64,000 nt of DNA from contig NZ_RBCI01000008.1 in the NCBI RefSeq assembly GCF_003628535.1, forward strand, positions 62,001-126,000, read 5' to 3'. Both the position numbers and the translations under genes were made by a program. This DNA is from Flavisolibacter nicotianae (lineage in GTDB: Bacteria; Bacteroidota; Bacteroidia; Chitinophagales; Chitinophagaceae). Of the stretch, positions 1-64,000 are shown one piece after another. How positions within the stretch are numbered: position 1 is the first letter of the stretch; every line of letters begins with the position of its first letter. The notes below the pieces were generated by a model. It did not search any database. It was given only the letters and a program-made list of their open reading frames with translations, and was not told the DNA's origin.

Positions 1-1
1 A

Positions 2-172
2 GGCGGCGTGGAAGCCGAAGAGATGAATCTCCGTAGCTGGTTCAGTGTAGGCGTGGCAGGCGTTGGGCTGGGCAGCAAACTGATCTCGAAAGAACTGATC
101 GAGCGGCAGGATTACGAAGGCCTCAAAGAGGCCACACAGAGAGCTTTGGCGCTAGTAAAGGACATTGCATAG
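2..172 (+). CDS. eda: KDPG/KHG aldolase, C-terminal fragment
   Basis: The window opens inside this gene; 56 residues and a TAG stop remain. The visible tail contains the glycine-rich GVAGVGLGSKL stretch, which matches the phosphate-binding end of 2-dehydro-3-deoxy-phosphogluconate / 4-hydroxy-2-oxoglutarate aldolases, followed by the usual short terminal helix. Such enzymes split KDPG into pyruvate and glyceraldehyde-3-phosphate in the cytoplasm, as the last step of hexuronate breakdown. A hexuronate-type MFS carrier lies just downstream on the same strand (113 nt) and altronate dehydratase is at 22.6 kb, which fits that role. The catalytic lysine region is outside the window, so the assignment rests on the tail and the context. 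Confidence 0.75.
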   Translation, partial: GGVEAEEMNLRSWFSVGVAGVGLGSKLISKELIERQDYEGLKEATQRALALVKDIA

Positions 173-284
173 TTTCGCTCTCTTTTTTCCGCAGGAGGCT
201 GAGTGAATGCTTTGTTCGGACTGCCGCAACACAATTTGCCTTATCTTCCTTGCGGATCGATTGCTAACGCTTTAACTCCCTTTC

Positions 285-1715
285 ATGATCATCAAAGAAG
301 TAGAACCAAGACACGTTACCACCAACCTGCCCGCGGAAGCGAAACCTGCCGGGAACTATCGCTGGACCATCTGTGCGCTGCTTTTCTTTGCCACGACGGT
401 CAATTATCTCGACCGGCAGGTATTGAGCCTGCTGCAGCCTACGCTGGCTGAAAAATACCACTGGACCAATAACGACTACGCCAACATCACATCGGTTTTC
501 CAGTTTGCCTATGCCATCTCCATGCTTTTTGCGGGCCGCATTATCGACCGCATGGGAACAAAGCGTGGCTTTACCTGGGCCATTATCATCTGGTCGGTCG
601 GTGCCTTGCTGCACGCCCTTGCAATTCCCTTCGGCACGGCGGTGGTGACCGCCCTGGGCTGGGTGGGCATTACGGCATTTACGGTTTCGGTTGCTGGTTT
701 TATGGTGGGACGGCTTGTACTGGCGATAGGGGAGGCGGGAAATTTTCCGGCCGCCATCAAAGCCACGGCGGATTATTTTCCCAAAAAAGAACGTTCGTTT
801 GCCACCGGCATTTTCAACTCGGGCACCAATGTGGGTGCTATCCTGGCACCGCTGACCGTTCCCTGGATCGAAATGAAATGGGGCTGGCAGGCCGCTTTTA
901 TCCTCGTTGGCGTGATTGGTTTTTTATGGCTTTTGTTCTGGCACCGGTATTATGATAAACCGGAAAAACAAAAGCGCCTGTCGGCAGAAGAATGGGCCTA
1001 TATCAACAGCGACCGTGATGATACATCGGCCAGTGGCGTTCCATCAGCAACCACGACACCACAACCGCAAAGCATTTCCTGGCTGCGGCTGCTGGGCTAC
1101 CGCCAAACCTGGTCGTTTGCCATCGGCAAATTCCTGACCGACGGCGTGTGGTGGTTTTTTCTTTTCTGGCTGCCGGCTTACCTGAAGGCGCAATACGGGA
1201 TGGAAAAAATGCAGATCATGCTACCGCTGGCCGTGTTGTACAGCCTCACCATGTTTGGCAGCATTGGCGGCGGATGGTTTCCCGTGCATTTCATGAAGAA
1301 AGGACTGGCGCCTTACGATGCCCGAATGAAAGCCATGCTGGTGATCGCTCTTTTCCCGCTGGTGGTGCTGGCGGCGCAACCCCTGGGAGGAATCAGTTAC
1401 TGGCTTCCGGTATTGCTTATCGGGATCGGGGCCTCGGCTCACCAGGCCTGGAGCGCCAATATCTTCACGACGGTTTCGGATATGTTTCCCAAAAAGGCGG
1501 TGGGCTCCGTTGTGGGCATTGGCGGTATGGCCGGCGGCCTGGGTGGTGTAGTCATCTCTAAGGTCGGCGGGGCTTTGTTCGATCATTACAAAGCGCTGGG
1601 CCACGTGCAAACCGGTTACACGATCATGTTCACGGTATGTGCCGTGGCTTATGTTATTGCCTGGGTCATCATGAAATCGCTGGTGCCGCGCTACAGCCCG
1701 ATCACGACGCTCTGA
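285..1715 (+). CDS. MFS transporter, hexuronate/ACS family (ExuT-like)
   Basis: Inner-membrane carrier of 476 residues with the twelve-helix major facilitator layout. The loop between helices 2 and 3 reads GRIIDRMGTKRGF, the MFS signature, and the start YRWTICALLFFATTVNYLDRQVLS is typical of the anion:cation symporter family that includes hexuronate transporters. A polar loop around residues 225-260 separates the two halves. It follows the KDPG aldolase, so import of galacturonate or glucuronate is the likely job. Other sugar acids such as galactonate are possible, because family members are hard to separate by sequence alone. Confidence 0.85.
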   Translation: MIIKEVEPRHVTTNLPAEAKPAGNYRWTICALLFFATTVNYLDRQVLSLLQPTLAEKYHWTNNDYANITSVFQFAYAISMLFAGRIIDRMGTKRGFTWAIIIWSVGALLHALAIPFGTAVVTALGWVGITAFTVSVAGFMVGRLVLAIGEAGNFPAAIKATADYFPKKERSFATGIFNSGTNVGAILAPLTVPWIEMKWGWQAAFILVGVIGFLWLLFWHRYYDKPEKQKRLSAEEWAYINSDRDDTSASGVPSATTTPQPQSISWLRLLGYRQTWSFAIGKFLTDGVWWFFLFWLPAYLKAQYGMEKMQIMLPLAVLYSLTMFGSIGGGWFPVHFMKKGLAPYDARMKAMLVIALFPLVVLAAQPLGGISYWLPVLLIGIGASAHQAWSANIFTTVSDMFPKKAVGSVVGIGGMAGGLGGVVISKVGGALFDHYKALGHVQTGYTIMFTVCAVAYVIAWVIMKSLVPRYSPITTL

Positions 1716-1801
1716 GAACGGGTTCGCGATCTTTTTATCCAAATTCGCTTTGATGCTTTTCCAACAACGGAAGGCTGTGTATTTCTTTTTAATTTGCCCT
1801 G

Positions 1802-2119
1802 GTGAAAATCAGAATCAGGGAAGGAACGCTGGTGGCACGCCTGGCCGCCCGTAAGCTGAACGCAAAATCTGTGGCGATCGTTGTCGGGCAGACGATCCAT
1901 CTCTGGAATGTGCGCCGCGACGATTTTTTGCAGTGCCCTTCATGGGTGCGGCACGAAGTGGAGCATGTGCGCCAGTTTCGTCGCTACGGTTTTTTGCGGT
2001 TCACGGTTTTGTACCTGTGGGAAAGCCTTCGCAGGGGCTACCGCAACAACCGGTTTGAAGCCGAAGCAAGAGCTGCCGAGAACGCATTACCTGATCCTGC
2101 CGGGATTGAATTTCTCTAA
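1802..2119 (+). CDS. Small HExxH protein (DUF4157-like)
   Basis: A 105-residue basic protein of unknown role. It carries HEVEH at residues 51-55, with acidic residues in a FEAEAR segment about 30 residues later, the spacing of a zinc site with a downstream glutamate ligand. Small proteins of this kind resemble the DUF4157 (eCIS-core-like) family. There is no signal peptide or membrane segment. The chosen start is GTG; no better ATG lies in frame upstream. The stop is 19 nt before the next gene on the same strand, so the two may be co-transcribed. Protease activity is not shown; only the motif is seen. Confidence 0.6.
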   Translation: MKIRIREGTLVARLAARKLNAKSVAIVVGQTIHLWNVRRDDFLQCPSWVRHEVEHVRQFRRYGFLRFTVLYLWESLRRGYRNNRFEAEARAAENALPDPAGIEFL

Positions 2120-2138
2120 CACACCAAAAAATGTTTCC

Positions 2139-2660
2139 ATGCGAAAAATTGTTGCCGGTTTTGCCGCCAGTGTTGATGGCTACATTGAAGGGCTCAAAGG
2201 GGAATATGACTGGATCATCATTGACGAAAAGATCGATTTTGCCGAAGAGCTGAAACGATTCGATACCTTTCTTTTCGGCCGCCGGTCGTACGAAGCTGCA
2301 CTGAAGATGTACGGCGGCCCGCAGGAAGGCATTACTAATTATGTTTTCTCTACCACGCTGCAGGAGGCCGAAAAAGGTTTTGTATTGGTTCGCGACGATG
2401 TAAAGGCCAAAATGGAAAGCCTGAAAGAGAGGGAAGGGAAGGACATTGCACTGTTTGGCGGCGCCAACCTTCTTGCCTCGTTCCTGGATCTTCGCCTCGT
2501 TGATGAAATCGCGATTTCGTTCATCCCTGTTTTACTGGGCGCCGGCAAGCCGATGGTGGATGTGCTGAAGCAAAAAGTTTGGCTTTCCTTTCTCAACAGC
2601 AAGCGCTATGGCAACGGCACGCTGCGGGTGAATTATGCCGTCAACTATGATCCTACCTAA
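2139..2660 (+). CDS. Dihydrofolate reductase family protein (RibD C-terminal-like)
   Basis: A 173-residue NADPH-dependent reductase-like protein. The start MRKIVAGFAASVDGYIEG, the middle LFGRRSYEAAL and the later DIALFGGANLLASFLDLRLVDEIAISFIPVLLGAGKPM are hallmarks of the RibD C-terminal/DHFR fold found in many stand-alone YyaP/YwjB-type proteins. The true substrate of these stand-alone proteins is usually unknown. I chose the ATG at 2139 because the DHFR fold starts there; the open frame extends further upstream, but that part overlaps the preceding gene in another frame. It probably shares a transcript with the HExxH protein before it. Confidence 0.8.
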   Translation: MRKIVAGFAASVDGYIEGLKGEYDWIIIDEKIDFAEELKRFDTFLFGRRSYEAALKMYGGPQEGITNYVFSTTLQEAEKGFVLVRDDVKAKMESLKEREGKDIALFGGANLLASFLDLRLVDEIAISFIPVLLGAGKPMVDVLKQKVWLSFLNSKRYGNGTLRVNYAVNYDPT

Positions 2661-2672
2661 GCGCTCCGAATT

Positions 2673-2680
2673 TACCTTTG
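2673..2680 (+). promoter_or_regulatory. Candidate Bacteroidota -7 box before pepE
   Basis: TACCTTTG matches the TAnnTTTG -7 consensus of Bacteroidota promoters and lies 19 nt before the pepE ATG. I do not see a clear TTTG element at the expected distance upstream, so this is only a candidate. Confidence 0.3.
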
Positions 2681-2699
2681 CCGCCTCAATTCTTTTTCT

Positions 2700-3422
2700 A
2701 TGCATGTGTTGGCGCTGAGTAGTTCACGAGTCGGAGACGGCGGTTACCTGACTGCGGCTGTTCCCCTGATCAACGGGTTTTTGGGTGCCAAGCCCCTGCG
2801 GCTTGCCTTTGTTCCTTTTGCCACAGCCGATAACAACGACGAATCCTATCTCGCGAAGGTGAAAGAAGGGCTTTCTTCCTTGCCGCACGAGCTTTGCCTG
2901 GTAACGCCGGAGAACGGAAGAGCCGTGATCGAAGCGACCGACGGCATTGTAGTGGGTGGCGGCAATACCTTCAAATTGCTGCACGATATTTACCGCTATG
3001 ACCTGTTTGCGTTGATCCGGGAAAGTGTAGAAAACGGAAAGCCCTACATCGGCTGGAGTGCCGGTTCCAACCTTGCCGGCCGAACGATCTGTACCACCAA
3101 CGATATGCCCATTATTCAACCCCAGAGTTTTACGGCCTTTGGCTTTTTGCCCTTCCAGCTCAACCCGCATTATTACAACGTGGTGATCGAAGGATTTCAT
3201 GGCGAGACAAGGGACCAGCGGCTGAACGAGTTTCTGCTGGTCAATCCCGGTGTGCCGGTGGTGGGCTTGCCCGAAGGCACAGCCTTGCACAGGAACGGGG
3301 ATCGACTTCAGTTCCTGGGAACGCAGGATGCTGCCTTGTTTCAACAACCTGCGCTTACGGCCATTGCTGAGAGAAAATTCCTTTCTCCAGGCAGCGATCT
3401 TTCTTTCCTCCTGCAAGCCTGA
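2700..3422 (+). CDS. pepE: Dipeptidase E (alpha-aspartyl dipeptidase)
   Basis: A 240-residue cytoplasmic serine peptidase of family S51, which cleaves dipeptides with N-terminal aspartate. The nucleophile elbow GWSAGSN places the serine at residue 120, the position known for enterobacterial PepE. GGGNTFKLL near residue 85, the FQLNPHYYN histidine region and the late GLPEGTAL motif are all present. Length is normal for the family. It stands alone between a RibD-like gene and a convergent small gene. The same fold includes cyanophycinase, but the length and motifs fit PepE better. Confidence 0.9.
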   Translation: MHVLALSSSRVGDGGYLTAAVPLINGFLGAKPLRLAFVPFATADNNDESYLAKVKEGLSSLPHELCLVTPENGRAVIEATDGIVVGGGNTFKLLHDIYRYDLFALIRESVENGKPYIGWSAGSNLAGRTICTTNDMPIIQPQSFTAFGFLPFQLNPHYYNVVIEGFHGETRDQRLNEFLLVNPGVPVVGLPEGTALHRNGDRLQFLGTQDAALFQQPALTAIAERKFLSPGSDLSFLLQA

Positions 3423-3453
3423 TGTATGCAAAAGCGGCGGTTGCCAGGCCGTC

Positions 3454-3533
3454 GTGAAATGTGAGACGTCAGACGTGAAGCCGTGGGACTTTTTCGATTG
3501 ACGTACACTTCGGTCTCCCGTTTCACATTTCAC
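3454..3533. repeat. Imperfect inverted repeat between convergent genes
   Basis: Left arm 3454-3480 starts GTGAAATGTGAGACG; right arm 3508-3533 ends TTTCACATTTCAC. About 20 of 26 positions pair, with a 27-nt spacer. It lies between pepE and the convergent gene at 3568, so it could end transcription from either side. It looks like a dispersed intergenic repeat, but I see no second copy in this window. Confidence 0.5.
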
Positions 3534-3567
3534 AAAAGCAACAGCACTTCTTAATGGCAGTTGGCTA

Positions 3568-3993
3568 TTATTGATTCAGGTAGGTGGCAAAGTCGAGCAG
3601 CCGTCGCTGGGCCTTTCGTACATCAGCTTCGTTGCGCACCAGTGCAAAGCTGTACGAGGCATGCGACTCGTCCAATTCTGTAACCAGGGTAATGTTGATC
3701 GTGTTGGCTCCATCGATTTCGGTAGCTAAAAGGATCGTTGTGTGGCCGGCGGCAATGGTGTCGAGGACACTGCTTGCCGGTTTGCGGTCAACGAGTTTTA
3801 CCGCTTCGTCCACGGCATCGGTGAGGTTCTGTACATCTGCAGCATACACCGGGAAGGTTCTGCGCAGGTAGTGCTGAAGTGTGAATTCGGTTGATTGTGC
3901 CGGTGGATGTTTCAGGTCTCTGTCGACGATGAGGAGCGAATCATCGGAAGCGTTCAGAAACAGGAACGAAAAGACCGCCAGAAGTGATTTCAT
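3568..3993 (-). CDS. Hypothetical small exported protein
   Basis: A 141-residue protein I do not recognise. The first 16 or so residues (MKSLLAVFSFLFLNAS) look like a short signal peptide, so it is probably periplasmic. The rest is mixed alpha/beta with no cysteine pairs and no known motif; a region around LLATEIDGANTINITLVTELDESHASYSFALVRNEAD looks like beta strands. It is convergent with pepE and lies apart from the sensor kinase downstream. The open frame and codon use are consistent with a real gene, but there is no functional clue. Confidence 0.5.
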   Translation of the reverse strand: MKSLLAVFSFLFLNASDDSLLIVDRDLKHPPAQSTEFTLQHYLRRTFPVYAADVQNLTDAVDEAVKLVDRKPASSVLDTIAAGHTTILLATEIDGANTINITLVTELDESHASYSFALVRNEADVRKAQRRLLDFATYLNQ

Positions 3994-4560
3994 GTTTGTG
4001 TGGTTTTGGGAGGTAAACTAGATTTTTGTTGCGCGGCACTGTGCAGGTCCTGGCTGTTAAAATAGCGTTGGCTTGTGCCCTGAAGCAAGTCTTTTTACAA
4101 GTGCGGAACGGGAGTTTTTGCAGCCCTGTTCCGGGTATTGAAATTCCTGTTTCAACAGCCGTTTGCCTTGCTTTAAAAGCACTGCATGAACGAACGCAGA
4201 ATGAGCTTTTTGATGAGCGGCAACAGCTATCGGCCGGGTAAGCGCTGCCATTCATTCACGACCTTTTCTTGCAGTACGATGATCGCGGGGTAGCGGCGTC
4301 CCGGTTTAAAAAGACAAGCTGCCGGAATGCCGGAAAAATGAGCCGGTAGCAAACCAATACAGGATACTGCGTGCTTTTTTGCTACAATTTTTTGGGTGCA
4401 AATGAAAGGGGAAGGGAAACGGTTTTTTGCAACAATAATGCGGCTTTGCCACCGTTTACCACTTATCGATAAATACTTCCGAACGAATAAATCAGACGCC
4501 CCGGTTGCTTTGCCTATGATAGATTTGAAATGACACCAAAAACGAACACGGTCATCTCTT
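3994..4560. other. Gene-free stretch before the two-component system
   Basis: 567 nt with only short, mutually overlapping frames (up to 104 codons) on both strands and no recognisable product. A TAGATTTG box lies at 4520-4527. Nothing else is supported. Confidence 0.5.
4520..4527 (+). promoter_or_regulatory. Candidate Bacteroidota -7 box before the LytS-like kinase
   Basis: TAGATTTG fits TAnnTTTG and lies 33 nt before the kinase ATG. No convincing -33 TTTG is seen at the expected spacing. Confidence 0.3.
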
Positions 4561-5601
4561 ATGATCAAAGACCAACTCATCAAACGACTTTTCATTCCGC
4601 TGATGGGCTTTTGCATTCCGTTGCTGGCAGGTTTGGTGCGTTTTCATTCCGAAAATTTTTTACAGTTTGCACTGGCCGGGTGTTTTTTTACGGTTGCCGT
4701 ATACCTGGCCTGGGTTGGCGTGGTGCGCTTTACCGGTAACCTCCGGACCTTTCCCCGCTTGAAAAAAAACATCCTTTTAAAGCTGCTGACTCTTTCCCTG
4801 GTACCGGGCCTGTATGCGGCTGTCCTGTGCTTTGTCTTTGCCGTGGTTTGGCTTCGGCTGGCAGGACTGACTTTTCTTCCCGGGCCGGTGATACGGGCCA
4901 CACTAATTGGCGGTGTTGGCGGAATACTCCTGTCGCTGTTGTACGAGGTTGTTTTTCTGAGTATCGAAAAAGAGCTGGATAACCGGGTGTTGCAGCAAAT
5001 CGACAGGGAGCGGCTGCAGGCCGAAGTGACGGTGTTGAAGAACGAACTCGATCCGCACTTCTTTTTCAACTGCATGAACACCCTGTCGCTTCTTGTCAAG
5101 GAAGATGCCGTGAAAGCGCACAAGTTTGTTCACAAGCTCTCCAACATTTACAAGTATTTTTTACGAAACAAAGAAGTGGATTATGTGCCCCTGCGGGAAG
5201 AGCTGGAATTCCTCGACAATTATCATTTCCTGCTGCGCATCCGCTTCGACGACACAATCCGTATCGAAAACACCATCGAGCCGCAGAACGGCGCAACCTT
5301 TATTCTTCCCTGCACCCTGCAGGTGCTGGTGGAAAATGCCATGAAGCACAATTTTTTTTCGGAGAAAGAGCCGCTGGTTGTGTCCCTGGCGATGAACGGT
5401 GCCTACATCTGCGTATCCAACCCGGTACGGCCCAAGCTTCATGCAGCCGACTCCACCAAAGTGGGGCTGCGCAACCTGAAGGCACGTTACCGGCTCATCA
5501 CCAACCAGAATGTGCTGGTGCACCGAACGGCCAGCCGGTTCCTGGTCAAACTTCCAGTTGTAAAACAAACCAACCGTTATGATAAAAGCAGTGATCATTG
5601 A
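4561..5601 (+). CDS. LytS-type sensor histidine kinase
   Basis: A 346-residue membrane kinase. About four hydrophobic helices fill residues 8-140, then a short coiled region leads into the His_kinase domain with LDPHFFFNCMNTL; the phosphorylated histidine is residue 166. The ATP-binding part has LVENAMKHN, with the metal-binding asparagine at 259, and a weak GLRNL glycine box. No extracellular sensor domain is present, so the signal is probably sensed in or at the membrane. Its 3' end overlaps the response regulator by 23 nt, so the two are translationally coupled partners. This is the LytS/YehU class common in Bacteroidota, whose targets cannot be read from sequence. Confidence 0.9.
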   Translation: MIKDQLIKRLFIPLMGFCIPLLAGLVRFHSENFLQFALAGCFFTVAVYLAWVGVVRFTGNLRTFPRLKKNILLKLLTLSLVPGLYAAVLCFVFAVVWLRLAGLTFLPGPVIRATLIGGVGGILLSLLYEVVFLSIEKELDNRVLQQIDRERLQAEVTVLKNELDPHFFFNCMNTLSLLVKEDAVKAHKFVHKLSNIYKYFLRNKEVDYVPLREELEFLDNYHFLLRIRFDDTIRIENTIEPQNGATFILPCTLQVLVENAMKHNFFSEKEPLVVSLAMNGAYICVSNPVRPKLHAADSTKVGLRNLKARYRLITNQNVLVHRTASRFLVKLPVVKQTNRYDKSSDH

Positions 5602-6346
5602 AGACGAGAAACGGGCCGCCAGCTACCTGTCGGCAATGCTGCGTGAAGTGGATCCGGAGATCCTGATCCTGAAAGTGCTGGACAGCGTGGAAAGTGGCGT
5701 TTCTTATTTGTCCGCCAACGGCAAAGTGGATGTTATTTTCAGCGACGTGCAACTGGGAGACGGCCTTTCCTTTTCCATCTTTGAAAAGGTGAACAATACC
5801 GCACCGGTGGTCTTCATTACCGGCTATGACCGGTTCATGCTGGATGCCTTTGAAAACAATGGCATCGATTACCTGTTGAAGCCCGTTGATAAAGAAGACC
5901 TGGCAAAGGCCCTGAAAAAATACAAGGGCCTGGAGCGCCATTTCACCCACGAAAAACCGGAAGAGGCCATGAGCCAGTTGCTGCAGTACATCAATGGGGG
6001 AAGAAAAAAACGCATCCTGGTGCGCAAGGGTATCGAGAACATTACCATGCCACTGAGCGACATCGTTCTTTTCTACACCGAGAACAAGATTGTGCATGCA
6101 CTCGACAGGACGGGCCGCAAATTCATGGTGGATAAAAACCTTTGCGACCTGGAAACAGAGCTGGATGAAAACACATTTTTCAGAGCCAACCGGCAGTACA
6201 TTTTAAACATCAACTACATCAAAAGCTTTAAGCCTTACGAGCGAGTGAAACTTTGGGTGGATCTTGTCCTGCCCGATATCGATCACTCCATCATCATCAG
6301 CCAGGAAACGGCACCCATGTTCCGCCGGTGGCTGTTGGAAGCCTGA
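5579..6346 (+). CDS. LytTR-family response regulator
   Basis: A 255-residue DNA-binding response regulator. The receiver domain (1-120) has the acidic pair E8/D9, the phosphoacceptor D56 in VIFSDVQLGDG and the lysine K101 in YLLKPV. The LytTR domain starts near residue 143 (RKKRILVRKGIENI) and ends with the FFRANRQYILNINYIKSF motif that contacts DNA. It overlaps the kinase gene and must be its partner. LytTR regulators bind direct repeats upstream of target promoters; none is obvious nearby. Confidence 0.92.
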   Translation: MIKAVIIEDEKRAASYLSAMLREVDPEILILKVLDSVESGVSYLSANGKVDVIFSDVQLGDGLSFSIFEKVNNTAPVVFITGYDRFMLDAFENNGIDYLLKPVDKEDLAKALKKYKGLERHFTHEKPEEAMSQLLQYINGGRKKRILVRKGIENITMPLSDIVLFYTENKIVHALDRTGRKFMVDKNLCDLETELDENTFFRANRQYILNINYIKSFKPYERVKLWVDLVLPDIDHSIIISQETAPMFRRWLLEA

Positions 6347-6354
6347 ATTAAGGA

Positions 6355-6612
6355 TCATTGGTTCACCGGTTGGCCCTCTACTACCGGTTGTTTGTAAAAA
6401 CCGTTTTTCTGGTAGCTGCTGCAAATGCCCATGGTGGTGTTTTGCTTGATGCGAAAATCCTTGTGGCACATTTGCCAGCATTCGCCGTTTTCTTTGAGGA
6501 TGATGGTATACAATGTATCCGAATGCGGGCCGTAGTCGATCATGTACCAGATATAGCCATCGCCTTTGGGGGTGCTCACTTCCACCAACTCCTTAAATTC
6601 CAATGCTATCAT
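6355..6612 (-). CDS. Hypothetical small protein
   Basis: An 85-residue cytoplasmic protein I do not recognise, starting MIALEFKELVEVSTPKGDGYIWYMIDYGPHSDTLYTIILKENGECWQMCHKDFRI. The pattern of alternating hydrophobic residues suggests a small beta-rich fold. I chose the internal ATG at 6612 because the 13 codons before it look unlike the rest. It is convergent with the response regulator, with only 8 nt between their stops. Short, but the amino-acid composition is that of a real protein. Confidence 0.5.
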   Translation of the reverse strand: MIALEFKELVEVSTPKGDGYIWYMIDYGPHSDTLYTIILKENGECWQMCHKDFRIKQNTTMGICSSYQKNGFYKQPVVEGQPVNQ

Positions 6613-6730
6613 GGCAAACTGTTTTCCTGAACAGTGTAAAACCTGTGCCACAAATACTTCTTGCTACGGGTGTTTAGCTGGACGGCTAAAATCTGTGGCG
6701 TCCTTCAACAAATTTTCCTGGCTTCCCCAT

Positions 6731-7654
6731 TTAAACAATCGACTGGATCAACCCCTTTAGTTTTGTGGCCGACTTTTTCAGCAGTTCTTCTTCCTGTTCG
6801 CTGATGGACAGGGGCAGAACCTCGCGGATTCCCGACCGGTCTACCACGCAGGGAATCCCGAGGTACACGTCGCTGATTCCATGGTAGTCGTTCAATAAAG
6901 TGGAAACGTTGAGCACGGCAGCTTCGTTGCGCAAAATGGCTGTGCAGATGCGGTCCAGTGCAAGCGCAATGGCATAATAGGTAGCGCCTTTCGCATTGAT
7001 GATCTTGTAGGCGGCATCCCGGGTGTTTGCAAAGATTTCCGCCTTGTCTTCTTCGCTCAGCGACAGCTCCGTACCGGCTACGTTGGCCAGGCTCCAGAGA
7101 GGCAGTTCCGAATCGCCGTGCTCGCCAATGATGTGCGCATGGATGCTCCGAGAATCGATGTTCAGTTTTTCGCCAATGAGATAACGAAAGCGTGAACTGT
7201 CGAGCAGGGTGCCCGACCCGATCACCCGGCGTGCAGGCCAGCCCGATTTTTTCCAGGTGAAATAACTCATGATGTCAACCGGGTTGCTGGCGATGAGCAG
7301 GATGCCGTCCTGGTTGTGTTTCAGCATTTCGGTGGTGATGCTTTCAAAAATGGCCACGTTGCGTTTGAGAAGGTCTACCCTTGTTTCGCCAGGACGCTGG
7401 GCTGCTCCCGCCGTGATGATGATAATGTCGGCCTCGCGGCAGTCTTCGTAGGTGCCGGCCCAAACACTGGCCGCGCCCAGCAGCGGCAGTCCATGGTTCA
7501 TGTCGAGTGCGTCGCCAACGGCTTTTGCTTTGTTTGCGTCAATGAGCACCAGTTCATCCACGCGGTTGCGAAGCAGGAGGGTGTAAGCCGTTGTGGATCC
7601 AACGGCACCTACGCCGATAATGACGATCCGTGTTTTTTTGGTTGTTGCAGACAT
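6731..7654 (-). CDS. ldh: L-lactate dehydrogenase
   Basis: A 307-residue NAD-dependent enzyme that interconverts pyruvate and L-lactate in the cytoplasm. The Rossmann motif GVGAVG spans residues 14-19. The substrate loop reads AGAAQRPGETRVDL; glutamine rather than arginine at the specificity position marks lactate and not malate dehydrogenase. The catalytic histidine lies in HIIGEHGDSE. The open frame extends about 100 codons upstream, but the family always starts close to the Rossmann strand, so I use the ATG at 7654. It stands alone between a small gene and the SusC operon. Confidence 0.9.
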   Translation of the reverse strand: MSATTKKTRIVIIGVGAVGSTTAYTLLLRNRVDELVLIDANKAKAVGDALDMNHGLPLLGAASVWAGTYEDCREADIIIITAGAAQRPGETRVDLLKRNVAIFESITTEMLKHNQDGILLIASNPVDIMSYFTWKKSGWPARRVIGSGTLLDSSRFRYLIGEKLNIDSRSIHAHIIGEHGDSELPLWSLANVAGTELSLSEEDKAEIFANTRDAAYKIINAKGATYYAIALALDRICTAILRNEAAVLNVSTLLNDYHGISDVYLGIPCVVDRSGIREVLPLSISEQEEELLKKSATKLKGLIQSIV

Positions 7655-8272
7655 AGTGCAAAAGTGAAAAAAGATCGCACGATTTGGTAGTGATTTATAA
7701 AGCCATTCTACGGTATTCAAACGCCGAGTCAGTAGCAATACAATGTTACCGGCATGTACAGCAAGGTGCCCCGAAGCGTCTGGCAGTTTGCACTTTTCAC
7801 AAGGCAGGATTCGTTTTGGAAAAACGTAAGCGAACATGCCTGTCATTGGCATCTCGCCGACCGCTTTTGATTGCGAAAAAACTTGGATCTGGCACAGGCA
7901 ATCTGCGCAGCAGTGCCATTTGTTGTTCACCTGTGTTTGGAAATGCAGTGGCAAAATTTAGTTATATTTATAATGTATAATCAGACTGCAATACGGGAAG
8001 AAACAGAACGGCTGTGTTGCAACACGTTTGCCTTGCTGTATACGATTGTTCGTGCGGCGCAACTTCTTTCGATGTGAAGAATACGTGATTGGCCAGAACA
8101 AAACATTTTATCCCGTTGATTCCGTTGCATGTCTCCTGTTGTTTTCGGTACCCCATTTTCATGCTTTGGTGGAATAAAGTCATTGCTGAAAACCTGCCCA
8201 AAGAAGATGGTAAAGGTGAATCCTCATCTTGCCGGTTTTAACGAATATCCATAAACGTCAACCCTTCAATTT
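7655..8272. other. Long intergenic region before the SusC operon
   Basis: 618 nt between divergent ldh and susC. Only short frames occur. An AT-rich patch at 7953-7980, with TTTG at 7936-7939 about 19 nt upstream, is a weak promoter candidate. No repeat or RNA gene was recognised. Confidence 0.4.
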
Positions 8273-11200
8273 ATGAGAAAGATCCAGGCGCTTTTGCTCT
8301 GCTTTGCCCTGTTGGTAACCGGGCTGGCATTTGCACAAACGAGACAGGTGAAAGGTGTGGTGACCGACAGTGCCGGTGCCCCGCTCCCGAATGTGTCCGT
8401 ACAGGTGCAAAACACCCGCGTAGGTACACGAACCAACGAAACCGGAACGTTTGTCATTGACCTGCCCCCCGGCAGCAACACGCTGCTACTCACCAGCATC
8501 GGTTTTGAGCCGCAGCAAGTAAATGTTGCGGGCAAAGACGATGTGTCCGTCACCCTGAACACGGCCCGCCAGAATGCGATGCAGGAAGTGGTGGTGACGG
8601 CGATGGGCATCACCCGTACGCAAAAATCATTGGGCTACAGTACCACCAACCTGAAAGGTGATGAACTCATCAAGGCCCGTGAATCGAATGTCGTCAATTC
8701 GCTGGCCGGTAAAGTTGCCGGGGTGCGTGTTACGTCGCAATCGGGTACCCCTGGTGGTTCATCCAAGATCATCCTTCGCGGCCAGTCGTCATTTTCCGAT
8801 CCCAGCGGCGGTCAGCCCATTTTTGTCATTGATGGCTTGCCTATCGACAATTCGTCGCAGCAACTGGCCACCACGCCATCGGCCGTGCCACAGGGATCGG
8901 CCGGGGTGGATTTTGGGAACAGGGCCGGCGACATTAACCCCGATGACATTGAATCGGTCAACGTGCTGAAAGGTGCGGCGGCAACAGCCCTCTACGGTGC
9001 CCGTGCTAAAAACGGCGCCATCATCATCACCACCAAGCGGGGAAAACGCGGTGCCTCGGTGGTGCGGTTCAATTCGTCGGTGCGCTTCGATAAGCCCTTG
9101 CGCCTGCCCGACTACCAGAACGAGTATGCACAGGGCAATTACGGCGTGTATTCTATCAACAGCACCAACGGCTGGGGGCCAAAGATCAGCGAAGTGCAGG
9201 ACCGCACCTTTCCCAATTTCCTGGGCCAGCAGGTAAAACTGCAAGCCTATCCCGATAACGTGAAGGACTTTTACAAGACGGGCAACACCTACATCAACTC
9301 GATCTCCTTTGAAGGCGGCGGCGAATCCGGCGATTTCCGCCTCGGTTATACCAACTATTACCAGACGGGCATCGTGGAGAAAGAATCGTTTGGCCGCAAC
9401 AGCATCAACCTGAATGCGGGCCGCGCCGTGTCGGCCAAATTTGATGTGCGCACCACGCTCAATTACGTCAGCTCCATCGGGAAGAACCGGCCCATTCAAT
9501 CTTCGAACAACTCCAATTCGCTGGTGCAGATCGTGCAGTTCCTGCCGCGAACCGTCGACAGCCGTGCGTTGAAGGCCAATTATGTTGACCCGGTTACCGG
9601 GCAGCAGATTACGCTGACACCGACACGGACCGGTAACAACCCTTACTGGGTGATTTACAACAACACCTCCGAAAACAACGTGGAACGCATCTATGGAAAC
9701 GCGGTATTAAGCTACAAACCCATTTCCTGGCTGACCATCTCCAACAACTTCGGCAGTGATGTGTACAACGAGTTTCGCAAGCTGGTGACCCGTCCCGGTA
9801 CGGCCGGCCAGTTGCAGGGAAACTTTTTCCAGGCGAACCTGTTCAACCGCATCCTGAACAACGACTTTATCATCACCGCCGACAAGCGGGTAACCAACGA
9901 TCTCAATATCCGTGCACTGGCCGGTTTGAACAATTACGAGGCCTATTACCGCCGCGACCAGGCCGATGCCCAGCAGCTGACTGTGGACGAGTTGTATACG
10001 TTTAGCAATGCGGCAACGGTGACCAATTCCAATACTTCCAACAAGCGCCGCATTATCGGCGTTTTCGGGGAAGTTGGCCTGTCGTACAAGAACTATCTTT
10101 ATCTGAATGCAACGGGCCGCAACGACTGGAGCTCCACCCTGCCTGTCGAAAACCGCTCTTATTTCTATCCCTCCGTCAGCACCAGCTTCGTGTTCACGGA
10201 GCTGTGGAAACCCAAGCCGCTTTCGTATGGAAAGATCCGGGCCAGCTGGGCCAATGTGGGTAGCGACACCGATCCCTACCAGCTTGCGTTCAACTATACG
10301 GCCGTAAGCCAAGTGTTTGCCCAGTACGGACAGGGTTCGCAGTTTCCCTTTGGCGGACTGCTGGGATTCACCATTCCACCAACGATCCCCAATGCGCAAC
10401 TGAAGCCGCAGAACCAGCAATCGTACGAGGCTGGTATCGACCTGCGCTTCCTCAAAGACCGGGCACGGATCGACTTCACCTATTACAACACCAAAACGGC
10501 GGACCAGATCATTGCCCTGGCGTTGCCGCAATCAACGGGTTTTGCGACGAAACGTGTAAATGCAGGCGCCATCAAAAATGAAGGCATTGAACTGACGTTG
10601 AGCGGACGGCCACTGATGCTGAAAAGCTTCAATTGGGACATCGACGTGAACTTCACCAAGAACCGGCAAACAGTGGAAGACCTGCCGGCCGATATCAAGC
10701 AATACACGCTTGCCAGTGCCTACAACGGCTTGCAGATCCGGGCCCGCAACGGGGAGCAGATCGGTATGTGGGGCACGGGTTTCGAACGGGACCCCAGCGG
10801 CAACATAGTAATCAATCCCAACAACGGCTTGCGCCGCGTGGTGACCGACCAGCGCTTCGGTAACGTGTTCCCCGACTGGACCATGGGCATCAACAACAGC
10901 TTTAGCTACAAAGGACTCAACCTGAGTTTCCTGTTCGATTTCCGCCAGGGCGGCGTGTTTTATTCCGGTACCGTGGGCACCCTGCGGAGCCTGGGGCTTG
11001 CCAAGGAAACCGCGATCGACCGCGACAAGATCATTATCGACAAAGGTGTTCTCCTCGATGCAGCTACCGGCAAATATGTTCCCAACACCGTTCCGGTGCA
11101 GAGCATGCAGGATTTCTGGGGACAGTTTGGCAACAACACCGCTTCGGAGCCGGCTGTCTTCGACGCCTCCTACATCAAGCTGCGGGAGGCCGTGCTGAAC

Positions 11201-11416
11201 TACAGCTTCCCGGCCAAATGGTTCACCAACCAGGCCTTTGTGAAGGGACTGAGCCTTGGCGTGGAAGGACGAAACCTGTGGCTGATTAAATCCAACGTGC
11301 CGCACATCGACCCCGAAGTGAACCTGTTTGGATCGGCAAGCGTGGGTGAAGGCGTGGAATTTTACAACCTTCCGTCCACCCGTTCATTTGGTATCAATCT
11401 GCGAGCAACCTTCTAA
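8273..11416 (+). CDS. SusC/RagA-type TonB-linked outer-membrane transporter
   Basis: A 1,047-residue outer-membrane barrel that imports a ligand captured by its SusD partner. The signal peptide covers about residues 1-21 (ends AFAQ). A carboxypeptidase-D-like domain follows (24-105, KGVVTDSAGAPLPNVSVQV), then a TonB-box-like EVVVTAMG and the plug domain (about 115-235) with GQPIFVIDGLPID and ALYGARAKNGAIIITTKRGK, the usual SusC signatures. The rest is the beta barrel, ending in aromatic-rich strands and a final phenylalanine. The SusD gene follows after 11 nt. No hydrolase or sigma/anti-sigma pair is next to it, so the ligand is unknown. Confidence 0.95.
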   Translation: MRKIQALLLCFALLVTGLAFAQTRQVKGVVTDSAGAPLPNVSVQVQNTRVGTRTNETGTFVIDLPPGSNTLLLTSIGFEPQQVNVAGKDDVSVTLNTARQNAMQEVVVTAMGITRTQKSLGYSTTNLKGDELIKARESNVVNSLAGKVAGVRVTSQSGTPGGSSKIILRGQSSFSDPSGGQPIFVIDGLPIDNSSQQLATTPSAVPQGSAGVDFGNRAGDINPDDIESVNVLKGAAATALYGARAKNGAIIITTKRGKRGASVVRFNSSVRFDKPLRLPDYQNEYAQGNYGVYSINSTNGWGPKISEVQDRTFPNFLGQQVKLQAYPDNVKDFYKTGNTYINSISFEGGGESGDFRLGYTNYYQTGIVEKESFGRNSINLNAGRAVSAKFDVRTTLNYVSSIGKNRPIQSSNNSNSLVQIVQFLPRTVDSRALKANYVDPVTGQQITLTPTRTGNNPYWVIYNNTSENNVERIYGNAVLSYKPISWLTISNNFGSDVYNEFRKLVTRPGTAGQLQGNFFQANLFNRILNNDFIITADKRVTNDLNIRALAGLNNYEAYYRRDQADAQQLTVDELYTFSNAATVTNSNTSNKRRIIGVFGEVGLSYKNYLYLNATGRNDWSSTLPVENRSYFYPSVSTSFVFTELWKPKPLSYGKIRASWANVGSDTDPYQLAFNYTAVSQVFAQYGQGSQFPFGGLLGFTIPPTIPNAQLKPQNQQSYEAGIDLRFLKDRARIDFTYYNTKTADQIIALALPQSTGFATKRVNAGAIKNEGIELTLSGRPLMLKSFNWDIDVNFTKNRQTVEDLPADIKQYTLASAYNGLQIRARNGEQIGMWGTGFERDPSGNIVINPNNGLRRVVTDQRFGNVFPDWTMGINNSFSYKGLNLSFLFDFRQGGVFYSGTVGTLRSLGLAKETAIDRDKIIIDKGVLLDAATGKYVPNTVPVQSMQDFWGQFGNNTASEPAVFDASYIKLREAVLNYSFPAKWFTNQAFVKGLSLGVEGRNLWLIKSNVPHIDPEVNLFGSASVGEGVEFYNLPSTRSFGINLRATF

Positions 11417-11427
11417 AGAAAACAACA

Positions 11428-12963
11428 ATGAAAAGAGCAACAATCAAGATACTCGGTGCACTGTTCCTGGTGAGCACACTGGGCACCTCCTGTAAAAAAT
11501 ACCTCGACATCAACAAGAACCCCAATGCCGCGGAAGTGGTGGATCCCAAACTTCTTTTTTCCAACGCAATTGTGAACTATGTCAACGTTCGGGCGGGGGG
11601 CGACCTCTATATCCCGATCTCATTAACAGGACAGGCCATTGCGTCGGGAGGCAACAATCCAACCGCCTGGGGCTTTCCCTCGGAAGAGCAATACGATGTC
11701 AATGCCCTTTCGCTGGGCAATACCTGGCGGACGCTCTACACGTTTGCCGGCGTCAACCTGAAAGAAGTCATCCGGCTTGCCGAAGCGGCACCGGTAAAAA
11801 ACAACAATGCTGCGGCGCAAGCCAAAGTGCTGCTGGGATTTGTGTTTGAAGACCTGACCACCCTGTATGGCGATGTGCCGTTTACCGAAGCATTGAATAC
11901 GGATATCGCGTATCCGAAATTTGACCCGCAGCCCGTGGTGCTCGAAGGCATCATCAAGCTGTGCGACGATGCCTTGGCCCAGTTTGACGAGGCCAGTCCT
12001 TTGAAAATTTCAGACTATGACCTGTTTTACAAGGGCGACATCGCAAAATGGAAAAAAGTGGCCCGGTCGCTGAAACTGCGCACCCTTATGATCATGGTGG
12101 ACAAAGATCCCAGCAAGGCCGCGGCCATCGGGCAAATGGTAACGGCAGGTGGGATGCTCAGTTCTCCGGCCGACAATTTCCTGGTCGCCTATTACAATAC
12201 GGCCGGACGTTACAATCCGAAGTATGGTCTGAACAAACAGTACAACAGCGAACAGTCATTTTTTGGTGCGTCCAAGTGGCTGGTGAATTTCATGAATCCC
12301 ATCAACGATCCCCGGCTTGGCATTTTCTTCGAAAAGCCGGCTACGGCGGCAACCTATGTGGCACCCGATCCCGGCGAAGACCTCGATGACGATGTGCATG
12401 CGCGGGTCAACCGCAATTTTCACAACGCCAGCGAGCCTGAAGTTTTGTTTAGTTACCAGGAAGAGTTGTTTTACGAAGCCGAGGTTTATGCACGTGGATT
12501 GGGCGTTTCTGTCGACATGGCCAAGGCAAACACGCTGTACAAAAAAGCCGTGGAAGAATCGGTGAAGTTTTATGCCGCCCAGGCAAAAGCCGCCACCCTC
12601 GTCACTTCGGGTGGAAACAGCGCAGCTTTCCTTGCTGCTGCCGACAACGCCGCTGCTACGGCTGCCACCTTTGCCGCTTCGCTACCCAACCTCAGCTCCT
12701 TCGGTTCGCAACGCGAAGCGGTCAAATACATTCATTACCATCACTGGATCGACAAATGGGACCGTGGCCTCGATGCCTTTACCCAATGGCGCCGTTCGGG
12801 GCCCGAAGGCGACGAGGTGCCGCCGCTGACCCTTCCCACGGGTGCGCCGGCGGGTGGCCTGTTCCGCCGGTACGAGTACCCGGTCACGGCCGAAATTGCC
12901 GCCAACCCGAATGCGCCCAAAGAAAAGATCCGCTACGACACAAAAATGTGGTTTGACCTCTAA
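11428..12963 (+). CDS. SusD/RagB-family outer-membrane lipoprotein
   Basis: A 511-residue surface lipoprotein that binds nutrients for the SusC pore. The lipobox ends at Cys22 (STLGTSC), followed by KKYLDINKNPNAAEVVDPKLLFSNA, the typical start of the SusD-like group 2. TPR-like helices and the FEDLTTLYGDVPFTEA motif are present, and the C-terminal part has HHWIDKWDRGLDAFTQWRRSG, common in this group. It is the second gene of the susC operon and is followed after 3 nt by a small lipoprotein. Confidence 0.93.
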   Translation: MKRATIKILGALFLVSTLGTSCKKYLDINKNPNAAEVVDPKLLFSNAIVNYVNVRAGGDLYIPISLTGQAIASGGNNPTAWGFPSEEQYDVNALSLGNTWRTLYTFAGVNLKEVIRLAEAAPVKNNNAAAQAKVLLGFVFEDLTTLYGDVPFTEALNTDIAYPKFDPQPVVLEGIIKLCDDALAQFDEASPLKISDYDLFYKGDIAKWKKVARSLKLRTLMIMVDKDPSKAAAIGQMVTAGGMLSSPADNFLVAYYNTAGRYNPKYGLNKQYNSEQSFFGASKWLVNFMNPINDPRLGIFFEKPATAATYVAPDPGEDLDDDVHARVNRNFHNASEPEVLFSYQEELFYEAEVYARGLGVSVDMAKANTLYKKAVEESVKFYAAQAKAATLVTSGGNSAAFLAAADNAAATAATFAASLPNLSSFGSQREAVKYIHYHHWIDKWDRGLDAFTQWRRSGPEGDEVPPLTLPTGAPAGGLFRRYEYPVTAEIAANPNAPKEKIRYDTKMWFDL

Positions 12964-12966
12964 AAC

Positions 12967-13428
12967 TTGAATATGAAAAAAATACCTGCAACCGTATTTT
13001 TCTTCGTGGTGCTGTTCGTTGTTGCGGCCTGCAACAAAGACGAAGCCGCCACGAAAGGATTTGACTTCAGCAACTCCCTGCCTCCCTACGTGGAGCTGAC
13101 CAGCACCAAGGCCAAAACGGTGAAACAGGGCGAATCGGTGGACATTGCCTTCCAGATGCGCACCGGTTTGCAGCAAAAGGTGACCGTGTATTACGATGTG
13201 ACCGGCGGGGGTCTTAACCTCACCAACCAGACCGTGACTTTCGATAAGGAAAAAACCGCGGCAACAGCCACGGTGGCCATTCCCAATAACGTCATCACGC
13301 CGCCGGCCACATCGGCAACGGCCACACTGAAAGTGACCAAGGCGGTAAAAGAGGACGGCACGCAGCTAACACTGGGTTCAAAGAATACGCCGGCAACGCA
13401 AATGCTGACACTGAAAATCGTGCCCTAG
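12967..13428 (+). CDS. Small lipoprotein of the SusC/SusD operon
   Basis: A 153-residue lipoprotein with its lipobox at VVAAC (Cys22). The mature part looks like a single beta-sandwich domain: VELTSTKAKTVKQGESVDIAFQMRTGLQQKVTVYYDVTGGGLNLTNQTVTFDKEKTAATATVAIPN resembles Calx-beta or similar surface-glycan-binding modules. It starts 3 nt after susD and is followed by a hairpin terminator, so it is the last gene of the operon. Such third proteins often help bind the substrate on the cell surface; that role is inferred. A second ATG at codon 3 is an equally good start. Confidence 0.75.
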   Translation: MNMKKIPATVFFFVVLFVVAACNKDEAATKGFDFSNSLPPYVELTSTKAKTVKQGESVDIAFQMRTGLQQKVTVYYDVTGGGLNLTNQTVTFDKEKTAATATVAIPNNVITPPATSATATLKVTKAVKEDGTQLTLGSKNTPATQMLTLKIVP

Positions 13429-13747
13429 TTGGTTCTTTTTCGGTACCATAAGGCCATCCCTCCGGGGTGGTCTTTTTTGTGTGCGAAATGTTTCGTACAA
13501 CTTGCCGCTTATCCAAAATTCCGGTTTTTTGTTGCAACGGGAATGGCTGGTTCGGGTGGCGTGTTACATGTTTCGGTGTGAAAAAAGATTCCTTCAGGCA
13601 AACAAAATAACGTTTCGCCGGAAGGTGAAAGAGATGTTAAGGGCATTGCTTGCCGGTTCGGTTGCCGTTGGTCGTGATTTGTCTTTTTTTCACTCTTAGC
13701 GGGGTCTAATTTGACGGTACAATTCACTCACTCTCAAATTTGTTATT
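13429..13747. other. Intergenic region after the SusC operon
   Basis: 319 nt. Holds the operon terminator (13450-13478). The remainder has only short frames and no motif I can support. Confidence 0.5.
13450..13478 (+). terminator. Rho-independent terminator of the SusC/SusD operon
   Basis: AAGGCCATCCC pairs with GGGTGGTCT around a TCCG loop, with one bulged T, followed by a run of six T. It lies 21 nt after the last stop of the operon. Confidence 0.75.
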
Positions 13748-14188
13748 ATGAAAAAGACCCTCGTACTTCTTGCGTTTATCTTGGCTGCCGCAACGTCATT
13801 TGCCAATCCTCCCATTGGTGAAAAAGTATTGAAGCAATTTGCTGCCGTTTTTCCGGCAGTGGATGATGCCAAATGGTTTGAAGGCGAAAACCATTACGAT
13901 GTTTACTTCGAAAAAGACAAGGTGAAATACCATATCCGCTACGATCTGAATGGCAAGATCGTCAGCACTCGGAACTATTATTCCGGCGACAAGCTTTGCG
14001 CTTTTCTGAAAGCAAAAGTGGCCGAAAAATACCCGGGCAAATCCATCTTCGGTGTAACCGAAATCACCAACAGCGAAGAGATGTTCTATATCCTTAACCT
14101 GGAAGATAAAAAAACGTGGACAACCGTGCGGGTGGATGCGATAGGGCAAATCACCCAATTGGATAAAATGACAAAATCCGGTAACTGA
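13748..14188 (+). CDS. Small periplasmic protein (PepSY-like)
   Basis: A 146-residue exported protein with a clear signal peptide (MKKTLVLLAFILAAATSFA). The mature part (VLKQFAAVFPAVDDAKWFEGENHYDVYFEKDKVKYHIRYDLNGKIVSTRNYY) resembles the PepSY-like/BLIP-type small domains widespread in Bacteroidota, in which a strand-helix unit occurs twice. The function of these proteins is not established. It stands alone and is followed by a strong terminator. Confidence 0.65.
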   Translation: MKKTLVLLAFILAAATSFANPPIGEKVLKQFAAVFPAVDDAKWFEGENHYDVYFEKDKVKYHIRYDLNGKIVSTRNYYSGDKLCAFLKAKVAEKYPGKSIFGVTEITNSEEMFYILNLEDKKTWTTVRVDAIGQITQLDKMTKSGN

Positions 14189-14210
14189 GTTCTCTTGTTT
14201 TAAAAGGTGC

Positions 14211-14236
14211 ACAGCGGGGTTGACCCCGCTGTTTTT
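14211..14236 (+). terminator. Rho-independent terminator
   Basis: A perfect 9-bp stem ACAGCGGGG / CCCCGCTGT with a TTGA loop, followed by TTTTG, 23 nt after the small periplasmic protein. Confidence 0.85.
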
Positions 14237-14383
14237 GTTTGACCTGCCTGTTCCCTTCAAGCAATGCTGTAACTGCGCTGGATCGGAACCTCGTAGAATG
14301 CGGCTCTTAGCTCAAGTTAAGGAAAAACCTTTAGGCTGTTGATTTCGCATTTGTGCTTGCGGTGAAGCGTGTAATTTAGTTGA

Positions 14384-16576
14384 ATGAAAATCCAATCCGT
14401 CCTTACGGACTCCGCTTCCCGGAGCCAACCAAAACCTTTTGCCATTGATCCCCAAAAACTGCTTGCCTCCATCGTTGACGTGGTGTGTGTGATTGACCTT
14501 ACGGGTATCTTCAGGTATGTCAGCCCTTCGGCTCCCCACCTGTTTGGCTACGAGGCGGACGAAATGACCGGGGCCTCTTTCCTGAATTTTATTCACCCCG
14601 ATGACGTGGAAAAAACTGTGCGGGAAGTGCAGCAACGGACGGACAACTGCCGCACCTCCGATTTTCAAAACCGCTATATTCATAGAGACGGCACCGTAAA
14701 GTCCATCATCTGGTCGGGGCGGTGGGATGAAGGAGACCAACTCCTGTATTGCGTGGCAAGGGATTGTTCGGAAAAATGCGAGATCGAACAACGCCTGCTG
14801 AAAGCCCAGCAAATTGCCCGGATGGCCAATTACGAATACGATGTGCTGGCCAAACAATACACCTACACGTCCGATACACTCTTCGATATTTTTGGAATCG
14901 ACCGCAAGGTCCATCCGAAGTTTACGTCCGAACTGTTTTGGAAAATGGTTCATCCCGATGACATGGAACGGGTGCGGGAAAATATTTCGCGAATGGACCA
15001 GCCGCACGAAGGCGTGGTGGAATACCGGATTGTTTGTCCCGACGGCCGGGTTGTCTACATCAGCCGCCTGCGGGAAGTGATCCGCGACCTGGCCGGCCAG
15101 CCGGTGAAAACCATCGGCATCATCCAGGACATCACCGAACGCAAACAAAGCGACCTGGCCCGGCAACAAAGCGAGGAGCGTTTTCGCACACTGGTGCAGC
15201 ATGGCAATGACCTGATCGGCATCATTGACCTGCAGGGAAATTACCAGTTCGTTGGTAGTAATGTGGAGTCTCTTCTGGGTTTTACGGCCGGAGAGCTCAA
15301 TGGCAAAAACGCGTTCCAGTTCATCCACCCCGATGATATCGAAAGAACGGCAAGCTGTCTGCAGGACATTGCCAATCATTCCTCGCTGACAGTGCCGCCG
15401 TTTCGCTTTCAAAACAACAAAGGTGAGTGGCGGTGGATGGAAACCACGGTCTCCAATCAACTGGACAACCCGGCTGTTAACGGACTGGTGGTGAACACCC
15501 GTGACATCACCGAGAAAAAACACAGGGAGGATGCGCTCCATGAAAGCGAGCAACGTTTCCAGGCACTGGTGAAGAACGGTTCCGACATGATCGTGGTGAT
15601 TGACGACACGGGTCAGTTCTCCTATTGCAGCGACAACGTGACCAACGTGCTGGGTTACTTGCCAGCGGAAATGACCGGCCGCGATGCCCTAGACTTTATT
15701 CACCCCGACGATGTGCAAAAAGTGTCTGGCGAAATGGAAATCGTGCTCCAGGATCCGGAAAATGCCAAAGGTGTGCAGCACCGTTTTCTGCACAAAAACG
15801 GCGACTGGCTCTGGCTGGAAACCCGCTGCACCAACCATTACCTAACTCCCTCTATCCAGGGTATCCTGGCAAACTCCCGCAACATTACCGACCGCATCAG
15901 GCTGCAAAAAAAGCTGAACCGCGAAATGCTCAACAAGCAAAAGGAAATTACATCGGCGGTGATCAAGGCGCAGGAGGCCGAGCGGTCGCAAATGGGACTG
16001 GAGCTACACGACAACGTGAACCAGATCCTGACGACGGTGAAGCTATACAACGAAATGTACCTGACCGGGTATGTGCAGGACAAAGAGTTGCTGAGCAAGT
16101 CGGCACAGTACACACAGGACTGCATCAATGAAATCCGCAGCATCTCCAAGCGCCTGTCGGCACCCACGCTGGGCCGTATTTCCATGCAGGATTCGATTCG
16201 GGAACTGGTAGATTCCATCAACCTCACGCGACGCCTGGAAATTATTTATATGCCCAAAGGCGTGAGTGCCTGCTGCGTGTCGCAGGACCTGCACCTTGCT
16301 GTTTACCGCATTGTACAGGAGGGGCTCAACAACATTCTCAAATACTCGCAGGCCCAGGTGGCTTGTATCGAACTTTACCGCAAGGAGAAAAAACTTTGCC
16401 TGCGAATCACCGATAACGGGCAGGGATTCGACACGACTGCCAAACGCATGGGCATTGGCATTACCAACATGAAAACGAGGGCCGAACATCTCCACGGCGA
16501 TTTTCGCCTGAAAAGCGAGCCGGGGAAAGGCTGTGAAATCGAAATCTGTTTTCCGTGTGAGGAGTGCAAGATGTAA
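14384..16576 (+). CDS. Multi-PAS sensor histidine kinase (HisKA_3 type)
   Basis: A 730-residue soluble kinase with no membrane helix. Four PAS/PAC units follow one another (about 25-135, 137-255, 265-385 and 390-510), each with the FIHPDD- or VHPDD-type motif. The dimerisation domain carries GLELHDNVNQIL, with the phosphorylated histidine at 542, and the ATP-binding domain has VQEGLNNILKYSQA, DNGQGFD and MGIGITNMKTRAEHL. This is the NarX/DegS-like class that normally pairs with a NarL-type regulator. None is adjacent, so it is an orphan here. The PAS pockets suggest cytoplasmic sensing of redox, light or a small ligand; cofactor residues are not obvious. Confidence 0.92.
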   Translation: MKIQSVLTDSASRSQPKPFAIDPQKLLASIVDVVCVIDLTGIFRYVSPSAPHLFGYEADEMTGASFLNFIHPDDVEKTVREVQQRTDNCRTSDFQNRYIHRDGTVKSIIWSGRWDEGDQLLYCVARDCSEKCEIEQRLLKAQQIARMANYEYDVLAKQYTYTSDTLFDIFGIDRKVHPKFTSELFWKMVHPDDMERVRENISRMDQPHEGVVEYRIVCPDGRVVYISRLREVIRDLAGQPVKTIGIIQDITERKQSDLARQQSEERFRTLVQHGNDLIGIIDLQGNYQFVGSNVESLLGFTAGELNGKNAFQFIHPDDIERTASCLQDIANHSSLTVPPFRFQNNKGEWRWMETTVSNQLDNPAVNGLVVNTRDITEKKHREDALHESEQRFQALVKNGSDMIVVIDDTGQFSYCSDNVTNVLGYLPAEMTGRDALDFIHPDDVQKVSGEMEIVLQDPENAKGVQHRFLHKNGDWLWLETRCTNHYLTPSIQGILANSRNITDRIRLQKKLNREMLNKQKEITSAVIKAQEAERSQMGLELHDNVNQILTTVKLYNEMYLTGYVQDKELLSKSAQYTQDCINEIRSISKRLSAPTLGRISMQDSIRELVDSINLTRRLEIIYMPKGVSACCVSQDLHLAVYRIVQEGLNNILKYSQAQVACIELYRKEKKLCLRITDNGQGFDTTAKRMGIGITNMKTRAEHLHGDFRLKSEPGKGCEIEICFPCEECKM

Positions 16577-16705
16577 AGAAGCGGAGCGGGGCATTCAGTT
16601 CATTCGCTGCCGGATACGTGCCAATAGTAAAGCAGCCGACCAGTTGAAGATTGACCAATTGAAAACGCGGTGATTTTTACCGGCTGTTCTTTGGTGTCGT
16701 TGTTG

Positions 16706-17476
16706 TCAGCATGCCCGTTGAAGATACTTGATCCAGTTTCCGTACCGAATGGTTTGAAGTGCATCGTCCTTGTCGAAAAAGAAAGAAAGTTCCTGGTTCA
16801 ACCAACTCTCCACCTGTTCATATGTAAACAGGTTTTTTTCTACCGCTGCAATGATGTTACTCTGCGTGGTAAAATAAAGCGCCAGTTGTTTTTTCGTGAA
16901 GGAAACGGCGTTTTTAAATCTTTCCTCCATGACAAAGTTGAAATTTTTTGGAGCCAGGTTTTCCGTGGTCCAGGCGTAGGCATTGTTGCGGGGTGGAGAC
17001 GGGAATTTTTTTAGATAGACAGCGAAAAACCAGTTGGTGAAGTTGTCATTGCCGGCCATTTCGGCAATAAAGTGATTTTCGTAAAGCACTAGCCAGGCAT
17101 TGGGTTTTAAAAGCCGGTTCGTTTCTGCCAGGAACCTATCAATGTCAAACCAATGGACGCCGGAACTGACTGTAATTAAGTCGAAGCGACTGTCTTCAAA
17201 CGGTTGTTGTTCTGCCGGGGCAACAGCGTACCGAATTTTATCGGGCTGCGCTGCCAGGTTCAACATCTCTTGCGAACTGTCTGTCCCGTAAACATGGGTG
17301 GCAATTTCCAGAAGTGCTTTGGTGGAAAGCCCGGTTCCGCAGGCAATGTCCAATGCGTTATCCAGTTTTTTGTCGAGGTGCAAATAGTCTTTGATATGCC
17401 TGATCGTGTTGCTGTGGAAGTCGGGTCGCCCTTTCGAATACCGTTCGGCTGCTGTCCTGGGTTGAAAATAATTCAT
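16706..17476 (-). CDS. Class I SAM-dependent methyltransferase
   Basis: A 256-residue cytoplasmic protein. The SAM-binding motif DIACGTG is at residues 43-49, followed by the acidic end of strand 2 (YGTDSSQEM) and the FDLITVSSGVHWFD motif, as in the UbiE/Methyltransf_11 families and yeast Crg1/Tmt1-like enzymes. N-terminal FQPRTAAERYSKGRPDF is typical of this group. The substrate is unknown. It stands alone, convergent with the PAS kinase. Confidence 0.85.
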   Translation of the reverse strand: MNYFQPRTAAERYSKGRPDFHSNTIRHIKDYLHLDKKLDNALDIACGTGLSTKALLEIATHVYGTDSSQEMLNLAAQPDKIRYAVAPAEQQPFEDSRFDLITVSSGVHWFDIDRFLAETNRLLKPNAWLVLYENHFIAEMAGNDNFTNWFFAVYLKKFPSPPRNNAYAWTTENLAPKNFNFVMEERFKNAVSFTKKQLALYFTTQSNIIAAVEKNLFTYEQVESWLNQELSFFFDKDDALQTIRYGNWIKYLQRAC

Positions 17477-17688
17477 TGTTCGCTGGTGCCGTGTTTGCGT
17501 TGCCTCTTGGCTTAAATATACGCACCTTCCTTCTTTTGCAGGAAGGCCTTACAGGTCGTGATGTAGTAATGCCTTAGTTGGCTGTTTTTACATCCGGTGT
17601 GTCACCGCTGAGATTTGCTTTCGTGGCAAAATATAGCTGCGGGAGACGCGTCGGGAAAGACGCCGCAGTGTGTTTCGAATGAGTTGCC

Positions 17689-18447
17689 TTAATATAAAAA
17701 ATTTCCATAGATTATCAGCGGGTCGGTATTGTCTTTCACGCTAAACCGTATCGGCAGCCCCATGCTGTTGTACTGGTATTCGTAAGAAAACTTTGTACCA
17801 TCTGGATAGCTTTCGCTTAAACAATTGTTTTGGTTCAAACTATAATAGTTGCCTGTAAAATATAAAACCAGTCCAAAATGGCTGTAAGGATTTGGCTTCG
17901 TATCGTACTGCGCCTGAATGGTTTGTTCTAATGCACCTGTCGCATCAAAGGTCTTTCGTTCAACAATGTTGTTGTTTTCATCATAACGATAGGTGGTGTA
18001 TTGATAGATCATCCTGGACCAAGAACTATACGTTGTATCAGCGATAAGCCTGCCTTTCTGGTCATAGGCATAGGTGTTCTGCAAGGAATTCCCAGATCCT
18101 GAAGAAGAATTGCTTATTTTTTGTACAATCCGACCCTTGCTATCGTAAAGAAAGGAAAAGGAATCGTTTAAGGCACCGTCAAAGCTGTCTGTTACTACCG
18201 CAAGTCTTCCTTGTGTATCATACGTCAAACCCTTTATGTATTTGTGACCGCTGTTAGAACTATCCGAGATTATGACAATTCTGTTTTGACTGTCATAAAA
18301 AAACCGGGTATAGTTAAGTGAATCATTGGCTTTGGTAGTCGTCATTTGAATGAAGGAGTGATCTGTAGTACCCGTAATTTCCTTTTGGCAGGCACAAACA
18401 ACAAAAAGAAGAATAATCAATGAAGCAGGAATGGAAAGCTTAGTCAT
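17689..18447 (-). CDS. Lipoprotein with YD/RHS-like repeats
   Basis: A 252-residue lipoprotein; the lipobox is at VVCAC (Cys20). The mature part has four to six repeats of the type YDSQNRIVIISDSSNSG, YDTQGRLAVVTDSF and YDQKGRLIADTTY, which match the YD repeat of RHS proteins, but here it is a short stand-alone protein and not a toxin carrier. Similar short lipoproteins are common in Bacteroidota, with unknown role, perhaps binding glycans or surface structures. The gene is clearly AT-richer than its neighbours (21 of 60 G/C in the line starting at 18241), which could mean recent gain. Confidence 0.7.
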   Translation of the reverse strand: MTKLSIPASLIILLFVVCACQKEITGTTDHSFIQMTTTKANDSLNYTRFFYDSQNRIVIISDSSNSGHKYIKGLTYDTQGRLAVVTDSFDGALNDSFSFLYDSKGRIVQKISNSSSGSGNSLQNTYAYDQKGRLIADTTYSSWSRMIYQYTTYRYDENNNIVERKTFDATGALEQTIQAQYDTKPNPYSHFGLVLYFTGNYYSLNQNNCLSESYPDGTKFSYEYQYNSMGLPIRFSVKDNTDPLIIYGNFLY

Positions 18448-18662
18448 GGTTTATGGTTTTGGACTATAATAATAATTGTTGCGAATTTTAACTTCTGTTA
18501 AAGTTTACTAGCAGTATGATGTTGTTATTGCAGGCAACAATTCTTGCCACCCGCTTCTTGCTTCCAACTACATTTAATTCCAAATCCAAAGGCGCAAGAC
18601 CAAACTTCACTTTTACACAGAAAGATTTCATTCACCTGCGCTTTCCTTCTTAATTTAGAATT

Positions 18663-19532
18663 ATGTTCCATCTCGAAAACGACAAGGTGAAAGTTACCAT
18701 CGACAGCAAGGGCGCTGAGTTGAAAAGCGTGGCTCACAAAGGCCACGGGCTGGAGTATATGTGGGGTGCCGACCCGGCCTTCTGGCCCAAAACCTCGCCA
18801 GTGCTTTTTCCCATCGTCGGGCAACTGAAAGACAATGCATACAGTTACAACGGCAAGAGCTACCAATTGTCGCGGCACGGCTTTGCTCGCGACAAGGAAT
18901 TTATCGTGGTAAAACAGGACGTTCACCACATCCTGTTTTCGCTGCAGTGCAACGACGAAACGCGGCCGGTCTACCCGTTCGAATTTACATTTTACGTCGC
19001 CTACCTGCTGGAAGGGGATGAGTTGTCCGTGACCTACCGGGTGCAGAACACCGGTGCTTCAGACATGTTCTTTTCTGTGGGCGGGCATCCGGCATTCAAA
19101 GTGCCGCTGGCAGAGGGTACGTCCTATGCCGATTACCGCCTGCGTTTCAACAAAGCCGAAACAGCCGGCCGCTGGCCCATTACAGCCGGAGGACAGATCG
19201 GCGCGGAACCGGAGCCTTTCCTGCAAAACACCGACGTGTTGCCACTGGCAAAATCGCTTTTTGAAAAAGACGCGATCGTGCTGAAGCACCTGCAGTCGGA
19301 CGAAGTGCGGTTGGAGTCGGACAAGACGCCCCACGGCTTGCGGTTTTCGTTTGCCGGTTTTCCTTATCTCGGTTTGTGGGCAGCACCGGGAGCGGATTTT
19401 GTCTGCATCGAACCTTGGTGCGGCATTGCCGACAGCACCGAAGCCGATGGCGAGTTGGCGCACAAGGAAGGCATCAACAAACTGGCGCCGACGGAAACAT
19501 TTTCCGCCACCTGGAAGGTGCAGTTCTATTAA
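18663..19532 (+). CDS. Aldose 1-epimerase family protein
   Basis: A 289-residue cytoplasmic protein of the galactose-mutarotase fold, closest in pattern to LacX/YeaD-like aldose epimerases. Signature pieces are LSRHGFARD (first histidine), FFSVGGHPAFKVPL (second histidine region) and FVCIEPWCGIAD (the glutamate that acts as base). Length is normal. It probably speeds the interconversion of alpha and beta anomers of a sugar or sugar phosphate. It lies alone upstream of a convergent Gfo/Idh/MocA gene. Confidence 0.85.
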   Translation: MFHLENDKVKVTIDSKGAELKSVAHKGHGLEYMWGADPAFWPKTSPVLFPIVGQLKDNAYSYNGKSYQLSRHGFARDKEFIVVKQDVHHILFSLQCNDETRPVYPFEFTFYVAYLLEGDELSVTYRVQNTGASDMFFSVGGHPAFKVPLAEGTSYADYRLRFNKAETAGRWPITAGGQIGAEPEPFLQNTDVLPLAKSLFEKDAIVLKHLQSDEVRLESDKTPHGLRFSFAGFPYLGLWAAPGADFVCIEPWCGIADSTEADGELAHKEGINKLAPTETFSATWKVQFY

Positions 19533-19702
19533 ATTTTCACTAAAAAATTAAGGTGTAAGCAGTCGGCAGTTTGCAGTGTCTGAAAAAAATGAATTCTATC
19601 CATTGAACACGCTGCGTTTTTGCTCAGAATGTTTGCGAAGGGCAGCCTGTATCGACTAAGAAAATGTCCACGTAATTGAAAACACAATAACGATTGGAAT
19701 TA

Positions 19703-19735
19703 AAAAGGGCGGAAAATGACTTTCCGCCCTTTTGC
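19703..19735. terminator. Bidirectional hairpin terminator
   Basis: A perfect 13-bp stem AAAAGGGCGGAAA / TTTCCGCCCTTTT with a 5-nt loop, rich in T on both outer sides. It lies between the convergent epimerase and Gfo/Idh/MocA genes and can end both transcripts. Confidence 0.85.
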
Positions 19736-19793
19736 TTTTATTTTCTTTACTGAAACTCTACGGGTCTTTTACTTCCGACTGCTCATTGCCCCG

Positions 19794-20990
19794 CTATTCT
19801 TCCACAACCTTCTCGATAAACTTACCGGAGGCTTTGTTTTTCAGGATCAGTTTTTTGGCACCGTAGTGTGTCACTTCTTCTTTTACAAAATAGTGGTCCG
19901 CATCGTATTCGGTGAGATGGCTGTCTTTGCCCACGCCGGTACGGCCACGCCAGTCTTCCAGTTGCACCGGCTCCCACAATTTGCTTTTCGACGACTTATA
20001 GGCTGCATCCAGCACGGCGTTCACCACGTAACCGTCGTAGAAAGTTTCTTTAGGTGCCCGTCCTTTTTCAAAGGCGCTGAACATATCCAGGAACATATGA
20101 TTGTAGCCCAGTTCATTCAGTTCGTCGCCCACGGGAAAAAGCCAGCCGCTGTTGCTCTCCGCTTTTTCGGCCAGGTAATCGGCGCTTTTGCCGGAGGTGA
20201 ACATTTCAAAACCGGTGCGTAAAAACGAATTGATCCAAATGGTACCTTCCGTACCCATCACTTCATCGCGAAGGTCAAGACCGCCGCGGAACGTCCAGCT
20301 TACCTCGAACTGCCCGATGGCGCCGTTCTCGAACTTTACCAGGCCGATGGCATGGTCTTCCGCATCGATGGGTTTCACCTGCGTATCGGCCCAGCACATC
20401 ACCTCAACCGGTTTGATGTCTTTGCCGATATAGCCGCGGGAGATCTCTACGCAGTGGCAGCCAAGATCGAGAATGCAACCGCCGCCGGCCTGTTCCAGGT
20501 CCCAAAACCAGTTGCTGTGCGGCCCGGGGTGGGTTTCCCGCGACTTGGCCCAGAGGATACGCCCCAGCGAACCTTTCTGCACGCTTTCCTGCGCCTTCAG
20601 GAACTTGGGCGTATACACTAGATCTTCGAGATAGCCGTTGAAAATGCCGGCCTGTTCTACCGCGTCCAGCATGCGTTTGGCCTCGGCAGCATTGCGGCCC
20701 AGCGGCTTGGTGGTGATCACGGCTTTTTTGTGCTTGCAGCAAAGCATAACGGCTTCTTCGTGCAGGTTGTTGGGAAGGGCGATGCACACCATGTTCACAT
20801 CGGGATTGGCGATCGACTCTTCCATGTTGAGCGTCCAGTGCGCCACCGCGTAATCGGCTGCAAACTTTTTGGCTGATTCTTCCCGCCGGGAATAAATACT
20901 GACAATCTTGTCGCCGCTGCGGTTTCCCTGAATGGAGTCTGCATAGAAGCGGCCGATAAAGCCTGATCCAAGCATTGCAATCTTCATCAT
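19794..20990 (-). CDS. Gfo/Idh/MocA family oxidoreductase
   Basis: A 398-residue NAD(P)-dependent sugar oxidoreductase. The Rossmann motif GSGFIG is at residues 8-13. The lysine of the usual EKP motif is K95 but reads TKP (ITTKPLGRN). The second-domain motif DLGCHCVEISRGYIG is present, and the long C-terminal part is typical. There is no signal peptide, so it acts in the cytoplasm. It is divergent from a Tat-exported TIM-barrel protein at 21418. The family oxidises many sugars, inositols and their 3-keto forms, so the substrate is open. Confidence 0.88.
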   Translation of the reverse strand: MMKIAMLGSGFIGRFYADSIQGNRSGDKIVSIYSRREESAKKFAADYAVAHWTLNMEESIANPDVNMVCIALPNNLHEEAVMLCCKHKKAVITTKPLGRNAAEAKRMLDAVEQAGIFNGYLEDLVYTPKFLKAQESVQKGSLGRILWAKSRETHPGPHSNWFWDLEQAGGGCILDLGCHCVEISRGYIGKDIKPVEVMCWADTQVKPIDAEDHAIGLVKFENGAIGQFEVSWTFRGGLDLRDEVMGTEGTIWINSFLRTGFEMFTSGKSADYLAEKAESNSGWLFPVGDELNELGYNHMFLDMFSAFEKGRAPKETFYDGYVVNAVLDAAYKSSKSKLWEPVQLEDWRGRTGVGKDSHLTEYDADHYFVKEEVTHYGAKKLILKNKASGKFIEKVVEE

Positions 20991-21417
20991 ACTGTGTTGT
21001 TTTTATCGTTCATTTTAACAGTGTACTGGTGGTGTTCGCACGCCGGTTGCAGTCCCTCGCAGTTCTTTGTGGTGCCCGTGTTTTGCTCCATTTCCCTGCA
21101 ATTCCGCGGCGAACCGTCTGTCCCGAAGAGGCCGACCCGTGCCCTCGTAACTGTTGGCGGCTGGGAGATTGGTTTTGCGAAAAAAATGGTTGAATCACTG
21201 GGCATAGCAATCTGGTTGACGTCCTGCAAAGACCTGTCGCCGGGTGTACATGCCAAGTTTACAACATCCTTTTCAGACTTGGTAAAAAAGAATTTTTTTA
21301 TGCAAGCGAACAAGCATTTTGTCCATCAACATCAAGAACCGTGAAAAAAACGGTTTTTGCCGGGAGCGAAGTTGCAGCAGATGGATTATCTTGTTGGCAA
21401 AACACAAACCAGGCTAT
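20991..21417. other. Divergent intergenic region
   Basis: 427 nt between the divergent oxidoreductase and TIM-barrel genes. Short frames exist on both strands, without recognisable products. Promoters for both genes should be here, but no clear box was seen. Confidence 0.4.
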
Positions 21418-22335
21418 ATGAATACAACCCGAAGAGCCTTTCTGAGGCAATCCTCCTTTGCCCTCGCAGGCGCCGCAATCTTCACACACCCGTTGTTTGC
21501 CTCGACGGCAGCAAAACATCTTACCGGCGTTCAACTGTACTCAGTCCGCGATGACATGAAAAAAGATCCCGCCGGCACGCTGAAAGCGCTGGCCGATATG
21601 GGCTACCGCTATGTGGAACATGCCAATTACGTGAACCGGAAATTTTACGGTTATACGCCCAGTGAGTTTAAGAAACTGCTCGACGGTCTGGGCCTGCACA
21701 TGCCCAGTGGGCATACGGTCATGCGGGCTACGCATTGGGATGAATCCAAAAAAGACTTTACGGACGAATGGAAGGCCACGGTGGACGACGCGGCGCTGAT
21801 GGGGCAGAAATATGTCATCAGCCCGTGGATGGATGAAAAGCTGCGCAACGATCACGATGCGCTGATGCACTTTCTGGACCTGTTCAACAAGAGTGGTGAG
21901 TTGTGCAAAAAATCGGGGATGAAGTTTGGCTACCACAACCACGATTTCGAGATCAGCACCAAAGTGGGTAATGAAACATTATACGATGTGATCCTTAAAA
22001 ACACTGACCCGGCCTTCGTGATTCACCAGTTGGACATCGGCAATTTTTACGGCGTCGGCGGACGGGGAACCGATTTCATTAAACGGTATCCCGGTCGTTT
22101 CCAGTCCATGCACGTGAAGGACGAAATCAAAGCCGCCAACAAGGGCGAAATGGAAGGTGGCTACGAAAGCACGATCCTCGGCAACGGCGTGGTAAAGGTG
22201 AAAGAGATCCTTGACATGGCGAAAAAAATGGGTGGAACGGAACACTTCATTATCGAGCAGGAATCCTACCAGGGACAGACGCCATTGGATTCTGTCAAAG
22301 CCGACCTGGCCATCATGAAAAAATGGGGTTTCTAA
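21418..22335 (+). CDS. Tat-exported sugar isomerase/epimerase-like TIM barrel
   Basis: A 305-residue protein of the AP-endonuclease-2/xylose-isomerase-like fold. The N-terminus MNTTRRAFLRQSSFALAGAAIF is a Tat signal, so the folded protein is exported. The mature part starts LTGVQLYSVRDDMKKDPAGTLKALADMGYRYVEHA, and the metal-site residues GYHNHDFEI, HQLDIGNF, SMHVKDEI and FIIEQESYQ are visible. I chose the ATG at 21418 because the Tat motif begins there; the frame runs 33 codons further upstream. Related proteins isomerise, epimerise or cleave sugars and keto-glycosides. It is divergent from a Gfo/Idh/MocA gene, a frequent pairing. Confidence 0.87.
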   Translation: MNTTRRAFLRQSSFALAGAAIFTHPLFASTAAKHLTGVQLYSVRDDMKKDPAGTLKALADMGYRYVEHANYVNRKFYGYTPSEFKKLLDGLGLHMPSGHTVMRATHWDESKKDFTDEWKATVDDAALMGQKYVISPWMDEKLRNDHDALMHFLDLFNKSGELCKKSGMKFGYHNHDFEISTKVGNETLYDVILKNTDPAFVIHQLDIGNFYGVGGRGTDFIKRYPGRFQSMHVKDEIKAANKGEMEGGYESTILGNGVVKVKEILDMAKKMGGTEHFIIEQESYQGQTPLDSVKADLAIMKKWGF

Positions 22336-22378
22336 AAATAGGATCGCCATTCGCGATTGTGTTTACAAATTGTATCGA

Positions 22379-22412
22379 AAAGACCGGACGGGCAACCGTC
22401 CGGTCTTTTTTT
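22379..22412 (+). terminator. Rho-independent terminator
   Basis: A perfect 10-bp GC-rich stem GACCGGACGG / CCGTCCGGTC with a GCAA loop, followed by seven T. It ends the TIM-barrel gene. Confidence 0.9.
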
Positions 22413-22577
22413 CTGATCGATTCAACGTGTTTCGTTTTTGTTCGATAGCAGCCTGCCTGAGTGTAGCGCAGCGGTGCATTTTCAAACGGGTTGCCGGTCA
22501 TGTTCTGTGTTTACGCGTAACCGCAATCATCGCGAAAAAGCCCGCTATCTGCGTTGGCTTAAATATTACTTTTGGCT

Positions 22578-24233
22578 ATGACTCCCGATAAGAACATTCG
22601 CCAGACCGTCATCAAAGTTCATCCCGGAGACAACGTGCTCGTGGCACTCCAGGATCTGAAGAAAGGAGAAACGGTACATTTTCAAAACGACAGCTACACA
22701 GTTGTCGACGCCATACCGGCCAAGCACAAGTTTTTTTTGCAGGACATGGCCGCGGGGGATGCTGTTACCATGTACGGCGTGCTGGTGGGTAAAACGCAAA
22801 TGGCTGTTCCGCGTGGCGGGCTGATGACGACCACCAACGTGAGGCATGCGGCCGGCGCCTATGACTACAGGGGCGCTCGGTACGAGTGGAAGGCACCGGA
22901 CGTCAGCCGCTTTCGACACCGGACGTTTAATGGCTACCACCGGTCCGACGGCCGGGTGGGGACAGCCAATTACTGGTTGTTTGTTCCAACTGTTTTTTGC
23001 GAGAACCGCAACCTGGATGTGATCCGCGAAGCCCTGCACAATGAACTGGGTTACGCGGTATCGGGCAAGTACCGGCAGTATGCCCATCAGCTGGTGGAAG
23101 CGTTTCAAAAAGGCGGCACGCTTGAGGAGGTCAGCTTTGGCCCGGAAGCCACGCAACAAAACCGCCTGTTTAAAAACGTGGATGGAATTAAATTCCTCAA
23201 TCACCAGGGTGGCTGTGGTGGAACCCGGCAGGATGCGGCCACGCTAAGCCGCTTGCTTGCCGCCTATGCCGACCATCCCAACGTGGGTGGTGTAACGGTG
23301 CTGAGCCTGGGTTGCCAGCATTTGCAGGTAGCCGATTTTGTCAAAGACCTCCGGGATCGCAACCCTCATTTCGATAAACCGCTTTACATCTTCGAGCAGC
23401 AGGAGGTGGGCAATGAAGACAAGCTGATTGCCGATGCCATTCGTCAAACGTTTGAGGGGCTGGCCCTCATCAACCAGTACCAGCGCACTCCCGCCGGGCT
23501 GGACAAGTTGGTCGTTGGGGTAAAATGCGGCGGCAGTGATGGCTTTAGCGGGATCTCGGCCAACCCGGCCGTGGGGCACTGCGCCGACCTGCTGGTGGCT
23601 CTCGGCGCAACGGTGTTGCTGGCCGAATTTCCCGAGCTCTGCGGGGTGGAACAGCAACTGGTGGATCGTTCGGTGAGCGAACCGGTTGCCCGCAAGTTCA
23701 TACAACTGATGCAGGATTACGAAGAACAGGCAGAACGGGCCGGCTCCGGTTTTTACATGAACCCTTCACCGGGCAATATCAAAGACGGCCTGATTACCGA
23801 TGCGATCAAAAGTGCCGGCGCCGCAAAAAAAGGCGGCACCTCGCCGGTCGTGGATGTGCTGGATTATACCGAACCGGCAACGAAGCCGGGCCTGAACCTT
23901 GTGTGCACACCGGGCAACGATGTGGAAGCCACCACCGGGAAAGCGGCATCGGGTGCCACACTCATCCTGTTTACCACTGGCCTGGGAACACCAACCGGCA
24001 ACCCGGTTTGTCCCACCATTAAAGTCGCCACCAATTCGCGGCTGGCCAGCCGCATGAAAGACATTATTGACATCGACACCGGGCCAATCATTGCTGGAGA
24101 GAAAACCATCGAAGAGATGGGGGAAGATATCCTGGACTATTGCATTCGTGCTGCCAGCGGTGAGGTCACACCCAAAGCTGTGTTGCTGAACCAGGACGAT
24201 TTCATTCCCTGGAAACGCGGCGTGTCACTGTAA
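22578..24233 (+). CDS. uxaA: Altronate dehydratase
   Basis: A 551-residue cytoplasmic enzyme that dehydrates D-altronate to 2-keto-3-deoxygluconate in galacturonate breakdown. It is the full-length form: an N-terminal SAF domain (about 10-85, VIKVHPGDNVLVALQDLKKGETV) joined to the UxaA/GarD catalytic part, with GYHRSDGRVGTANYW, NHQGGCGGTRQDA, VGVKCGGSDGFSGISANPAVG and FTTGLGTPTGNPVCPTIKVATNS. A TTG two codons upstream is in frame, but I prefer the ATG. A TACTTTTG box ends only 3 nt before that ATG; if it is a real -7 element the message would be nearly leaderless, although no -33 element is visible. Function fits the MFS carrier and KDPG aldolase at the left end. Confidence 0.92.
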   Translation: MTPDKNIRQTVIKVHPGDNVLVALQDLKKGETVHFQNDSYTVVDAIPAKHKFFLQDMAAGDAVTMYGVLVGKTQMAVPRGGLMTTTNVRHAAGAYDYRGARYEWKAPDVSRFRHRTFNGYHRSDGRVGTANYWLFVPTVFCENRNLDVIREALHNELGYAVSGKYRQYAHQLVEAFQKGGTLEEVSFGPEATQQNRLFKNVDGIKFLNHQGGCGGTRQDAATLSRLLAAYADHPNVGGVTVLSLGCQHLQVADFVKDLRDRNPHFDKPLYIFEQQEVGNEDKLIADAIRQTFEGLALINQYQRTPAGLDKLVVGVKCGGSDGFSGISANPAVGHCADLLVALGATVLLAEFPELCGVEQQLVDRSVSEPVARKFIQLMQDYEEQAERAGSGFYMNPSPGNIKDGLITDAIKSAGAAKKGGTSPVVDVLDYTEPATKPGLNLVCTPGNDVEATTGKAASGATLILFTTGLGTPTGNPVCPTIKVATNSRLASRMKDIIDIDTGPIIAGEKTIEEMGEDILDYCIRAASGEVTPKAVLLNQDDFIPWKRGVSL

Positions 24234-24327
24234 CCGGCCTCTTTCGAAATTCCCGGCAATGGTGCTGTCAAGGAATTTTGGTCGCAAAGGATTTGCGTTC
24301 GTCAGAAGCTTTATTTTCTCTTTGTCA

Positions 24328-25842
24328 TCAATGCGATTCTTTTCGCTTGATGATCCCGCCCGATGCTTCGCGGATGGTGTGGGCAAAGACGAAGGCTTTG
24401 GGATCGGTTTCGTACACGAGGTTTTTCAGTTTGCGCAGTTCCATGCGTGTAACCAGCGTAAAGATGATATCGCATTCGTTGCTCACATCAAAATTGCCGG
24501 GCAGAAAACCTCTTTCGCCTTTGTACACCGTGATGCCGCGGCCCAGTTCATTCACCAGGACATGCTTGATGGTTTCGCTTTCGCGGGAAATGATCGTTAC
24601 GCCGGTATAGGCCTGGATGCCCTCGATCACGTAGTCGATCATGCGTGAGGCGGCAAGATACGTGAGCACCGAATACAGCGCCGGCTCCAGCCCGAACTCC
24701 AGGGCATCAATGGCGAAGATGATGATGTTCATTCCCATGATGATCTCGGTGATGGTGAAACTGGTGCGCTTCAGCGTGTACAGCGCCAGCACTTCGATAC
24801 CATCCAGCGCACAGCCGGCACGCATGGTAAGCCCGATACCGAGGCCCAGGAAAACACCCCCGAAAATGGAGATGAGCAATTTGTCAGAAGTCACGATCGG
24901 GTAGGGAAGAAACTTCAGGCAAAGACCGAGCAGGATCACGGCCGCCAGTGTTTTGAACGCAAATTTTTTGTTGACCGAATAATAGCCGGCGATGATGAAG
25001 GGAAGATTGAACGCAACAATATAATAGGCGAGAAAGTTATCGTGGTTCAGTTCGTGGACGAGCAGCGAAATACCGGTTACGCCACCGTCGACAAACCCGT
25101 TGGGCACCAAAAAACTTTCCAGTCCCAACCCGGCAATCAACACACCAAGAACAATCAGGAAGATATCCTTGATGGCGTCGTGCTGGTGGTGCCATTTAAA
25201 TTCTTTTAAGGAGAGGGATTTCAGGTGCTCGTTCTTTTTTTCTTCGTACCATTTCTGCCCCGACGGCGTAAAAAAACGATGGGCTTTTAAAAACAAAATC
25301 TGTTTTTCCTGCCACTCGCCGCGGGTCTTGACCAGGCCTTCTTTTTTGAATTCGTAAAACAGCTTTTCGGCTGTCGTAAAATAGTGGTCCGTGCCCACGT
25401 AGTGCAGGTCTGCGTCGCAAAGGATTTGCTGCAGTTTGCCGACGGGGCGGTTGGGCAGGCGGGTGGCCATGATGATGCGGCAAATTGTTTCCACCTGCGC
25501 CGTCGAATAGCCGTAGGCCGGCAGGTTTTCCTTTGCCATTTCGCACGATGCTTCTTCGTGATTTTTGTAGGTGCGCAGAAAGCCGCTGTCGTGGAAAAGT
25601 GCTGCTGTTTTTACCAGCAGGGTTTCTTCTTCGCTGAGGCCTTCGGCTTCTGCCAGCTTTTCGGTGGCCTCAACCACGCCCACCGTATGTGCCGGATTGT
25701 GATAGGTGAGATGGGCCGGAAGGTTTTCTTCCAGGAGATTTAAAACCGTGTTGTACAAGGCCGGGAAGTCGATGGATTTGGCCGGTACGGCCGCTGTTTT
25801 TTCACCGGGTTCGGGAACGCCGTTGTCGTTTATTGCATTCAT
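24328..25842 (-). CDS. HD domain fused to YitT/DUF2179 membrane protein
   Basis: A 504-residue two-part protein. Residues 25-210 form an HD phosphohydrolase domain: H48 and H52 in TYHNPAHTVGVV, H84-D85 in ALFHDSGFLR, and the last aspartate around ILCDADLHYVG (143-145). From about residue 222 there are five or six membrane helices with the YitT motif GLGLESFLVPNGFVDGGVTGISLL and GIGLTMRAGCALDGIEVLALY, then a DUF2179 domain (about 410-495, GRGITVYKGERGFLPGNFDVSNECDIIFTLVTRMEL). YitT proteins are usually stand-alone; the added HD part is unusual. It starts 12 nt after the adenylate cyclase stop on the same strand, so both are probably one operon. Degradation or sensing of a cyclic nucleotide is a plausible guess. 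Confidence 0.85.
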   Translation of the reverse strand: MNAINDNGVPEPGEKTAAVPAKSIDFPALYNTVLNLLEENLPAHLTYHNPAHTVGVVEATEKLAEAEGLSEEETLLVKTAALFHDSGFLRTYKNHEEASCEMAKENLPAYGYSTAQVETICRIIMATRLPNRPVGKLQQILCDADLHYVGTDHYFTTAEKLFYEFKKEGLVKTRGEWQEKQILFLKAHRFFTPSGQKWYEEKKNEHLKSLSLKEFKWHHQHDAIKDIFLIVLGVLIAGLGLESFLVPNGFVDGGVTGISLLVHELNHDNFLAYYIVAFNLPFIIAGYYSVNKKFAFKTLAAVILLGLCLKFLPYPIVTSDKLLISIFGGVFLGLGIGLTMRAGCALDGIEVLALYTLKRTSFTITEIIMGMNIIIFAIDALEFGLEPALYSVLTYLAASRMIDYVIEGIQAYTGVTIISRESETIKHVLVNELGRGITVYKGERGFLPGNFDVSNECDIIFTLVTRMELRKLKNLVYETDPKAFVFAHTIREASGGIIKRKESH

Positions 25843-25854
25843 GGGAACTGAGGT

Positions 25855-27864
25855 TTAGTTGACATAGATCCTGTCGTCGAGCGGTTCGGCCGTTTCCGAC
25901 ACCGCTTTTTCATCCGGTACGCCAATTTCCTGTTGCACGAAATACATGTCGATCTCACCCACGTTCTTCGCATACAGTTTGCCGCGGTGTGTGCAGACGT
26001 ATTTTTCTTTCACCAGTTCGTAAGTAGCTGCGGAAATGTTGATCTTTCCCGGCTCACCGTTGCTTTCCATGCGGCTGGCAATGTTCACCGTGTTGCCCCA
26101 GATGTCGTACGCATATTTTTTCTTGCCTACCACGCCGGCTACCACCGGGCCAACGTGGATGCCGATCCGCATCTCGAGCGGCTCATGGCCCTCGTCCTTT
26201 CTCCGCTGGTTAAAGGTTTTCATGTAAGCCTGTATTTCCATTGCCGCCTGCACAATGCGGAAGGGATGACTGATATCGGCCGTGGGAATGCCACCGGCAC
26301 ACATGTAAGCGTCGCCAATGGTTTTGATCTTCTCGAGTTTGTTTTTTTCAATGATGTTGTCGAAAGCCACGAAGCAGATGTTCAGTTCTTTCACCAGTTC
26401 TTCGGGAGTCATTTTTTCGGCAATCATGGTGAAGTTGCGAAAGTCGCTGAACAGCACGGAGACCCTTTCGTAGCTGCGGGGTTTGGCATGGCCGTAGTCC
26501 TGCAGTTCTTTTACCACTTCGGCCGGCAGGATGTTGTTGAGCAGGGTGTGAATTTGTACCCGCTGCCGGTCGAGCACCTTGTTGATTTTTTCTTTGTGCC
26601 GGTACCCCCGGAAAATAATGAAGGCGATGAGGCAGAGAAGCACCACGCCGATAGCGAAGGCTGTCTTGGCCTGCCGCTCTTTTTGCACCTGTACTTCACC
26701 GAGCTTTTTTTCGTTGGTCAACAGCTTGATCTGGTCTTCTTTTTTTGACAACTCGAAATCAAAATTCAGCAGGCCCAGTTTCTTCAGGCTTTCGGTATTG
26801 TACAGCGTATCCTTGATCCCGGCATACTTCGACTGGTAGAGATAGGCGTTCCGGTAATCCGCGGTTTTCGAATAGGCGAGGGAAAGGTTTTGGTAAATGT
26901 CCCGCAGGTCCACCTTGGTGCCCAGTTCCTGCGCTCTTGCTTCGGCCCGTTGAAGATAGGTGAGGGCCGAGCCATAATTTCCTTCCTGCAACTGGACGTT
27001 CGCAATTCCCTGCCAGGCCCGCATTTGCTGCGACTGGTCGCCGACTTTTTCCGAAAGAAGAAGGGCTTTTTGGTGGTTGTGGAGAGCGGCGTCGTAGGCT
27101 TTTTTTCGCAGGTAAATCTTGCCAAGGCCGTTATAGGCAAAGGCCACCTGTGCGGAGGAACTGTCGGCGACAATGGCTTCTTTGTAATAAGGCAGGGCCT
27201 TGTCGTCCTGCTGTTCGTCGTAATAGATCTCGCCAAGGTTGCTTAGTACGATGGAGTTGGTGCGCTGGTCACCCTTGGCTTTACTCAGCGGCAGGGCTTT
27301 CAGCAGGTAATCGAGTGCCTTGGGGTCGCGGGTATTGTGGTAAATACTGGCGGCCGTGACCAGCGAAGAAATGATCCGCGTGGTGTCTTTGGTCTTTTCG
27401 GCCAGCTTCAGGGCCTGCAGGCAAAAATCCAGCGCCTTCACGTCGTCACCGCGGTCTTTGTACACCGCACTGATGTTGTTCAGCAGGTTGGAGATCCCCA
27501 CATCATCGTTCATGCGCCGAAAGATGGCCAGCGACTGGTGCCAGTAATTCAGCGCCATGTCGTATTTCTGCTGGTAGTAATAGCCGATGCCGATGTTTTT
27601 CAGCGCAACCGCTTCCCCTTTCTGGAAGTGTAGCTTTGCCGCCAGGCGTTGCGCCTCGCGGGAAACGTCGATGGCTTTGACAGGATCCTCGCCAAACAGT
27701 GATTTGCTTTTCTCCAACAGGTGGTTGACCGTTGCGGTATCTTCCCGAGAGGCGGTTTGTGCGGCCGCCGTGATACAGAAAAACAACACCAGCACCAGCA
27801 GGCAGGATAGACGTTTCAGCATCACCAACGATTTCCCTCCAACGAAACGTTTACGTGTCGCCAT
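25855..27864 (-). CDS. TPR-domain class III adenylate cyclase
   Basis: A 669-residue membrane protein. A signal peptide (MLKRLSCLLVLVLFFCITAAAQ, residues 15-36; ATG at 27822 is an alternative start) is followed by about eight TPR-like repeats in the periplasm, one membrane helix near residues 400-422 and a cytoplasmic class III cyclase domain from about 465. Metal-binding aspartates are D474 (SVLFSDFRNFT) and D518 (KTIGDAYM). The adenine-selecting lysine K514 and D587 (YDIWG), and the transition-state N594 and R598 (NIASR), are all present, so it should make cAMP. It lies between a giant secreted protein (69 nt upstream) and the HD-YitT gene. Confidence 0.9.
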   Translation of the reverse strand: MATRKRFVGGKSLVMLKRLSCLLVLVLFFCITAAAQTASREDTATVNHLLEKSKSLFGEDPVKAIDVSREAQRLAAKLHFQKGEAVALKNIGIGYYYQQKYDMALNYWHQSLAIFRRMNDDVGISNLLNNISAVYKDRGDDVKALDFCLQALKLAEKTKDTTRIISSLVTAASIYHNTRDPKALDYLLKALPLSKAKGDQRTNSIVLSNLGEIYYDEQQDDKALPYYKEAIVADSSSAQVAFAYNGLGKIYLRKKAYDAALHNHQKALLLSEKVGDQSQQMRAWQGIANVQLQEGNYGSALTYLQRAEARAQELGTKVDLRDIYQNLSLAYSKTADYRNAYLYQSKYAGIKDTLYNTESLKKLGLLNFDFELSKKEDQIKLLTNEKKLGEVQVQKERQAKTAFAIGVVLLCLIAFIIFRGYRHKEKINKVLDRQRVQIHTLLNNILPAEVVKELQDYGHAKPRSYERVSVLFSDFRNFTMIAEKMTPEELVKELNICFVAFDNIIEKNKLEKIKTIGDAYMCAGGIPTADISHPFRIVQAAMEIQAYMKTFNQRRKDEGHEPLEMRIGIHVGPVVAGVVGKKKYAYDIWGNTVNIASRMESNGEPGKINISAATYELVKEKYVCTHRGKLYAKNVGEIDMYFVQQEIGVPDEKAVSETAEPLDDRIYVN

Positions 27865-27933
27865 TGCATATTTTTTACAGGTTCACAATCAACTTCCCAT
27901 GGTACGGAGATATTCATTTGGCAGCAGTACCGT

Positions 27934-30900
27934 TTAGAGTTTGGTAAAGCGCAAGGTGCGGTAGCCTTCGGCTGTTTTTACCCGGACGAGGTAGATGCCC
28001 GGCGACAATGAAGTTACCGATATTTCCAGCGTCTTTTCATCAATCCTTTGCGCAGCCAGTCCTGCATACCGTCGTCCCGTGGCATCTACCACCATAAAAT
28101 CCTTTTCCGATTCAATGCTGACCGTTGCATGAACCCTTACCCTGTCGTGTGCCGGGTTGGGGTAAACAGAGGTGGCGACAGCCGTTGTTTCAACTTCCGG
28201 CGCTCCCACTGCCTGCTTCTGCGTGATGACGGTTGACTGGCATCGTGGTGAGTTGGCATTTACGTCGCTGGTAACGGCCGTTTTGTGGTTGGATTCCAGG
28301 GAGCGTAAATTCCAGGACATCGGTTGACCGTTGAACAGGATCTGCACTTCGTGTACGCCGGGTTCAAATACTTCCGGCAACGTGTTTCGGTAGAAGCTTC
28401 CCGGTGCACTGGAAATGTAGTTGTCCGGTCCTCGCGGAATGTACACCGGTGTTTCGTTGCGGTTGTTGTAGCTGAACACGACCACGTAACGGTAGCCATA
28501 TAGTGCCACTTCGGCTGCACTGAGTGCCCGCACGCATTCTGTTTTGACCAGGATCTTTTTCGCGCCATTGCCATACGGGTTCACGTACAGGCGACCGGTA
28601 TCCATGATCAGGGGCCTGTAATTGGCCAGGACAAGACCATTGACACTAGGCTGGATGATATACATGCCGGGCTGGCCGTTATACACCGGCGACAGGCTGT
28701 ACGTAATGCCCGTTACAATGCCTGGCGGATCGTTGTAAGCCAAACCTGTGATGGTCGATGTAAAGAACGATTGCGGCGGCGTCGGATCGCCCTGGTTGAT
28801 GAATTTCCAGTCGGCATCAACTGTTAGCGGTGCCGGCAAAATGGTGATATCGGCCGTGCCGTAGGTGATGTCGAAATTTGGATCGAACAGGGCACCGGGA
28901 ACCAGTTTTTGTACACCTGCATTCAGCCCGGTAATCATGTTCACGGAGAACAGGCCGCCAATGGCGCCCTGCTGCAGCAGCAGGTCATCCCGGTCGATGA
29001 CAAGAGCCGCGTTGGAATTGTTGGTGGCGCTGATTCCGCCGATATTGTTGACAAGGGCCTGCAACTGTCCATTCACAAGTGCCTGCAACTGCCCGTTGAC
29101 CAATGTGTACGATTCGCCATTGACCATGGCTTGCAGTTGCCCGTTCGTGATGGTGTAGCTTTCCACCGGCTGAACGGTGCCGTTCACCACCGCCATTAAC
29201 TGTCCGTTGACCAAAGCCTGCAACTGCCCGTTCACAAGAGCCTGCAACTGGCCATTGACCAGTTCTGCAAAGGTGAACCGTCCATTTACGACAGCCATCA
29301 ATTGCCCATTCACTATGCTGAGTAGCTGCCCGTTGACTAGCGCCAGCAACTGGCCATTGACAAGGGCCTGTAACTGCCCGTTCACCACGGCCTGCAATTG
29401 CCCGTTTTCAAGGACGGCATAATCAACGACGGTCAGCTCTCCGTTTACCAATGCCAGCAGTTGTCCGTTGACGATGGCCTGTAATTGCCCATTGACAAGA
29501 GCCTGCAACTGGCCGTTCACGACCGGCATTAGCTGGCCGTTGACGGCAGCCTGCAATTGTCCGTTGACAAGCGCCAGTAATTGTCCGTTGACAATGGCTT
29601 GCAGTTGGCCGTTCACCAATGCCATCAACTGGCCATTGACGATAGCCTGCAACTGCCCGTTCTGCATGCTCAGGTCAACCGTCACGGCTACACCATTGAC
29701 GACTGCCTGGATTTGTCCGTTGGTGACGGGCACCCACACGCCGTTCACCATGGCCATCAACTGGCCGTTAAGAACCGTAAAGTCTTCGGCTGGCTGCCAG
29801 ACACCGTTCACCAGTGCCTGCAGTTGCCCGTTCACAATGGCTTGCAATTGTCCATTCACCATACTGAGTAATTGCCCATTGATCAGTGTTTTTGTCTGTC
29901 CGCCCGGCGGTGTGGCCTGGGCAGTACCATTCGCCAGTGCCCGCATACTCACAAGCCCTCTCAGTTTGTTTTCGGGTGGTGTGGGCAGAAGTTGGATATG
30001 TGCGGAATCCGTTTTGTAGGCGGCCAGCGATTCAGCCGAAAGATCAACCAGGAAACGTTGGTTTTTCGCATCGGCGGAAGAAACCAGTCCGGTAATGGGA
30101 ACCAGTTGCCCGTTTCGAACAAGGTATTTCCGTGCATTCCTAACCGACTGGAAGCTGGCCAGCGTGCCCATGTTTTTGAGTGCGGCTACTTCGTCTGCTG
30201 GTGGCGGGACCGCCAGGCCGTTGACCACGGCCAGTGTATTGCCGGACAGGTATTTCAAATACCTGGCTTTTAAAGATTCAACCACCGTGTTATCAATCAG
30301 GCGGCCACCAAAATCGAAGTCGTAGGCAATACCTCCTACGTATTCGCCATAGGTGACCGTCTGGTTACGTGGCATGATTTTCACCGGCAGTTTTTGCACG
30401 GTGAGTGTGCCGGCCTGGAACACGAAATCGTATTTGGCGAGCAGCGCCGCGTCGGTAGGGTTCGAAGGGTCAAGTGGTGTGGTGCGGGAAGGCGTGATGC
30501 TGTAGTTGGCGGCATTGCTGGTGGCGGTGGCAAAGGTTTCGTAATGGATGTTGGTGCCGTCGAGTTTGAGGCTGGCAAGGGTTTCGGTGGTGGTGCTCAG
30601 CGGCTGCCCGTCGATGGTCACTGTTGCCGTAAATTCCGGCAAAGCTTCGCCGAAGGTTTTTGTTTTGTTATCCGCCTTAACCAAAACGGTCTTCCTGCTG
30701 CTAAACAGGTGCAGGGCGTCCGAAAAACCGCCATCCAGCCCGCTCAGGCTTTTCGGCGGATTGTAAAGCTGGATGGCCGGATCGTCTGCTACCGAACCGG
30801 TAATGTGTGCGGCGACTTCCTGGTTGTTGACAAAAGCAGTGGGTACCTCTGCGCCCCGCACATACACCTTTGTGGTCGGAATCAAATACAGGCCCCTGAC

Positions 30901-33825
30901 GCGGAGTGTAAAGTCGACGTTTGTTGAAGGCGTTAAATCCGGTGGGGCGATCAGGCTGCTGATGACCGGCCGTGCATTGGCAATGGTGAGCATGGCTTCA
31001 TCGGCGCGAATGGCACCATAGCCGCTCTTGAAGTCAAACCCCGGTTCGTGCAGGTCCAGTGCTGTCGTTTGCAGTAGCTCCTTTACTTCTGCCGGTGCCA
31101 CCGCAGGCTGGAGGTTGAATTTCTTTTTACCCTCGATGAGCAGGGCTGCAGCACCGGCGGCGTGCGGTGCCGCGGCCGATGTGCCAAAGAAGTTCGGGAA
31201 GGGGTCGCCTTCGATATTGGTGACAGGATCGGTGTTGATGGTAACGGTTGTATTCACGCCATTGGGCGCCACCACGTTGGGTTTTCTCCGGACAGTTCCT
31301 TCCACCTCAGTTCCACCGCGGGAAGAGAACGAGGCCACGCTGGGGTAATCCGGAACGATGTTGTTGACGTTGTCGTACAGCATGGCACCAACCGAAATGG
31401 CACTTTCCGCATTGGCCTGGCCAACGATCGTTGACGAACCCGGATAACCTGCAATGGAAGCGTCGCCGCGGAAAACAATGTACTTGAACCTGACGTTGGT
31501 GGCACCCGTGGCGCTGACGATCAGCAGGTCGGCATCCGTTTCTTCGTTGACATTGAAGGGCAATACTTCAAACGGGTCGGCGGTGCGGCTGTCACGGTTA
31601 AAACCAAAATAGCTGCCATCGGGTTTGACAAGGTAAATATCAAGGTCCACCAGGGCGCCCGGGTCTTCGCCCAGCGAATAAAAATTGTCGTCCCACTGCA
31701 ATACAATCGTGTAAATCCCTTTTTTCAGGTGAATCGTTTGCCGGATGCCGTCGCCGAAGTTGTGAGGGACGCCAGTGATACCGGCCGGTAATGCTGTTGC
31801 GTCGCCCGGCGAGAAAGTTCCTTCAAACGAACGGCTGCCAAAGTTGCCTGCGGAGGTAATGTAGGTCACTTTGTTGTTCACCACCACATCATTGACCGCC
31901 TGTGCAATCAAGCCATCTTTCAGGAAAGGCTCCGTGATGTAGGTGATATCGTCAACCAGCACATTGGCGCTCCTTGGCGGCAATGCCAGTTCTTTAATGC
32001 CCAGCGAAAAATCGAGCGGGCTGAGGATGCCGGTGCGGAACAAAAGCTTGGCCTTCGGCGCCACGTCATGAACAATTTGCACCATGGCCCTTCCTTCGTC
32101 GGAGCGGGGCGGGTCGGGAAACTCCCTTACCACGGTAAGATCGGCAGGCACATCGCCTTCCTGCTTGTCGTGATCCGCTTCCTGCTTGGTGTCGTAGCTA
32201 TCCGAGAAAACGCCGACTGTCACACCATTGCCTTCAATCCCCCATTGGGAACGTACAAAATTTGCCTTCATGGTCAGGTCGCCCTGTGTCGTTACCTGGC
32301 CAACGTTATTAATCGGTTCAAACAGGGGGCGTACATAATCAATGTCATCGCGGAGGTTCAGCAGGTTCAGCTTCGCAATCGGGAACTTGCCGGTGAGCAC
32401 CCGGTGTGTCGATAAGGTCGACACCGAGTCGAAGCCCTCGCTTTTCAGGTAGTTGAACAGCGTGTTGTAAACGGACGGCTCGGTCGATTTTGCAACGACT
32501 TCGATCCAGACCTTCTGCGTCGCCTGGTCGATCCGGAAAATGATGTTGTCGGGAACTGTCGTGATGATGTCAGGGTTTTGGTTCAGTGATGTCAGTTCCG
32601 ATCCGATCTTGTTGGTCACTTTTCCGCCGGGCGGAGGTGGATAGTAGGGATCGATGACGACAGGAGTAAAATTGAGCGGTTGGTAGTTGATCCTGGCAGC
32701 GTCGCCCACTATGATCTTTGTTTTGCTCCAGAAAGCGCCGTATACCTCCGCATAATTACCTTCCAGTGCATTCGGCGTACCGATGGCAATGCTGCCATTG
32801 GGCGCATAGACGGTACCGGCCCAAAAAGCGCTGATCTCTGCACCGCGGGTGGTATCCCTGATGCGAAACGCATTCCCACCGGGAACGGTGCTGCCATTTC
32901 CGTGCACTTCCAGGTAAACCCGCGAGGCTTCGGGATAGTACCCGTTGTTGGGAAAATTGCTGCCGACGATCATGTCGGTGGGACCCAGGTCAACGTCCTG
33001 GTGCACATAGATCCGGTAGCTTTCTTCACTGGATGGCGGAATGTCAAAGCTGATCGTATTTCTCCCGCTGGTGCGGATGGATCGGAACACATAAATACCC
33101 GGCGTGGTAAAAACAACCCTTCCATTCCCGGTTAGCACCAGGTCGCCATAAGCACCGGGCACAATCGAGTCGCCATCGACGACATTTTTGCTGGTGAAGG
33201 GTGGAAACGTTGTTTGAAACGGCAGGGAGGGTAAAATCGGAAGGGGAAGTGTATCCAAAAACTGCACGGGGCCGAACGTGGGGACGGGACCGAGGTAGGT
33301 GTAGGGCTTCTGAAGATAAACCGGTCCGTCAACAAGATCACCCGTGTCAAAAACCACGTGTCCTCTTGCCTGAACCAGGCCGCCTTGTGGCGGGTCCTGC
33401 AGGCTGTTGAACGGATCGTATGTCGTTACCGTGTTTAGTGGAGCATTGATCACAGGGAAATTGACGAAGGCATCGTTACGGGCCACCAGGTTGCCCCCAA
33501 TGGTGTTGCCACCGGCCGTCATGTTGATCCGGTTGCCGCTGTAGATATCGGTAACAAGATCGTTGTGGTTGCCAACGGTCACCAGAAAATTACTGCCAAT
33601 AATGGTTCGCAACTCCTGGCTTCTGGAGATGCTGCTGTTGGCCGACAGTTGCAAACCGTAGCGGACCGAATCGTTCATGCCGCGGTGGGTGCCATCGGCA
33701 AAAAGCACGTACTGGGAAATGGTGGTAGTGTCGGAAATCGGGCGGGGCAAGGTTTGTGCAAAAACAGTCGTCGTAAAACACAGCCATAAAAGAATCGATA
33801 AAGAAGTGCGCAGTTGGTTAGGCAT
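27934..33825 (-). CDS. Giant T9SS-secreted subtilase-like protein with MBG domains and VNGQLQAL repeats
   Basis: A 1,963-residue secreted protein. Signal peptide about 1-24. Residues 70-400 look like a beta-helical anchor-type region (GGNTIGGNLVARND; GSIAIGTPNALEGNYAEVYGAFW). A subtilase (S8) domain follows: D542 (GVFSDSYD), oxyanion asparagine N661 (TSAGNFG) and S883 (GTSAAAPHAAG); where HGTH is expected there is DEGRAM at 576-581. An MBG-like domain covers about 1045-1145; a second starts near 1148 (TVTYGEYVGG) and seems to end near 1655 (FDITYGTADITILPA), with an insertion that contains about 32 NG units of the type VNGQLQAL (1314-1592). A third MBG-like unit lies at about 1660-1740. The C-terminus (about 1885-1963, SVYPNPAHDRV to GIYLVRVKTAEGYRTLRFTKL) is a type A T9SS sorting domain. 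First of three same-strand genes ahead of the cyclase. Confidence 0.88.
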   Translation of the reverse strand: MPNQLRTSLSILLWLCFTTTVFAQTLPRPISDTTTISQYVLFADGTHRGMNDSVRYGLQLSANSSISRSQELRTIIGSNFLVTVGNHNDLVTDIYSGNRINMTAGGNTIGGNLVARNDAFVNFPVINAPLNTVTTYDPFNSLQDPPQGGLVQARGHVVFDTGDLVDGPVYLQKPYTYLGPVPTFGPVQFLDTLPLPILPSLPFQTTFPPFTSKNVVDGDSIVPGAYGDLVLTGNGRVVFTTPGIYVFRSIRTSGRNTISFDIPPSSEESYRIYVHQDVDLGPTDMIVGSNFPNNGYYPEASRVYLEVHGNGSTVPGGNAFRIRDTTRGAEISAFWAGTVYAPNGSIAIGTPNALEGNYAEVYGAFWSKTKIIVGDAARINYQPLNFTPVVIDPYYPPPPGGKVTNKIGSELTSLNQNPDIITTVPDNIIFRIDQATQKVWIEVVAKSTEPSVYNTLFNYLKSEGFDSVSTLSTHRVLTGKFPIAKLNLLNLRDDIDYVRPLFEPINNVGQVTTQGDLTMKANFVRSQWGIEGNGVTVGVFSDSYDTKQEADHDKQEGDVPADLTVVREFPDPPRSDEGRAMVQIVHDVAPKAKLLFRTGILSPLDFSLGIKELALPPRSANVLVDDITYITEPFLKDGLIAQAVNDVVVNNKVTYITSAGNFGSRSFEGTFSPGDATALPAGITGVPHNFGDGIRQTIHLKKGIYTIVLQWDDNFYSLGEDPGALVDLDIYLVKPDGSYFGFNRDSRTADPFEVLPFNVNEETDADLLIVSATGATNVRFKYIVFRGDASIAGYPGSSTIVGQANAESAISVGAMLYDNVNNIVPDYPSVASFSSRGGTEVEGTVRRKPNVVAPNGVNTTVTINTDPVTNIEGDPFPNFFGTSAAAPHAAGAAALLIEGKKKFNLQPAVAPAEVKELLQTTALDLHEPGFDFKSGYGAIRADEAMLTIANARPVISSLIAPPDLTPSTNVDFTLRVRGLYLIPTTKVYVRGAEVPTAFVNNQEVAAHITGSVADDPAIQLYNPPKSLSGLDGGFSDALHLFSSRKTVLVKADNKTKTFGEALPEFTATVTIDGQPLSTTTETLASLKLDGTNIHYETFATATSNAANYSITPSRTTPLDPSNPTDAALLAKYDFVFQAGTLTVQKLPVKIMPRNQTVTYGEYVGGIAYDFDFGGRLIDNTVVESLKARYLKYLSGNTLAVVNGLAVPPPADEVAALKNMGTLASFQSVRNARKYLVRNGQLVPITGLVSSADAKNQRFLVDLSAESLAAYKTDSAHIQLLPTPPENKLRGLVSMRALANGTAQATPPGGQTKTLINGQLLSMVNGQLQAIVNGQLQALVNGVWQPAEDFTVLNGQLMAMVNGVWVPVTNGQIQAVVNGVAVTVDLSMQNGQLQAIVNGQLMALVNGQLQAIVNGQLLALVNGQLQAAVNGQLMPVVNGQLQALVNGQLQAIVNGQLLALVNGELTVVDYAVLENGQLQAVVNGQLQALVNGQLLALVNGQLLSIVNGQLMAVVNGRFTFAELVNGQLQALVNGQLQALVNGQLMAVVNGTVQPVESYTITNGQLQAMVNGESYTLVNGQLQALVNGQLQALVNNIGGISATNNSNAALVIDRDDLLLQQGAIGGLFSVNMITGLNAGVQKLVPGALFDPNFDITYGTADITILPAPLTVDADWKFINQGDPTPPQSFFTSTITGLAYNDPPGIVTGITYSLSPVYNGQPGMYIIQPSVNGLVLANYRPLIMDTGRLYVNPYGNGAKKILVKTECVRALSAAEVALYGYRYVVVFSYNNRNETPVYIPRGPDNYISSAPGSFYRNTLPEVFEPGVHEVQILFNGQPMSWNLRSLESNHKTAVTSDVNANSPRCQSTVITQKQAVGAPEVETTAVATSVYPNPAHDRVRVHATVSIESEKDFMVVDATGRRYAGLAAQRIDEKTLEISVTSLSPGIYLVRVKTAEGYRTLRFTKL
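29050..29886 (-). repeat. 24-nt tandem repeat tract coding VNGQLQAL octapeptides
   Basis: An 837-nt in-frame tract inside the giant subtilase gene (residues 1314-1592). The unit is (V/L/T/E/Q)NGQL(Q/M/L)(A/S/P)(L/I/V/M/A), about 24 regular octads, broken by six or so longer or divergent units such as VNGVWQPAEDFTV, VNGVAVTVDLSM, VNGELTVVDYAVL, VNGRFTFAEL and VNGTVQPVESYTI. Codons differ between copies at third positions. Confidence 0.95.
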
Positions 33826-34189
33826 ACGTCAGGTGGTTTTAAGTTGGTAAAAATCATTCTACCGTTGCCAACTGTCATTTGGCCGTACAACGATCTTCCG
33901 GCTTACAAAAAAGGAAGAAGGACTCTGCGGCGCAACAGGCAGTTAGCGTCATAGGGAAACGAAAGAGAACTGTCTTTGAAGGATAAAAGGGATCTGAAGG
34001 ATAGGTCTAAAATATTCCTTTTTTCTATATAGCGTAGATTTTTCTAATCTTTATTTTTCAGGCAGTTAAGCTTTGTTGCAATGCGGGTTCCCGGTGCCCG
34101 TTCCCTGTTGTCCCGCATGAAGGTGCTGCAAACGGCCCTGTATTTTGATGGCTTGTCGTGCAGAAGAATTCAGTGCATAACAGGCACGT
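33826..34189. other. Intergenic region upstream of the giant gene
   Basis: 364 nt, AT-rich around 34005-34065. It should hold the promoter of the giant gene (minus strand), but I see no clear box. No gene is supported. Confidence 0.4.
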
Positions 34190-34969
34190 CTATTTGTCGG
34201 CAAGTTCAATCCAGACCGGTGCATGGTCGCTGGTTTTTTCCCATCCTCTTACCTGTTTGTCCACGCCGCCGGCGGTAAGACGTTTTTTCAATGGCGGGCT
34301 AAGTAAAAAATGATCGATCCGCAGGCCGGCATTACGGCCAAAGGCATTGCGGAAATAATCCCAGTAGGTGTAGATCGTGTCGTCGGGATTTAATTTGCGT
34401 AAGGCATCGGTCCAGCCCTGTTCGAGTATCTTGTGAAAGGCCTCGCGGGACTCGGGTCGGAAGAGCGCATCTTCTACCCAGCGCTCCGGTTTGTACACGT
34501 CTTTCTCGGTGGGAATCACGTTGTAGTCGCCGGTGAGCAAGGCGGGCTTTTCTTCCTTCAGCAAAGCGGCTGCATGACGGGTAAAAATGTCCATCCACCG
34601 AAGTTTGTAATCGAATTTCGGTCCCGGCGCCGGGTTGCCGTTCGGCAGGTAAAGACAGCCCACAATCACGTCGTTGATCTCGGCTTCGATGTAGCGGCTT
34701 TGTTCGTCCTCGTCGTTGTCGGGCACACCGCGGTGCCGTTCTGTTGGCTCACCGATACGCGAAAGAATGGCCACGCCGTTCCAGCTTTTTTGTCCGTGCC
34801 AGATAGCCTTATAGCCGGCATTTTCGATGGCTTCCAGCGGAAATTTTTCCTGCGGTGCCTTAAGCTCCTGCAGGCAGGCCACATCGGGCGCCGTTTCCTC
34901 CAACCAGCGAAGCAATACGGGCAAGCGTGCCGTAATTCCATTGACATTGTACGTGGCGATCTTCATCAT
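34190..34969 (-). CDS. xth: Exodeoxyribonuclease III
   Basis: A 259-residue cytoplasmic DNA-repair nuclease that cuts 5' of abasic sites and degrades 3' ends. The start KIATYNVNGITARLPVLLRWL, the metal glutamate in LQELK, the VGCLYLPNG segment, the GDYNVIPTEKDVY catalytic loop and the C-terminal GLRIDHFLLS and TSDHAPVWIEL motifs are all present. Length is normal. Two ATGs stand side by side at the start; either is possible. It stands alone. Confidence 0.93.
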   Translation of the reverse strand: MMKIATYNVNGITARLPVLLRWLEETAPDVACLQELKAPQEKFPLEAIENAGYKAIWHGQKSWNGVAILSRIGEPTERHRGVPDNDEDEQSRYIEAEINDVIVGCLYLPNGNPAPGPKFDYKLRWMDIFTRHAAALLKEEKPALLTGDYNVIPTEKDVYKPERWVEDALFRPESREAFHKILEQGWTDALRKLNPDDTIYTYWDYFRNAFGRNAGLRIDHFLLSPPLKKRLTAGGVDKQVRGWEKTSDHAPVWIELADK

Positions 34970-35352
34970 TCAAGGCTTTGGTTAAGGTGCTGCAGACCTT
35001 CGCCTGCTTACTATCCTGCCTGCAAAGAGTCCGTTCACAAAAAGGTAAAATACAAAACTCCGGCAAACAAGGCAGACGAGCTGCAAATTTTTCAATGTCG
35101 CACTGCAGCCCGGCTGGCTTCTGCCCATGATACAACCGCCCGGCTGCGGTTTATTTCCATTGTATACCCTATCATCAGGCGCTTTCACTTGGAAAATTTT
35201 ACTGGATGGCAGCTGGTGGATGACTGCAGGGCGATGGCCTGGCTTTTTTTCGCAGGCTTTGATTCATCTTTTGCCGATTGCCTGTAAAAAGCAAAAAGGC
35301 CTGCTCCACTGTGCAGGCCTTGCGGTTTTTTAGGAAGGATGCGTTTATTCGT
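34970..35352. other. Intergenic region with a terminator
   Basis: 383 nt. Holds the minus-strand terminator at 35291-35323 and only short frames otherwise. Confidence 0.5.
35291..35323 (-). terminator. Rho-independent terminator of the ApbE/FGE/Gfo-Idh operon
   Basis: A 9-bp perfect stem AAGGCCTGC / GCAGGCCTT with an 8-nt loop. Read on the minus strand it is followed by a T run. It lies 29 nt after the stop of the Gfo/Idh/MocA gene. Confidence 0.8.
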
Positions 35353-36684
35353 TTACAGAAATTTCGTAACGCCGGGAATGGCAACGGGGTACAAACCGTT
35401 TTCGTCGGGCAACACCGGCGGCGCAGCATTCCAGGCATACTCTTTCGGTTGCAGGCTGATGCCGGATTGGAGTGCCTTATCCCATTCCACCACCTGCCCG
35501 CTGTACGTTGCCATGCGGCCCAGGATCGACGTCATGGTGCTGTAGGCACCTCTTTCCGCGTCGGCATATTTGTAGTCGCCTTTGGCAATGGCGGCAAACA
35601 GTTCATCGTGCTCCGTCTGGTAAGGATTGTTTTCCTGTTGTTTATCGAACTGGTAAACGACCTTGCCTTTGTTGTCGATGATCCGAGCGGCACCGCACTG
35701 GATTTTTCCCTTTGTACCCACCAACAGTTCGTCCACGCGGCTCATGGTCTTTGGCTGGTGACGGCACTGGCTGTTCAGCACCGAGCCATCGGCATATTCA
35801 AATTCCACGAAGTGGTGATCAAAGATCTCACCGTAGTCTTTTCCCTTGCGCACTTCCCGTCCGCCCATGCCCTGGGCTCTTACCGGGTAGCCTTCTTTGA
35901 ACCAGTTGATTACGTCGAGATTGTGGATGTGCTGCTCGTTAATATGGTCGCCGCACAGCCAGTTGAAATAATACCAGTTGCGCATCTGGTATTCCATTTC
36001 GGTTTGGTTGGGCTGGCGCTTGCGCACCCATACGCCGTCGTTGTTCCACCAGGCCTGTGCGGAGGTGATGTCGCCGATTTCTTTTTTGCGCTTGTACAGT
36101 TCGCGGTAGGAGTTCTGGTAACGACGTTGCAGTCCCACCACTACGTTTAGTTTTTTTTGCCTGGCCAGTTCTGCCGCGGCCAGTACTTTTTGAACGCCTG
36201 CCGGATCGGTGGCGACCGGCTTTTCCATGAACACGTGTTTATTCTGGCGGATGGCCTCTTCAAAATGGATCGGGCGAAAGCCCGGAGGCGTGGCAAGAAT
36301 CACCACATCGGCCAGCGGGATGGCTTTTTGGTAAGCGTCGAAGCCCACGAACTTGCGGTCTTCCGGCACATCGATCTTTGCCTTTACGTTTCCTTTTATT
36401 CCCAGCGAGTCCGAAAGATCGTCGGCGTTGATCGTTTTGTAGCAATCGTCCAGCCGGTCGCGGAAGGCATCGGCCATGGCCACCAGCTTAATGTTTTGTT
36501 TGGTGGAAAGGGCCTGCATGACGGCACCGGTGCCGCGGCCGCCGCAGCCCACGAGGGCAATTTTGATGACATCATCGGCTCCGGAAAAAAAGTTGGCACC
36601 GGCCATGTTTGGCAGCACGAAAAGGCCACCGGCCAGGACACCCGTTTGCTTGACGAATTCTCTGCGGGAGTTAGTTGATTTCAT
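35353..36684 (-). CDS. Tat-exported Gfo/Idh/MocA oxidoreductase
   Basis: A 443-residue sugar oxidoreductase with a Tat signal (NSRREFVKQTGVLAGGLFVL), so it folds with its NAD(P) cofactor before export. The Rossmann motif is GCGGRGTG (around residues 47-54) and the family EKP motif is intact (VFMEKPVATD). The catalytic part shows CGDHINEQHIHNLDVINWF. Exported, Tat-dependent members like this, related to glucose-fructose oxidoreductase, act on sugars or glycosides with a tightly bound cofactor. It starts 18 nt after the FGE-like gene, as the last gene of a probable three-gene operon. Confidence 0.9.
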   Translation of the reverse strand: MKSTNSRREFVKQTGVLAGGLFVLPNMAGANFFSGADDVIKIALVGCGGRGTGAVMQALSTKQNIKLVAMADAFRDRLDDCYKTINADDLSDSLGIKGNVKAKIDVPEDRKFVGFDAYQKAIPLADVVILATPPGFRPIHFEEAIRQNKHVFMEKPVATDPAGVQKVLAAAELARQKKLNVVVGLQRRYQNSYRELYKRKKEIGDITSAQAWWNNDGVWVRKRQPNQTEMEYQMRNWYYFNWLCGDHINEQHIHNLDVINWFKEGYPVRAQGMGGREVRKGKDYGEIFDHHFVEFEYADGSVLNSQCRHQPKTMSRVDELLVGTKGKIQCGAARIIDNKGKVVYQFDKQQENNPYQTEHDELFAAIAKGDYKYADAERGAYSTMTSILGRMATYSGQVVEWDKALQSGISLQPKEYAWNAAPPVLPDENGLYPVAIPGVTKFL

Positions 36685-36702
36685 AACTGTATCGATAAAA
36701 GG

Positions 36703-37695
36703 TTATTGACCTAATTGCGCTTTGTAAAAAGCATCCGCTTCGGCGGGTGCCGGTTGTTTCAGTGGCCGCACCAGGCGGAAGCCGACAAAATAAGCATCAG
36801 TCAGCCACCAGCGGCTCTTGGGAATTTGCGGGTCCCGCTTGTTCCATTCGGCGATCCAGGAACGGCGGGCTGCCGGCCGCAGCGCTTCCGCTTCGTCTTC
36901 GAATGAGCCGCCACGAACCGCACGGGGATGGCGGCTGCTGGGCATTGGCAACGGGTCGGCCGCACCGTCGGCGATTTTCGAATAAGCCTGCCCGTCATAC
37001 TGGTCCAGGGTCCATTCGGCAACGTTTCCCAGCATGTCGTACAATCCCCAGGCATTGGGTGCTTTCTGCCCGACTTTCTGGTAGGCTTTCTTGCTGTTGG
37101 CCTTGTACCAGGCATACGTGTCCAGGTCTTTGGGGTCGTTACCAAACGGGTAGAGGGTTGTAGCGCCTGCCCGTGCAGCATACTCCCACTCGGCTTCGGT
37201 TGGCAAACGGTAGAAAACGCCGGTCTTTTGATAGAGCCAACGGCAATACATCAGCGCCGTGAACTGCTGCATGCTGTTGGCCGGGTAGCCGCCTTCTTTG
37301 CCCATGCCCCACGACAGGTCGATGTACTGCGGCGTCGGACGTGTGACGGCGTCAACTTTCGAGTTTTCCGCAAACTGCATGTCGTTGAAAAATACGTCGA
37401 ATTCATCATGCGTCACTTCATAGGCGCCCATCCAAAAAGGACTGATGGCAATGGATCGCTGTGGCTGTTCATCAGCTTTGGCGGCCTTATCCGATGCCGG
37501 GCTTCCCAGGGTAAACCGGCCGGCCGGTATTGGCACCATCCTGAACTGAACGGCAGTGCCGGGAATGGTTTGTTGATAGGGACGGAAGGCCGTATCGGCC
37601 GGCTGTGCAAACAGGCAAGTGTATCCGAAAACGACAGCAAGCAGGAGGCCGGTTCTTTTCACAATTGTCAATTTAACGGTTTTAAAAATAAGCAA
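36703..37695 (-). CDS. Formylglycine-generating-enzyme-like (SUMF1 domain) exported protein
   Basis: A 330-residue exported protein with an N-terminal signal segment (VKRTGLLLAVVFGYTCLFAQ; a GTG start nearer to it is possible). The FGE-sulfatase domain spans about 50-310: MVPIPAGRFTLGSP, PFWMGAYEVTHDEFDVF, RLPTEAEWEYAARAGA, GLYDMLGNVAEWTLDQYD, AVRGGSFEDEAEALRPAARR and YFVGFRLVRP. The two active-site cysteines of true formylglycine enzymes are not seen at the end, and no sulfatase is nearby, so it is probably a binding or structural member of the fold, as in GldK-like proteins. It sits between the ApbE and Gfo/Idh genes with gaps of 12 and 18 nt. Confidence 0.85.
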   Translation of the reverse strand: MLIFKTVKLTIVKRTGLLLAVVFGYTCLFAQPADTAFRPYQQTIPGTAVQFRMVPIPAGRFTLGSPASDKAAKADEQPQRSIAISPFWMGAYEVTHDEFDVFFNDMQFAENSKVDAVTRPTPQYIDLSWGMGKEGGYPANSMQQFTALMYCRWLYQKTGVFYRLPTEAEWEYAARAGATTLYPFGNDPKDLDTYAWYKANSKKAYQKVGQKAPNAWGLYDMLGNVAEWTLDQYDGQAYSKIADGAADPLPMPSSRHPRAVRGGSFEDEAEALRPAARRSWIAEWNKRDPQIPKSRWWLTDAYFVGFRLVRPLKQPAPAEADAFYKAQLGQ

Positions 37696-37707
37696 ACTGC
37701 GTAAGAA

Positions 37708-38703
37708 TTATGGATTTAATCGCGACCGCATTTCGTCTGTCATGAAATAGGAGACATGGTTGTTGTGCAACTGCGTGATGAGCAGTTGCGCATTGCACCG
37801 CTGCACGAGTTTCCGGCAGCTTGCCAGCGGCAGGATGCTGCAGGCGGTCGCCAGCCAGTCGGCCGTAGCGCCGTCGGGTGCCACGACGGTGACGTTCCGT
37901 TGAAACTGCACACCATAACCCGTTCGCGGATCGATGATGTGCGAGTAGCGTTTCCCGTTGTACTCCATGTACTGGTAAACGTCGCCGGAGGTGGCAACGG
38001 CACTGTTGCTGATGGTGATTGTTTCGGCCAGCAAACCGGTTTCGCTTTCTGGAACGTTGATGCCAACGGTCCAGCCCTTTTTACCCGGTGGCGCGTCGGT
38101 GCAGGCCAGGTCGCCGCCGGCATCGGCAAGGGCGGAGGCGATTCCTTTGTCTTTTAAGTAGTCCACAACTTTCTGCGCGATGTGTCCTTTTGCAATGCCC
38201 CCAAGGTCGAGCCGCATTCCGGCTTTCAATAGCCTGGCTTCGTTTTTTGCCGTATCCAAAACCATGTTTTTGATACCAACCGTTTTCTTCGCCTCCAGCA
38301 CGTCGGCTTGTGAAGGAAAGCGTTTGTTCTTTCGTGCGCTGCGCCACAAGCGGCTGAGCGGCCCGATGGTGATATCATAGGCCTGCTCACTTTTCCCCGC
38401 CGCTTTTTGGCTCTGAAGCAGGAGAGCAAAGAGGGAAGGAGACACAGGAACGGATCGTCCGCTGCCGGCTGTTTCGTTCAACCGGTTTAGCTCACTGGTT
38501 TCGAGGTAGTCGCTGAAAACGGCATTCAATGAATCCACCAGTTCGAACGCCTGTCTGGCCAGCGTTGCCGCGCCAGCCGAATCGGGTGCGTAAAAAACGA
38601 GGTGAAACGGCGAACCCATTTTGGCCTGCGTGTACTGGAAACGTTGTTGCGAAAAAGAGGCTGTGCAAGTAAAAGCCAGGAGAAGGAGAAACAAGCGGTG
38701 CAA
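37708..38703 (-). CDS. apbE: FAD:protein FMN transferase (ApbE family)
   Basis: A 331-residue exported enzyme that attaches FMN from FAD to a threonine or serine of target proteins. Motifs seen: AKMGSPFHLVFYA, FSDYLETSELNRLN, AYDITIGPLSRLW, LDLGGIAKGHIAQKVVDYL, ALADAGGDLAC, SGDVYQYMEYNGKRYSHIIDPRTGYGV and TADWLATACSIL, all of the ApbE pattern. I use a TTG at 38703, because the signal peptide (LHRLFLLLLAFTCTASFSQ) begins there. The frame opens at an ATG at 38835, but that would add 44 residues before the signal and leave only 14 nt to the divergent gene. First gene of a probable operon with the FGE-like and Gfo/Idh genes. Confidence 0.85.
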   Translation of the reverse strand: MHRLFLLLLAFTCTASFSQQRFQYTQAKMGSPFHLVFYAPDSAGAATLARQAFELVDSLNAVFSDYLETSELNRLNETAGSGRSVPVSPSLFALLLQSQKAAGKSEQAYDITIGPLSRLWRSARKNKRFPSQADVLEAKKTVGIKNMVLDTAKNEARLLKAGMRLDLGGIAKGHIAQKVVDYLKDKGIASALADAGGDLACTDAPPGKKGWTVGINVPESETGLLAETITISNSAVATSGDVYQYMEYNGKRYSHIIDPRTGYGVQFQRNVTVVAPDGATADWLATACSILPLASCRKLVQRCNAQLLITQLHNNHVSYFMTDEMRSRLNP

Positions 38704-38849
38704 AGGAAATGTGTTTACGGGTTGAGAGGTAAATGTAAAAAAGTTTCGCTTCCGGCCGGCCGACGGTTGCTTTTCAATTGAACAACGAAAAGGGAAGTCG
38801 GGAACAAAACAATTGTTTTGTACATTGGTGAGCAAACAGTCTTCCAGCT

Positions 38850-39710
38850 ATGCGATCCATCCGTTCAATCAACCATTTCCAGGCGCACCGGTTTGCGCTG
38901 CTTCTGTCATTTTGTTTCGTGCTTGCCGCCAGGGCGCAAATGCCTGTTGGTTTGCAGTTGTATACGTTTCGCGACCAGATTCCCAAAGACGTTCCGGGCA
39001 TGCTGAAAAAGATCAGCGAGATGGGCTTTCGCTACCTTGAAGGCGGCGGAACCTACAAACTGCCGAAAGAAGAATTCAAAAACCTGTTGCAGCAAAACCA
39101 CCTGCAGATCGTCAGTTACGGTGCGGACTTTAAAGAACTGCAGGATCAGCCGGAAAAGATAGCGGAAGGAGCCCGTTTTTTTGGCGCAACCTACGTGATG
39201 TGTGCCTGGGTGCCGCACGACGGAACAACCTTTACCTTCGACGATGCGAAAAAAGCGGTAGCGGTGTTCAACAAGGCCGGCAAGCTGCTGGCGGCAAAAG
39301 GACTCAAACTCGTTTACCATGCACACGGTTACGAATTTCAGCCCTATGCGAATGGCACCTTGTTCGACTACATGCTGAAAAACATGAACCCGGCTTATGC
39401 CAATTTCGAGATGGATGTTTTCTGGTTCAGAAATTCGGGCCAGGACCCGGCCGCCTGGCTGCTCAACTATCCCAAACGTTTTTTGTTGCTGCATTTGAAA
39501 GACCGCAAGCCCGGTACGCCGGAAAACGTAACCGCCCAGACAGATGTGGAAACCAATGTCGTGTTGGGTACCGGTAACGTCAATATTGCGGCCGTGATGA
39601 AAGCCGCGAAAAAGATCGGCATCCGCTATGCTTTTATTGAAGATGAATCGTCGCGGTCGTTGGAGCAGGTGCCGCAAAGTCTTGCTTACCTGAAGGGTCT
39701 GCAGAAGTGA
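38850..39710 (+). CDS. Exported sugar isomerase/epimerase-like TIM barrel
   Basis: A 286-residue protein of the AP-endonuclease-2 fold with a Sec-type signal peptide (about 1-29, ending AARAQ). The mature part starts MPVGLQLYTFRDQIPKDVPGMLKKISEMGFRYLEGGG, and metal-site positions appear at YHAHGYEFQPY, FEMDVFWF, LLHLKD and YAFIEDES. It is divergent from the ApbE/FGE/Gfo-Idh operon, which suggests a shared periplasmic sugar pathway. It is shorter than the Tat-type homologue at 21418, and the two are clearly different proteins. Confidence 0.85.
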   Translation: MRSIRSINHFQAHRFALLLSFCFVLAARAQMPVGLQLYTFRDQIPKDVPGMLKKISEMGFRYLEGGGTYKLPKEEFKNLLQQNHLQIVSYGADFKELQDQPEKIAEGARFFGATYVMCAWVPHDGTTFTFDDAKKAVAVFNKAGKLLAAKGLKLVYHAHGYEFQPYANGTLFDYMLKNMNPAYANFEMDVFWFRNSGQDPAAWLLNYPKRFLLLHLKDRKPGTPENVTAQTDVETNVVLGTGNVNIAAVMKAAKKIGIRYAFIEDESSRSLEQVPQSLAYLKGLQK

Positions 39711-39718
39711 TGCGATGA

Positions 39719-39870
39719 TAGGATATTTAGATATTGGGATATTGGATATTTTTAGTGGCTGCTTTCAATGCAAATACACGTCGTCAAATTGAAAACGGAA
39801 TAATGCCGTGTAGCTTTCAGCAATATCTCACTATCTCAATATCATAATATCGAATATCCAATATCAAAAA
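39719..39870. repeat. AT-rich GATATTG repeat element (copy 1)
   Basis: A left arm (39719-39752) and a right arm (39822-39870), both built from GATATT/AATATC heptads in opposite orientation, form an imperfect inverted repeat between two convergent genes. A 21-nt piece at 39730-39750 recurs exactly at 43138-43158. Confidence 0.7.
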
Positions 39871-39875
39871 GGTTC

Positions 39876-40793
39876 CTACAAAAAGCTATCGTTCTCCCTG
39901 TACGCCTGTATCAGTTTCATCTCACCTTCTTTGCCCGGGTAGGCATTGCCGTGTTCCATCCCCAGAACGCCCTTGTAGCCCTTCTCGTAAATGAACTTGA
40001 AAATGTTTTTGTAATTCATCTCGCCGGTGCCGGGTTCTTTGCGGCCAGGGTTGTCGCCGATCTGGATGTAGCCGATCTCGTCCCAGGCGGCCTTGAGGTT
40101 GTTGATGATGTTGCCTTCGTTGCGCTGCATGTGGTACATGTCGAACAGGAACTTGCATGCAGGGCTGTTGACCGCTTTGCAAATGGCAAAGGTTTGATCG
40201 GAGTGGCGCAGGAAAAGATCCGGTGTATCACTCAGCGCCTCCAGCACCATCACGAGGCCGTGTGGTGCCAGGATATCGCAGGCAGGACGCAGGGCTTCTA
40301 TTACGTTGGCGGTTTGAAAATCTGCAGGCAGGCTTCGTTCATAGTTGCCGGGAACAACGGTCATCCATTTGGCATTGCAACGTTTGGCTGCTTCCACGGC
40401 TTCGCGGCAGGCTTTCAAAAATTTTTCCCGCCATTCTTTGTCACCCGAAGCCAGCGACGTTTTCACGGGCCAGTGGTCGAAGTTCACCACGAACACGCCC
40501 ATGCGCATGCCCAGTTTTCCCAGCAGGCTGCCAATGGCTTCCTGCTCTTTGACCGGGCGGTCCATAAAGCCATTGTCTTCGATGGCGCGGAAGCCCATGT
40601 CGTAACTGAATTTGATCTGGTCGAGGAACGAGGCGCCGGCACTGTTCCGGAACATACCGTCGTGTGGGGCATAATCAAGATGAAACGTCTTTTCGGCTAA
40701 AGACGTTTTTTTGACGTGTGCAAAAGAAAAAGCCGGGGTGAGAAAAGCTGCGCCGGCCAGTGCGGATTGCTGAATAAAATTTCTTCGTTGCAT
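39876..40793 (-). CDS. Tat-exported hydroxypyruvate-isomerase-like TIM barrel
   Basis: A 305-residue protein of the AP-endonuclease-2 fold, closest in pattern to Hyi/GIP-type hydroxypyruvate isomerases: FLDQIKFSYDMGFRAIEDNGFMDR, MVLEALSD, FLFDMYHMQRNEGNIINNL, YIQIGDNPGRKEPGTGEMNYKNIF and GVLGMEHGNA are typical, including the metal-binding glutamates. The N-terminus MQRRNFIQQSALAGAAFL is a Tat signal, unusual for a metabolic isomerase of central pathways. I chose the ATG at 40793, where the Tat motif starts; the frame runs on 40 codons upstream. The next gene, divergent, is glycerate kinase. Confidence 0.83.
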   Translation of the reverse strand: MQRRNFIQQSALAGAAFLTPAFSFAHVKKTSLAEKTFHLDYAPHDGMFRNSAGASFLDQIKFSYDMGFRAIEDNGFMDRPVKEQEAIGSLLGKLGMRMGVFVVNFDHWPVKTSLASGDKEWREKFLKACREAVEAAKRCNAKWMTVVPGNYERSLPADFQTANVIEALRPACDILAPHGLVMVLEALSDTPDLFLRHSDQTFAICKAVNSPACKFLFDMYHMQRNEGNIINNLKAAWDEIGYIQIGDNPGRKEPGTGEMNYKNIFKFIYEKGYKGVLGMEHGNAYPGKEGEMKLIQAYRENDSFL

Positions 40794-40883
40794 GGCAATG
40801 GTTATCGGCACTATGTTACGAAAATTATCCAACCACGGGTTTATTTTCTTCCAACAGTTTTCCACGGTGCGCTGCCGTTTGCC

Positions 40884-40890
40884 TATTTTG
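40884..40890 (+). promoter_or_regulatory. Candidate -7 box before glycerate kinase
   Basis: TATTTTG fits the TAnnTTTG pattern with one base less and lies 28 nt before the ATG. TTT at 40858-40860 could be a poorly spaced -33 partner. Confidence 0.25.
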
Positions 40891-40918
40891 CAACAAAAGG
40901 ACACCTGGTCCATCCGCC

Positions 40919-42061
40919 ATGAAAGTTGTCATTGCTGCCGATAAATTCAAACACTCGCTAAGCAGCCTTGCTGTTTGCGAAGCCATTCACCAGGGACTCT
41001 TGCTGGCTTCACCGGATTTTAACGTGACGGCGCTGCCGCTATCAGACGGCGGGGATGGCCTCGCCGACGTGCTGGCACATTACCGCCCGTTTGAAAAAAT
41101 CAAAGACATTGTTTGCGACCCGCTTTACCGGCCGGTGGAAGCCGCGTTCTTGTATGATGCAAATACGAAAACCGCCTTTGTTGAAATGGCCCAGGCCTCG
41201 GGTCTGCATTTGCTGAAACCTTCCGAGTACAACTGTGCGGAAACCACAACATATGGCACCGGCCAATTGATCAAAAAAGCGCTGGAATGCGGTGCCCGCA
41301 AAATCATTATCGGTATAGGAGGCAGCGCCACCAACGATTGCGGCACCGGCATGGCGGCAGCCCTGGGCTATCGCTTTCTTGATGAAAACGGAAAAGAGGT
41401 AAAGCCGGTTGGCAAAAATCTTTCAGCCATCGATACCATTCTTGCTCCCGAAAATAGTACATGGCGGAACTGCGCCTTCCTGGTGGCCTGCGATGTCACG
41501 AATTATCTCACCGGAGCAGCGGGAGCCACACGGGTTTACGGTCCGCAGAAAGGCGCTTCGCCAGAAATGGTGAACGAACTGGAAAGTGGTATGAAACGGT
41601 TTGCCGGTATCCTGAAAAAGCAGCAGGGCGTAGACGTGGAGTCGGTCCGGGGCGGTGGTGCGGCCGGTGGTATCGGAGCCGGTTGTGTGGCCTTTCTCGG
41701 CGCGGAGATCGTCAGCGGGGCGCAGGTGGCATTCTCCTTCAGTGGGGCGGAGCAACACATTCGGGAGGCCGACGTGGTGTTGACCGGAGAGGGCAAACTG
41801 GATGAACAAACGGCAAATGGAAAACTGGTGGATGCTGTTGCCCGTTTGGGGCTTAAACACGGCAAGCCGGTAATTGCCTTGTGTGGAACGGTGGCTCTTT
41901 CGCCAGTACAAATTAAGGCCTGCGGCTTGACGGCTGCTTTCTCTATCCTCAACCAGCCAATGCCAAAAGAAGAAGCGTTTCAACAGGCCGCATCCTTGCT
42001 TTCGCATACTGCTTTTTCCGTGGGACGCATGTTGACGTTAAACGAACCGTATAAAAAATGA
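40919..42061 (+). CDS. Glycerate 2-kinase (GarK/GlxK family)
   Basis: A 380-residue cytoplasmic kinase that phosphorylates D-glycerate to 2-phosphoglycerate. The start MKVVIAADKFKHSLSSLAVCEAIHQG, the LPLSDGGDGLADVL motif, the EMAQASGL substrate region, GIGGSATNDCGTGMAAALGYRF and ADVVLTGEGKLDEQTANGKL are the hallmarks of this type II glycerate kinase family, and the length is normal. It is divergent from the hydroxypyruvate-isomerase-like gene and convergent with a 2-hydroxyacid dehydrogenase (14 nt between stops). Together the three could run hydroxypyruvate to 2-phosphoglycerate. Confidence 0.93.
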   Translation: MKVVIAADKFKHSLSSLAVCEAIHQGLLLASPDFNVTALPLSDGGDGLADVLAHYRPFEKIKDIVCDPLYRPVEAAFLYDANTKTAFVEMAQASGLHLLKPSEYNCAETTTYGTGQLIKKALECGARKIIIGIGGSATNDCGTGMAAALGYRFLDENGKEVKPVGKNLSAIDTILAPENSTWRNCAFLVACDVTNYLTGAAGATRVYGPQKGASPEMVNELESGMKRFAGILKKQQGVDVESVRGGGAAGGIGAGCVAFLGAEIVSGAQVAFSFSGAEQHIREADVVLTGEGKLDEQTANGKLVDAVARLGLKHGKPVIALCGTVALSPVQIKACGLTAAFSILNQPMPKEEAFQQAASLLSHTAFSVGRMLTLNEPYKK

Positions 42062-42075
42062 CTGTTCCGGTTTGG

Positions 42076-43026
42076 TCAGGCAACCCGGTTGACAGGCGAG
42101 CCGTTTAAAAATGCTTGCATGTTTTTCTCCGTCATCTCCATGATCCGCTGTCTTGCTTCGCGGCTCATCCAGGCGTTGTGTGGCGTGATGAGGCAGTTCT
42201 TTGCTTCTATCAAAGCCCGGTGTTTTTCCGTCGGCGGTTCTGTGGACAACACATCCAAAGCAGCACCGCCGATCAGGCCTTCATTGAGCGCAGCGGCCAG
42301 GTCGTCTTCGTTCACCAATGGACCCCGGGCGGTGTTGATCAAATACGCTGTCGGTTTCATTTTTTGCAGCAGCGCTTTGTTGACCATGCCGGTATTTTCA
42401 GGCGTCAGTGGACAATGCAGCGATACGACATCGCTTTCTTCAAAAACAACCTCCAGCGGCCGCTGTTCACCGATATCGGATTGCTTTTCCCTGGGGTTGA
42501 AATAAATCACCTTCATGTCAAACGCATCGGCAATGCGGCCCACCTGCTGGCCAATATTGCCAAAGCCCACAATGCCCATTGTTTTACCGCTGATCTCTAT
42601 GATCGGTTGCAAAGAATAGCTCCAGTCGGCGGCCCGGTTCCAGTCACCGTTTCGTACCGACGTGCTGTGCCGGCCCGCGGCGTTGGTCAGTTCCAGCAGC
42701 AAGGCAAACACATGCTGGGCTACAGAGGCCGTACCGTAACCGGGAACATTGCACACAACAATCCCTTTTTCCGCCGCGGCTTTCGTGTCAATGATGTTAT
42801 AGCCGGTGGCGGTGACGCAAATGCATTTCAGCTTGGGCAGGTTCGCAATGGTTTCCCTGCTGAACGGCGTTTTATTGGTAACGATGATCTCTGCCTCGCG
42901 GCATCGTTCTTCGATCAGGTGCGGCGGCGTCCGGTCATGCAAGTGAAGCGGACCAAAGCGGGCAATTCCATCCCAGGTCAGGTCGCCGCCATTCAGCGTA
43001 AAACCATCCGTTACAACAATGTTCAT
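42076..43026 (-). CDS. D-2-hydroxyacid dehydrogenase (glycerate/hydroxypyruvate reductase-like)
   Basis: A 316-residue NAD(P)-dependent enzyme. The cofactor motif is GFGNIG, the catalytic arginine lies in NTARGPLVNE, the glutamate in STEPP and the histidine in TPHNAW. The N-terminal VVTDGFTLNGGDLTWDGI and CVTATGYNIIDTKAA are typical of the glycerate dehydrogenase/glyoxylate reductase branch. The chosen ATG at 43026 is where the family fold starts; the open frame extends 79 codons upstream through AT-rich repeat sequence. It is convergent with glycerate kinase, which would use its product. Confidence 0.88.
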   Translation of the reverse strand: MNIVVTDGFTLNGGDLTWDGIARFGPLHLHDRTPPHLIEERCREAEIIVTNKTPFSRETIANLPKLKCICVTATGYNIIDTKAAAEKGIVVCNVPGYGTASVAQHVFALLLELTNAAGRHSTSVRNGDWNRAADWSYSLQPIIEISGKTMGIVGFGNIGQQVGRIADAFDMKVIYFNPREKQSDIGEQRPLEVVFEESDVVSLHCPLTPENTGMVNKALLQKMKPTAYLINTARGPLVNEDDLAAALNEGLIGGAALDVLSTEPPTEKHRALIEAKNCLITPHNAWMSREARQRIMEMTEKNMQAFLNGSPVNRVA

Positions 43027-43367
43027 TTTTGAAAAGATTGTTTGCGGCTTTAAAATAAGAAAGGATCGCAAAGAGAAGTGCAGGGAAGAAAAAGATGTGT
43101 CCATCCACCTTTCAACTGCCTGGCAGTGGGATATTGCGATATTGGGATATTGGATATTGGTGGCGGAAAATTGTCTCTCTGTCTTACTATCCCAACATCT
43201 TGCTATCAAATTATTTATCTTGTCCGGGAAAGAAAGATTGCTGCGATCATTTGCGAAACGCATACGAAACGACAGCTTGCTATGCGGCTAAACAGGTAGA
43301 ACAATGCATGGCGCTGCCGTTTGGCTTGCAGCTTCAACTACAAGATTGACACAACGAAAGCAATACC
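43027..43367. other. Divergent intergenic region with repeat element
   Basis: 341 nt. Holds the second copy of the GATATTG repeat (43128-43211). It must also carry promoters for the divergent dehydrogenase and dehydratase; no clear box is seen. Confidence 0.5.
43128..43211. repeat. AT-rich GATATTG repeat element (copy 2)
   Basis: Left arm 43128-43160 with four GATATTG-type heptads; right arm 43182-43211 (TTACTATCCCAACATC and on) is a degenerate inverse. It shares an exact 21-nt piece with copy 1. Confidence 0.7.
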
Positions 43368-45083
43368 ATGGAAGAGCAAAAATTACGGAGTGCCGGGTGG
43401 TTTGGACGAACGGGAAAAGACGGGTTCATTTACCGGGCCTGGATGAAAAAGCAGGGCGTTCCCTCGCATGCCTTCGACGGCCGTCCGGTGATCGGAATCT
43501 GCAACACCTGGTCGGAACTCACGCCGTGCAATTCGCATTTCCGCGACCTGGCCGAACACGTGAAAAGAGGCGTGTACGAAGCCGGTGGATTCCCCGTGGA
43601 ATTTCCCGTGATGTCGTTGGGCGAAACGCTAATGAAGCCAACGGCCATGCTCTACCGCAACCTGGCGTCGATGGACGTGGAGGAAAGCATTCGGGCCAAC
43701 CCGCTGGACGGCGTGGTACTGCTCTGCGGGTGCGACAAAACCACGCCTTCGCTGGTGATGGGTGCCTGCAGTGTGGACCTTCCGACGATCGTCGTGTCCG
43801 GCGGACCCATGCTTACGGGCAAGCACAAGGGAAAAAGCATCAGTACCTCCGATATCTGGCGGTTTTCGGAAGCCAATCGTGCCGGGCAGATGGACGATAT
43901 GGAAATGACGCTGGCCGAAGCCGGCATGTGCCGCAGCGATGGCCATTGCGCGGTGATGGGCACTGCCTCCACCATGGCCTGCATGGTAGAGTCACTGGGA
44001 ATTTCGCTGCCCGGTAATGCCGCCATACCGGCACCGGATGCCGCACGAAAGATTATGGCACAACGTTCCGGTTTCGAAATTGTTCGCATGGTGAAAGAAG
44101 ACCGCAGGCTGTCGGCTATTTTAACGAGGGAAGCGTTTGAAAACGCCATCATGGTCAACGCGGCCATTGGCGGGTCCACCAATTTCGTCATTCACCTGCT
44201 GGCCATTGCCGGACGCATTGGCGTTGACCTCGCACTCGAGGACTTTGATACCCTGTCGGCCCGCATTCCCCTGTTGGCCAACCTGCAGCCATCGGGGGCT
44301 TATTTTATGGAAGACCTGTATTATGCAGGGGGCCTGCCGGTTGTCATCAAAGAATTGCTGCCGCACCTGCACAGGGATTGCCTGACCGTGAATGGCAAAA
44401 CAGTAGGGGAGAATTTTGCAACGGCCGAATGTTACGATACCAACATCATCACCGGCATGGACAAGCCATTCAACGTCTTGTCGGGTGTGGTGGTGTTGAA
44501 AGGAAACCTTTGCGAAAACGGTGCGGTCATCAAGCCCTCGGCTGCCTCAGCCTCGCTCCTTCAACACAGGGGGCGTGCGGTGGTCTTTGAAGACATCGAC
44601 GACTATAAAGCCTGCATTGATGATCCGGATCTTGACGTGGACGAAACCAGCGTATTGGTATTAAAGAATGTGGGACCAAAGGGCTATCCCGGCATGCCGG
44701 AAGTCGGCAACATGGGACTGCCGGCGAAGCTGCTGGCCAAAGGCGTGACGGACATGGTGCGCATTTCGGATGGGCGCATGAGCGGTACCGGCTTTGGTAC
44801 TGTTGTGCTGCACGTCTCCCCCGAAGCGGCGGATGGCGGAACGCTGGGCATAGTGCAGGACGGCGATGAGATCATTCTTGATGTGCACCGGCGGTTGCTG
44901 CAACTGAATGTTCCGGAGGAAGAAATTGCCGTCCGGAAACAGGCTCAAAAACAACGGACGAATGGGGTGAGCAGGGGCTATGTGCAGCTTTACCAGCAAC
45001 ACGTGGAGGGGGCGCATTTGGGCGCCGATTTCGATTTTTTGCGAGGCCGCTCAGGAAGCGAGGTGACGAAGGATTCGCACTAA
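43368..45083 (+). CDS. IlvD/Edd family dehydratase (sugar-acid dehydratase)
   Basis: A 571-residue iron-sulfur dehydratase. Cluster cysteines appear in [25 protein letters not shown] and GTASTMACM; other family motifs are [34 protein letters not shown] and [25 protein letters not shown]. The pattern [19 protein letters not shown] near the start is that of the L-arabinonate/D-xylonate/D-gluconate group and not of the branched-chain amino acid enzyme. It probably turns a sugar acid into its 2-keto-3-deoxy form. The SDR gene follows after 54 nt on the same strand, which fits a non-phosphorylative sugar oxidation route. Confidence 0.9.
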
Positions 45084-45137
45084 GAATTTTGAATAACAAA
45101 CGAAACGATTTTTCTCATTTCCTAACAACAAGGACGT

Positions 45138-45896
45138 ATGATGCTCAAGGAGAAAGTAGCCATTGTCACCGGAGCCGGGCAAGGCATAGGTTTAGCGATT
45201 TGCAAAAAACTCGCAAAGGCCGGGGCGAAGGTTATTGTCAATGATTTGGACGAAGCATTGGCAACGAAAGCTGCAGAAGAAATTACGGCCAGCGGTGGGG
45301 TTTGCCTTCCGGTACCAGGGGATTCAAGCGATCTTTCGATCATCCATCAGCTGGTGGAAACAGCCGCTTCTCATTTTGGGCGGTTAGATATCGTTGTGGC
45401 AAATGCCGGCATTACGCTGTTCGGTGATTTCTTTGCCTACAGGCCCGATGATTTTTTTCGTGTGCTGCAGGTGAATTTGGGCGGTACGTTTTTCCTGGCG
45501 CAGGCGGCTGCCAATCAAATGAAAATGCAGGAGAGTGGCGGCACCTTGCTGTTCATGTCCTCCGTGACGGGCCACCAGGCGCACAAAAACCTGGCGGCTT
45601 ATGGCATGACCAAAGCCGCCATCGAGATGCTCGCCAAAAACCTTGTGATTGAGCTTTCGCCTTTCCGGATCAATGTCAACGCCATTGCTCCCGGCGCCAC
45701 GGCCACCGAGCGGACACTGGAAGATCCGGCATACACAAAAACCTGGTCCCGCATTACACCCATGGGCCGGCCGGCCAGTGTCGAAGACATTGCGGCTACG
45801 GCCTTGTTTCTCGTCTCCGACGAAGCCAGGCACATCACCGGGCAATCATTGGTGGTGGACGGTGGGTGGACGAGTGTCAGTCCCTCGCCGTATTGA
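45138..45896 (+). CDS. SDR-family oxidoreductase
   Basis: A 252-residue classical short-chain dehydrogenase. The cofactor motif TGAGQGIG is at residues 12-19, NAG in VVANAGI, catalytic serine in MSSVTG and YGMTK for tyrosine and lysine; the C-terminal ITGQSLVVDGGW is typical of glucose-dehydrogenase-like members. D at the end of strand 2 (VIVNDLDE) suggests NAD preference. With the IlvD/Edd dehydratase before it and an MFS permease after it, oxidation of an aldose to the lactone or acid is the likely role. Alternatively it acts later, on a keto-acid intermediate. Confidence 0.88.
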   Translation: MMLKEKVAIVTGAGQGIGLAICKKLAKAGAKVIVNDLDEALATKAAEEITASGGVCLPVPGDSSDLSIIHQLVETAASHFGRLDIVVANAGITLFGDFFAYRPDDFFRVLQVNLGGTFFLAQAAANQMKMQESGGTLLFMSSVTGHQAHKNLAAYGMTKAAIEMLAKNLVIELSPFRINVNAIAPGATATERTLEDPAYTKTWSRITPMGRPASVEDIAATALFLVSDEARHITGQSLVVDGGWTSVSPSPY

Positions 45897-46080
45897 AAAT
45901 TTCAGCCGTTGCAAATGTTAATCACCTTCCCCGATGTGTCTCCCGCAGCGAACTTTTTTTGAAGGAAAATGTTGGCGGGGACGGATCGGAGAAGTCGATC
46001 CGCTCCATCGGCCTTATCCGCATTCCCATGTTGATCCAAAAAAATGGAAACGATTTCAAACCATCATTTGCAATAAAGCA

Positions 46081-46127
46081 AAAAAGGAGAAAGGATATCT
46101 AAACCAGATATTCTTTCTCCTTTTTGG
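46081..46127. terminator. Bidirectional hairpin terminator
   Basis: A 20-bp stem AAAAAGGAGAAAGGATATCT against its complement at 46106-46125 with one G-T pair and an AAACC loop, flanked by A and T runs. It lies between the convergent SDR and MFS genes. Confidence 0.85.
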
Positions 46128-46146
46128 AAATTTATCATTGAAAGGG

Positions 46147-47415
46147 TTAGTGAACAGCCATCGTCATTTCACTTTCCGTCGCTTCGGTCTTTGCATTTTT
46201 TTGCCAGATGAAGAAGATGATAAACGCCACGATCAGGATCGCAGGGAAGGTCATCATCTTTATCAATGACTGTTGGCCGGTGGCCAATTCCAATGCCGTT
46301 CCGGAAAGGCCTTTGGCCGTATTCGCGGCCCGGGCCGAATCAATCCAGCCACCGATGATAGGCTGGAAGATAGAGGTGGAAAACATGCCGACACCACCCA
46401 CGATGGACATACCCAATGCACTGCTGCGGGGTACCCGGTGAGCAACCGAACCAATCATAACCGGCCAGAAATAACAGATGCCAAGCGCATAGACGATTGC
46501 CGCCACGTAGGCCATCGGTCCCGTGACGCTGCTAAACAAATAAATGCCGATCGTTGCCAGAATAGCACCCATCAGCAAAACACCCGTTTGACCCAGGCGT
46601 CCCACAACCGGACCGGCGAAAAAACGGCCGACAGCAGAAATGCCGTTTGTTAACGCCAGGATGAGCATGGCGTTGGCACCACTGGCACCCAACACGATGC
46701 TAACCCATTGACTGGGGCCAAACTCGGTGATTGCGGTGAGCGCCATGCAGCAGAACAGGAAAATATAAACCGGGCTTCCCATGGCCTTGAAGTTCTCCTT
46801 GAAAGAGGTCGCCTCGGCCACGTGTGATTTTGGAAACGTCTTGCCGAAAAATAAAACAGCATACGCAACAGTCGGGATCATTGTCACCCACATTTGAGCC
46901 TGCCAGCTTGCCCCCATCTTTGTCATGAAGAAGGAGATGAGGGAACCCACCAAAATGCCACCCGGGAACCACATGTGGAACCGGCCGAGCATTTTTTGCA
47001 TGGTTACCCCCGAATACATATCCGCGATCATCGGGTTACAGGCGGCCTCGGTACAGCCATTTCCCACACCGATCAGGAGCGTGGAGATGAGCAGGGTGTT
47101 GTAGCCACCGGCAAAAATGGTTAACAGGATACCGGCGGTGTGACAGAAAAAGGCAACGGTCATAATCGTTTTCGGACCAATCGTATGGTAAAATATTCCG
47201 CCCAAAATCATGGAAATCGGGAAGCCTAAAAACCACATGGAGTTGATGAATCCAAGCTGTTCGGCTGTAAGCCCGAAACTTTCCCCCAATTGCGGGAGGA
47301 TCCCGGCACGGATGGAAAATGTAAAGGCGGTTGTAATGAGTGCAAAGCAACTCCCGTTAAACAGGGCGCTTTTGTTGATGTTTGCGTTTGATTGACCTGT
47401 GTTAGTGGGTTTCAT
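46147..47415 (-). CDS. MFS sugar permease
   Basis: A 422-residue inner-membrane carrier with twelve helices. GVGNGCTEAACNPMIADMY in helix 4 resembles the motif of the fucose/glucose-galactose (FHS) porters, and FGLTAEQLGFINSMWFLGFPISMILGGIFYHTIGPK gives the first MFS signature loop. I start at the ATG at 47415, since the 19 codons before it look non-native. It probably imports the sugar that the neighbouring SDR and dehydratase process. Lactate or organic-acid transport cannot be ruled out. Confidence 0.83.
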   Translation of the reverse strand: MKPTNTGQSNANINKSALFNGSCFALITTAFTFSIRAGILPQLGESFGLTAEQLGFINSMWFLGFPISMILGGIFYHTIGPKTIMTVAFFCHTAGILLTIFAGGYNTLLISTLLIGVGNGCTEAACNPMIADMYSGVTMQKMLGRFHMWFPGGILVGSLISFFMTKMGASWQAQMWVTMIPTVAYAVLFFGKTFPKSHVAEATSFKENFKAMGSPVYIFLFCCMALTAITEFGPSQWVSIVLGASGANAMLILALTNGISAVGRFFAGPVVGRLGQTGVLLMGAILATIGIYLFSSVTGPMAYVAAIVYALGICYFWPVMIGSVAHRVPRSSALGMSIVGGVGMFSTSIFQPIIGGWIDSARAANTAKGLSGTALELATGQQSLIKMMTFPAILIVAFIIFFIWQKNAKTEATESEMTMAVH

Positions 47416-47851
47416 GATGCAAGCTGTAGTTTTTTTTATAAAGGTGATGAATGTACTGCTTTCCCTTTTCAAACGAAAAGGTTTTCATGCAGGTAAAATA
47501 AACACATAAAGAGCAATTTCCTGCAACAAAAAAAGGAAGTTTAAATCTAGTGCTGCGTCACCGTTCTTCTTCGGGTGGACAGGCCTCACAGGTTTTCGAA
47601 ACCTGTGAGGCCTGTCCGGTTTTACCTGAAAAGAAAATCCTGAACGAGCAGGAGTGTTTTTAAGGCATTGCCCTTTGTCCTGACAACGATAATCCGGCAA
47701 ATGAATAAAGGTCGATTTGCCGGCGTTTTTAAACTTTGACCGAAACAGCGGTGCGGAAGATCGCCTGTGTGGGCTATTATTTGGCGGGTAAAATGGAGCC
47801 GGCAGGCATTAGCATTTAACAGGCAAGTATAATTTTTGCTGCGGATAGCAC
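47416..47851. other. Divergent intergenic region with palindrome
   Basis: 436 nt. Holds the long palindrome at 47577-47617. A TAATTTTTG box at 47831-47839, 13 nt before the MscS start, is a possible -7 element. No gene is supported. Confidence 0.5.
47577..47617. repeat. 41-nt perfect palindromic hairpin
   Basis: A perfect 19-bp stem (GGACAGGCCTCACAGGTTT and its complement) around TCG. It has no adjacent T run and lies in a divergent intergenic region, so it is more like a REP-type mobile palindrome than a terminator. Hairpins built on CCTCACAGGTTT recur in many Bacteroidota genomes, from general knowledge. Confidence 0.85.
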
Positions 47852-48958
47852 ATGCAAAAAATTGTGACAGACCTGCTGCGGCAATGGAACCTGAATCCGT
47901 ATGTCTGGAACTTTCTTTTGATTGCTGCTGCACTGCTGGTTGGTGTCGCCGTAAGTTTTTTTCTCCGGTTATTCATTCGCCAGAAGACCGGGACCGAAAT
48001 GAAATTCAGCCTGGTGCAGTCGCTGCTGCGGCACCTTTCCAGTCCTGTTGCGTTTTTGATCCCGCTCTTTTTTTTTGATGCCCTGATCCCGCTGCTGCAA
48101 ATGCCTTCTGCGGTGCGGCAATACATCGCCAGGGCAAGCGAAATCGTCATGATCATTGGCTTTGCCTGGTTGCTGATCCGCTGCATCAAGGTAGCGCAGG
48201 ACATTGTGCACGACAAGATCAACATCAACGTCAGCGACAACCTGCGGCAACGGCAGATCATGACTCAACTGATCTACATCCGGCGGGTGGCAAGCAGCAT
48301 CATTATCCTCCTGGCCATCGGCGCCGTGCTGCTTTCGTTTGATACGCTGCGAAAGATCGGTACGGGTTTGCTGACCGGCGTAGGCATCGGCGGCATCATC
48401 ATTGGCTTTGCGGCACAGCGGTCGCTGGCCAATTTGCTGGCGGGCTTCCAGATCGCGTTTACGCAGCCCATCCGCATCGACGATGAAGTGATCGTGGAAG
48501 GCGAGTTTGGCAAGATCGAAGAGCTGACGCTGACCTACGTAGTCGTACGCATCTGGGACAACCGTCGTATGATTCTTCCCATCAATTATTTTTTGGAAAA
48601 GCCGTTTCAAAACTGGACCCGCACAACGGCCGAGATCATCGGCAGTGTTTATTTCTATGCCGATTACACGTTGCCGATGGAATGGGTGCGCAACGAATTC
48701 AACCAGATCATCAAAGACCACCCGTTGTGGGACGGGCAGACCGCCGGTGTGGTGATCACCAGTTTGAACAAGGATGTTATGGAAATCAGAGGGATCGTCA
48801 GTTCACGGTCTTCGGGCAACAATTTTGACCTACGTTGTCACATCCGCGAGCAATTACTGCAGCGCATCGTGGACGTGTACCCGCAATGCCTGCCGCGGAC
48901 AAGAGCCCTGTTGCAGGAAGAGGTCACCCAAAAAGAAGACTTGCAAAATGCCGGGTAA
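47852..48958 (+). CDS. MscS-family mechanosensitive ion channel
   Basis: A 368-residue inner-membrane channel that opens under membrane tension. About four hydrophobic helices come first, then the pore helix (GTGLLTGVGIGGIIIGFAAQRSLANLLAGFQIAF, around residues 168-202), followed by the beta domain (PIRIDDEVIVEGEFGKIEELTLTYVVVRIWDNRRMILPINYFLEKPFQNWTRT) and a cytoplasmic cage part. It is a small-to-medium member, a little longer than E. coli MscS. The gene stands alone, divergent from the MFS permease. Confidence 0.92.
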   Translation: MQKIVTDLLRQWNLNPYVWNFLLIAAALLVGVAVSFFLRLFIRQKTGTEMKFSLVQSLLRHLSSPVAFLIPLFFFDALIPLLQMPSAVRQYIARASEIVMIIGFAWLLIRCIKVAQDIVHDKININVSDNLRQRQIMTQLIYIRRVASSIIILLAIGAVLLSFDTLRKIGTGLLTGVGIGGIIIGFAAQRSLANLLAGFQIAFTQPIRIDDEVIVEGEFGKIEELTLTYVVVRIWDNRRMILPINYFLEKPFQNWTRTTAEIIGSVYFYADYTLPMEWVRNEFNQIIKDHPLWDGQTAGVVITSLNKDVMEIRGIVSSRSSGNNFDLRCHIREQLLQRIVDVYPQCLPRTRALLQEEVTQKEDLQNAG

Positions 48959-49019
48959 ATAAACGGCAGACTCTTTTTCAGTAAGATGCTGTTCGAAACG
49001 AACAGTGTACCCAGCCCGG

Positions 49020-50771
49020 TTATAATTTGTACACCGCGGCCTGGTAAGGTTTCAATATCAGTGTTGTTTTTTCTTTACCAACCAGTGGCGCTTCTTTGTA
49101 GTTGGACAAAAGCAGTTTCGCCCTGGAAAGATTGAGCCCAGGCCTGGTCTGTGCATTCGCGGAGGAAAAGTTCAGGACGATCAACATTGTTTGCCCTTCG
49201 TCTTTTCTTGTATAGGCATACACGGCAGGGTTGGTTTTATCCAGCAGTGTATAATTGCCATAAACGAGAACGTCTGTGTTTTCTTTCCGCAGTTGTACCA
49301 GGCGTCGGAAATAATTGAGACAACTGTTGGGATCCGCTTCCTGCGAAGCGGCATTGATGCGACGGTAATTGGCAGCTGTTTTGATCCAGGGTTTGCCGGT
49401 TGTGAAGCCGGCATTGGCACTGCTGTCCCACTGAAACGGTGTTCGCCCGTTGTCACGGCTTGTAGCCTGCAGGCGCCGGAAGAGCGCCTGTACATCACCG
49501 CCTGTATTTTTCACATGTCGGTATTCGTTGAGCGTTTGCACGTCCCTGAAATCATCAATCTTTTCAAAGCCGGCATTGGTCATGCCCAACTCGTCGCCGT
49601 TGTAGCAGTACGGCGTTCCCCGCATGGTCAGGATGAAAGTGTTCAGCAGTTTGGATGAAGCCTCCCTGAATTTTGGACTGTCGTTTCCAAATCGGCTGAC
49701 CATCCTTGCCTGGTCGTGGTTGGCCAGGAAGACCGAAAGCCAGCCGCTCCGGGCAAAAGCGCTGTCCCAGCGGGAGAACACTTCTTTGAAGTGCAAAAGG
49801 CTGTAGCCTGCGGGTTTGGCAATATCAACGCCTTCAAAGGCGTAAGCCATGTTCAGCTCGCGACGGTTTTCATCCACCAGGTTGTGCGCATCGGTGAACG
49901 AATTGCCGGCGCCTTCCGCCACACTCATCACGTTGTATTTGCTGAGCACTTCCTTGTTCATCTCCTGTAAATAGCCGTGCAGGTTTCCCTGCATGGCGTA
50001 GTACTGCACAAAGGACTTTTCAAAGCCTTCAGGGAAGGCCGGGTAGGTGGTGTCTTTGGCCACAAACTGGAACGCATCCAGCCGGAAACCGTCGATGCCC
50101 TTTTCCGCCCAAAACCGCATGATGTCGTACACCTCCTGCCGCAGCTTCGGATTTTCCCATTTCAGGTCGGGTTGTTTTTGCGAGAAATAATGCAGGTAAT
50201 AGGCATTGGTCAGCGAGTCGTATTTCCAGGCATCGTGCGCCACATCGAACAGGCTGTAACGGTACGGCGGCTTGCCGTTTTCTGCGTTCCACCAGTGGTA
50301 ATAATCCCGGTAAGGACTGGTCCGGGAACTGCGGCTTTGTTTGAACCATTCGTGCTCGTCGCTGCTGTGGTTCACCACCAGGTCCATCACCAGTTTGATC
50401 CCGCGGTCGTGCAGGCCTTTCAGCAGGGCATCAAAGTCGGCCATCGTTCCAAAATCCTTCATGATGTTCCGGTAGTCGCTCACGTCGTAGCCGTTGTCGT
50501 CGTTGGGTGAGCTGTAAATAGGGTTCAGCCAGACAGCCGTAATGCCCAGGCTTTTCAAATAATCGAGGCGGGAAAGGAGGCCTTTCAGGTCGCCGATGCC
50601 GTCGCCGTCGCTGTCCTGGAAGCTGCGGGGATAGACCTGGTAAACGATCGCCTCCTTCCACCATTTTTTTCCTGAAGCCGTAGAAGTTCCAGGCTGACCG
50701 TATCCTGTCTTGAAGCAAAGCACAAGAAAAGAAAGTAGGGTCAGTAAAAGCAAACCTCGTTGCATAAGCAA
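49020..50771 (-). CDS. Exported GH13 alpha-glucosidase
   Basis: A 583-residue glycoside hydrolase with a signal peptide (about 1-26). Residues 37-100 (WWKEAIVYQVYPRSFQDSDGDGIGDLKGLLSRLDYLKSLGITAVWLNPIYSSP) mark the oligo-1,6-glucosidase/alpha-glucosidase group with its calcium-site DSDGDGIGD. Catalytic residues are D232 (GFRLDAF), E286 (VAEGAG) and D353 (ANHDQ). It should release glucose from malto- or isomalto-oligosaccharides in the periplasm. E286 stands in VAEGAG and not the more usual GExxG, a mild variation. It stands alone. Confidence 0.92.
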   Translation of the reverse strand: MLMQRGLLLLTLLSFLVLCFKTGYGQPGTSTASGKKWWKEAIVYQVYPRSFQDSDGDGIGDLKGLLSRLDYLKSLGITAVWLNPIYSSPNDDNGYDVSDYRNIMKDFGTMADFDALLKGLHDRGIKLVMDLVVNHSSDEHEWFKQSRSSRTSPYRDYYHWWNAENGKPPYRYSLFDVAHDAWKYDSLTNAYYLHYFSQKQPDLKWENPKLRQEVYDIMRFWAEKGIDGFRLDAFQFVAKDTTYPAFPEGFEKSFVQYYAMQGNLHGYLQEMNKEVLSKYNVMSVAEGAGNSFTDAHNLVDENRRELNMAYAFEGVDIAKPAGYSLLHFKEVFSRWDSAFARSGWLSVFLANHDQARMVSRFGNDSPKFREASSKLLNTFILTMRGTPYCYNGDELGMTNAGFEKIDDFRDVQTLNEYRHVKNTGGDVQALFRRLQATSRDNGRTPFQWDSSANAGFTTGKPWIKTAANYRRINAASQEADPNSCLNYFRRLVQLRKENTDVLVYGNYTLLDKTNPAVYAYTRKDEGQTMLIVLNFSSANAQTRPGLNLSRAKLLLSNYKEAPLVGKEKTTLILKPYQAAVYKL

Positions 50772-51112
50772 ATTTTGAATGCGGGTAAAGTGTCAGCGTT
50801 GGAAAAGGCGCCTGTTTACTAAGATACGATATTGCGCAGCGGCAGCGCCGTTCGATGCGGCGAACGGCGCGGACCAGCAGATAGGAAAGACTTTCCTCAG
50901 TCGTCTTGGTTCCGGTTGCTACAACGCCTTTCATCAAGAAAGGAGCGCAAACGAAATAAGGTATTGGGAAGAACCTTTACCATGCAGCACAGTGTTCGCA
51001 TTTCATCCAGGCGGCAGCAATGTCGTATCAACCGGTGCGCCGTTTTCTACCCGGGAATTTGATAAATGGCCGCTGTAAACTATACTTGCCACCGGGACAT
51101 AATGATTACAAC
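50772..51112. other. Divergent intergenic region
   Basis: 341 nt. Contains a GC-rich hairpin (50845-50870, GCGCCGTTCG / CGAACGGCGC, loop ATGCGG) without a T run, and a TATACTTG box near 51081. Otherwise nothing recognised. Confidence 0.45.
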
Positions 51113-51550
51113 ATGAAAAAACAAAAACCCGGTGAAGCCGGTTTGTTACCTTTTTATTGCAAGAAAGTAGGACTTGCCGTGATGCTGCTGGCCTTTGTTC
51201 CTGCCGCTATCGTCAAAATCCTGCATGTTGCGATAGAGCCGGCAAACAAGGAATTTTTTCGATTGCTCACGATGAATGCTTTTATCCTTGGCCTGCTCCT
51301 GGTTGCCCTGGCAAAGGACAGGGTGGAAGATGAAACGACAATGGTCATTCGCCGAAAAGCGATGGCGTGGGCCTTTGTCACGGCCGTTCTGCTGGTCATC
51401 ATCAAACCGCTCGTTGATTTGCTTATGAACGAACGGGTTGCCGACATGAAAAGCCAGGAACTTGTCGTCAGCATGCTCTTTGCCTACCTGTTGATGTATT
51501 ACCTCCAAAAGAAAGGCCGCCGCGTTGCGGCAAACGGGCAATCGGATTAA
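51113..51550 (+). CDS. Small integral membrane protein of unknown function
   Basis: A 145-residue protein with four predicted membrane helices (about 17-36, 47-63, 80-102 and 113-131) and a charged KDRVEDETTMVIRRKA loop between the second and third. I do not recognise the family; the loop resembles those of small DUF2178-like proteins, but this is weak. The ATG at 51113 (MKKQKPGEAG) is preferred over one 31 codons upstream, because the extra part looks non-coding. It stands alone. Confidence 0.65.
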   Translation: MKKQKPGEAGLLPFYCKKVGLAVMLLAFVPAAIVKILHVAIEPANKEFFRLLTMNAFILGLLLVALAKDRVEDETTMVIRRKAMAWAFVTAVLLVIIKPLVDLLMNERVADMKSQELVVSMLFAYLLMYYLQKKGRRVAANGQSD

Positions 51551-51817
51551 GCACAATAGTGTGAAAGTAGCCTGCTTATTTTTCCCTGACGATTAGGAGA
51601 CAGGCGGACAAAGTATCCTTGTTTTAGGTTGGTGTATCGACTCTCTCTCTTGTCGCAGTGGGAAAATCGTTCGAAATTCTTCCAAGCGAAGGCAGGGATT
51701 TCCGTACCACCGCTTAATAGGGTTATGAAAGCAGGCGCATTCCGTTTGCCGGGAGAATGCTGTCAGCGGCGTTCTTGGCAATATGATCTCGTAGCGTGTT
51801 TATCAGTTGTTCGGTGG

Positions 51818-52303
51818 TCAGGTCAGTTTATAGATAAATTCTTCAATTTCTTCCCCGCGTGCATTTGCAAAACCTTTGTCGGAACCGATTTTGACAAACC
51901 CGCATTTTTCCAAAACTTTTTGTGACCCAATATTGTCAAACGCAACGCGTCCAAAAATCGGTCTGGTAGTTTCAATGGCAAGAAAGTCTGTTAGCGCTTT
52001 TGTTGCAACTCCCTGGCCCCAAACGTTCCTGTCTATCCAATAGGTGATTTCGGCATCGCCGTCCATTACAAACTTCGCGATACTTCCGGCTATTCGATTG
52101 TCGATAATGATTGTCTGGTTGTTTATTGCCGGGTCGCTCAACAACTTTGTGTATTTGGTTAAGTATGCTGATTTGTCTGTTGGGTCCTTAGGTGTAAATG
52201 CAGCCAGGTAGCCTGCTTCTTTGTCCAGTTGAAACTGAAAGAGATTGTCTAAGTCTGAAACTTCTGTTCGCCTAAGTTTTATGTCCAGCTTGTTGTTCGT
52301 CAT
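51818..52303 (-). CDS. GNAT-family N-acetyltransferase
   Basis: A 161-residue protein of the RimJ/RimL-like GNAT group: IKLRRTEVSDLDNLFQFQLDKEAGYLAAF, the acetyl-CoA-binding VWGQGVATKALTDFL (Q/RxxGxG/A) and FGRVAFDNIGSQKVLEKCGFVKIG are typical. It probably acetylates an amine of a small molecule or protein end. I start at the ATG at 52303; the 43 codons before it are not family-like. The gene is AT-rich (22 of 60 G/C in the line starting at 52141), like the next gene, and unlike most of the window. Confidence 0.83.
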   Translation of the reverse strand: MTNNKLDIKLRRTEVSDLDNLFQFQLDKEAGYLAAFTPKDPTDKSAYLTKYTKLLSDPAINNQTIIIDNRIAGSIAKFVMDGDAEITYWIDRNVWGQGVATKALTDFLAIETTRPIFGRVAFDNIGSQKVLEKCGFVKIGSDKGFANARGEEIEEFIYKLT

Positions 52304-52495
52304 ACAGTTTGTATAGATAGAGTTTGCAATTGGTTCCGGTCGTCCTGAGAAGTTTTTTGGCGGTTCATGGCGATGGCAGGGCATTTGACAACCGTCCGAC
52401 GGAATCATCCACAAATGCAGGTAGAAGTTCAAATGGTCAATTACTTGTGTCAGCCCTGCCTTCCAGTTACCATGCAGGCTTCGTTTTTTTCGTCC

Positions 52496-52936
52496 CTATT
52501 TTTCCGCTGTATTTTTTGGGTCGAAATCCACCATCCATTCAATACCGTATTTGTCTCTAAAGCATCCAAAATAGGAACCCCAGGGACTGTCACCAATCGG
52601 GCCTTCTATTTGTCCTCCTACCGAAAGGCCATTAAATAGTTTGTCTGCTTCTTCTTTGCTTTCCGCACTGATTGCGATTTTGCTTCTGTTCTCATTTTCG
52701 TTTGTTCGTCCCATACTTTCCGGGACATCATTCGCCATCAACAGATTGTTTTTACCGATAGGTAAAGCAATGTGTAGAATTTTGTCCTGCTCTTTTTCTT
52801 CTACCGGGAACCCGGAACTTGCAAGGTCTTTGAAACGAATAACCTTTGCAAACTCTCCGCCAAATACTGATTTGTAAAAGGTGAACGCTTCTTCGGCGTT
52901 TCCGTTGAAATTAATGTGAGGATTGATGCGTGCCAT
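52496..52936 (-). CDS. VOC-family (PhnB-like) protein
   Basis: A 146-residue protein of the vicinal oxygen chelate fold, of the PhnB/3-demethylubiquinone-like group: INPHINFNGNAEEAFTFYKSVFGGEF, ILHIALPIGKNNLLMANDVPES and SPWGSYFGCFRDKYGIEWMVDF are diagnostic. These proteins often have no known substrate. I start at the ATG at 52936 (MARINPH), where the fold begins. It has the same strand and low GC as the GNAT gene, 192 nt upstream of it. Confidence 0.85.
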   Translation of the reverse strand: MARINPHINFNGNAEEAFTFYKSVFGGEFAKVIRFKDLASSGFPVEEKEQDKILHIALPIGKNNLLMANDVPESMGRTNENENRSKIAISAESKEEADKLFNGLSVGGQIEGPIGDSPWGSYFGCFRDKYGIEWMVDFDPKNTAEK

Positions 52937-53293
52937 AGTTGAGATCATTGATTTGTTAGTGTTCAAACATACCACTTAACCACAAAATAAATAAGGTAGA
53001 ATCGCGGCAAAAAAACAGGTCGATTGCGCCAAGAGTCAGATGGATATGTCGGCCTGAATTGGTGCAGTTTGTTAATTGCAATGACGCCTTCGTTTATCCG
53101 CTTTTGCGCTGGGTATTTGATATCCGCATGCGCAGCCACTGTACATAAACTATCAGTTGACAACGACCCGTTGAAAGGGATTGATCGAAACACAAATTGC
53201 CCTTGACCGCAAGGCGGCTTCCTTGCCTCTGGGGAATATCTGGCGGACGGATGTTCATCTCTCCCTATCTTCAAACCATCCAATCAACTGTAC
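52937..53293. other. Divergent intergenic region
   Basis: 357 nt between the VOC gene and the BNR protein. Only short frames; nothing recognised. Confidence 0.4.
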
Positions 53294-56200
53294 ATGAAAA
53301 AAATTGTTTTTCTCTCCACATTGCTTCTTTCCCTTTTCCAACTGCAGGCGCAGCAAAAGCCTGGGAAGAAAAAAGAAACACAACCCTTGCCAACCATTTC
53401 CTCACCGGCCGAAACCGACTCCAGCCTGCGGGCCTTGCGGTGGCGCAACATCGGGCCTTTCCGTGGTGGCCGTTCGGTGGCCGTATCCGGCGTGGTGCAT
53501 GATCCACTTGTTTATTACATGGGCACTACCGGCGGCGGCGTCTGGAAAACGGTTGATGCCGGCGCCAACTGGCAAAACATCTCGGATGGTTTTTTTACCA
53601 CGGGCTCCGTGGGCGCCATCGCGGTGAGTGAAAGCGATCCGAACGTGGTCTTTGTAGGCATGGGCGAACATGCACCACGCGGTGTGATGACTTCCTATGG
53701 CGATGGCGTTTACAAATCGACCGATGCCGGTAAAACCTGGAAGAAAATGGGGCTTGCCCTTACCCGCCACATTGCGGCCATTCGCATACATCCATCCAAC
53801 CCCGACGTCGTGTACGTAGCAGCACAAGGTGCGCTGCATGGCCCGTCCGAAGAACGCGGCATTTACAAATCAACGGATGGTGGAACAACCTGGAAAAAGA
53901 TTTTGTACGTGGATGAAAACACCGGTTGTGCAGACCTGAGCATGGACATGAACAATCCGCGTATCCTGTATGCCGCCATGTGGGATCACCGTCGCCTGCC
54001 CTGGGAAATCCGCAGCGGAGGGCCCGGTAGCAATTTGTACAAATCAACGGATGGCGGCGAAACCTGGACAAAACTGACAAAGGGCCTGCCGGCCGAAAAA
54101 GGCAAGATGGCTATCGCGGTCAGTCGTGCTAACGGCGAAAAAGTCTATGCCCTTATCGAAAGTGATACGCAAAAGGAACAGGGTGGCCTGTTTGTGAGCG
54201 ACGACGCCGGCAAAAGCTGGAACCGCATCAGCAAAGACCACCGCCTGGTGCAACGGGCCTGGTATTACATCGAGATCGCCCTGGACCCGCAAAACGAAAA
54301 CGTGGTGTATGTGTTCAACTCTCCCGGCCTGCGTTCGGCTGACGGGGGAAAAACATGGACCAATATCCGTGGTACACATGGCGACTACCACCAGCTCTGG
54401 ATCAATCCCCTCAATGGCAAAAACATGATCATCGCCAACGACGGTGGTGCAGCCGTGAGCTTCAATACCGGCAAAACTTGGTCGACGCAAATGAACCAGC
54501 CCACGGCCCAGTTCTATCGCGTCAATGCCGACAACAAGTTCCCGTACAACGTATACGGTGGCCAGCAGGACAACACCTCGGTGATGATCGCCAGCCGCAA
54601 TCTTTCCGGCTTCAATATCAGTGAACGCAACTGGGCGCCTTCGGCCGGTGGCGAGAGCGCCTTTTTGGCCTTTAACCCCGACAATCCGCGCTACGTGATG
54701 GGCGGCAGCTACCAGGGCACCATCGAAGTGCTGGACCAGCAGTTGAACGAAGGCAAGGGCGTGATGGCGGCACCGGTGCAGTACCAAAGCCTGCAGCCCA
54801 AAAACATGAAATACCGGTTCAACTGGAACGCACCTATCGTGCATTCGCCCAGCGATACGGGAGTGTTCTATCACGGCGGCAATGTCCTGTTCCGCACAAG
54901 GGACAGGGGCCTTAACTGGGACGTGATTTCACCCGATCTCACCCGGCACGACACGGCCAAAATGGGCATGAGCGGCGTGCCGTACACCAACGAAGGCGCC
55001 GGTGGTGAGAACTATGCAACGCTTGCATATGTAGTCGAATCGCCCTACGAAAAAGGCGTGATCTGGACCGGCAGCGATGACGGCCTGGTGTACCTGACAC
55101 GGGACAACGGCAAAACCTGGAACAACGTCACGCCGGCCGGACTCAGTGAGCGGCTAATCAACTGCATCGAGGTTTCGCCACACGACAAAGGCACTGCTTA
55201 TATCGCTACCACACGCTACAAGTTCAACGACTTCACACCGGCTTTGTACAAGACGACCGATTACGGCAAAACATGGACGGCTATCAACAACGGCATCCCC
55301 TACGGTGCATACACCCGTTGCATCCGCGAGGACGATGTGCGCAAAGACCTGCTCTATGCCGGCACCGAAACAGGTTTTTACGTATCGTATGATGGTGGCC
55401 GCCACTGGAAACAGCAGCAACTGAACCTGCCTGTTACACCCATCACGGACCTGAAGGTGCACAAGGGCAACCTGATTGCCGCCACCATGGGCCGTGCGTT
55501 TTGGATCCTGGATGACCTGTCCGTGTTGCGGCAGATGGTGGGTCGCGATACGACAAAACTGTTTGCCCTGCTAAAGCCTTCCGATGCCTATCGTGTTTCG
55601 GGCCGCAGTGCGCTGGATGTGGTGCGGGAAGAAGATGATGATGCTCCTGTGATGGGCAATGCAGGTACCAACCCCACATCGGGTGTTTCGCTGTATTATA
55701 TTTTGCCGGCAAAGCCGGATTCAGCAAAGTTGACGCTGGAGATCCTGGACGACAAAGGCGCTCTCGTTCGCAAATATTCCACCAAGGCCGATCCGAAATT
55801 CGTTGCCTTTCCCGGCGGCCCGGAAGCCGACCCGTTGTTGCCGAACAAACCAGGGTTGAACCGCTTTGTGTGGGACCTGCGTTATGCCACGTTGCCCGGT
55901 GTACCCAATGTCTTCATCGAAGGCAGCTATGAAGGCCGCAAAGTGGCTCCCGGCACGTACACGGCCCGCCTGAAGCGAAACAACGAAGAGCAGACAACAA
56001 CGATCAGCGTACTACCCGATCCGCGCATCAATGCAACCGCTGCAGCCTACGCGGCGCAGCAGCAAACACTGTCGGAAGTGGACAGCAAGATCGGTGAGAT
56101 ACATAATGACGTGAACCAGATGCGGGTGGTGCGCAAACAGGTCACGGACCTGGTGGCCTTGCTGACCGACACGGTGGCGTACAAAAACGTGATCGACAAC

Positions 56201-56509
56201 GGCAAAAAGCTGGTGAAAGACATTACGGCCTGGGAAGAAAAGCTGGTGCAGCCCAAAGCGCAAAGCAATGATGACATCATCAACTTTGTGAACATGCTGA
56301 GCGCCGACTACATTTTCCTGCGAGGGGAGATGGACACCAACATCCCGGACGTGACCACCGGTCAAAAGCAACGGCTTGCCGAACTGAATGCCCAATGGCA
56401 GCCGCTGAAAAATGAATACGCCGGCCTGCAAAAAAAGGTGGCCGATTTCAATGCACTTTGCCGCGGCGCCAACATCGAGAAAATTACCATCCCGGCTGCT
56501 GCGGAATAG
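53294..56509 (+). CDS. Large exported BNR/VPS10-like beta-propeller protein
   Basis: A 1,071-residue exported protein with a signal peptide ([20 protein letters not shown]). Residues 45-740 hold ten or more BNR/sortilin-type units with SxDxGxxW motifs, such as [65 protein letters not shown] and [11 protein letters not shown], which form one or two propellers. The C-terminal 300 residues include a beta domain ([27 protein letters not shown]) and a helical end ([29 protein letters not shown]). Homologues are often annotated as glycosyl hydrolases, but no catalytic residues are evident. A strong terminator follows. Confidence 0.85.
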
Positions 56510-56525
56510 GCAATTGGTAACCAAA

Positions 56526-56577
56526 AAATAAAAGCGGGCCGACGAAACGTTTGTGTTGTCGGCCCGCTTTTATTTTG
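56526..56577 (+). terminator. Rho-independent terminator
   Basis: An 18-bp stem AAATAAAAGCGGGCCGAC / GTCGGCCCGCTTTTATTT with a 14-nt loop and a T-rich end, 17 nt after the BNR protein. Confidence 0.9.
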
Positions 56578-56787
56578 TTCCGGTGCAACGGAAAGACGGC
56601 GTACAGGATTGATGCTTGCAAAAGCACTGGCAGTAAAGGATGGTAGTTTAAAAAAAACAAGTAGTTTAGTACGCGACAGCAAGAGGTATTTCCGTAACGA
56701 CTGGCGATTGCAATCCACCACTGTAAAAAAACAGTGAACCATTCTCCAAAGTTTTTAGTGCCCTTGTTCTTTAAACGCTCAACAAAC

Positions 56788-59700
56788 ATGAAACGATTTC
56801 CGAAACTTCTACAACCATTCGCATGGCTTTTGGTTTTGCTCGTGGCCATTTCATCGTGTTCCAAACGCTCGGGTAATCCCCGCATTCTTGTTTTCAGCAA
56901 AACGGCCGGGTACCATCACGAGTCCATTCCTGATGGCATTGCCGCTATTCAAAAACTGGGAAGCCAGAACAAGTTTTCCGTCGACACCACCAGCAACGCC
57001 GACTGGATCACCGAAGACAGCCTGAAAAATTATTCCGCCGTTGTGTTTTTAAGCACAACGGGTGATGTGCTCAACAACTACCAGGAAGCGGACCTCGAAC
57101 GTTACATACAGTCCGGTGGCGGCTTTGTAGGCATCCATGCCGCGGCCGACGCCGAATACGACTGGGGCTGGTACGGCCGGTTGGTGGGCGGTTATTTCCT
57201 GACCCACCCGGGGATCCGTGATTCGTTTCCGAACGTGCAACCCGGCACACTACAGGTGGTGAACAAAAATCATGTTTCTACCAAAGACCTGCCGGAACAA
57301 TGGAAACACACCGACGAGTTTTATTCGTTTAAAAAAATGGACAGCACCGTCAACGTGTTGATAAAAGTGGATGAAGGCAGCTTTAAAGGTGGCTACATGA
57401 ACGGCAACCACCCGATGGCCTGGTACCACGATTTCGATGGCGGCCGCTCCTGGTATACCAACCTAGGTCATACAAAAGAAACATTTCGCGAAGACCTTTT
57501 CCTGAAGCACTTGCTGGGTGGGATTCAATATGCCATCGGCGACAACAAAAAACTGGATTACGACAAAGCCAAAACAGCCAGGGTGCCGGAAGAAAACCGC
57601 TTTGCGAAAACCATGCTGGTTACCGGGCAGTTGTTTGAACCAACCGAAATGACCGTTTTGCCCAACCTCGACATTCTCATTGCGCAGCGCCGCGGCGAGA
57701 TCATGCTGTACAAAAAAGGCGACTCCATCCTGAAACCCGCCGGCTTTCTCAACGTATACTGGAAAACCAACACTCCCGGCGTAAATGCTGAAGAAGGCGT
57801 GCTGGGACTGAAAGCCGATCCGAATTTTGCCAAGAACCATTATGTCTATGTGTTCTACAGCCCCATCGATACATCGGTGAACCGCTTGTCGCGTTTCAAA
57901 TTCGAGAACGACAGGATCGACTCGGCTTCCGAAAAGGTCGTGTTGCAGTTCCATTCGGACCGTGAGATCTGCTGCCACACCGGCGGCTCGATTGCCTTCG
58001 ACAAGGACGGCCTTCTCTACGTTTCCACCGGCGACAACTCCACGCCGTTCGACGAGCCCAAGCAACCGCATCCCAATGGCGGCTATGCACCACTCGACGA
58101 CCGCCCGGGACATGCGCAATACGATGCCCGCCGCACCGCCGGCAACCCCAATGACCTGCGCGGAAAAATCCTGCGCATCCGTGTAAAGGAAGACGGCAGT
58201 TATGAAATTCCCGCAGGCAACCTTTACGCGAAGGGCACGCCGGGCACCCGTCCCGAGATTTACGTGCAGGGCGACCGCAATCCCTATCGCATTTCCATCG
58301 ACCAGAAAAATAACTACCTCTATTGGGGTGAAGTGGGTCCCGACGCCGGCAAGGACAGCCTGGCGGTAAGAGGCCCCCGCGGATACGACGAAGTGAACCA
58401 GGCCCGCAAGGCCGGCTTTTTTGGCTGGCCGTTCTTTATCGGGAACAACTTTGCTTACCGCGAATTTGATTTCAACACCGGGGCCGCCGGGCAATTCTTT
58501 GATCCGGCCAAACCGGTCAACACGTCCCGCAACAATACCGGCATGCAAAACCTGCCACCGGCACAACCGGCATTTATTTGGTACCCCTACGGCGATTCTC
58601 CTGACTTTCCGCAAGTGGGCAGCGGTGGCCGCAATGCCATGGCCGGCCCGGTTTACTACACCGACATGTTCCCGAAAGAAACCCGGCTGCCCGATTACTA
58701 TAACAACAAGCTGTTTATCTACGACTGGATCCGCGGCTGGATCAAAGCCGTGACGATGTTGCCCAACGGTGACTTCGACAAAATGGAGCCTTTCATGCAG
58801 CACACCAAGCTGAATAACGTGATCGACATGGAAGTGGGACCAGACGGGAAAATCTATATGCTGGAGTATGGCACCGGGTGGTTCAGCAAAAACCCCGATG
58901 CGGGCCTGTCACGGATCGATTACAACGGCGGCAACCGTGCGCCCTTAGTGGCTGGATTGGATGTAGACAAAACCTCTGGTGATCTGCCGTTCAAACTGGT
59001 GGCAACCGTCCATGCATCAGACCCCGAAAACGATCCGATGACATACGAGTGGCACATCGGCAATACTGTAACAGAAACTAAAGTGCCACGGCTGGAGCAC
59101 ACCTTCAGCAGTGCTGGTGATTATGCCATTTCCGTAGTGGTAAAAGACAAGCAGGGCGCTGCTTCAAAGAGTGTTCCCGTGCAGGTTTATGCCGGAAACG
59201 AAGCGCCGGTTGTTGACATCGATATTAAAGGAAACCAATCTTTTTATTTCCCCGATCAGCCGGTTAACTATGCCGTGCAGGTAACGGACAGGGACGACCC
59301 GTCGGCAACAGCCGATCCAAAAAACATTTGGGTCTCGGCCGATTACGTGGAAGGCTACGACAAGGCCGGCGCTTCGATGGGCCACCAGGTTATGTCGGAG
59401 GCCATGGCAGGACGCAGCCTCATGGAATCGCTGGACTGCAAGAGCTGTCATAAAGAAGCGGAAAAATCCATCGGCCCTGCGTACACGGCCGTGTCTCAAC
59501 GCTACCAAAAGAATCCCGATGCCGTTTCGCACCTGGTCAACAAAATTATCAAAGGAGGTTCAGGTGTGTGGGGTGAAACCGCCATGCCGGCGCACCCGAA
59601 TTTGCCGGAAGGCGATGCCCACCAGATCGTGACCTGGGTGTTGTCGCTGGCTGCCGAAGGGCAAAAGCCGCAATCGCTGCCCGTCAGCGGTACCTTAAAA

Positions 59701-60234
59701 CCCACGCTGGCCAAGGCGCCGAAAGACGACGGTGTATTGGTGGTCTCCGCCAGCTATACCGATAAGGGTACGGCGGGCACAAAGCCGCTGACCGGCAATA
59801 CCTCGGTCGCTTTAAAGAACAGCAAGGTCAGTGTTGCGTATGCTCACCACCTGGAAGGCATGTCGAAGCAGGCCTTTAACGGAATGCTCTTTTTGTTGGT
59901 GCCGAAAAACAAGGCCTCCTTTAGTCTCGACAGCATCGATCTGACCAACGTTTCTATTGTGGAGCTGCAGGCAGGAGGCGACAAGGCGCCGAAATACGGC
60001 TACACGTTCGAGCTTCGCCTCGATAGTCCCACGGGCAAAAAGATCGGGGAGGGAACCGTTCCGCCCGGCAACAAAGGCGCAAAGACAACGGGTGGTTACC
60101 GTGCAGTAGTTCCGGTAAAAATGGAACCCGTGACGGATGGAAAAATGCACAACCTTTATTTTGTGAGCAACGTGCTGAACCCGCAGGAGGAAGGCAACTT
60201 TGCCCTGACGGCCGTACGGTTCCGGGCAAAATAA
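56788..60234 (+). CDS. Modular lipoprotein: ThuA - glucose/sorbosone dehydrogenase - PKD - cytochrome c
   Basis: A 1,148-residue lipoprotein (lipobox LLVAISSC, Cys near 24). Domains in order: ThuA-like (about 31-255, RILVFSKTAGYHHESI, GGGFVGIHAAADAEYDWGWYGRLVGGYF, NHPMAWYHDFDGGRSWYTNLGHT); PQQ-type glucose/sorbosone dehydrogenase propeller (about 279-715, NLDILIAQRRGEIMLY, GVLGLKADPNFAKNHYVYVFYS, CCHTGGSIAFDKDGLLYVSTGDN, RNPYRISID); PKD (about 718-805); a c-type cytochrome with haem-binding CKSCH at 884-888 and a likely Met ligand in GETAMPAHP; then a CBM6-like end. It could oxidise a sugar and pass electrons to its own haem in the periplasm. The ATG at 56788 is preferred, as the lipobox sits right after it. 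Confidence 0.9.
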   Translation: MKRFPKLLQPFAWLLVLLVAISSCSKRSGNPRILVFSKTAGYHHESIPDGIAAIQKLGSQNKFSVDTTSNADWITEDSLKNYSAVVFLSTTGDVLNNYQEADLERYIQSGGGFVGIHAAADAEYDWGWYGRLVGGYFLTHPGIRDSFPNVQPGTLQVVNKNHVSTKDLPEQWKHTDEFYSFKKMDSTVNVLIKVDEGSFKGGYMNGNHPMAWYHDFDGGRSWYTNLGHTKETFREDLFLKHLLGGIQYAIGDNKKLDYDKAKTARVPEENRFAKTMLVTGQLFEPTEMTVLPNLDILIAQRRGEIMLYKKGDSILKPAGFLNVYWKTNTPGVNAEEGVLGLKADPNFAKNHYVYVFYSPIDTSVNRLSRFKFENDRIDSASEKVVLQFHSDREICCHTGGSIAFDKDGLLYVSTGDNSTPFDEPKQPHPNGGYAPLDDRPGHAQYDARRTAGNPNDLRGKILRIRVKEDGSYEIPAGNLYAKGTPGTRPEIYVQGDRNPYRISIDQKNNYLYWGEVGPDAGKDSLAVRGPRGYDEVNQARKAGFFGWPFFIGNNFAYREFDFNTGAAGQFFDPAKPVNTSRNNTGMQNLPPAQPAFIWYPYGDSPDFPQVGSGGRNAMAGPVYYTDMFPKETRLPDYYNNKLFIYDWIRGWIKAVTMLPNGDFDKMEPFMQHTKLNNVIDMEVGPDGKIYMLEYGTGWFSKNPDAGLSRIDYNGGNRAPLVAGLDVDKTSGDLPFKLVATVHASDPENDPMTYEWHIGNTVTETKVPRLEHTFSSAGDYAISVVVKDKQGAASKSVPVQVYAGNEAPVVDIDIKGNQSFYFPDQPVNYAVQVTDRDDPSATADPKNIWVSADYVEGYDKAGASMGHQVMSEAMAGRSLMESLDCKSCHKEAEKSIGPAYTAVSQRYQKNPDAVSHLVNKIIKGGSGVWGETAMPAHPNLPEGDAHQIVTWVLSLAAEGQKPQSLPVSGTLKPTLAKAPKDDGVLVVSASYTDKGTAGTKPLTGNTSVALKNSKVSVAYAHHLEGMSKQAFNGMLFLLVPKNKASFSLDSIDLTNVSIVELQAGGDKAPKYGYTFELRLDSPTGKKIGEGTVPPGNKGAKTTGGYRAVVPVKMEPVTDGKMHNLYFVSNVLNPQEEGNFALTAVRFRAK

Positions 60235-60295
60235 AAGACCGGCTGCAACACAATGCAAACAGCTTTATAGCCCGAAATAATTCTATGGTTTTTTG

Positions 60296-60326
60296 AAATG
60301 GCATGTGGCAACACATGCCATTTTTC
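60296..60326 (+). terminator. Rho-independent terminator
   Basis: A perfect 12-bp stem AAATGGCATGTG / CACATGCCATTT with a GCAA loop, then TTC-rich sequence, 61 nt after the modular lipoprotein. Confidence 0.85.
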
Positions 60327-60339
60327 TTTGCCGGTGAAA

Positions 60340-60373
60340 CCTGTAGCGACACGCCGCGGCGTGTCGCTACAGG
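60340..60373. repeat. 34-nt perfect palindrome
   Basis: CCTGTAGCGACACGCCG joined directly to its own reverse complement with no loop. It lies right after a terminator and before the universal stress gene. GTAGCGACACGCCG-type palindromes are known as dispersed repeats in other genomes, from general knowledge. Confidence 0.88.
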
Positions 60374-60460
60374 CTGGGTATTTAACCACCGTCATCCCTT
60401 GCCCTAATCCCCGTCATGGCCACCGCTCTTTTGCCGGTCTACCTTTACGGAAAAAGGAAA

Positions 60461-61294
60461 ATGGAAAAGATTGTCCTTCTCCTCAATGCCCATAAACCCG
60501 ATGTGGCCTCCATTGATTTTGCCTGTCGCATTGCTACGATGGAAAAGGCAAAAATCGTCGGGCTGTTCATCGAAAACCTTTTCGAGCCTTCCGCGAAAAA
60601 AGAGTCATCATCGGAATCGTATTTTACGTCTTCGCAGCAGCCGGATACGGTTGCCGTTGCCACAGATACAGACCAGTCCATCCGGTTTTTTGTACAGGAA
60701 TGTGCCCGGCAGAATGTGCAGACAGAAACCTATCTCGACAAGGGTGAGCCGATCCAGGAAACCCTGTTCGAAAGCCGTTTTGCCGACCTGCTCATCATCG
60801 ATCCCCACCTCGATTTTTACGAGGGCACCGAGCAGTTGCCTTCGCATTTTGTCAAAGAGATCCTGGCCGGCGCCGAATGCCCGGTGCTCCTGTCGCCGGA
60901 CAAATTTTCTGCCTTCGATGAAGTTGTTTTTTGTTACGATGGCAGTGCTTCTGCCGTCTTTGCCATGAAGCAGTTTACCTACCTGCTGCCTTCTTTCCAA
61001 ACCAAAAAAGCCTTGTTGCTTGAAGTGAATAAAACCGGAAAAGAAGAATTTGGCGAAGACCACCGCCGCATCATGAGCTGGCTCCAGGCGCACTACCCGG
61101 TCGTTCACTTCCAGGCCCTTGCCGGCCGTGCGAAAGACGAACTTCTTTCGTTCTTTTTTATGCGGGCAGGCCTGCTCATTGTTATGGGGTCGTATGGCCG
61201 AAGCCAGTTATCCAATTTTTTTAGCCACAGTGCCGCCGAAGGCCTTATCCGCACCGTTGACCTGCCCATTTTTATTGCACACAACAACCTGTAA
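60461..61294 (+). CDS. Universal stress protein (tandem UspA)
   Basis: A 277-residue cytoplasmic protein with two UspA-type halves (about 1-140 and 150-277). The first half begins EKIVLLLNAHKPDVASIDFACRIA; the second has VVFCYDGSASAVFAMKQFTYL and ends with LLIVMGSYGRSQLSNFFSHSAAEGLIRTVDLPIFIA, the GxxG...S nucleotide-binding pattern. I prefer the ATG at 60461 to one 15 codons upstream, since the fold starts there. It lies 82 nt before PEP synthase on the same strand, and a shared transcript is possible. Confidence 0.88.
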   Translation: MEKIVLLLNAHKPDVASIDFACRIATMEKAKIVGLFIENLFEPSAKKESSSESYFTSSQQPDTVAVATDTDQSIRFFVQECARQNVQTETYLDKGEPIQETLFESRFADLLIIDPHLDFYEGTEQLPSHFVKEILAGAECPVLLSPDKFSAFDEVVFCYDGSASAVFAMKQFTYLLPSFQTKKALLLEVNKTGKEEFGEDHRRIMSWLQAHYPVVHFQALAGRAKDELLSFFFMRAGLLIVMGSYGRSQLSNFFSHSAAEGLIRTVDLPIFIAHNNL

Positions 61295-61376
61295 CAGGCT
61301 TGTGCCTGCGAGGCGGCATGGTCAAAAAACAACCCAATTGCCCAACGCCGGCACCTGCCGGGCCAACCGAAAATTT

Positions 61377-63776
61377 ATGAACACACTTACCAAGCGTTTT
61401 CAGGATATCAGTCTCAACAACCTGCCGGATGTAGGCGGAAAAAATGCATCGCTGGGAGAAATGTACGGCAAGCTCCAGCAAAAGGGAATTCGTGTACCCA
61501 ACGGTTTTGCTACCACGGCAAACGCCTTTTGGCTTTTCCTCGATCAAAACCAATTGCGTGAACCCTTGCGCCGGTTGCTGGCAACACTGGACCGCACCAG
61601 GTTCTCCAACCTGGGTGAAGTGGGGCAGCAGGCAAGAACCATGATTCTGCAGGCTTCCCTTCCGGCAGAACTGGCCGACGCCATCCGTGCCGAGGCGGCA
61701 CAGCTCTGGCAAAGCGAAAACGGGGCTGTTGCCGTGCGGAGCAGTGCCACGGCCGAAGACCTGCCACAGGCCAGCTTTGCGGGCCAGCATGAATCCTTTC
61801 TGAATATTCAAAATGAAGAAGAGCTGCTGCTGGCCGTCCGGAAATGCTTTGCATCCCTGTATACCGACAGGGCGATCAAATACCGCGAGAACAACGGCTT
61901 TGCCCACGAAAAGGTTGCGCTGTCGGTGGGTGTGCAGAAAATGGTGCGTTGCGATAAAAGCTGTTCCGGCGTAGCCTTTACGCTGGAGCCGGAATCGGGG
62001 TTCCGCAATGTGGTGCACATCAGCGGCGTCTGGGGACTGGGCGAAAACCTGGTGCAGGGCACTGTCACTCCCGACGAGTTTCTCCTGTTCAAGCCCAACC
62101 TTCGCCAGCAGCGTTATTCCATCCTGCAAAAGCGGCTTGGCGACAAGGCGCTGATGATGGTCTATGCCGAGGAAGGCGGCGCCACACGAAACACTTCGAC
62201 TCCTGCATCGTTGCAGGCCCAGTTTGTTTTGACCGATGAAGAGATCATGCAACTCGGCTCCTGGTGTCTTGCCATTGAAGACCACTATGGCAAACCAATG
62301 GACATCGAATGGGGAAAGGACGGCATTGACGGCCGGCTTTACATTTTGCAGGCCCGTCCCGAAACGGTGCAGTCGGCAAAAAATCCATTCCTGTATTCCG
62401 AGTATCACTTAAGCCAAAAAAGCGAGGCAGTTGTTTCCGGGCAGGCGGTTGGCAACAAGGTGGCTTTTGGCCGGGCCAGGGTGTTGCATTCGGTGCGGGA
62501 AGCGGCGGCCCTGGAAGAAGGCGATGTGGTGATCACCGAAACCATCAGTCCCGACTGGGATCCCCTGCTCACCAAAGTGGCAGCCATTGTTACCGACAAA
62601 GGCGGACGCACCAGCCATGCGTCCATCGTGGCACGGGAACTGGGTGTGCCGGCCATTGTTGGCTGCGGCAATGCCACGCAACAAATCAAAAACGGGGAAG
62701 TGGTCACCATTTCCTGCAGCGAAGGAAAATCCGGTTTTGTGTACCGCGGCGAACTGCCGTTCGAACTGGTGGAGGTTGATTTATCGGCCGTGAAAAAACC
62801 AAAAACAACGGCGGTGATGCTGATCGTCGGCGACCCAGACAAGGCCTTTCAGCTTTCGTTTTATCCGTGCGATGGCGTGGGCCTGCTGCGGATGGAATTT
62901 ATCATCAACCATTTTGTTCAAATTCACCCCATGGCCCTGGCCCGGTTCGACAGTCTCCCGGACGACAACGTGAAGCGGCACATTGACCAACTGACACAGG
63001 GCTACGCCGACAAGAAGAAATACTTTGTTGAAAAACTGGCGCAGGGCATCGCCACGATCGCCGCCGCCTTTTACCCCAGGGAGGTCATCGTCCGCATGTC
63101 CGATTTCAAGACCAACGAATACGCCAACCTCATTGGCGGCACAGGATTCGAGCCGAAAGAAGAAAATCCCATGATCGGTTTTCGTGGCGCATCCCGGTAT
63201 TACCACCCCTTGTACAAAGATGGTTTTGCATTGGAATGCGAAGCCATCAGGCGGGTGAGGGAAGTCCTGGGCCTGGCCAATGTGAAGCTGATGATCCCGT
63301 TTTGCCGCACGGTGGAAGAAGGCGAACGGGTGCTTGCCGTGATGGCGCAAAACGGTTTGGATAAACGACGCGACGCCGGTTTGGCCATCTACATGATGGC
63401 CGAAATTCCGAGCAACGTTTTGCTGGCCGAAAAATTCGCTGCCTTGTTCGATGGCTTTTCCATCGGCTCCAACGACCTCACGCAACTTACACTGGGCGTT
63501 GACCGCGACTCTGAAATCCTGCAGGACCTGTTCAATGAAAAGAATGAAGCTGCGCAACGCATGATCGGGATGATGATTGAAAAAGCCGTAGCAGCCGGTG
63601 TCCGTGTAGGCTTGTGTGGCCAGGCGCCAAGCGACGATCCGTCCTTTGCCCAATTCCTGGTGCAGAAAGGCATCAGCAGTATTTCCTTTGCGCCGGACGC
63701 GGTGCTGAAAGGAATTGAGAACATCTGCAAGGCCGAAGAAAAACAGCGGGCTGCCGGCCAGCCTCTTTCGGCCTGA
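61377..63776 (+). CDS. ppsA: Phosphoenolpyruvate synthase
   Basis: A 799-residue cytoplasmic enzyme that makes PEP from pyruvate and ATP for gluconeogenesis. Domains in order: ATP-binding (1-340, VGGKNASLGEM, VAVRSSATAEDLPQASFAGQHESFLN), phosphohistidine swivel (about 375-460, GGRTSHASIVARELGVPAIVG, with H414) and PEP/pyruvate TIM barrel (about 480-790, RMEFIINHFVQIHPMAL, FRGASRY, SIGSNDLTQLTLGVDRDS, catalytic C747 in GLCGQAPSD). Length matches the family. The ATG at 61377 is preferred; the open frame overlaps the stress-protein gene upstream. Confidence 0.94.
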   Translation: MNTLTKRFQDISLNNLPDVGGKNASLGEMYGKLQQKGIRVPNGFATTANAFWLFLDQNQLREPLRRLLATLDRTRFSNLGEVGQQARTMILQASLPAELADAIRAEAAQLWQSENGAVAVRSSATAEDLPQASFAGQHESFLNIQNEEELLLAVRKCFASLYTDRAIKYRENNGFAHEKVALSVGVQKMVRCDKSCSGVAFTLEPESGFRNVVHISGVWGLGENLVQGTVTPDEFLLFKPNLRQQRYSILQKRLGDKALMMVYAEEGGATRNTSTPASLQAQFVLTDEEIMQLGSWCLAIEDHYGKPMDIEWGKDGIDGRLYILQARPETVQSAKNPFLYSEYHLSQKSEAVVSGQAVGNKVAFGRARVLHSVREAAALEEGDVVITETISPDWDPLLTKVAAIVTDKGGRTSHASIVARELGVPAIVGCGNATQQIKNGEVVTISCSEGKSGFVYRGELPFELVEVDLSAVKKPKTTAVMLIVGDPDKAFQLSFYPCDGVGLLRMEFIINHFVQIHPMALARFDSLPDDNVKRHIDQLTQGYADKKKYFVEKLAQGIATIAAAFYPREVIVRMSDFKTNEYANLIGGTGFEPKEENPMIGFRGASRYYHPLYKDGFALECEAIRRVREVLGLANVKLMIPFCRTVEEGERVLAVMAQNGLDKRRDAGLAIYMMAEIPSNVLLAEKFAALFDGFSIGSNDLTQLTLGVDRDSEILQDLFNEKNEAAQRMIGMMIEKAVAAGVRVGLCGQAPSDDPSFAQFLVQKGISSISFAPDAVLKGIENICKAEEKQRAAGQPLSA

Positions 63777-63816
63777 TGCAGGAGGCCTGAAAGATTGCCG
63801 GCCTGATAAACCCTTG

Positions 63817-64000
63817 TTACGGGGATGAAATGGTGGAGTGCTTTCGCTTCAGTACCCACCAAAAGCCTTTCACATTGGCCCGCCAGGAGGGCAGTAGTGC
63901 AACGAGTACCAGTTCTTCCAAAAGGTCGTAGGCCGTTAGAGCGGCGGCAACATGGAATAGCGTTACCGGCCATTCGTCGGAAAAAAAGAAGATGATCAGG
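63817..64000 (-). CDS. Membrane protein C-terminus, probably CDP-alcohol phosphatidyltransferase
   Basis: The last 60 codons and TAA stop of a gene that runs off the right edge. The visible part is LIIFFFSDEWPVTLFHVAAALTAYDLLEELVLVALLPSWRANVKGFWWVLKRK: a membrane helix pair followed by a basic tail. The order helix, acidic LLEELV, W-x-A-N-V-K-G and a final basic stretch is what I expect at the end of CDP-alcohol phosphatidyltransferase family proteins, which make phospholipids. The catalytic motif would lie outside the window, so this is a tentative call. It is convergent with ppsA. Confidence 0.5.
   Translation of the reverse strand, partial: LIIFFFSDEWPVTLFHVAAALTAYDLLEELVLVALLPSWRANVKGFWWVLKRKHSTISSP

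Follow-up and report, generated by a model that had tools for sequence, protein, structure and literature searches.

Introduction

The RRNPP systems, in the passages of PMC10075063 that define them, consist of adjacent genes for a secreted propeptide of 10-100 aa and an intracellular TPR receptor of 250-500 aa, and intragenic duplications in propeptides are cited in the same source. A locus of comparable layout, with two adjacent genes of which one encodes a secreted protein bearing a short peptide and the other a protein with TPRs, is described here from Flavisolibacter nicotianae, within a stretch of 64,000 nucleotides of contig NZ_RBCI01000008.1 that we refer to as the window. As in RRNPP pairs, the putative receptor contains TPRs (Pfam TPR_12, E 1.4e-34) and the genes are directly adjacent, being 69 bp apart in the window and next to each other in 39 of 46 testable loci. 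Unlike in those pairs, the precursor has 1963 aa and a T9SS tail, and the receptor has 669 aa, is predicted to be membrane-bound and carries a cyclase, both lengths lying outside the ranges given above.

Other described systems resemble the partner gene. Its best NCBIfam line is FimS of Porphyromonas, a TPR sensor histidine kinase (residues 182-431, 103 bits), and 2 of 30 neighbor genes match HATPase_c, that of locus L074 among them; however, the score is far below the 600-bit cut-off, and the partner in the window ends in a cyclase. Among the best 60 of 79 PDB matches, the best natural TPR chains for the partner were those of LGN/Pins. TPR grooves of the LGN/Pins and OGT type bind extended peptides; to our knowledge, these systems are eukaryotic and have no repeated ligand tract. 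We know of no ligand for partner-like sensors, and we found no description of the tract or of the tract-sensor pair in the open-licence PMC literature.

In this work, we propose that the repeat tract is a lineage-specific, specificity-bearing candidate ligand of the adjacent TPR sensor, a reading of the sequence comparisons whose chances we hold to be about even.

Results and discussion

An octapeptide tract in a giant secreted protein

The 1963-aa ORF (27934..33825, minus strand) encodes, according to the ORF list, Pfam and NCBIfam, an N-terminal signal-like stretch recognized by eye, a subtilase-like domain, an MBG domain, the octad tract and a T9SS sorting tail. The Peptidase_S8 match covers residues 758-937 (31015..31554, minus; Pfam, E 2.7e-19), and MBG_2 (PF18676) covers residues 1049-1142 upstream of the tract (30400..30681, minus; E 6.3e-11); by eye only, a second MBG domain appears to be split by the octads. 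The tract itself, residues 1315-1591 of the unit table (29053..29883, minus), is placed between the MBG domain and the T9SS tail, and it is followed by a conserved flank starting with VNMITGL (residues 1608-1673; 28807..29004, minus) and by the C-terminal sorting domain (residues 1887-1954; 27964..28167, minus; PF18962 E 1.3e-8, TIGR04183 E 3.2e-11). By these profile matches, the protein carries both an MBG domain and a C-terminal T9SS sorting domain.

The original prediction had described a tract of about 32 NG-containing units, most of them octads, in a giant secreted protein, and the unit count bore this out over the same span. Splitting at NG gave 33 units from residue 1298, the first of which, of 17 aa, precedes the octads; residue 1315 opens a series of 32 NG units, 26 of them with exactly 8 residues to the next NG, five of 10-13 aa, and a last one consisting of an octad plus tail, which brings the octads to 27. 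When the tract with 60 residues on each side was matched to itself, the share of agreeing positions was highest at lags 8, 16 and 24 (39%, 33% and 24%, respectively), against 14% at the next best lag, and Tandem Repeats Finder recovered periods of 24, 48, 72 and 96 bp in the tract DNA with merely 65-78% DNA matches. The same genome holds a 1952-aa paralog (L009, contig C35, 1257..7115, minus) with the tract in register and no neighboring sensor; the two tracts were aligned over 266 residues with 1 gap column. Because of this alignment and of the arrays that relatives have at the same site, chance can be excluded as the origin of the tract. That no named repeat family was known for the unit also agreed with the profile searches, in which no curated family rose above chance: the sole Pfam line on the tract with E up to 1 was DUF3568 (E 0.28), and NCBIfam gave no match.

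Two minor features were recorded in this gene. A 183-aa open frame crosses the tract in antisense (29468..30019, plus) and is probably a codon by-product of the repeat. In the subtilase-like domain (window 30946-32238, minus), DEGR takes the place of the HGTH motif of the catalytic His, a correspondence drawn by eye; this was so in 28 of 34 rows, the other six being partial ORFs. Its GTSA serine motif is kept in relatives, with none found by the pattern in L092.

Relatives and lineage-specific units

Relatives were sought with the flank after the tract (residues 1608-1673), which has a match in 30 of the 294 genomes from this family, that of the window among them; two further loci, both from Segetibacter, came from a named collection. 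In the phylum search the flank was present in 8 of 395 genomes, six of them beyond the family, and of those G264 and G318 gave the tract relatives L113 and L114. Two other families were then represented by 6 of 151 genomes (f3, G264 again) and 8 of 120 genomes (f2, G318 again). Altogether 48 tract loci were read, counting the window and its paralog: 33 in a first set, then L113 and L114, then 13 of 14 held-out loci.

A short-unit array stands at the same site in 48 of 48 loci, in degenerate form in some (L080, L081, L090), and its unit differs by lineage, with periods of 5-8 residues at one site. Octad units include NGQLQALV (the window and L031), NGQTLTLS, NGTLVQLV, GGVPVAIV, NGQAVTIV and NGKAVTIV; hexad units include NSRAIV, NGYALV, NAHAIV, NGKAAV, SLRGIV and NGLSLV, the last of these counted as LSLVN 43 times in L133. 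Other periods are those of NGGVTRA (7, in L078) and LSLAN (5, in L127, assigned by eye). Under the genus label of the window itself, two species have GVPVAIV and SRALV units (G104, G608).

Several matches were discarded. L115-L120 and L126, which matched the flank model partially and had no tract, were set aside as generic MBG, a judgment made from partial reading for L115, L119 and L126 and from k-mer lines only for L116-L118 and L120; the match in G268 was a DNA minisatellite with stops. There was no match among viral contigs, and the plasmid search returned 16 records, all with less than 60% identity among the matches listed (best 10 of 16). In Segetibacter aerophilus (L010, about 7000-7260) a frame change right after the tract yields two ORFs, which may be real or an assembly error.

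Codon usage and selection on the peptide

Codon agreement between identical units, observed over that expected from gene usage, was.47/.44 in the window (546 comparisons),.41/.39 in L092,.35/.45 in L076 and.55/.40 in L091. In 23 of 31 codon rows, a set without L081 (unsuitable k-mer), L010 and L032 (same gene), the pS amounted to 90% of the null or more. For instance, the 16 GYALVN units of L092 are identical peptides written in 16 different DNA sequences (pS.807, null.830), the eight AHAIVN copies of L076 are all identical as peptides and all different as DNA, and the 16 copies of L093 have 14 DNA forms (pS.610, null.609). Identical peptides with near-random codons in many loci indicate that selection keeps the peptide, and arrays of this kind are a clean natural case in which peptide copies are selected to be identical while their codons drift near randomness.

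Comparisons between loci gave a related picture. In 10 of the 11 valid pairs, identity in the tract exceeded that elsewhere in the protein (.93 vs.59 in L091/L093;.71 vs.58 in the window and L009), the reverse being found in L092/L075, whose units differ; these values are inflated, since repeats align easily, and the pair L073/L074 was left out. Six close pairs had 0-9 gap columns in the tract. Against the S8 core, the tract was higher in 8 of 10 pairs with data and lower in L074/L081 and L078/L097.

Recent expansion, at the DNA level, of a neutral satellite in a loop that tolerates it would accord with the variation of unit and array length between lineages, with the 8 of 31 rows whose pS is below 90% of the null (lowest in L078,.562/.753; L011,.664/.864; and L091,.611/.759), and with a codon identity slightly above expectation in most rows. 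Nevertheless, the near-random codons of most loci, the excess of tract identity over the rest of the protein and the scarcity of gaps in close pairs speak against it, and we regard it as highly improbable. The array and its unit are thus maintained by selection within a lineage and differ between lineages. The slight codon excess, together with the heterogeneous arrays of L009 (19 peptides in 22 units) and L073 (10 in 11), also counts against a role of the tract as a ligand.

Fold of the tract

It had been suggested that each octad forms one strand plus turn of a beta-solenoid, and this did not find support: two AlphaFold2 models were unconfident and contradictory. The model of residues 1134-1673, made with two relatives, drew strands between NG turns with a mean pLDDT of 31, and the model of the tract alone was mostly helical with a pLDDT of 51; the solenoid is therefore unproven. 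Because AlphaFold2 is reported to invent solenoids when given perfect repeats (PMC11795689), even a confident solenoid would prove little. One fixed strand-plus-turn geometry is disfavored, given that relatives have periods of 7 (L078) and 5 (L127); an argument for strand plus turn from even periods was dropped once these units were seen.

Similarity searches brought out two known solenoid classes. With phmmer, the octads matched leucine-rich repeat chains in PDB (best E 1.5e-13 and 9.4e-12), and all 10 of 10 matches of the L092 hexad tract, which were weak (E.004-.2), fell on acyltransferase chains and YdcK, which we take to have a beta-helix fold of the left-handed, LpxA type. Since the hexad tract matches a different solenoid class, the leucine-rich repeat matches were set aside as a probable periodicity effect. 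Pfam scans of the window, L092, L113 and L114 that admitted E values up to 1 gave no line for hexapeptide or leucine-rich repeats. The unit of leucine-rich repeats has 20-29 residues and that of the tract has 8; thus the tract departs from this class in both profile and unit length, and the hexads of L092, L113 and L114 depart from the left-handed beta-helix in profile. The tract differs further from both solenoids in that its unit length changes from 5 to 8 between relatives.

A structural beta array of some type (solenoid, left-handed helix or hairpin meander), serving as a stalk or adhesive surface in which the identity of the copies favors stacking, has in its favor the alternation of hydrophobic and turn residues, the strands drawn in the first model, and the PDB matches just described. 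The L114 hexads add to this, being covered over 20 residues by Pam3_gp18, the Pfam profile of a phage baseplate plug (26.3 bits against a cut-off of 24.2), and also lying under LED_rpt (17.9 bits, cut-off 59). On the other hand, the low pLDDT values with contradictory secondary structures, the lack of the Pfam lines named above and the periods of 5, 6, 7 and 8 at one site are difficult to reconcile with it, and it leaves unexplained why the unit follows the TPRs of the neighboring gene (see below); we consider such an array rather unlikely.

The neighboring gene encodes a putative TPR sensor

The partner gene (25855..27864, minus; 669 aa) lies downstream of the tract gene; its product, as assigned by Pfam and hydropathy, has a hydrophobic N-terminus followed by TPR repeats, a predicted membrane helix and a class III nucleotide cyclase. 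The TPR region comprises residues about 36-395 (26680..27759, minus), with seven TPRs assigned by eye; it is followed by the predicted membrane helix, residues about 397-423 (26596..26676, minus; hydropathy), and by the adenylate/guanylate cyclase catalytic domain, residues 463-644 (25933..26478, minus; Pfam, E 4.1e-57). Because it is bracketed by hydrophobic stretches, one N-terminal and one at residues about 397-423, the TPR region is predicted to be periplasmic.

In the first set, the gene immediately downstream, in the same orientation, encoded TPRs in 32 of the 34 loci that could be tested (29 of 30, plus L091, L113 and L114), the exceptions being L092, where a lectin gene intervenes and the sensor lies further on, and the paralog L009. 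In the held-out set the sensor was next in 7 of 12 testable loci (4 of 4 in f3, 3 of 8 in f2); in L129 it is one gene away, with a 206-aa gene between, and L132 was untestable downstream and has a sensor upstream. The loci with no adjacent sensor (L130, L131, L134, L135, L009 and L092) count against the proposed ligand role; L130 has a weaker sensor on the other strand, 2.5 kb off. The genomes G906 and G851, to which L130, L131, L134 and L135 belong, each have two repeat proteins away from a sensor and strong sensor matches elsewhere, two of these in tandem in G906.

The output domain varies among neighbors: 21 of 30 match a cyclase profile, several ORFs being cut by the fetched stretch, the output of the L074 neighbor is a histidine kinase (HATPase_c, HisKA), and the neighbors of L073, L075 and L087 keep the TPR part and have no cyclase similarity there (identity.15-.20). 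With at most 8 candidates scored per genome, 11 of 147 family genomes, own included, had a protein above 480 bits to the partner, and all 11 have a repeat protein; the best genome without one was G011, at 363 bits. Conversely, and against the ligand role, four repeat-protein genomes of the 147 gave no full-length sensor above 480 bits: G045, G063 and G064 with the TPR part only, and G122 at a contig end. Partner-like genes are numerous in these genomes, with at least 8 matches at E 1e-40 in one of them, 8 being the number scored.

Association of the repeat unit with the predicted TPR groove

Unit similarity was correlated with the identity of the neighbor's TPR region (r.56; 27 loci, 299 pairs, kinase types included). 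Given S8, N-terminal and C-terminal identity, the TPR partial r was.49, reached in 0 of 2000 shuffles, and those three regions kept partial values of.08, -.17 and -.01 with the unit; in cyclase types alone the TPR partial value was.58 (22 loci). L092 was absent from these first correlations and from the column means given next; it was added later, represented by the cyclase gene that lies further off, and for want of a GTS motif the limits of its S8 segment were set by rule. The final groove and tree tests used 37 of the 48 loci, leaving out L009, L034, L130, L131, L134, L135 and L132, which have no assigned sensor, and L011, L083, L089 and L090, which have no full S8.

Positions 2, 5, 6, 9, 12 and 13 of a TPR form its ligand face, and these groove columns were fixed before the test. 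Their mean association with the unit was.119 vs.055 in other TPR columns (p 4e-4), and.075 vs.011 once S8 and the remainder of the TPR region were controlled for; no significant groove bias was found with the N-terminal (p.93), C-terminal (p.10) or S8 (p.67) control targets. The groove-unit partial r, given S8 and the rest of the TPR region, was.30 (29 loci, 406 pairs) and.33 in hexads only (23 loci, 253 pairs), each reached in 0 of 1000 label shuffles, which ignore relatedness, and the rest of the TPR region dropped to.19 and.10, respectively. Random column sets reached the groove value in 0 of 1000 draws, and when the register was slid, shift 0 ranked 1 of 34, with the runners-up (-3, +4, +7, +3) on the same helix face. 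In the eight held-out loci with a sensor the direction repeated and the association alone was not significant: the partial r was.19 for new against any locus (reached by 61 of 500 label shuffles; register rank 2 of 34) and.10 for new against new (148 of 500; rank 3 of 34). With all 37 loci it was.28 (0 of 500; rank 1). At groove position 6, the first four TPRs often have Asn, a further resemblance to the LGN/Pins and OGT type.

These comparisons support recognition of the unit by the predicted groove; physical binding, a meeting in the periplasm and signaling are further steps that we infer. Under this proposal, the first gene would encode a secreted protein in which one short peptide is repeated many times, and the second a sensor whose extracytoplasmic TPR groove would recognize that peptide, its cytoplasmic output being a nucleotide cyclase, or a histidine kinase in some relatives. 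The sensor would bind the tract, in an extended conformation, in the periplasm, where the protein is either in transit or retained ahead of its export by T9SS, and would thereby report on the tract-bearing protein; free fragments of it may also serve as signals between cells. That T9SS substrates end outside the cell, with the TPR region predicted in the periplasm, counts against this scheme.

A bolder extension, which we put forward tentatively and with more doubt than confidence, is that of a previously undescribed class of Gram-negative signaling. Each lineage would have its own code, a peptide of 5-8 residues present in many copies in a giant T9SS protein, and a TPR cyclase or kinase in the periplasm would read it in its superhelical groove, binding several units at a time; unit and groove would change together as a cognate module for self-recognition or secretion sensing. 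Such joint change would explain the homogeneity of the peptide without homogenization of the DNA. If the tract is indeed the ligand, that of one sensor family is written in the neighboring gene and can be read from sequence, and the relatives supply ready cognate and non-cognate pairs.

Phylogenetic congruence and possible block inheritance

On the tree of the neighbor's TPR region the octads form one clade (1 change; support 93/84; 37 loci), whereas on the S8 tree of the tract protein itself they need 4 changes and a single clade is rejected (delta lnL 98.8, AU p 6e-60). The cyclase-domain tree (26 rows) also needs 4 changes (AU p.06), and the regions beside the tract are intermediate, the part before it needing 3 changes, the 66-aa flank 2 and the C-terminal part 3; on the last of these, octads as one clade are not rejected (AU p.48). 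Adjacency, co-occurrence and tree congruence thus tie the tract to the sensor in the genomes compared. The octad clade on the TPR tree survived removal of the groove columns; this, with the non-rejection on the C-terminal part, suggests that the link is due in part to co-inheritance: tract, C-terminal part and TPR region may travel as one block, and this by itself could account for some of the association.

Taken to its end, this idea becomes the main rival and dispenses with recognition altogether: tract, C-terminal part and neighboring TPR region would recombine between lineages as one DNA block, and the tract might be, for example, a structural spacer. In the window, 1.3 kb separates the start of the tract from that of the TPR region, and the gradation of changes from TPR region to flank to C-terminal part, with rejection on the upstream S8, is what such linkage would leave, as is a TPR tree that retains the octad clade without its groove columns. 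Yet S8 is equally close to the tract (1.1 kb) and does not follow the unit, C-terminal identity has no partial link to it, and the groove-specific excess persists after control for the rest of the same TPR region. Linkage as the whole explanation therefore seems unlikely to us, though far from negligible, and recognition of the unit by the sensor remains our preferred account. Finally, L113, which belongs to another family, nests among the S8 sequences of the window's family, hinting at horizontal transfer of the operon.
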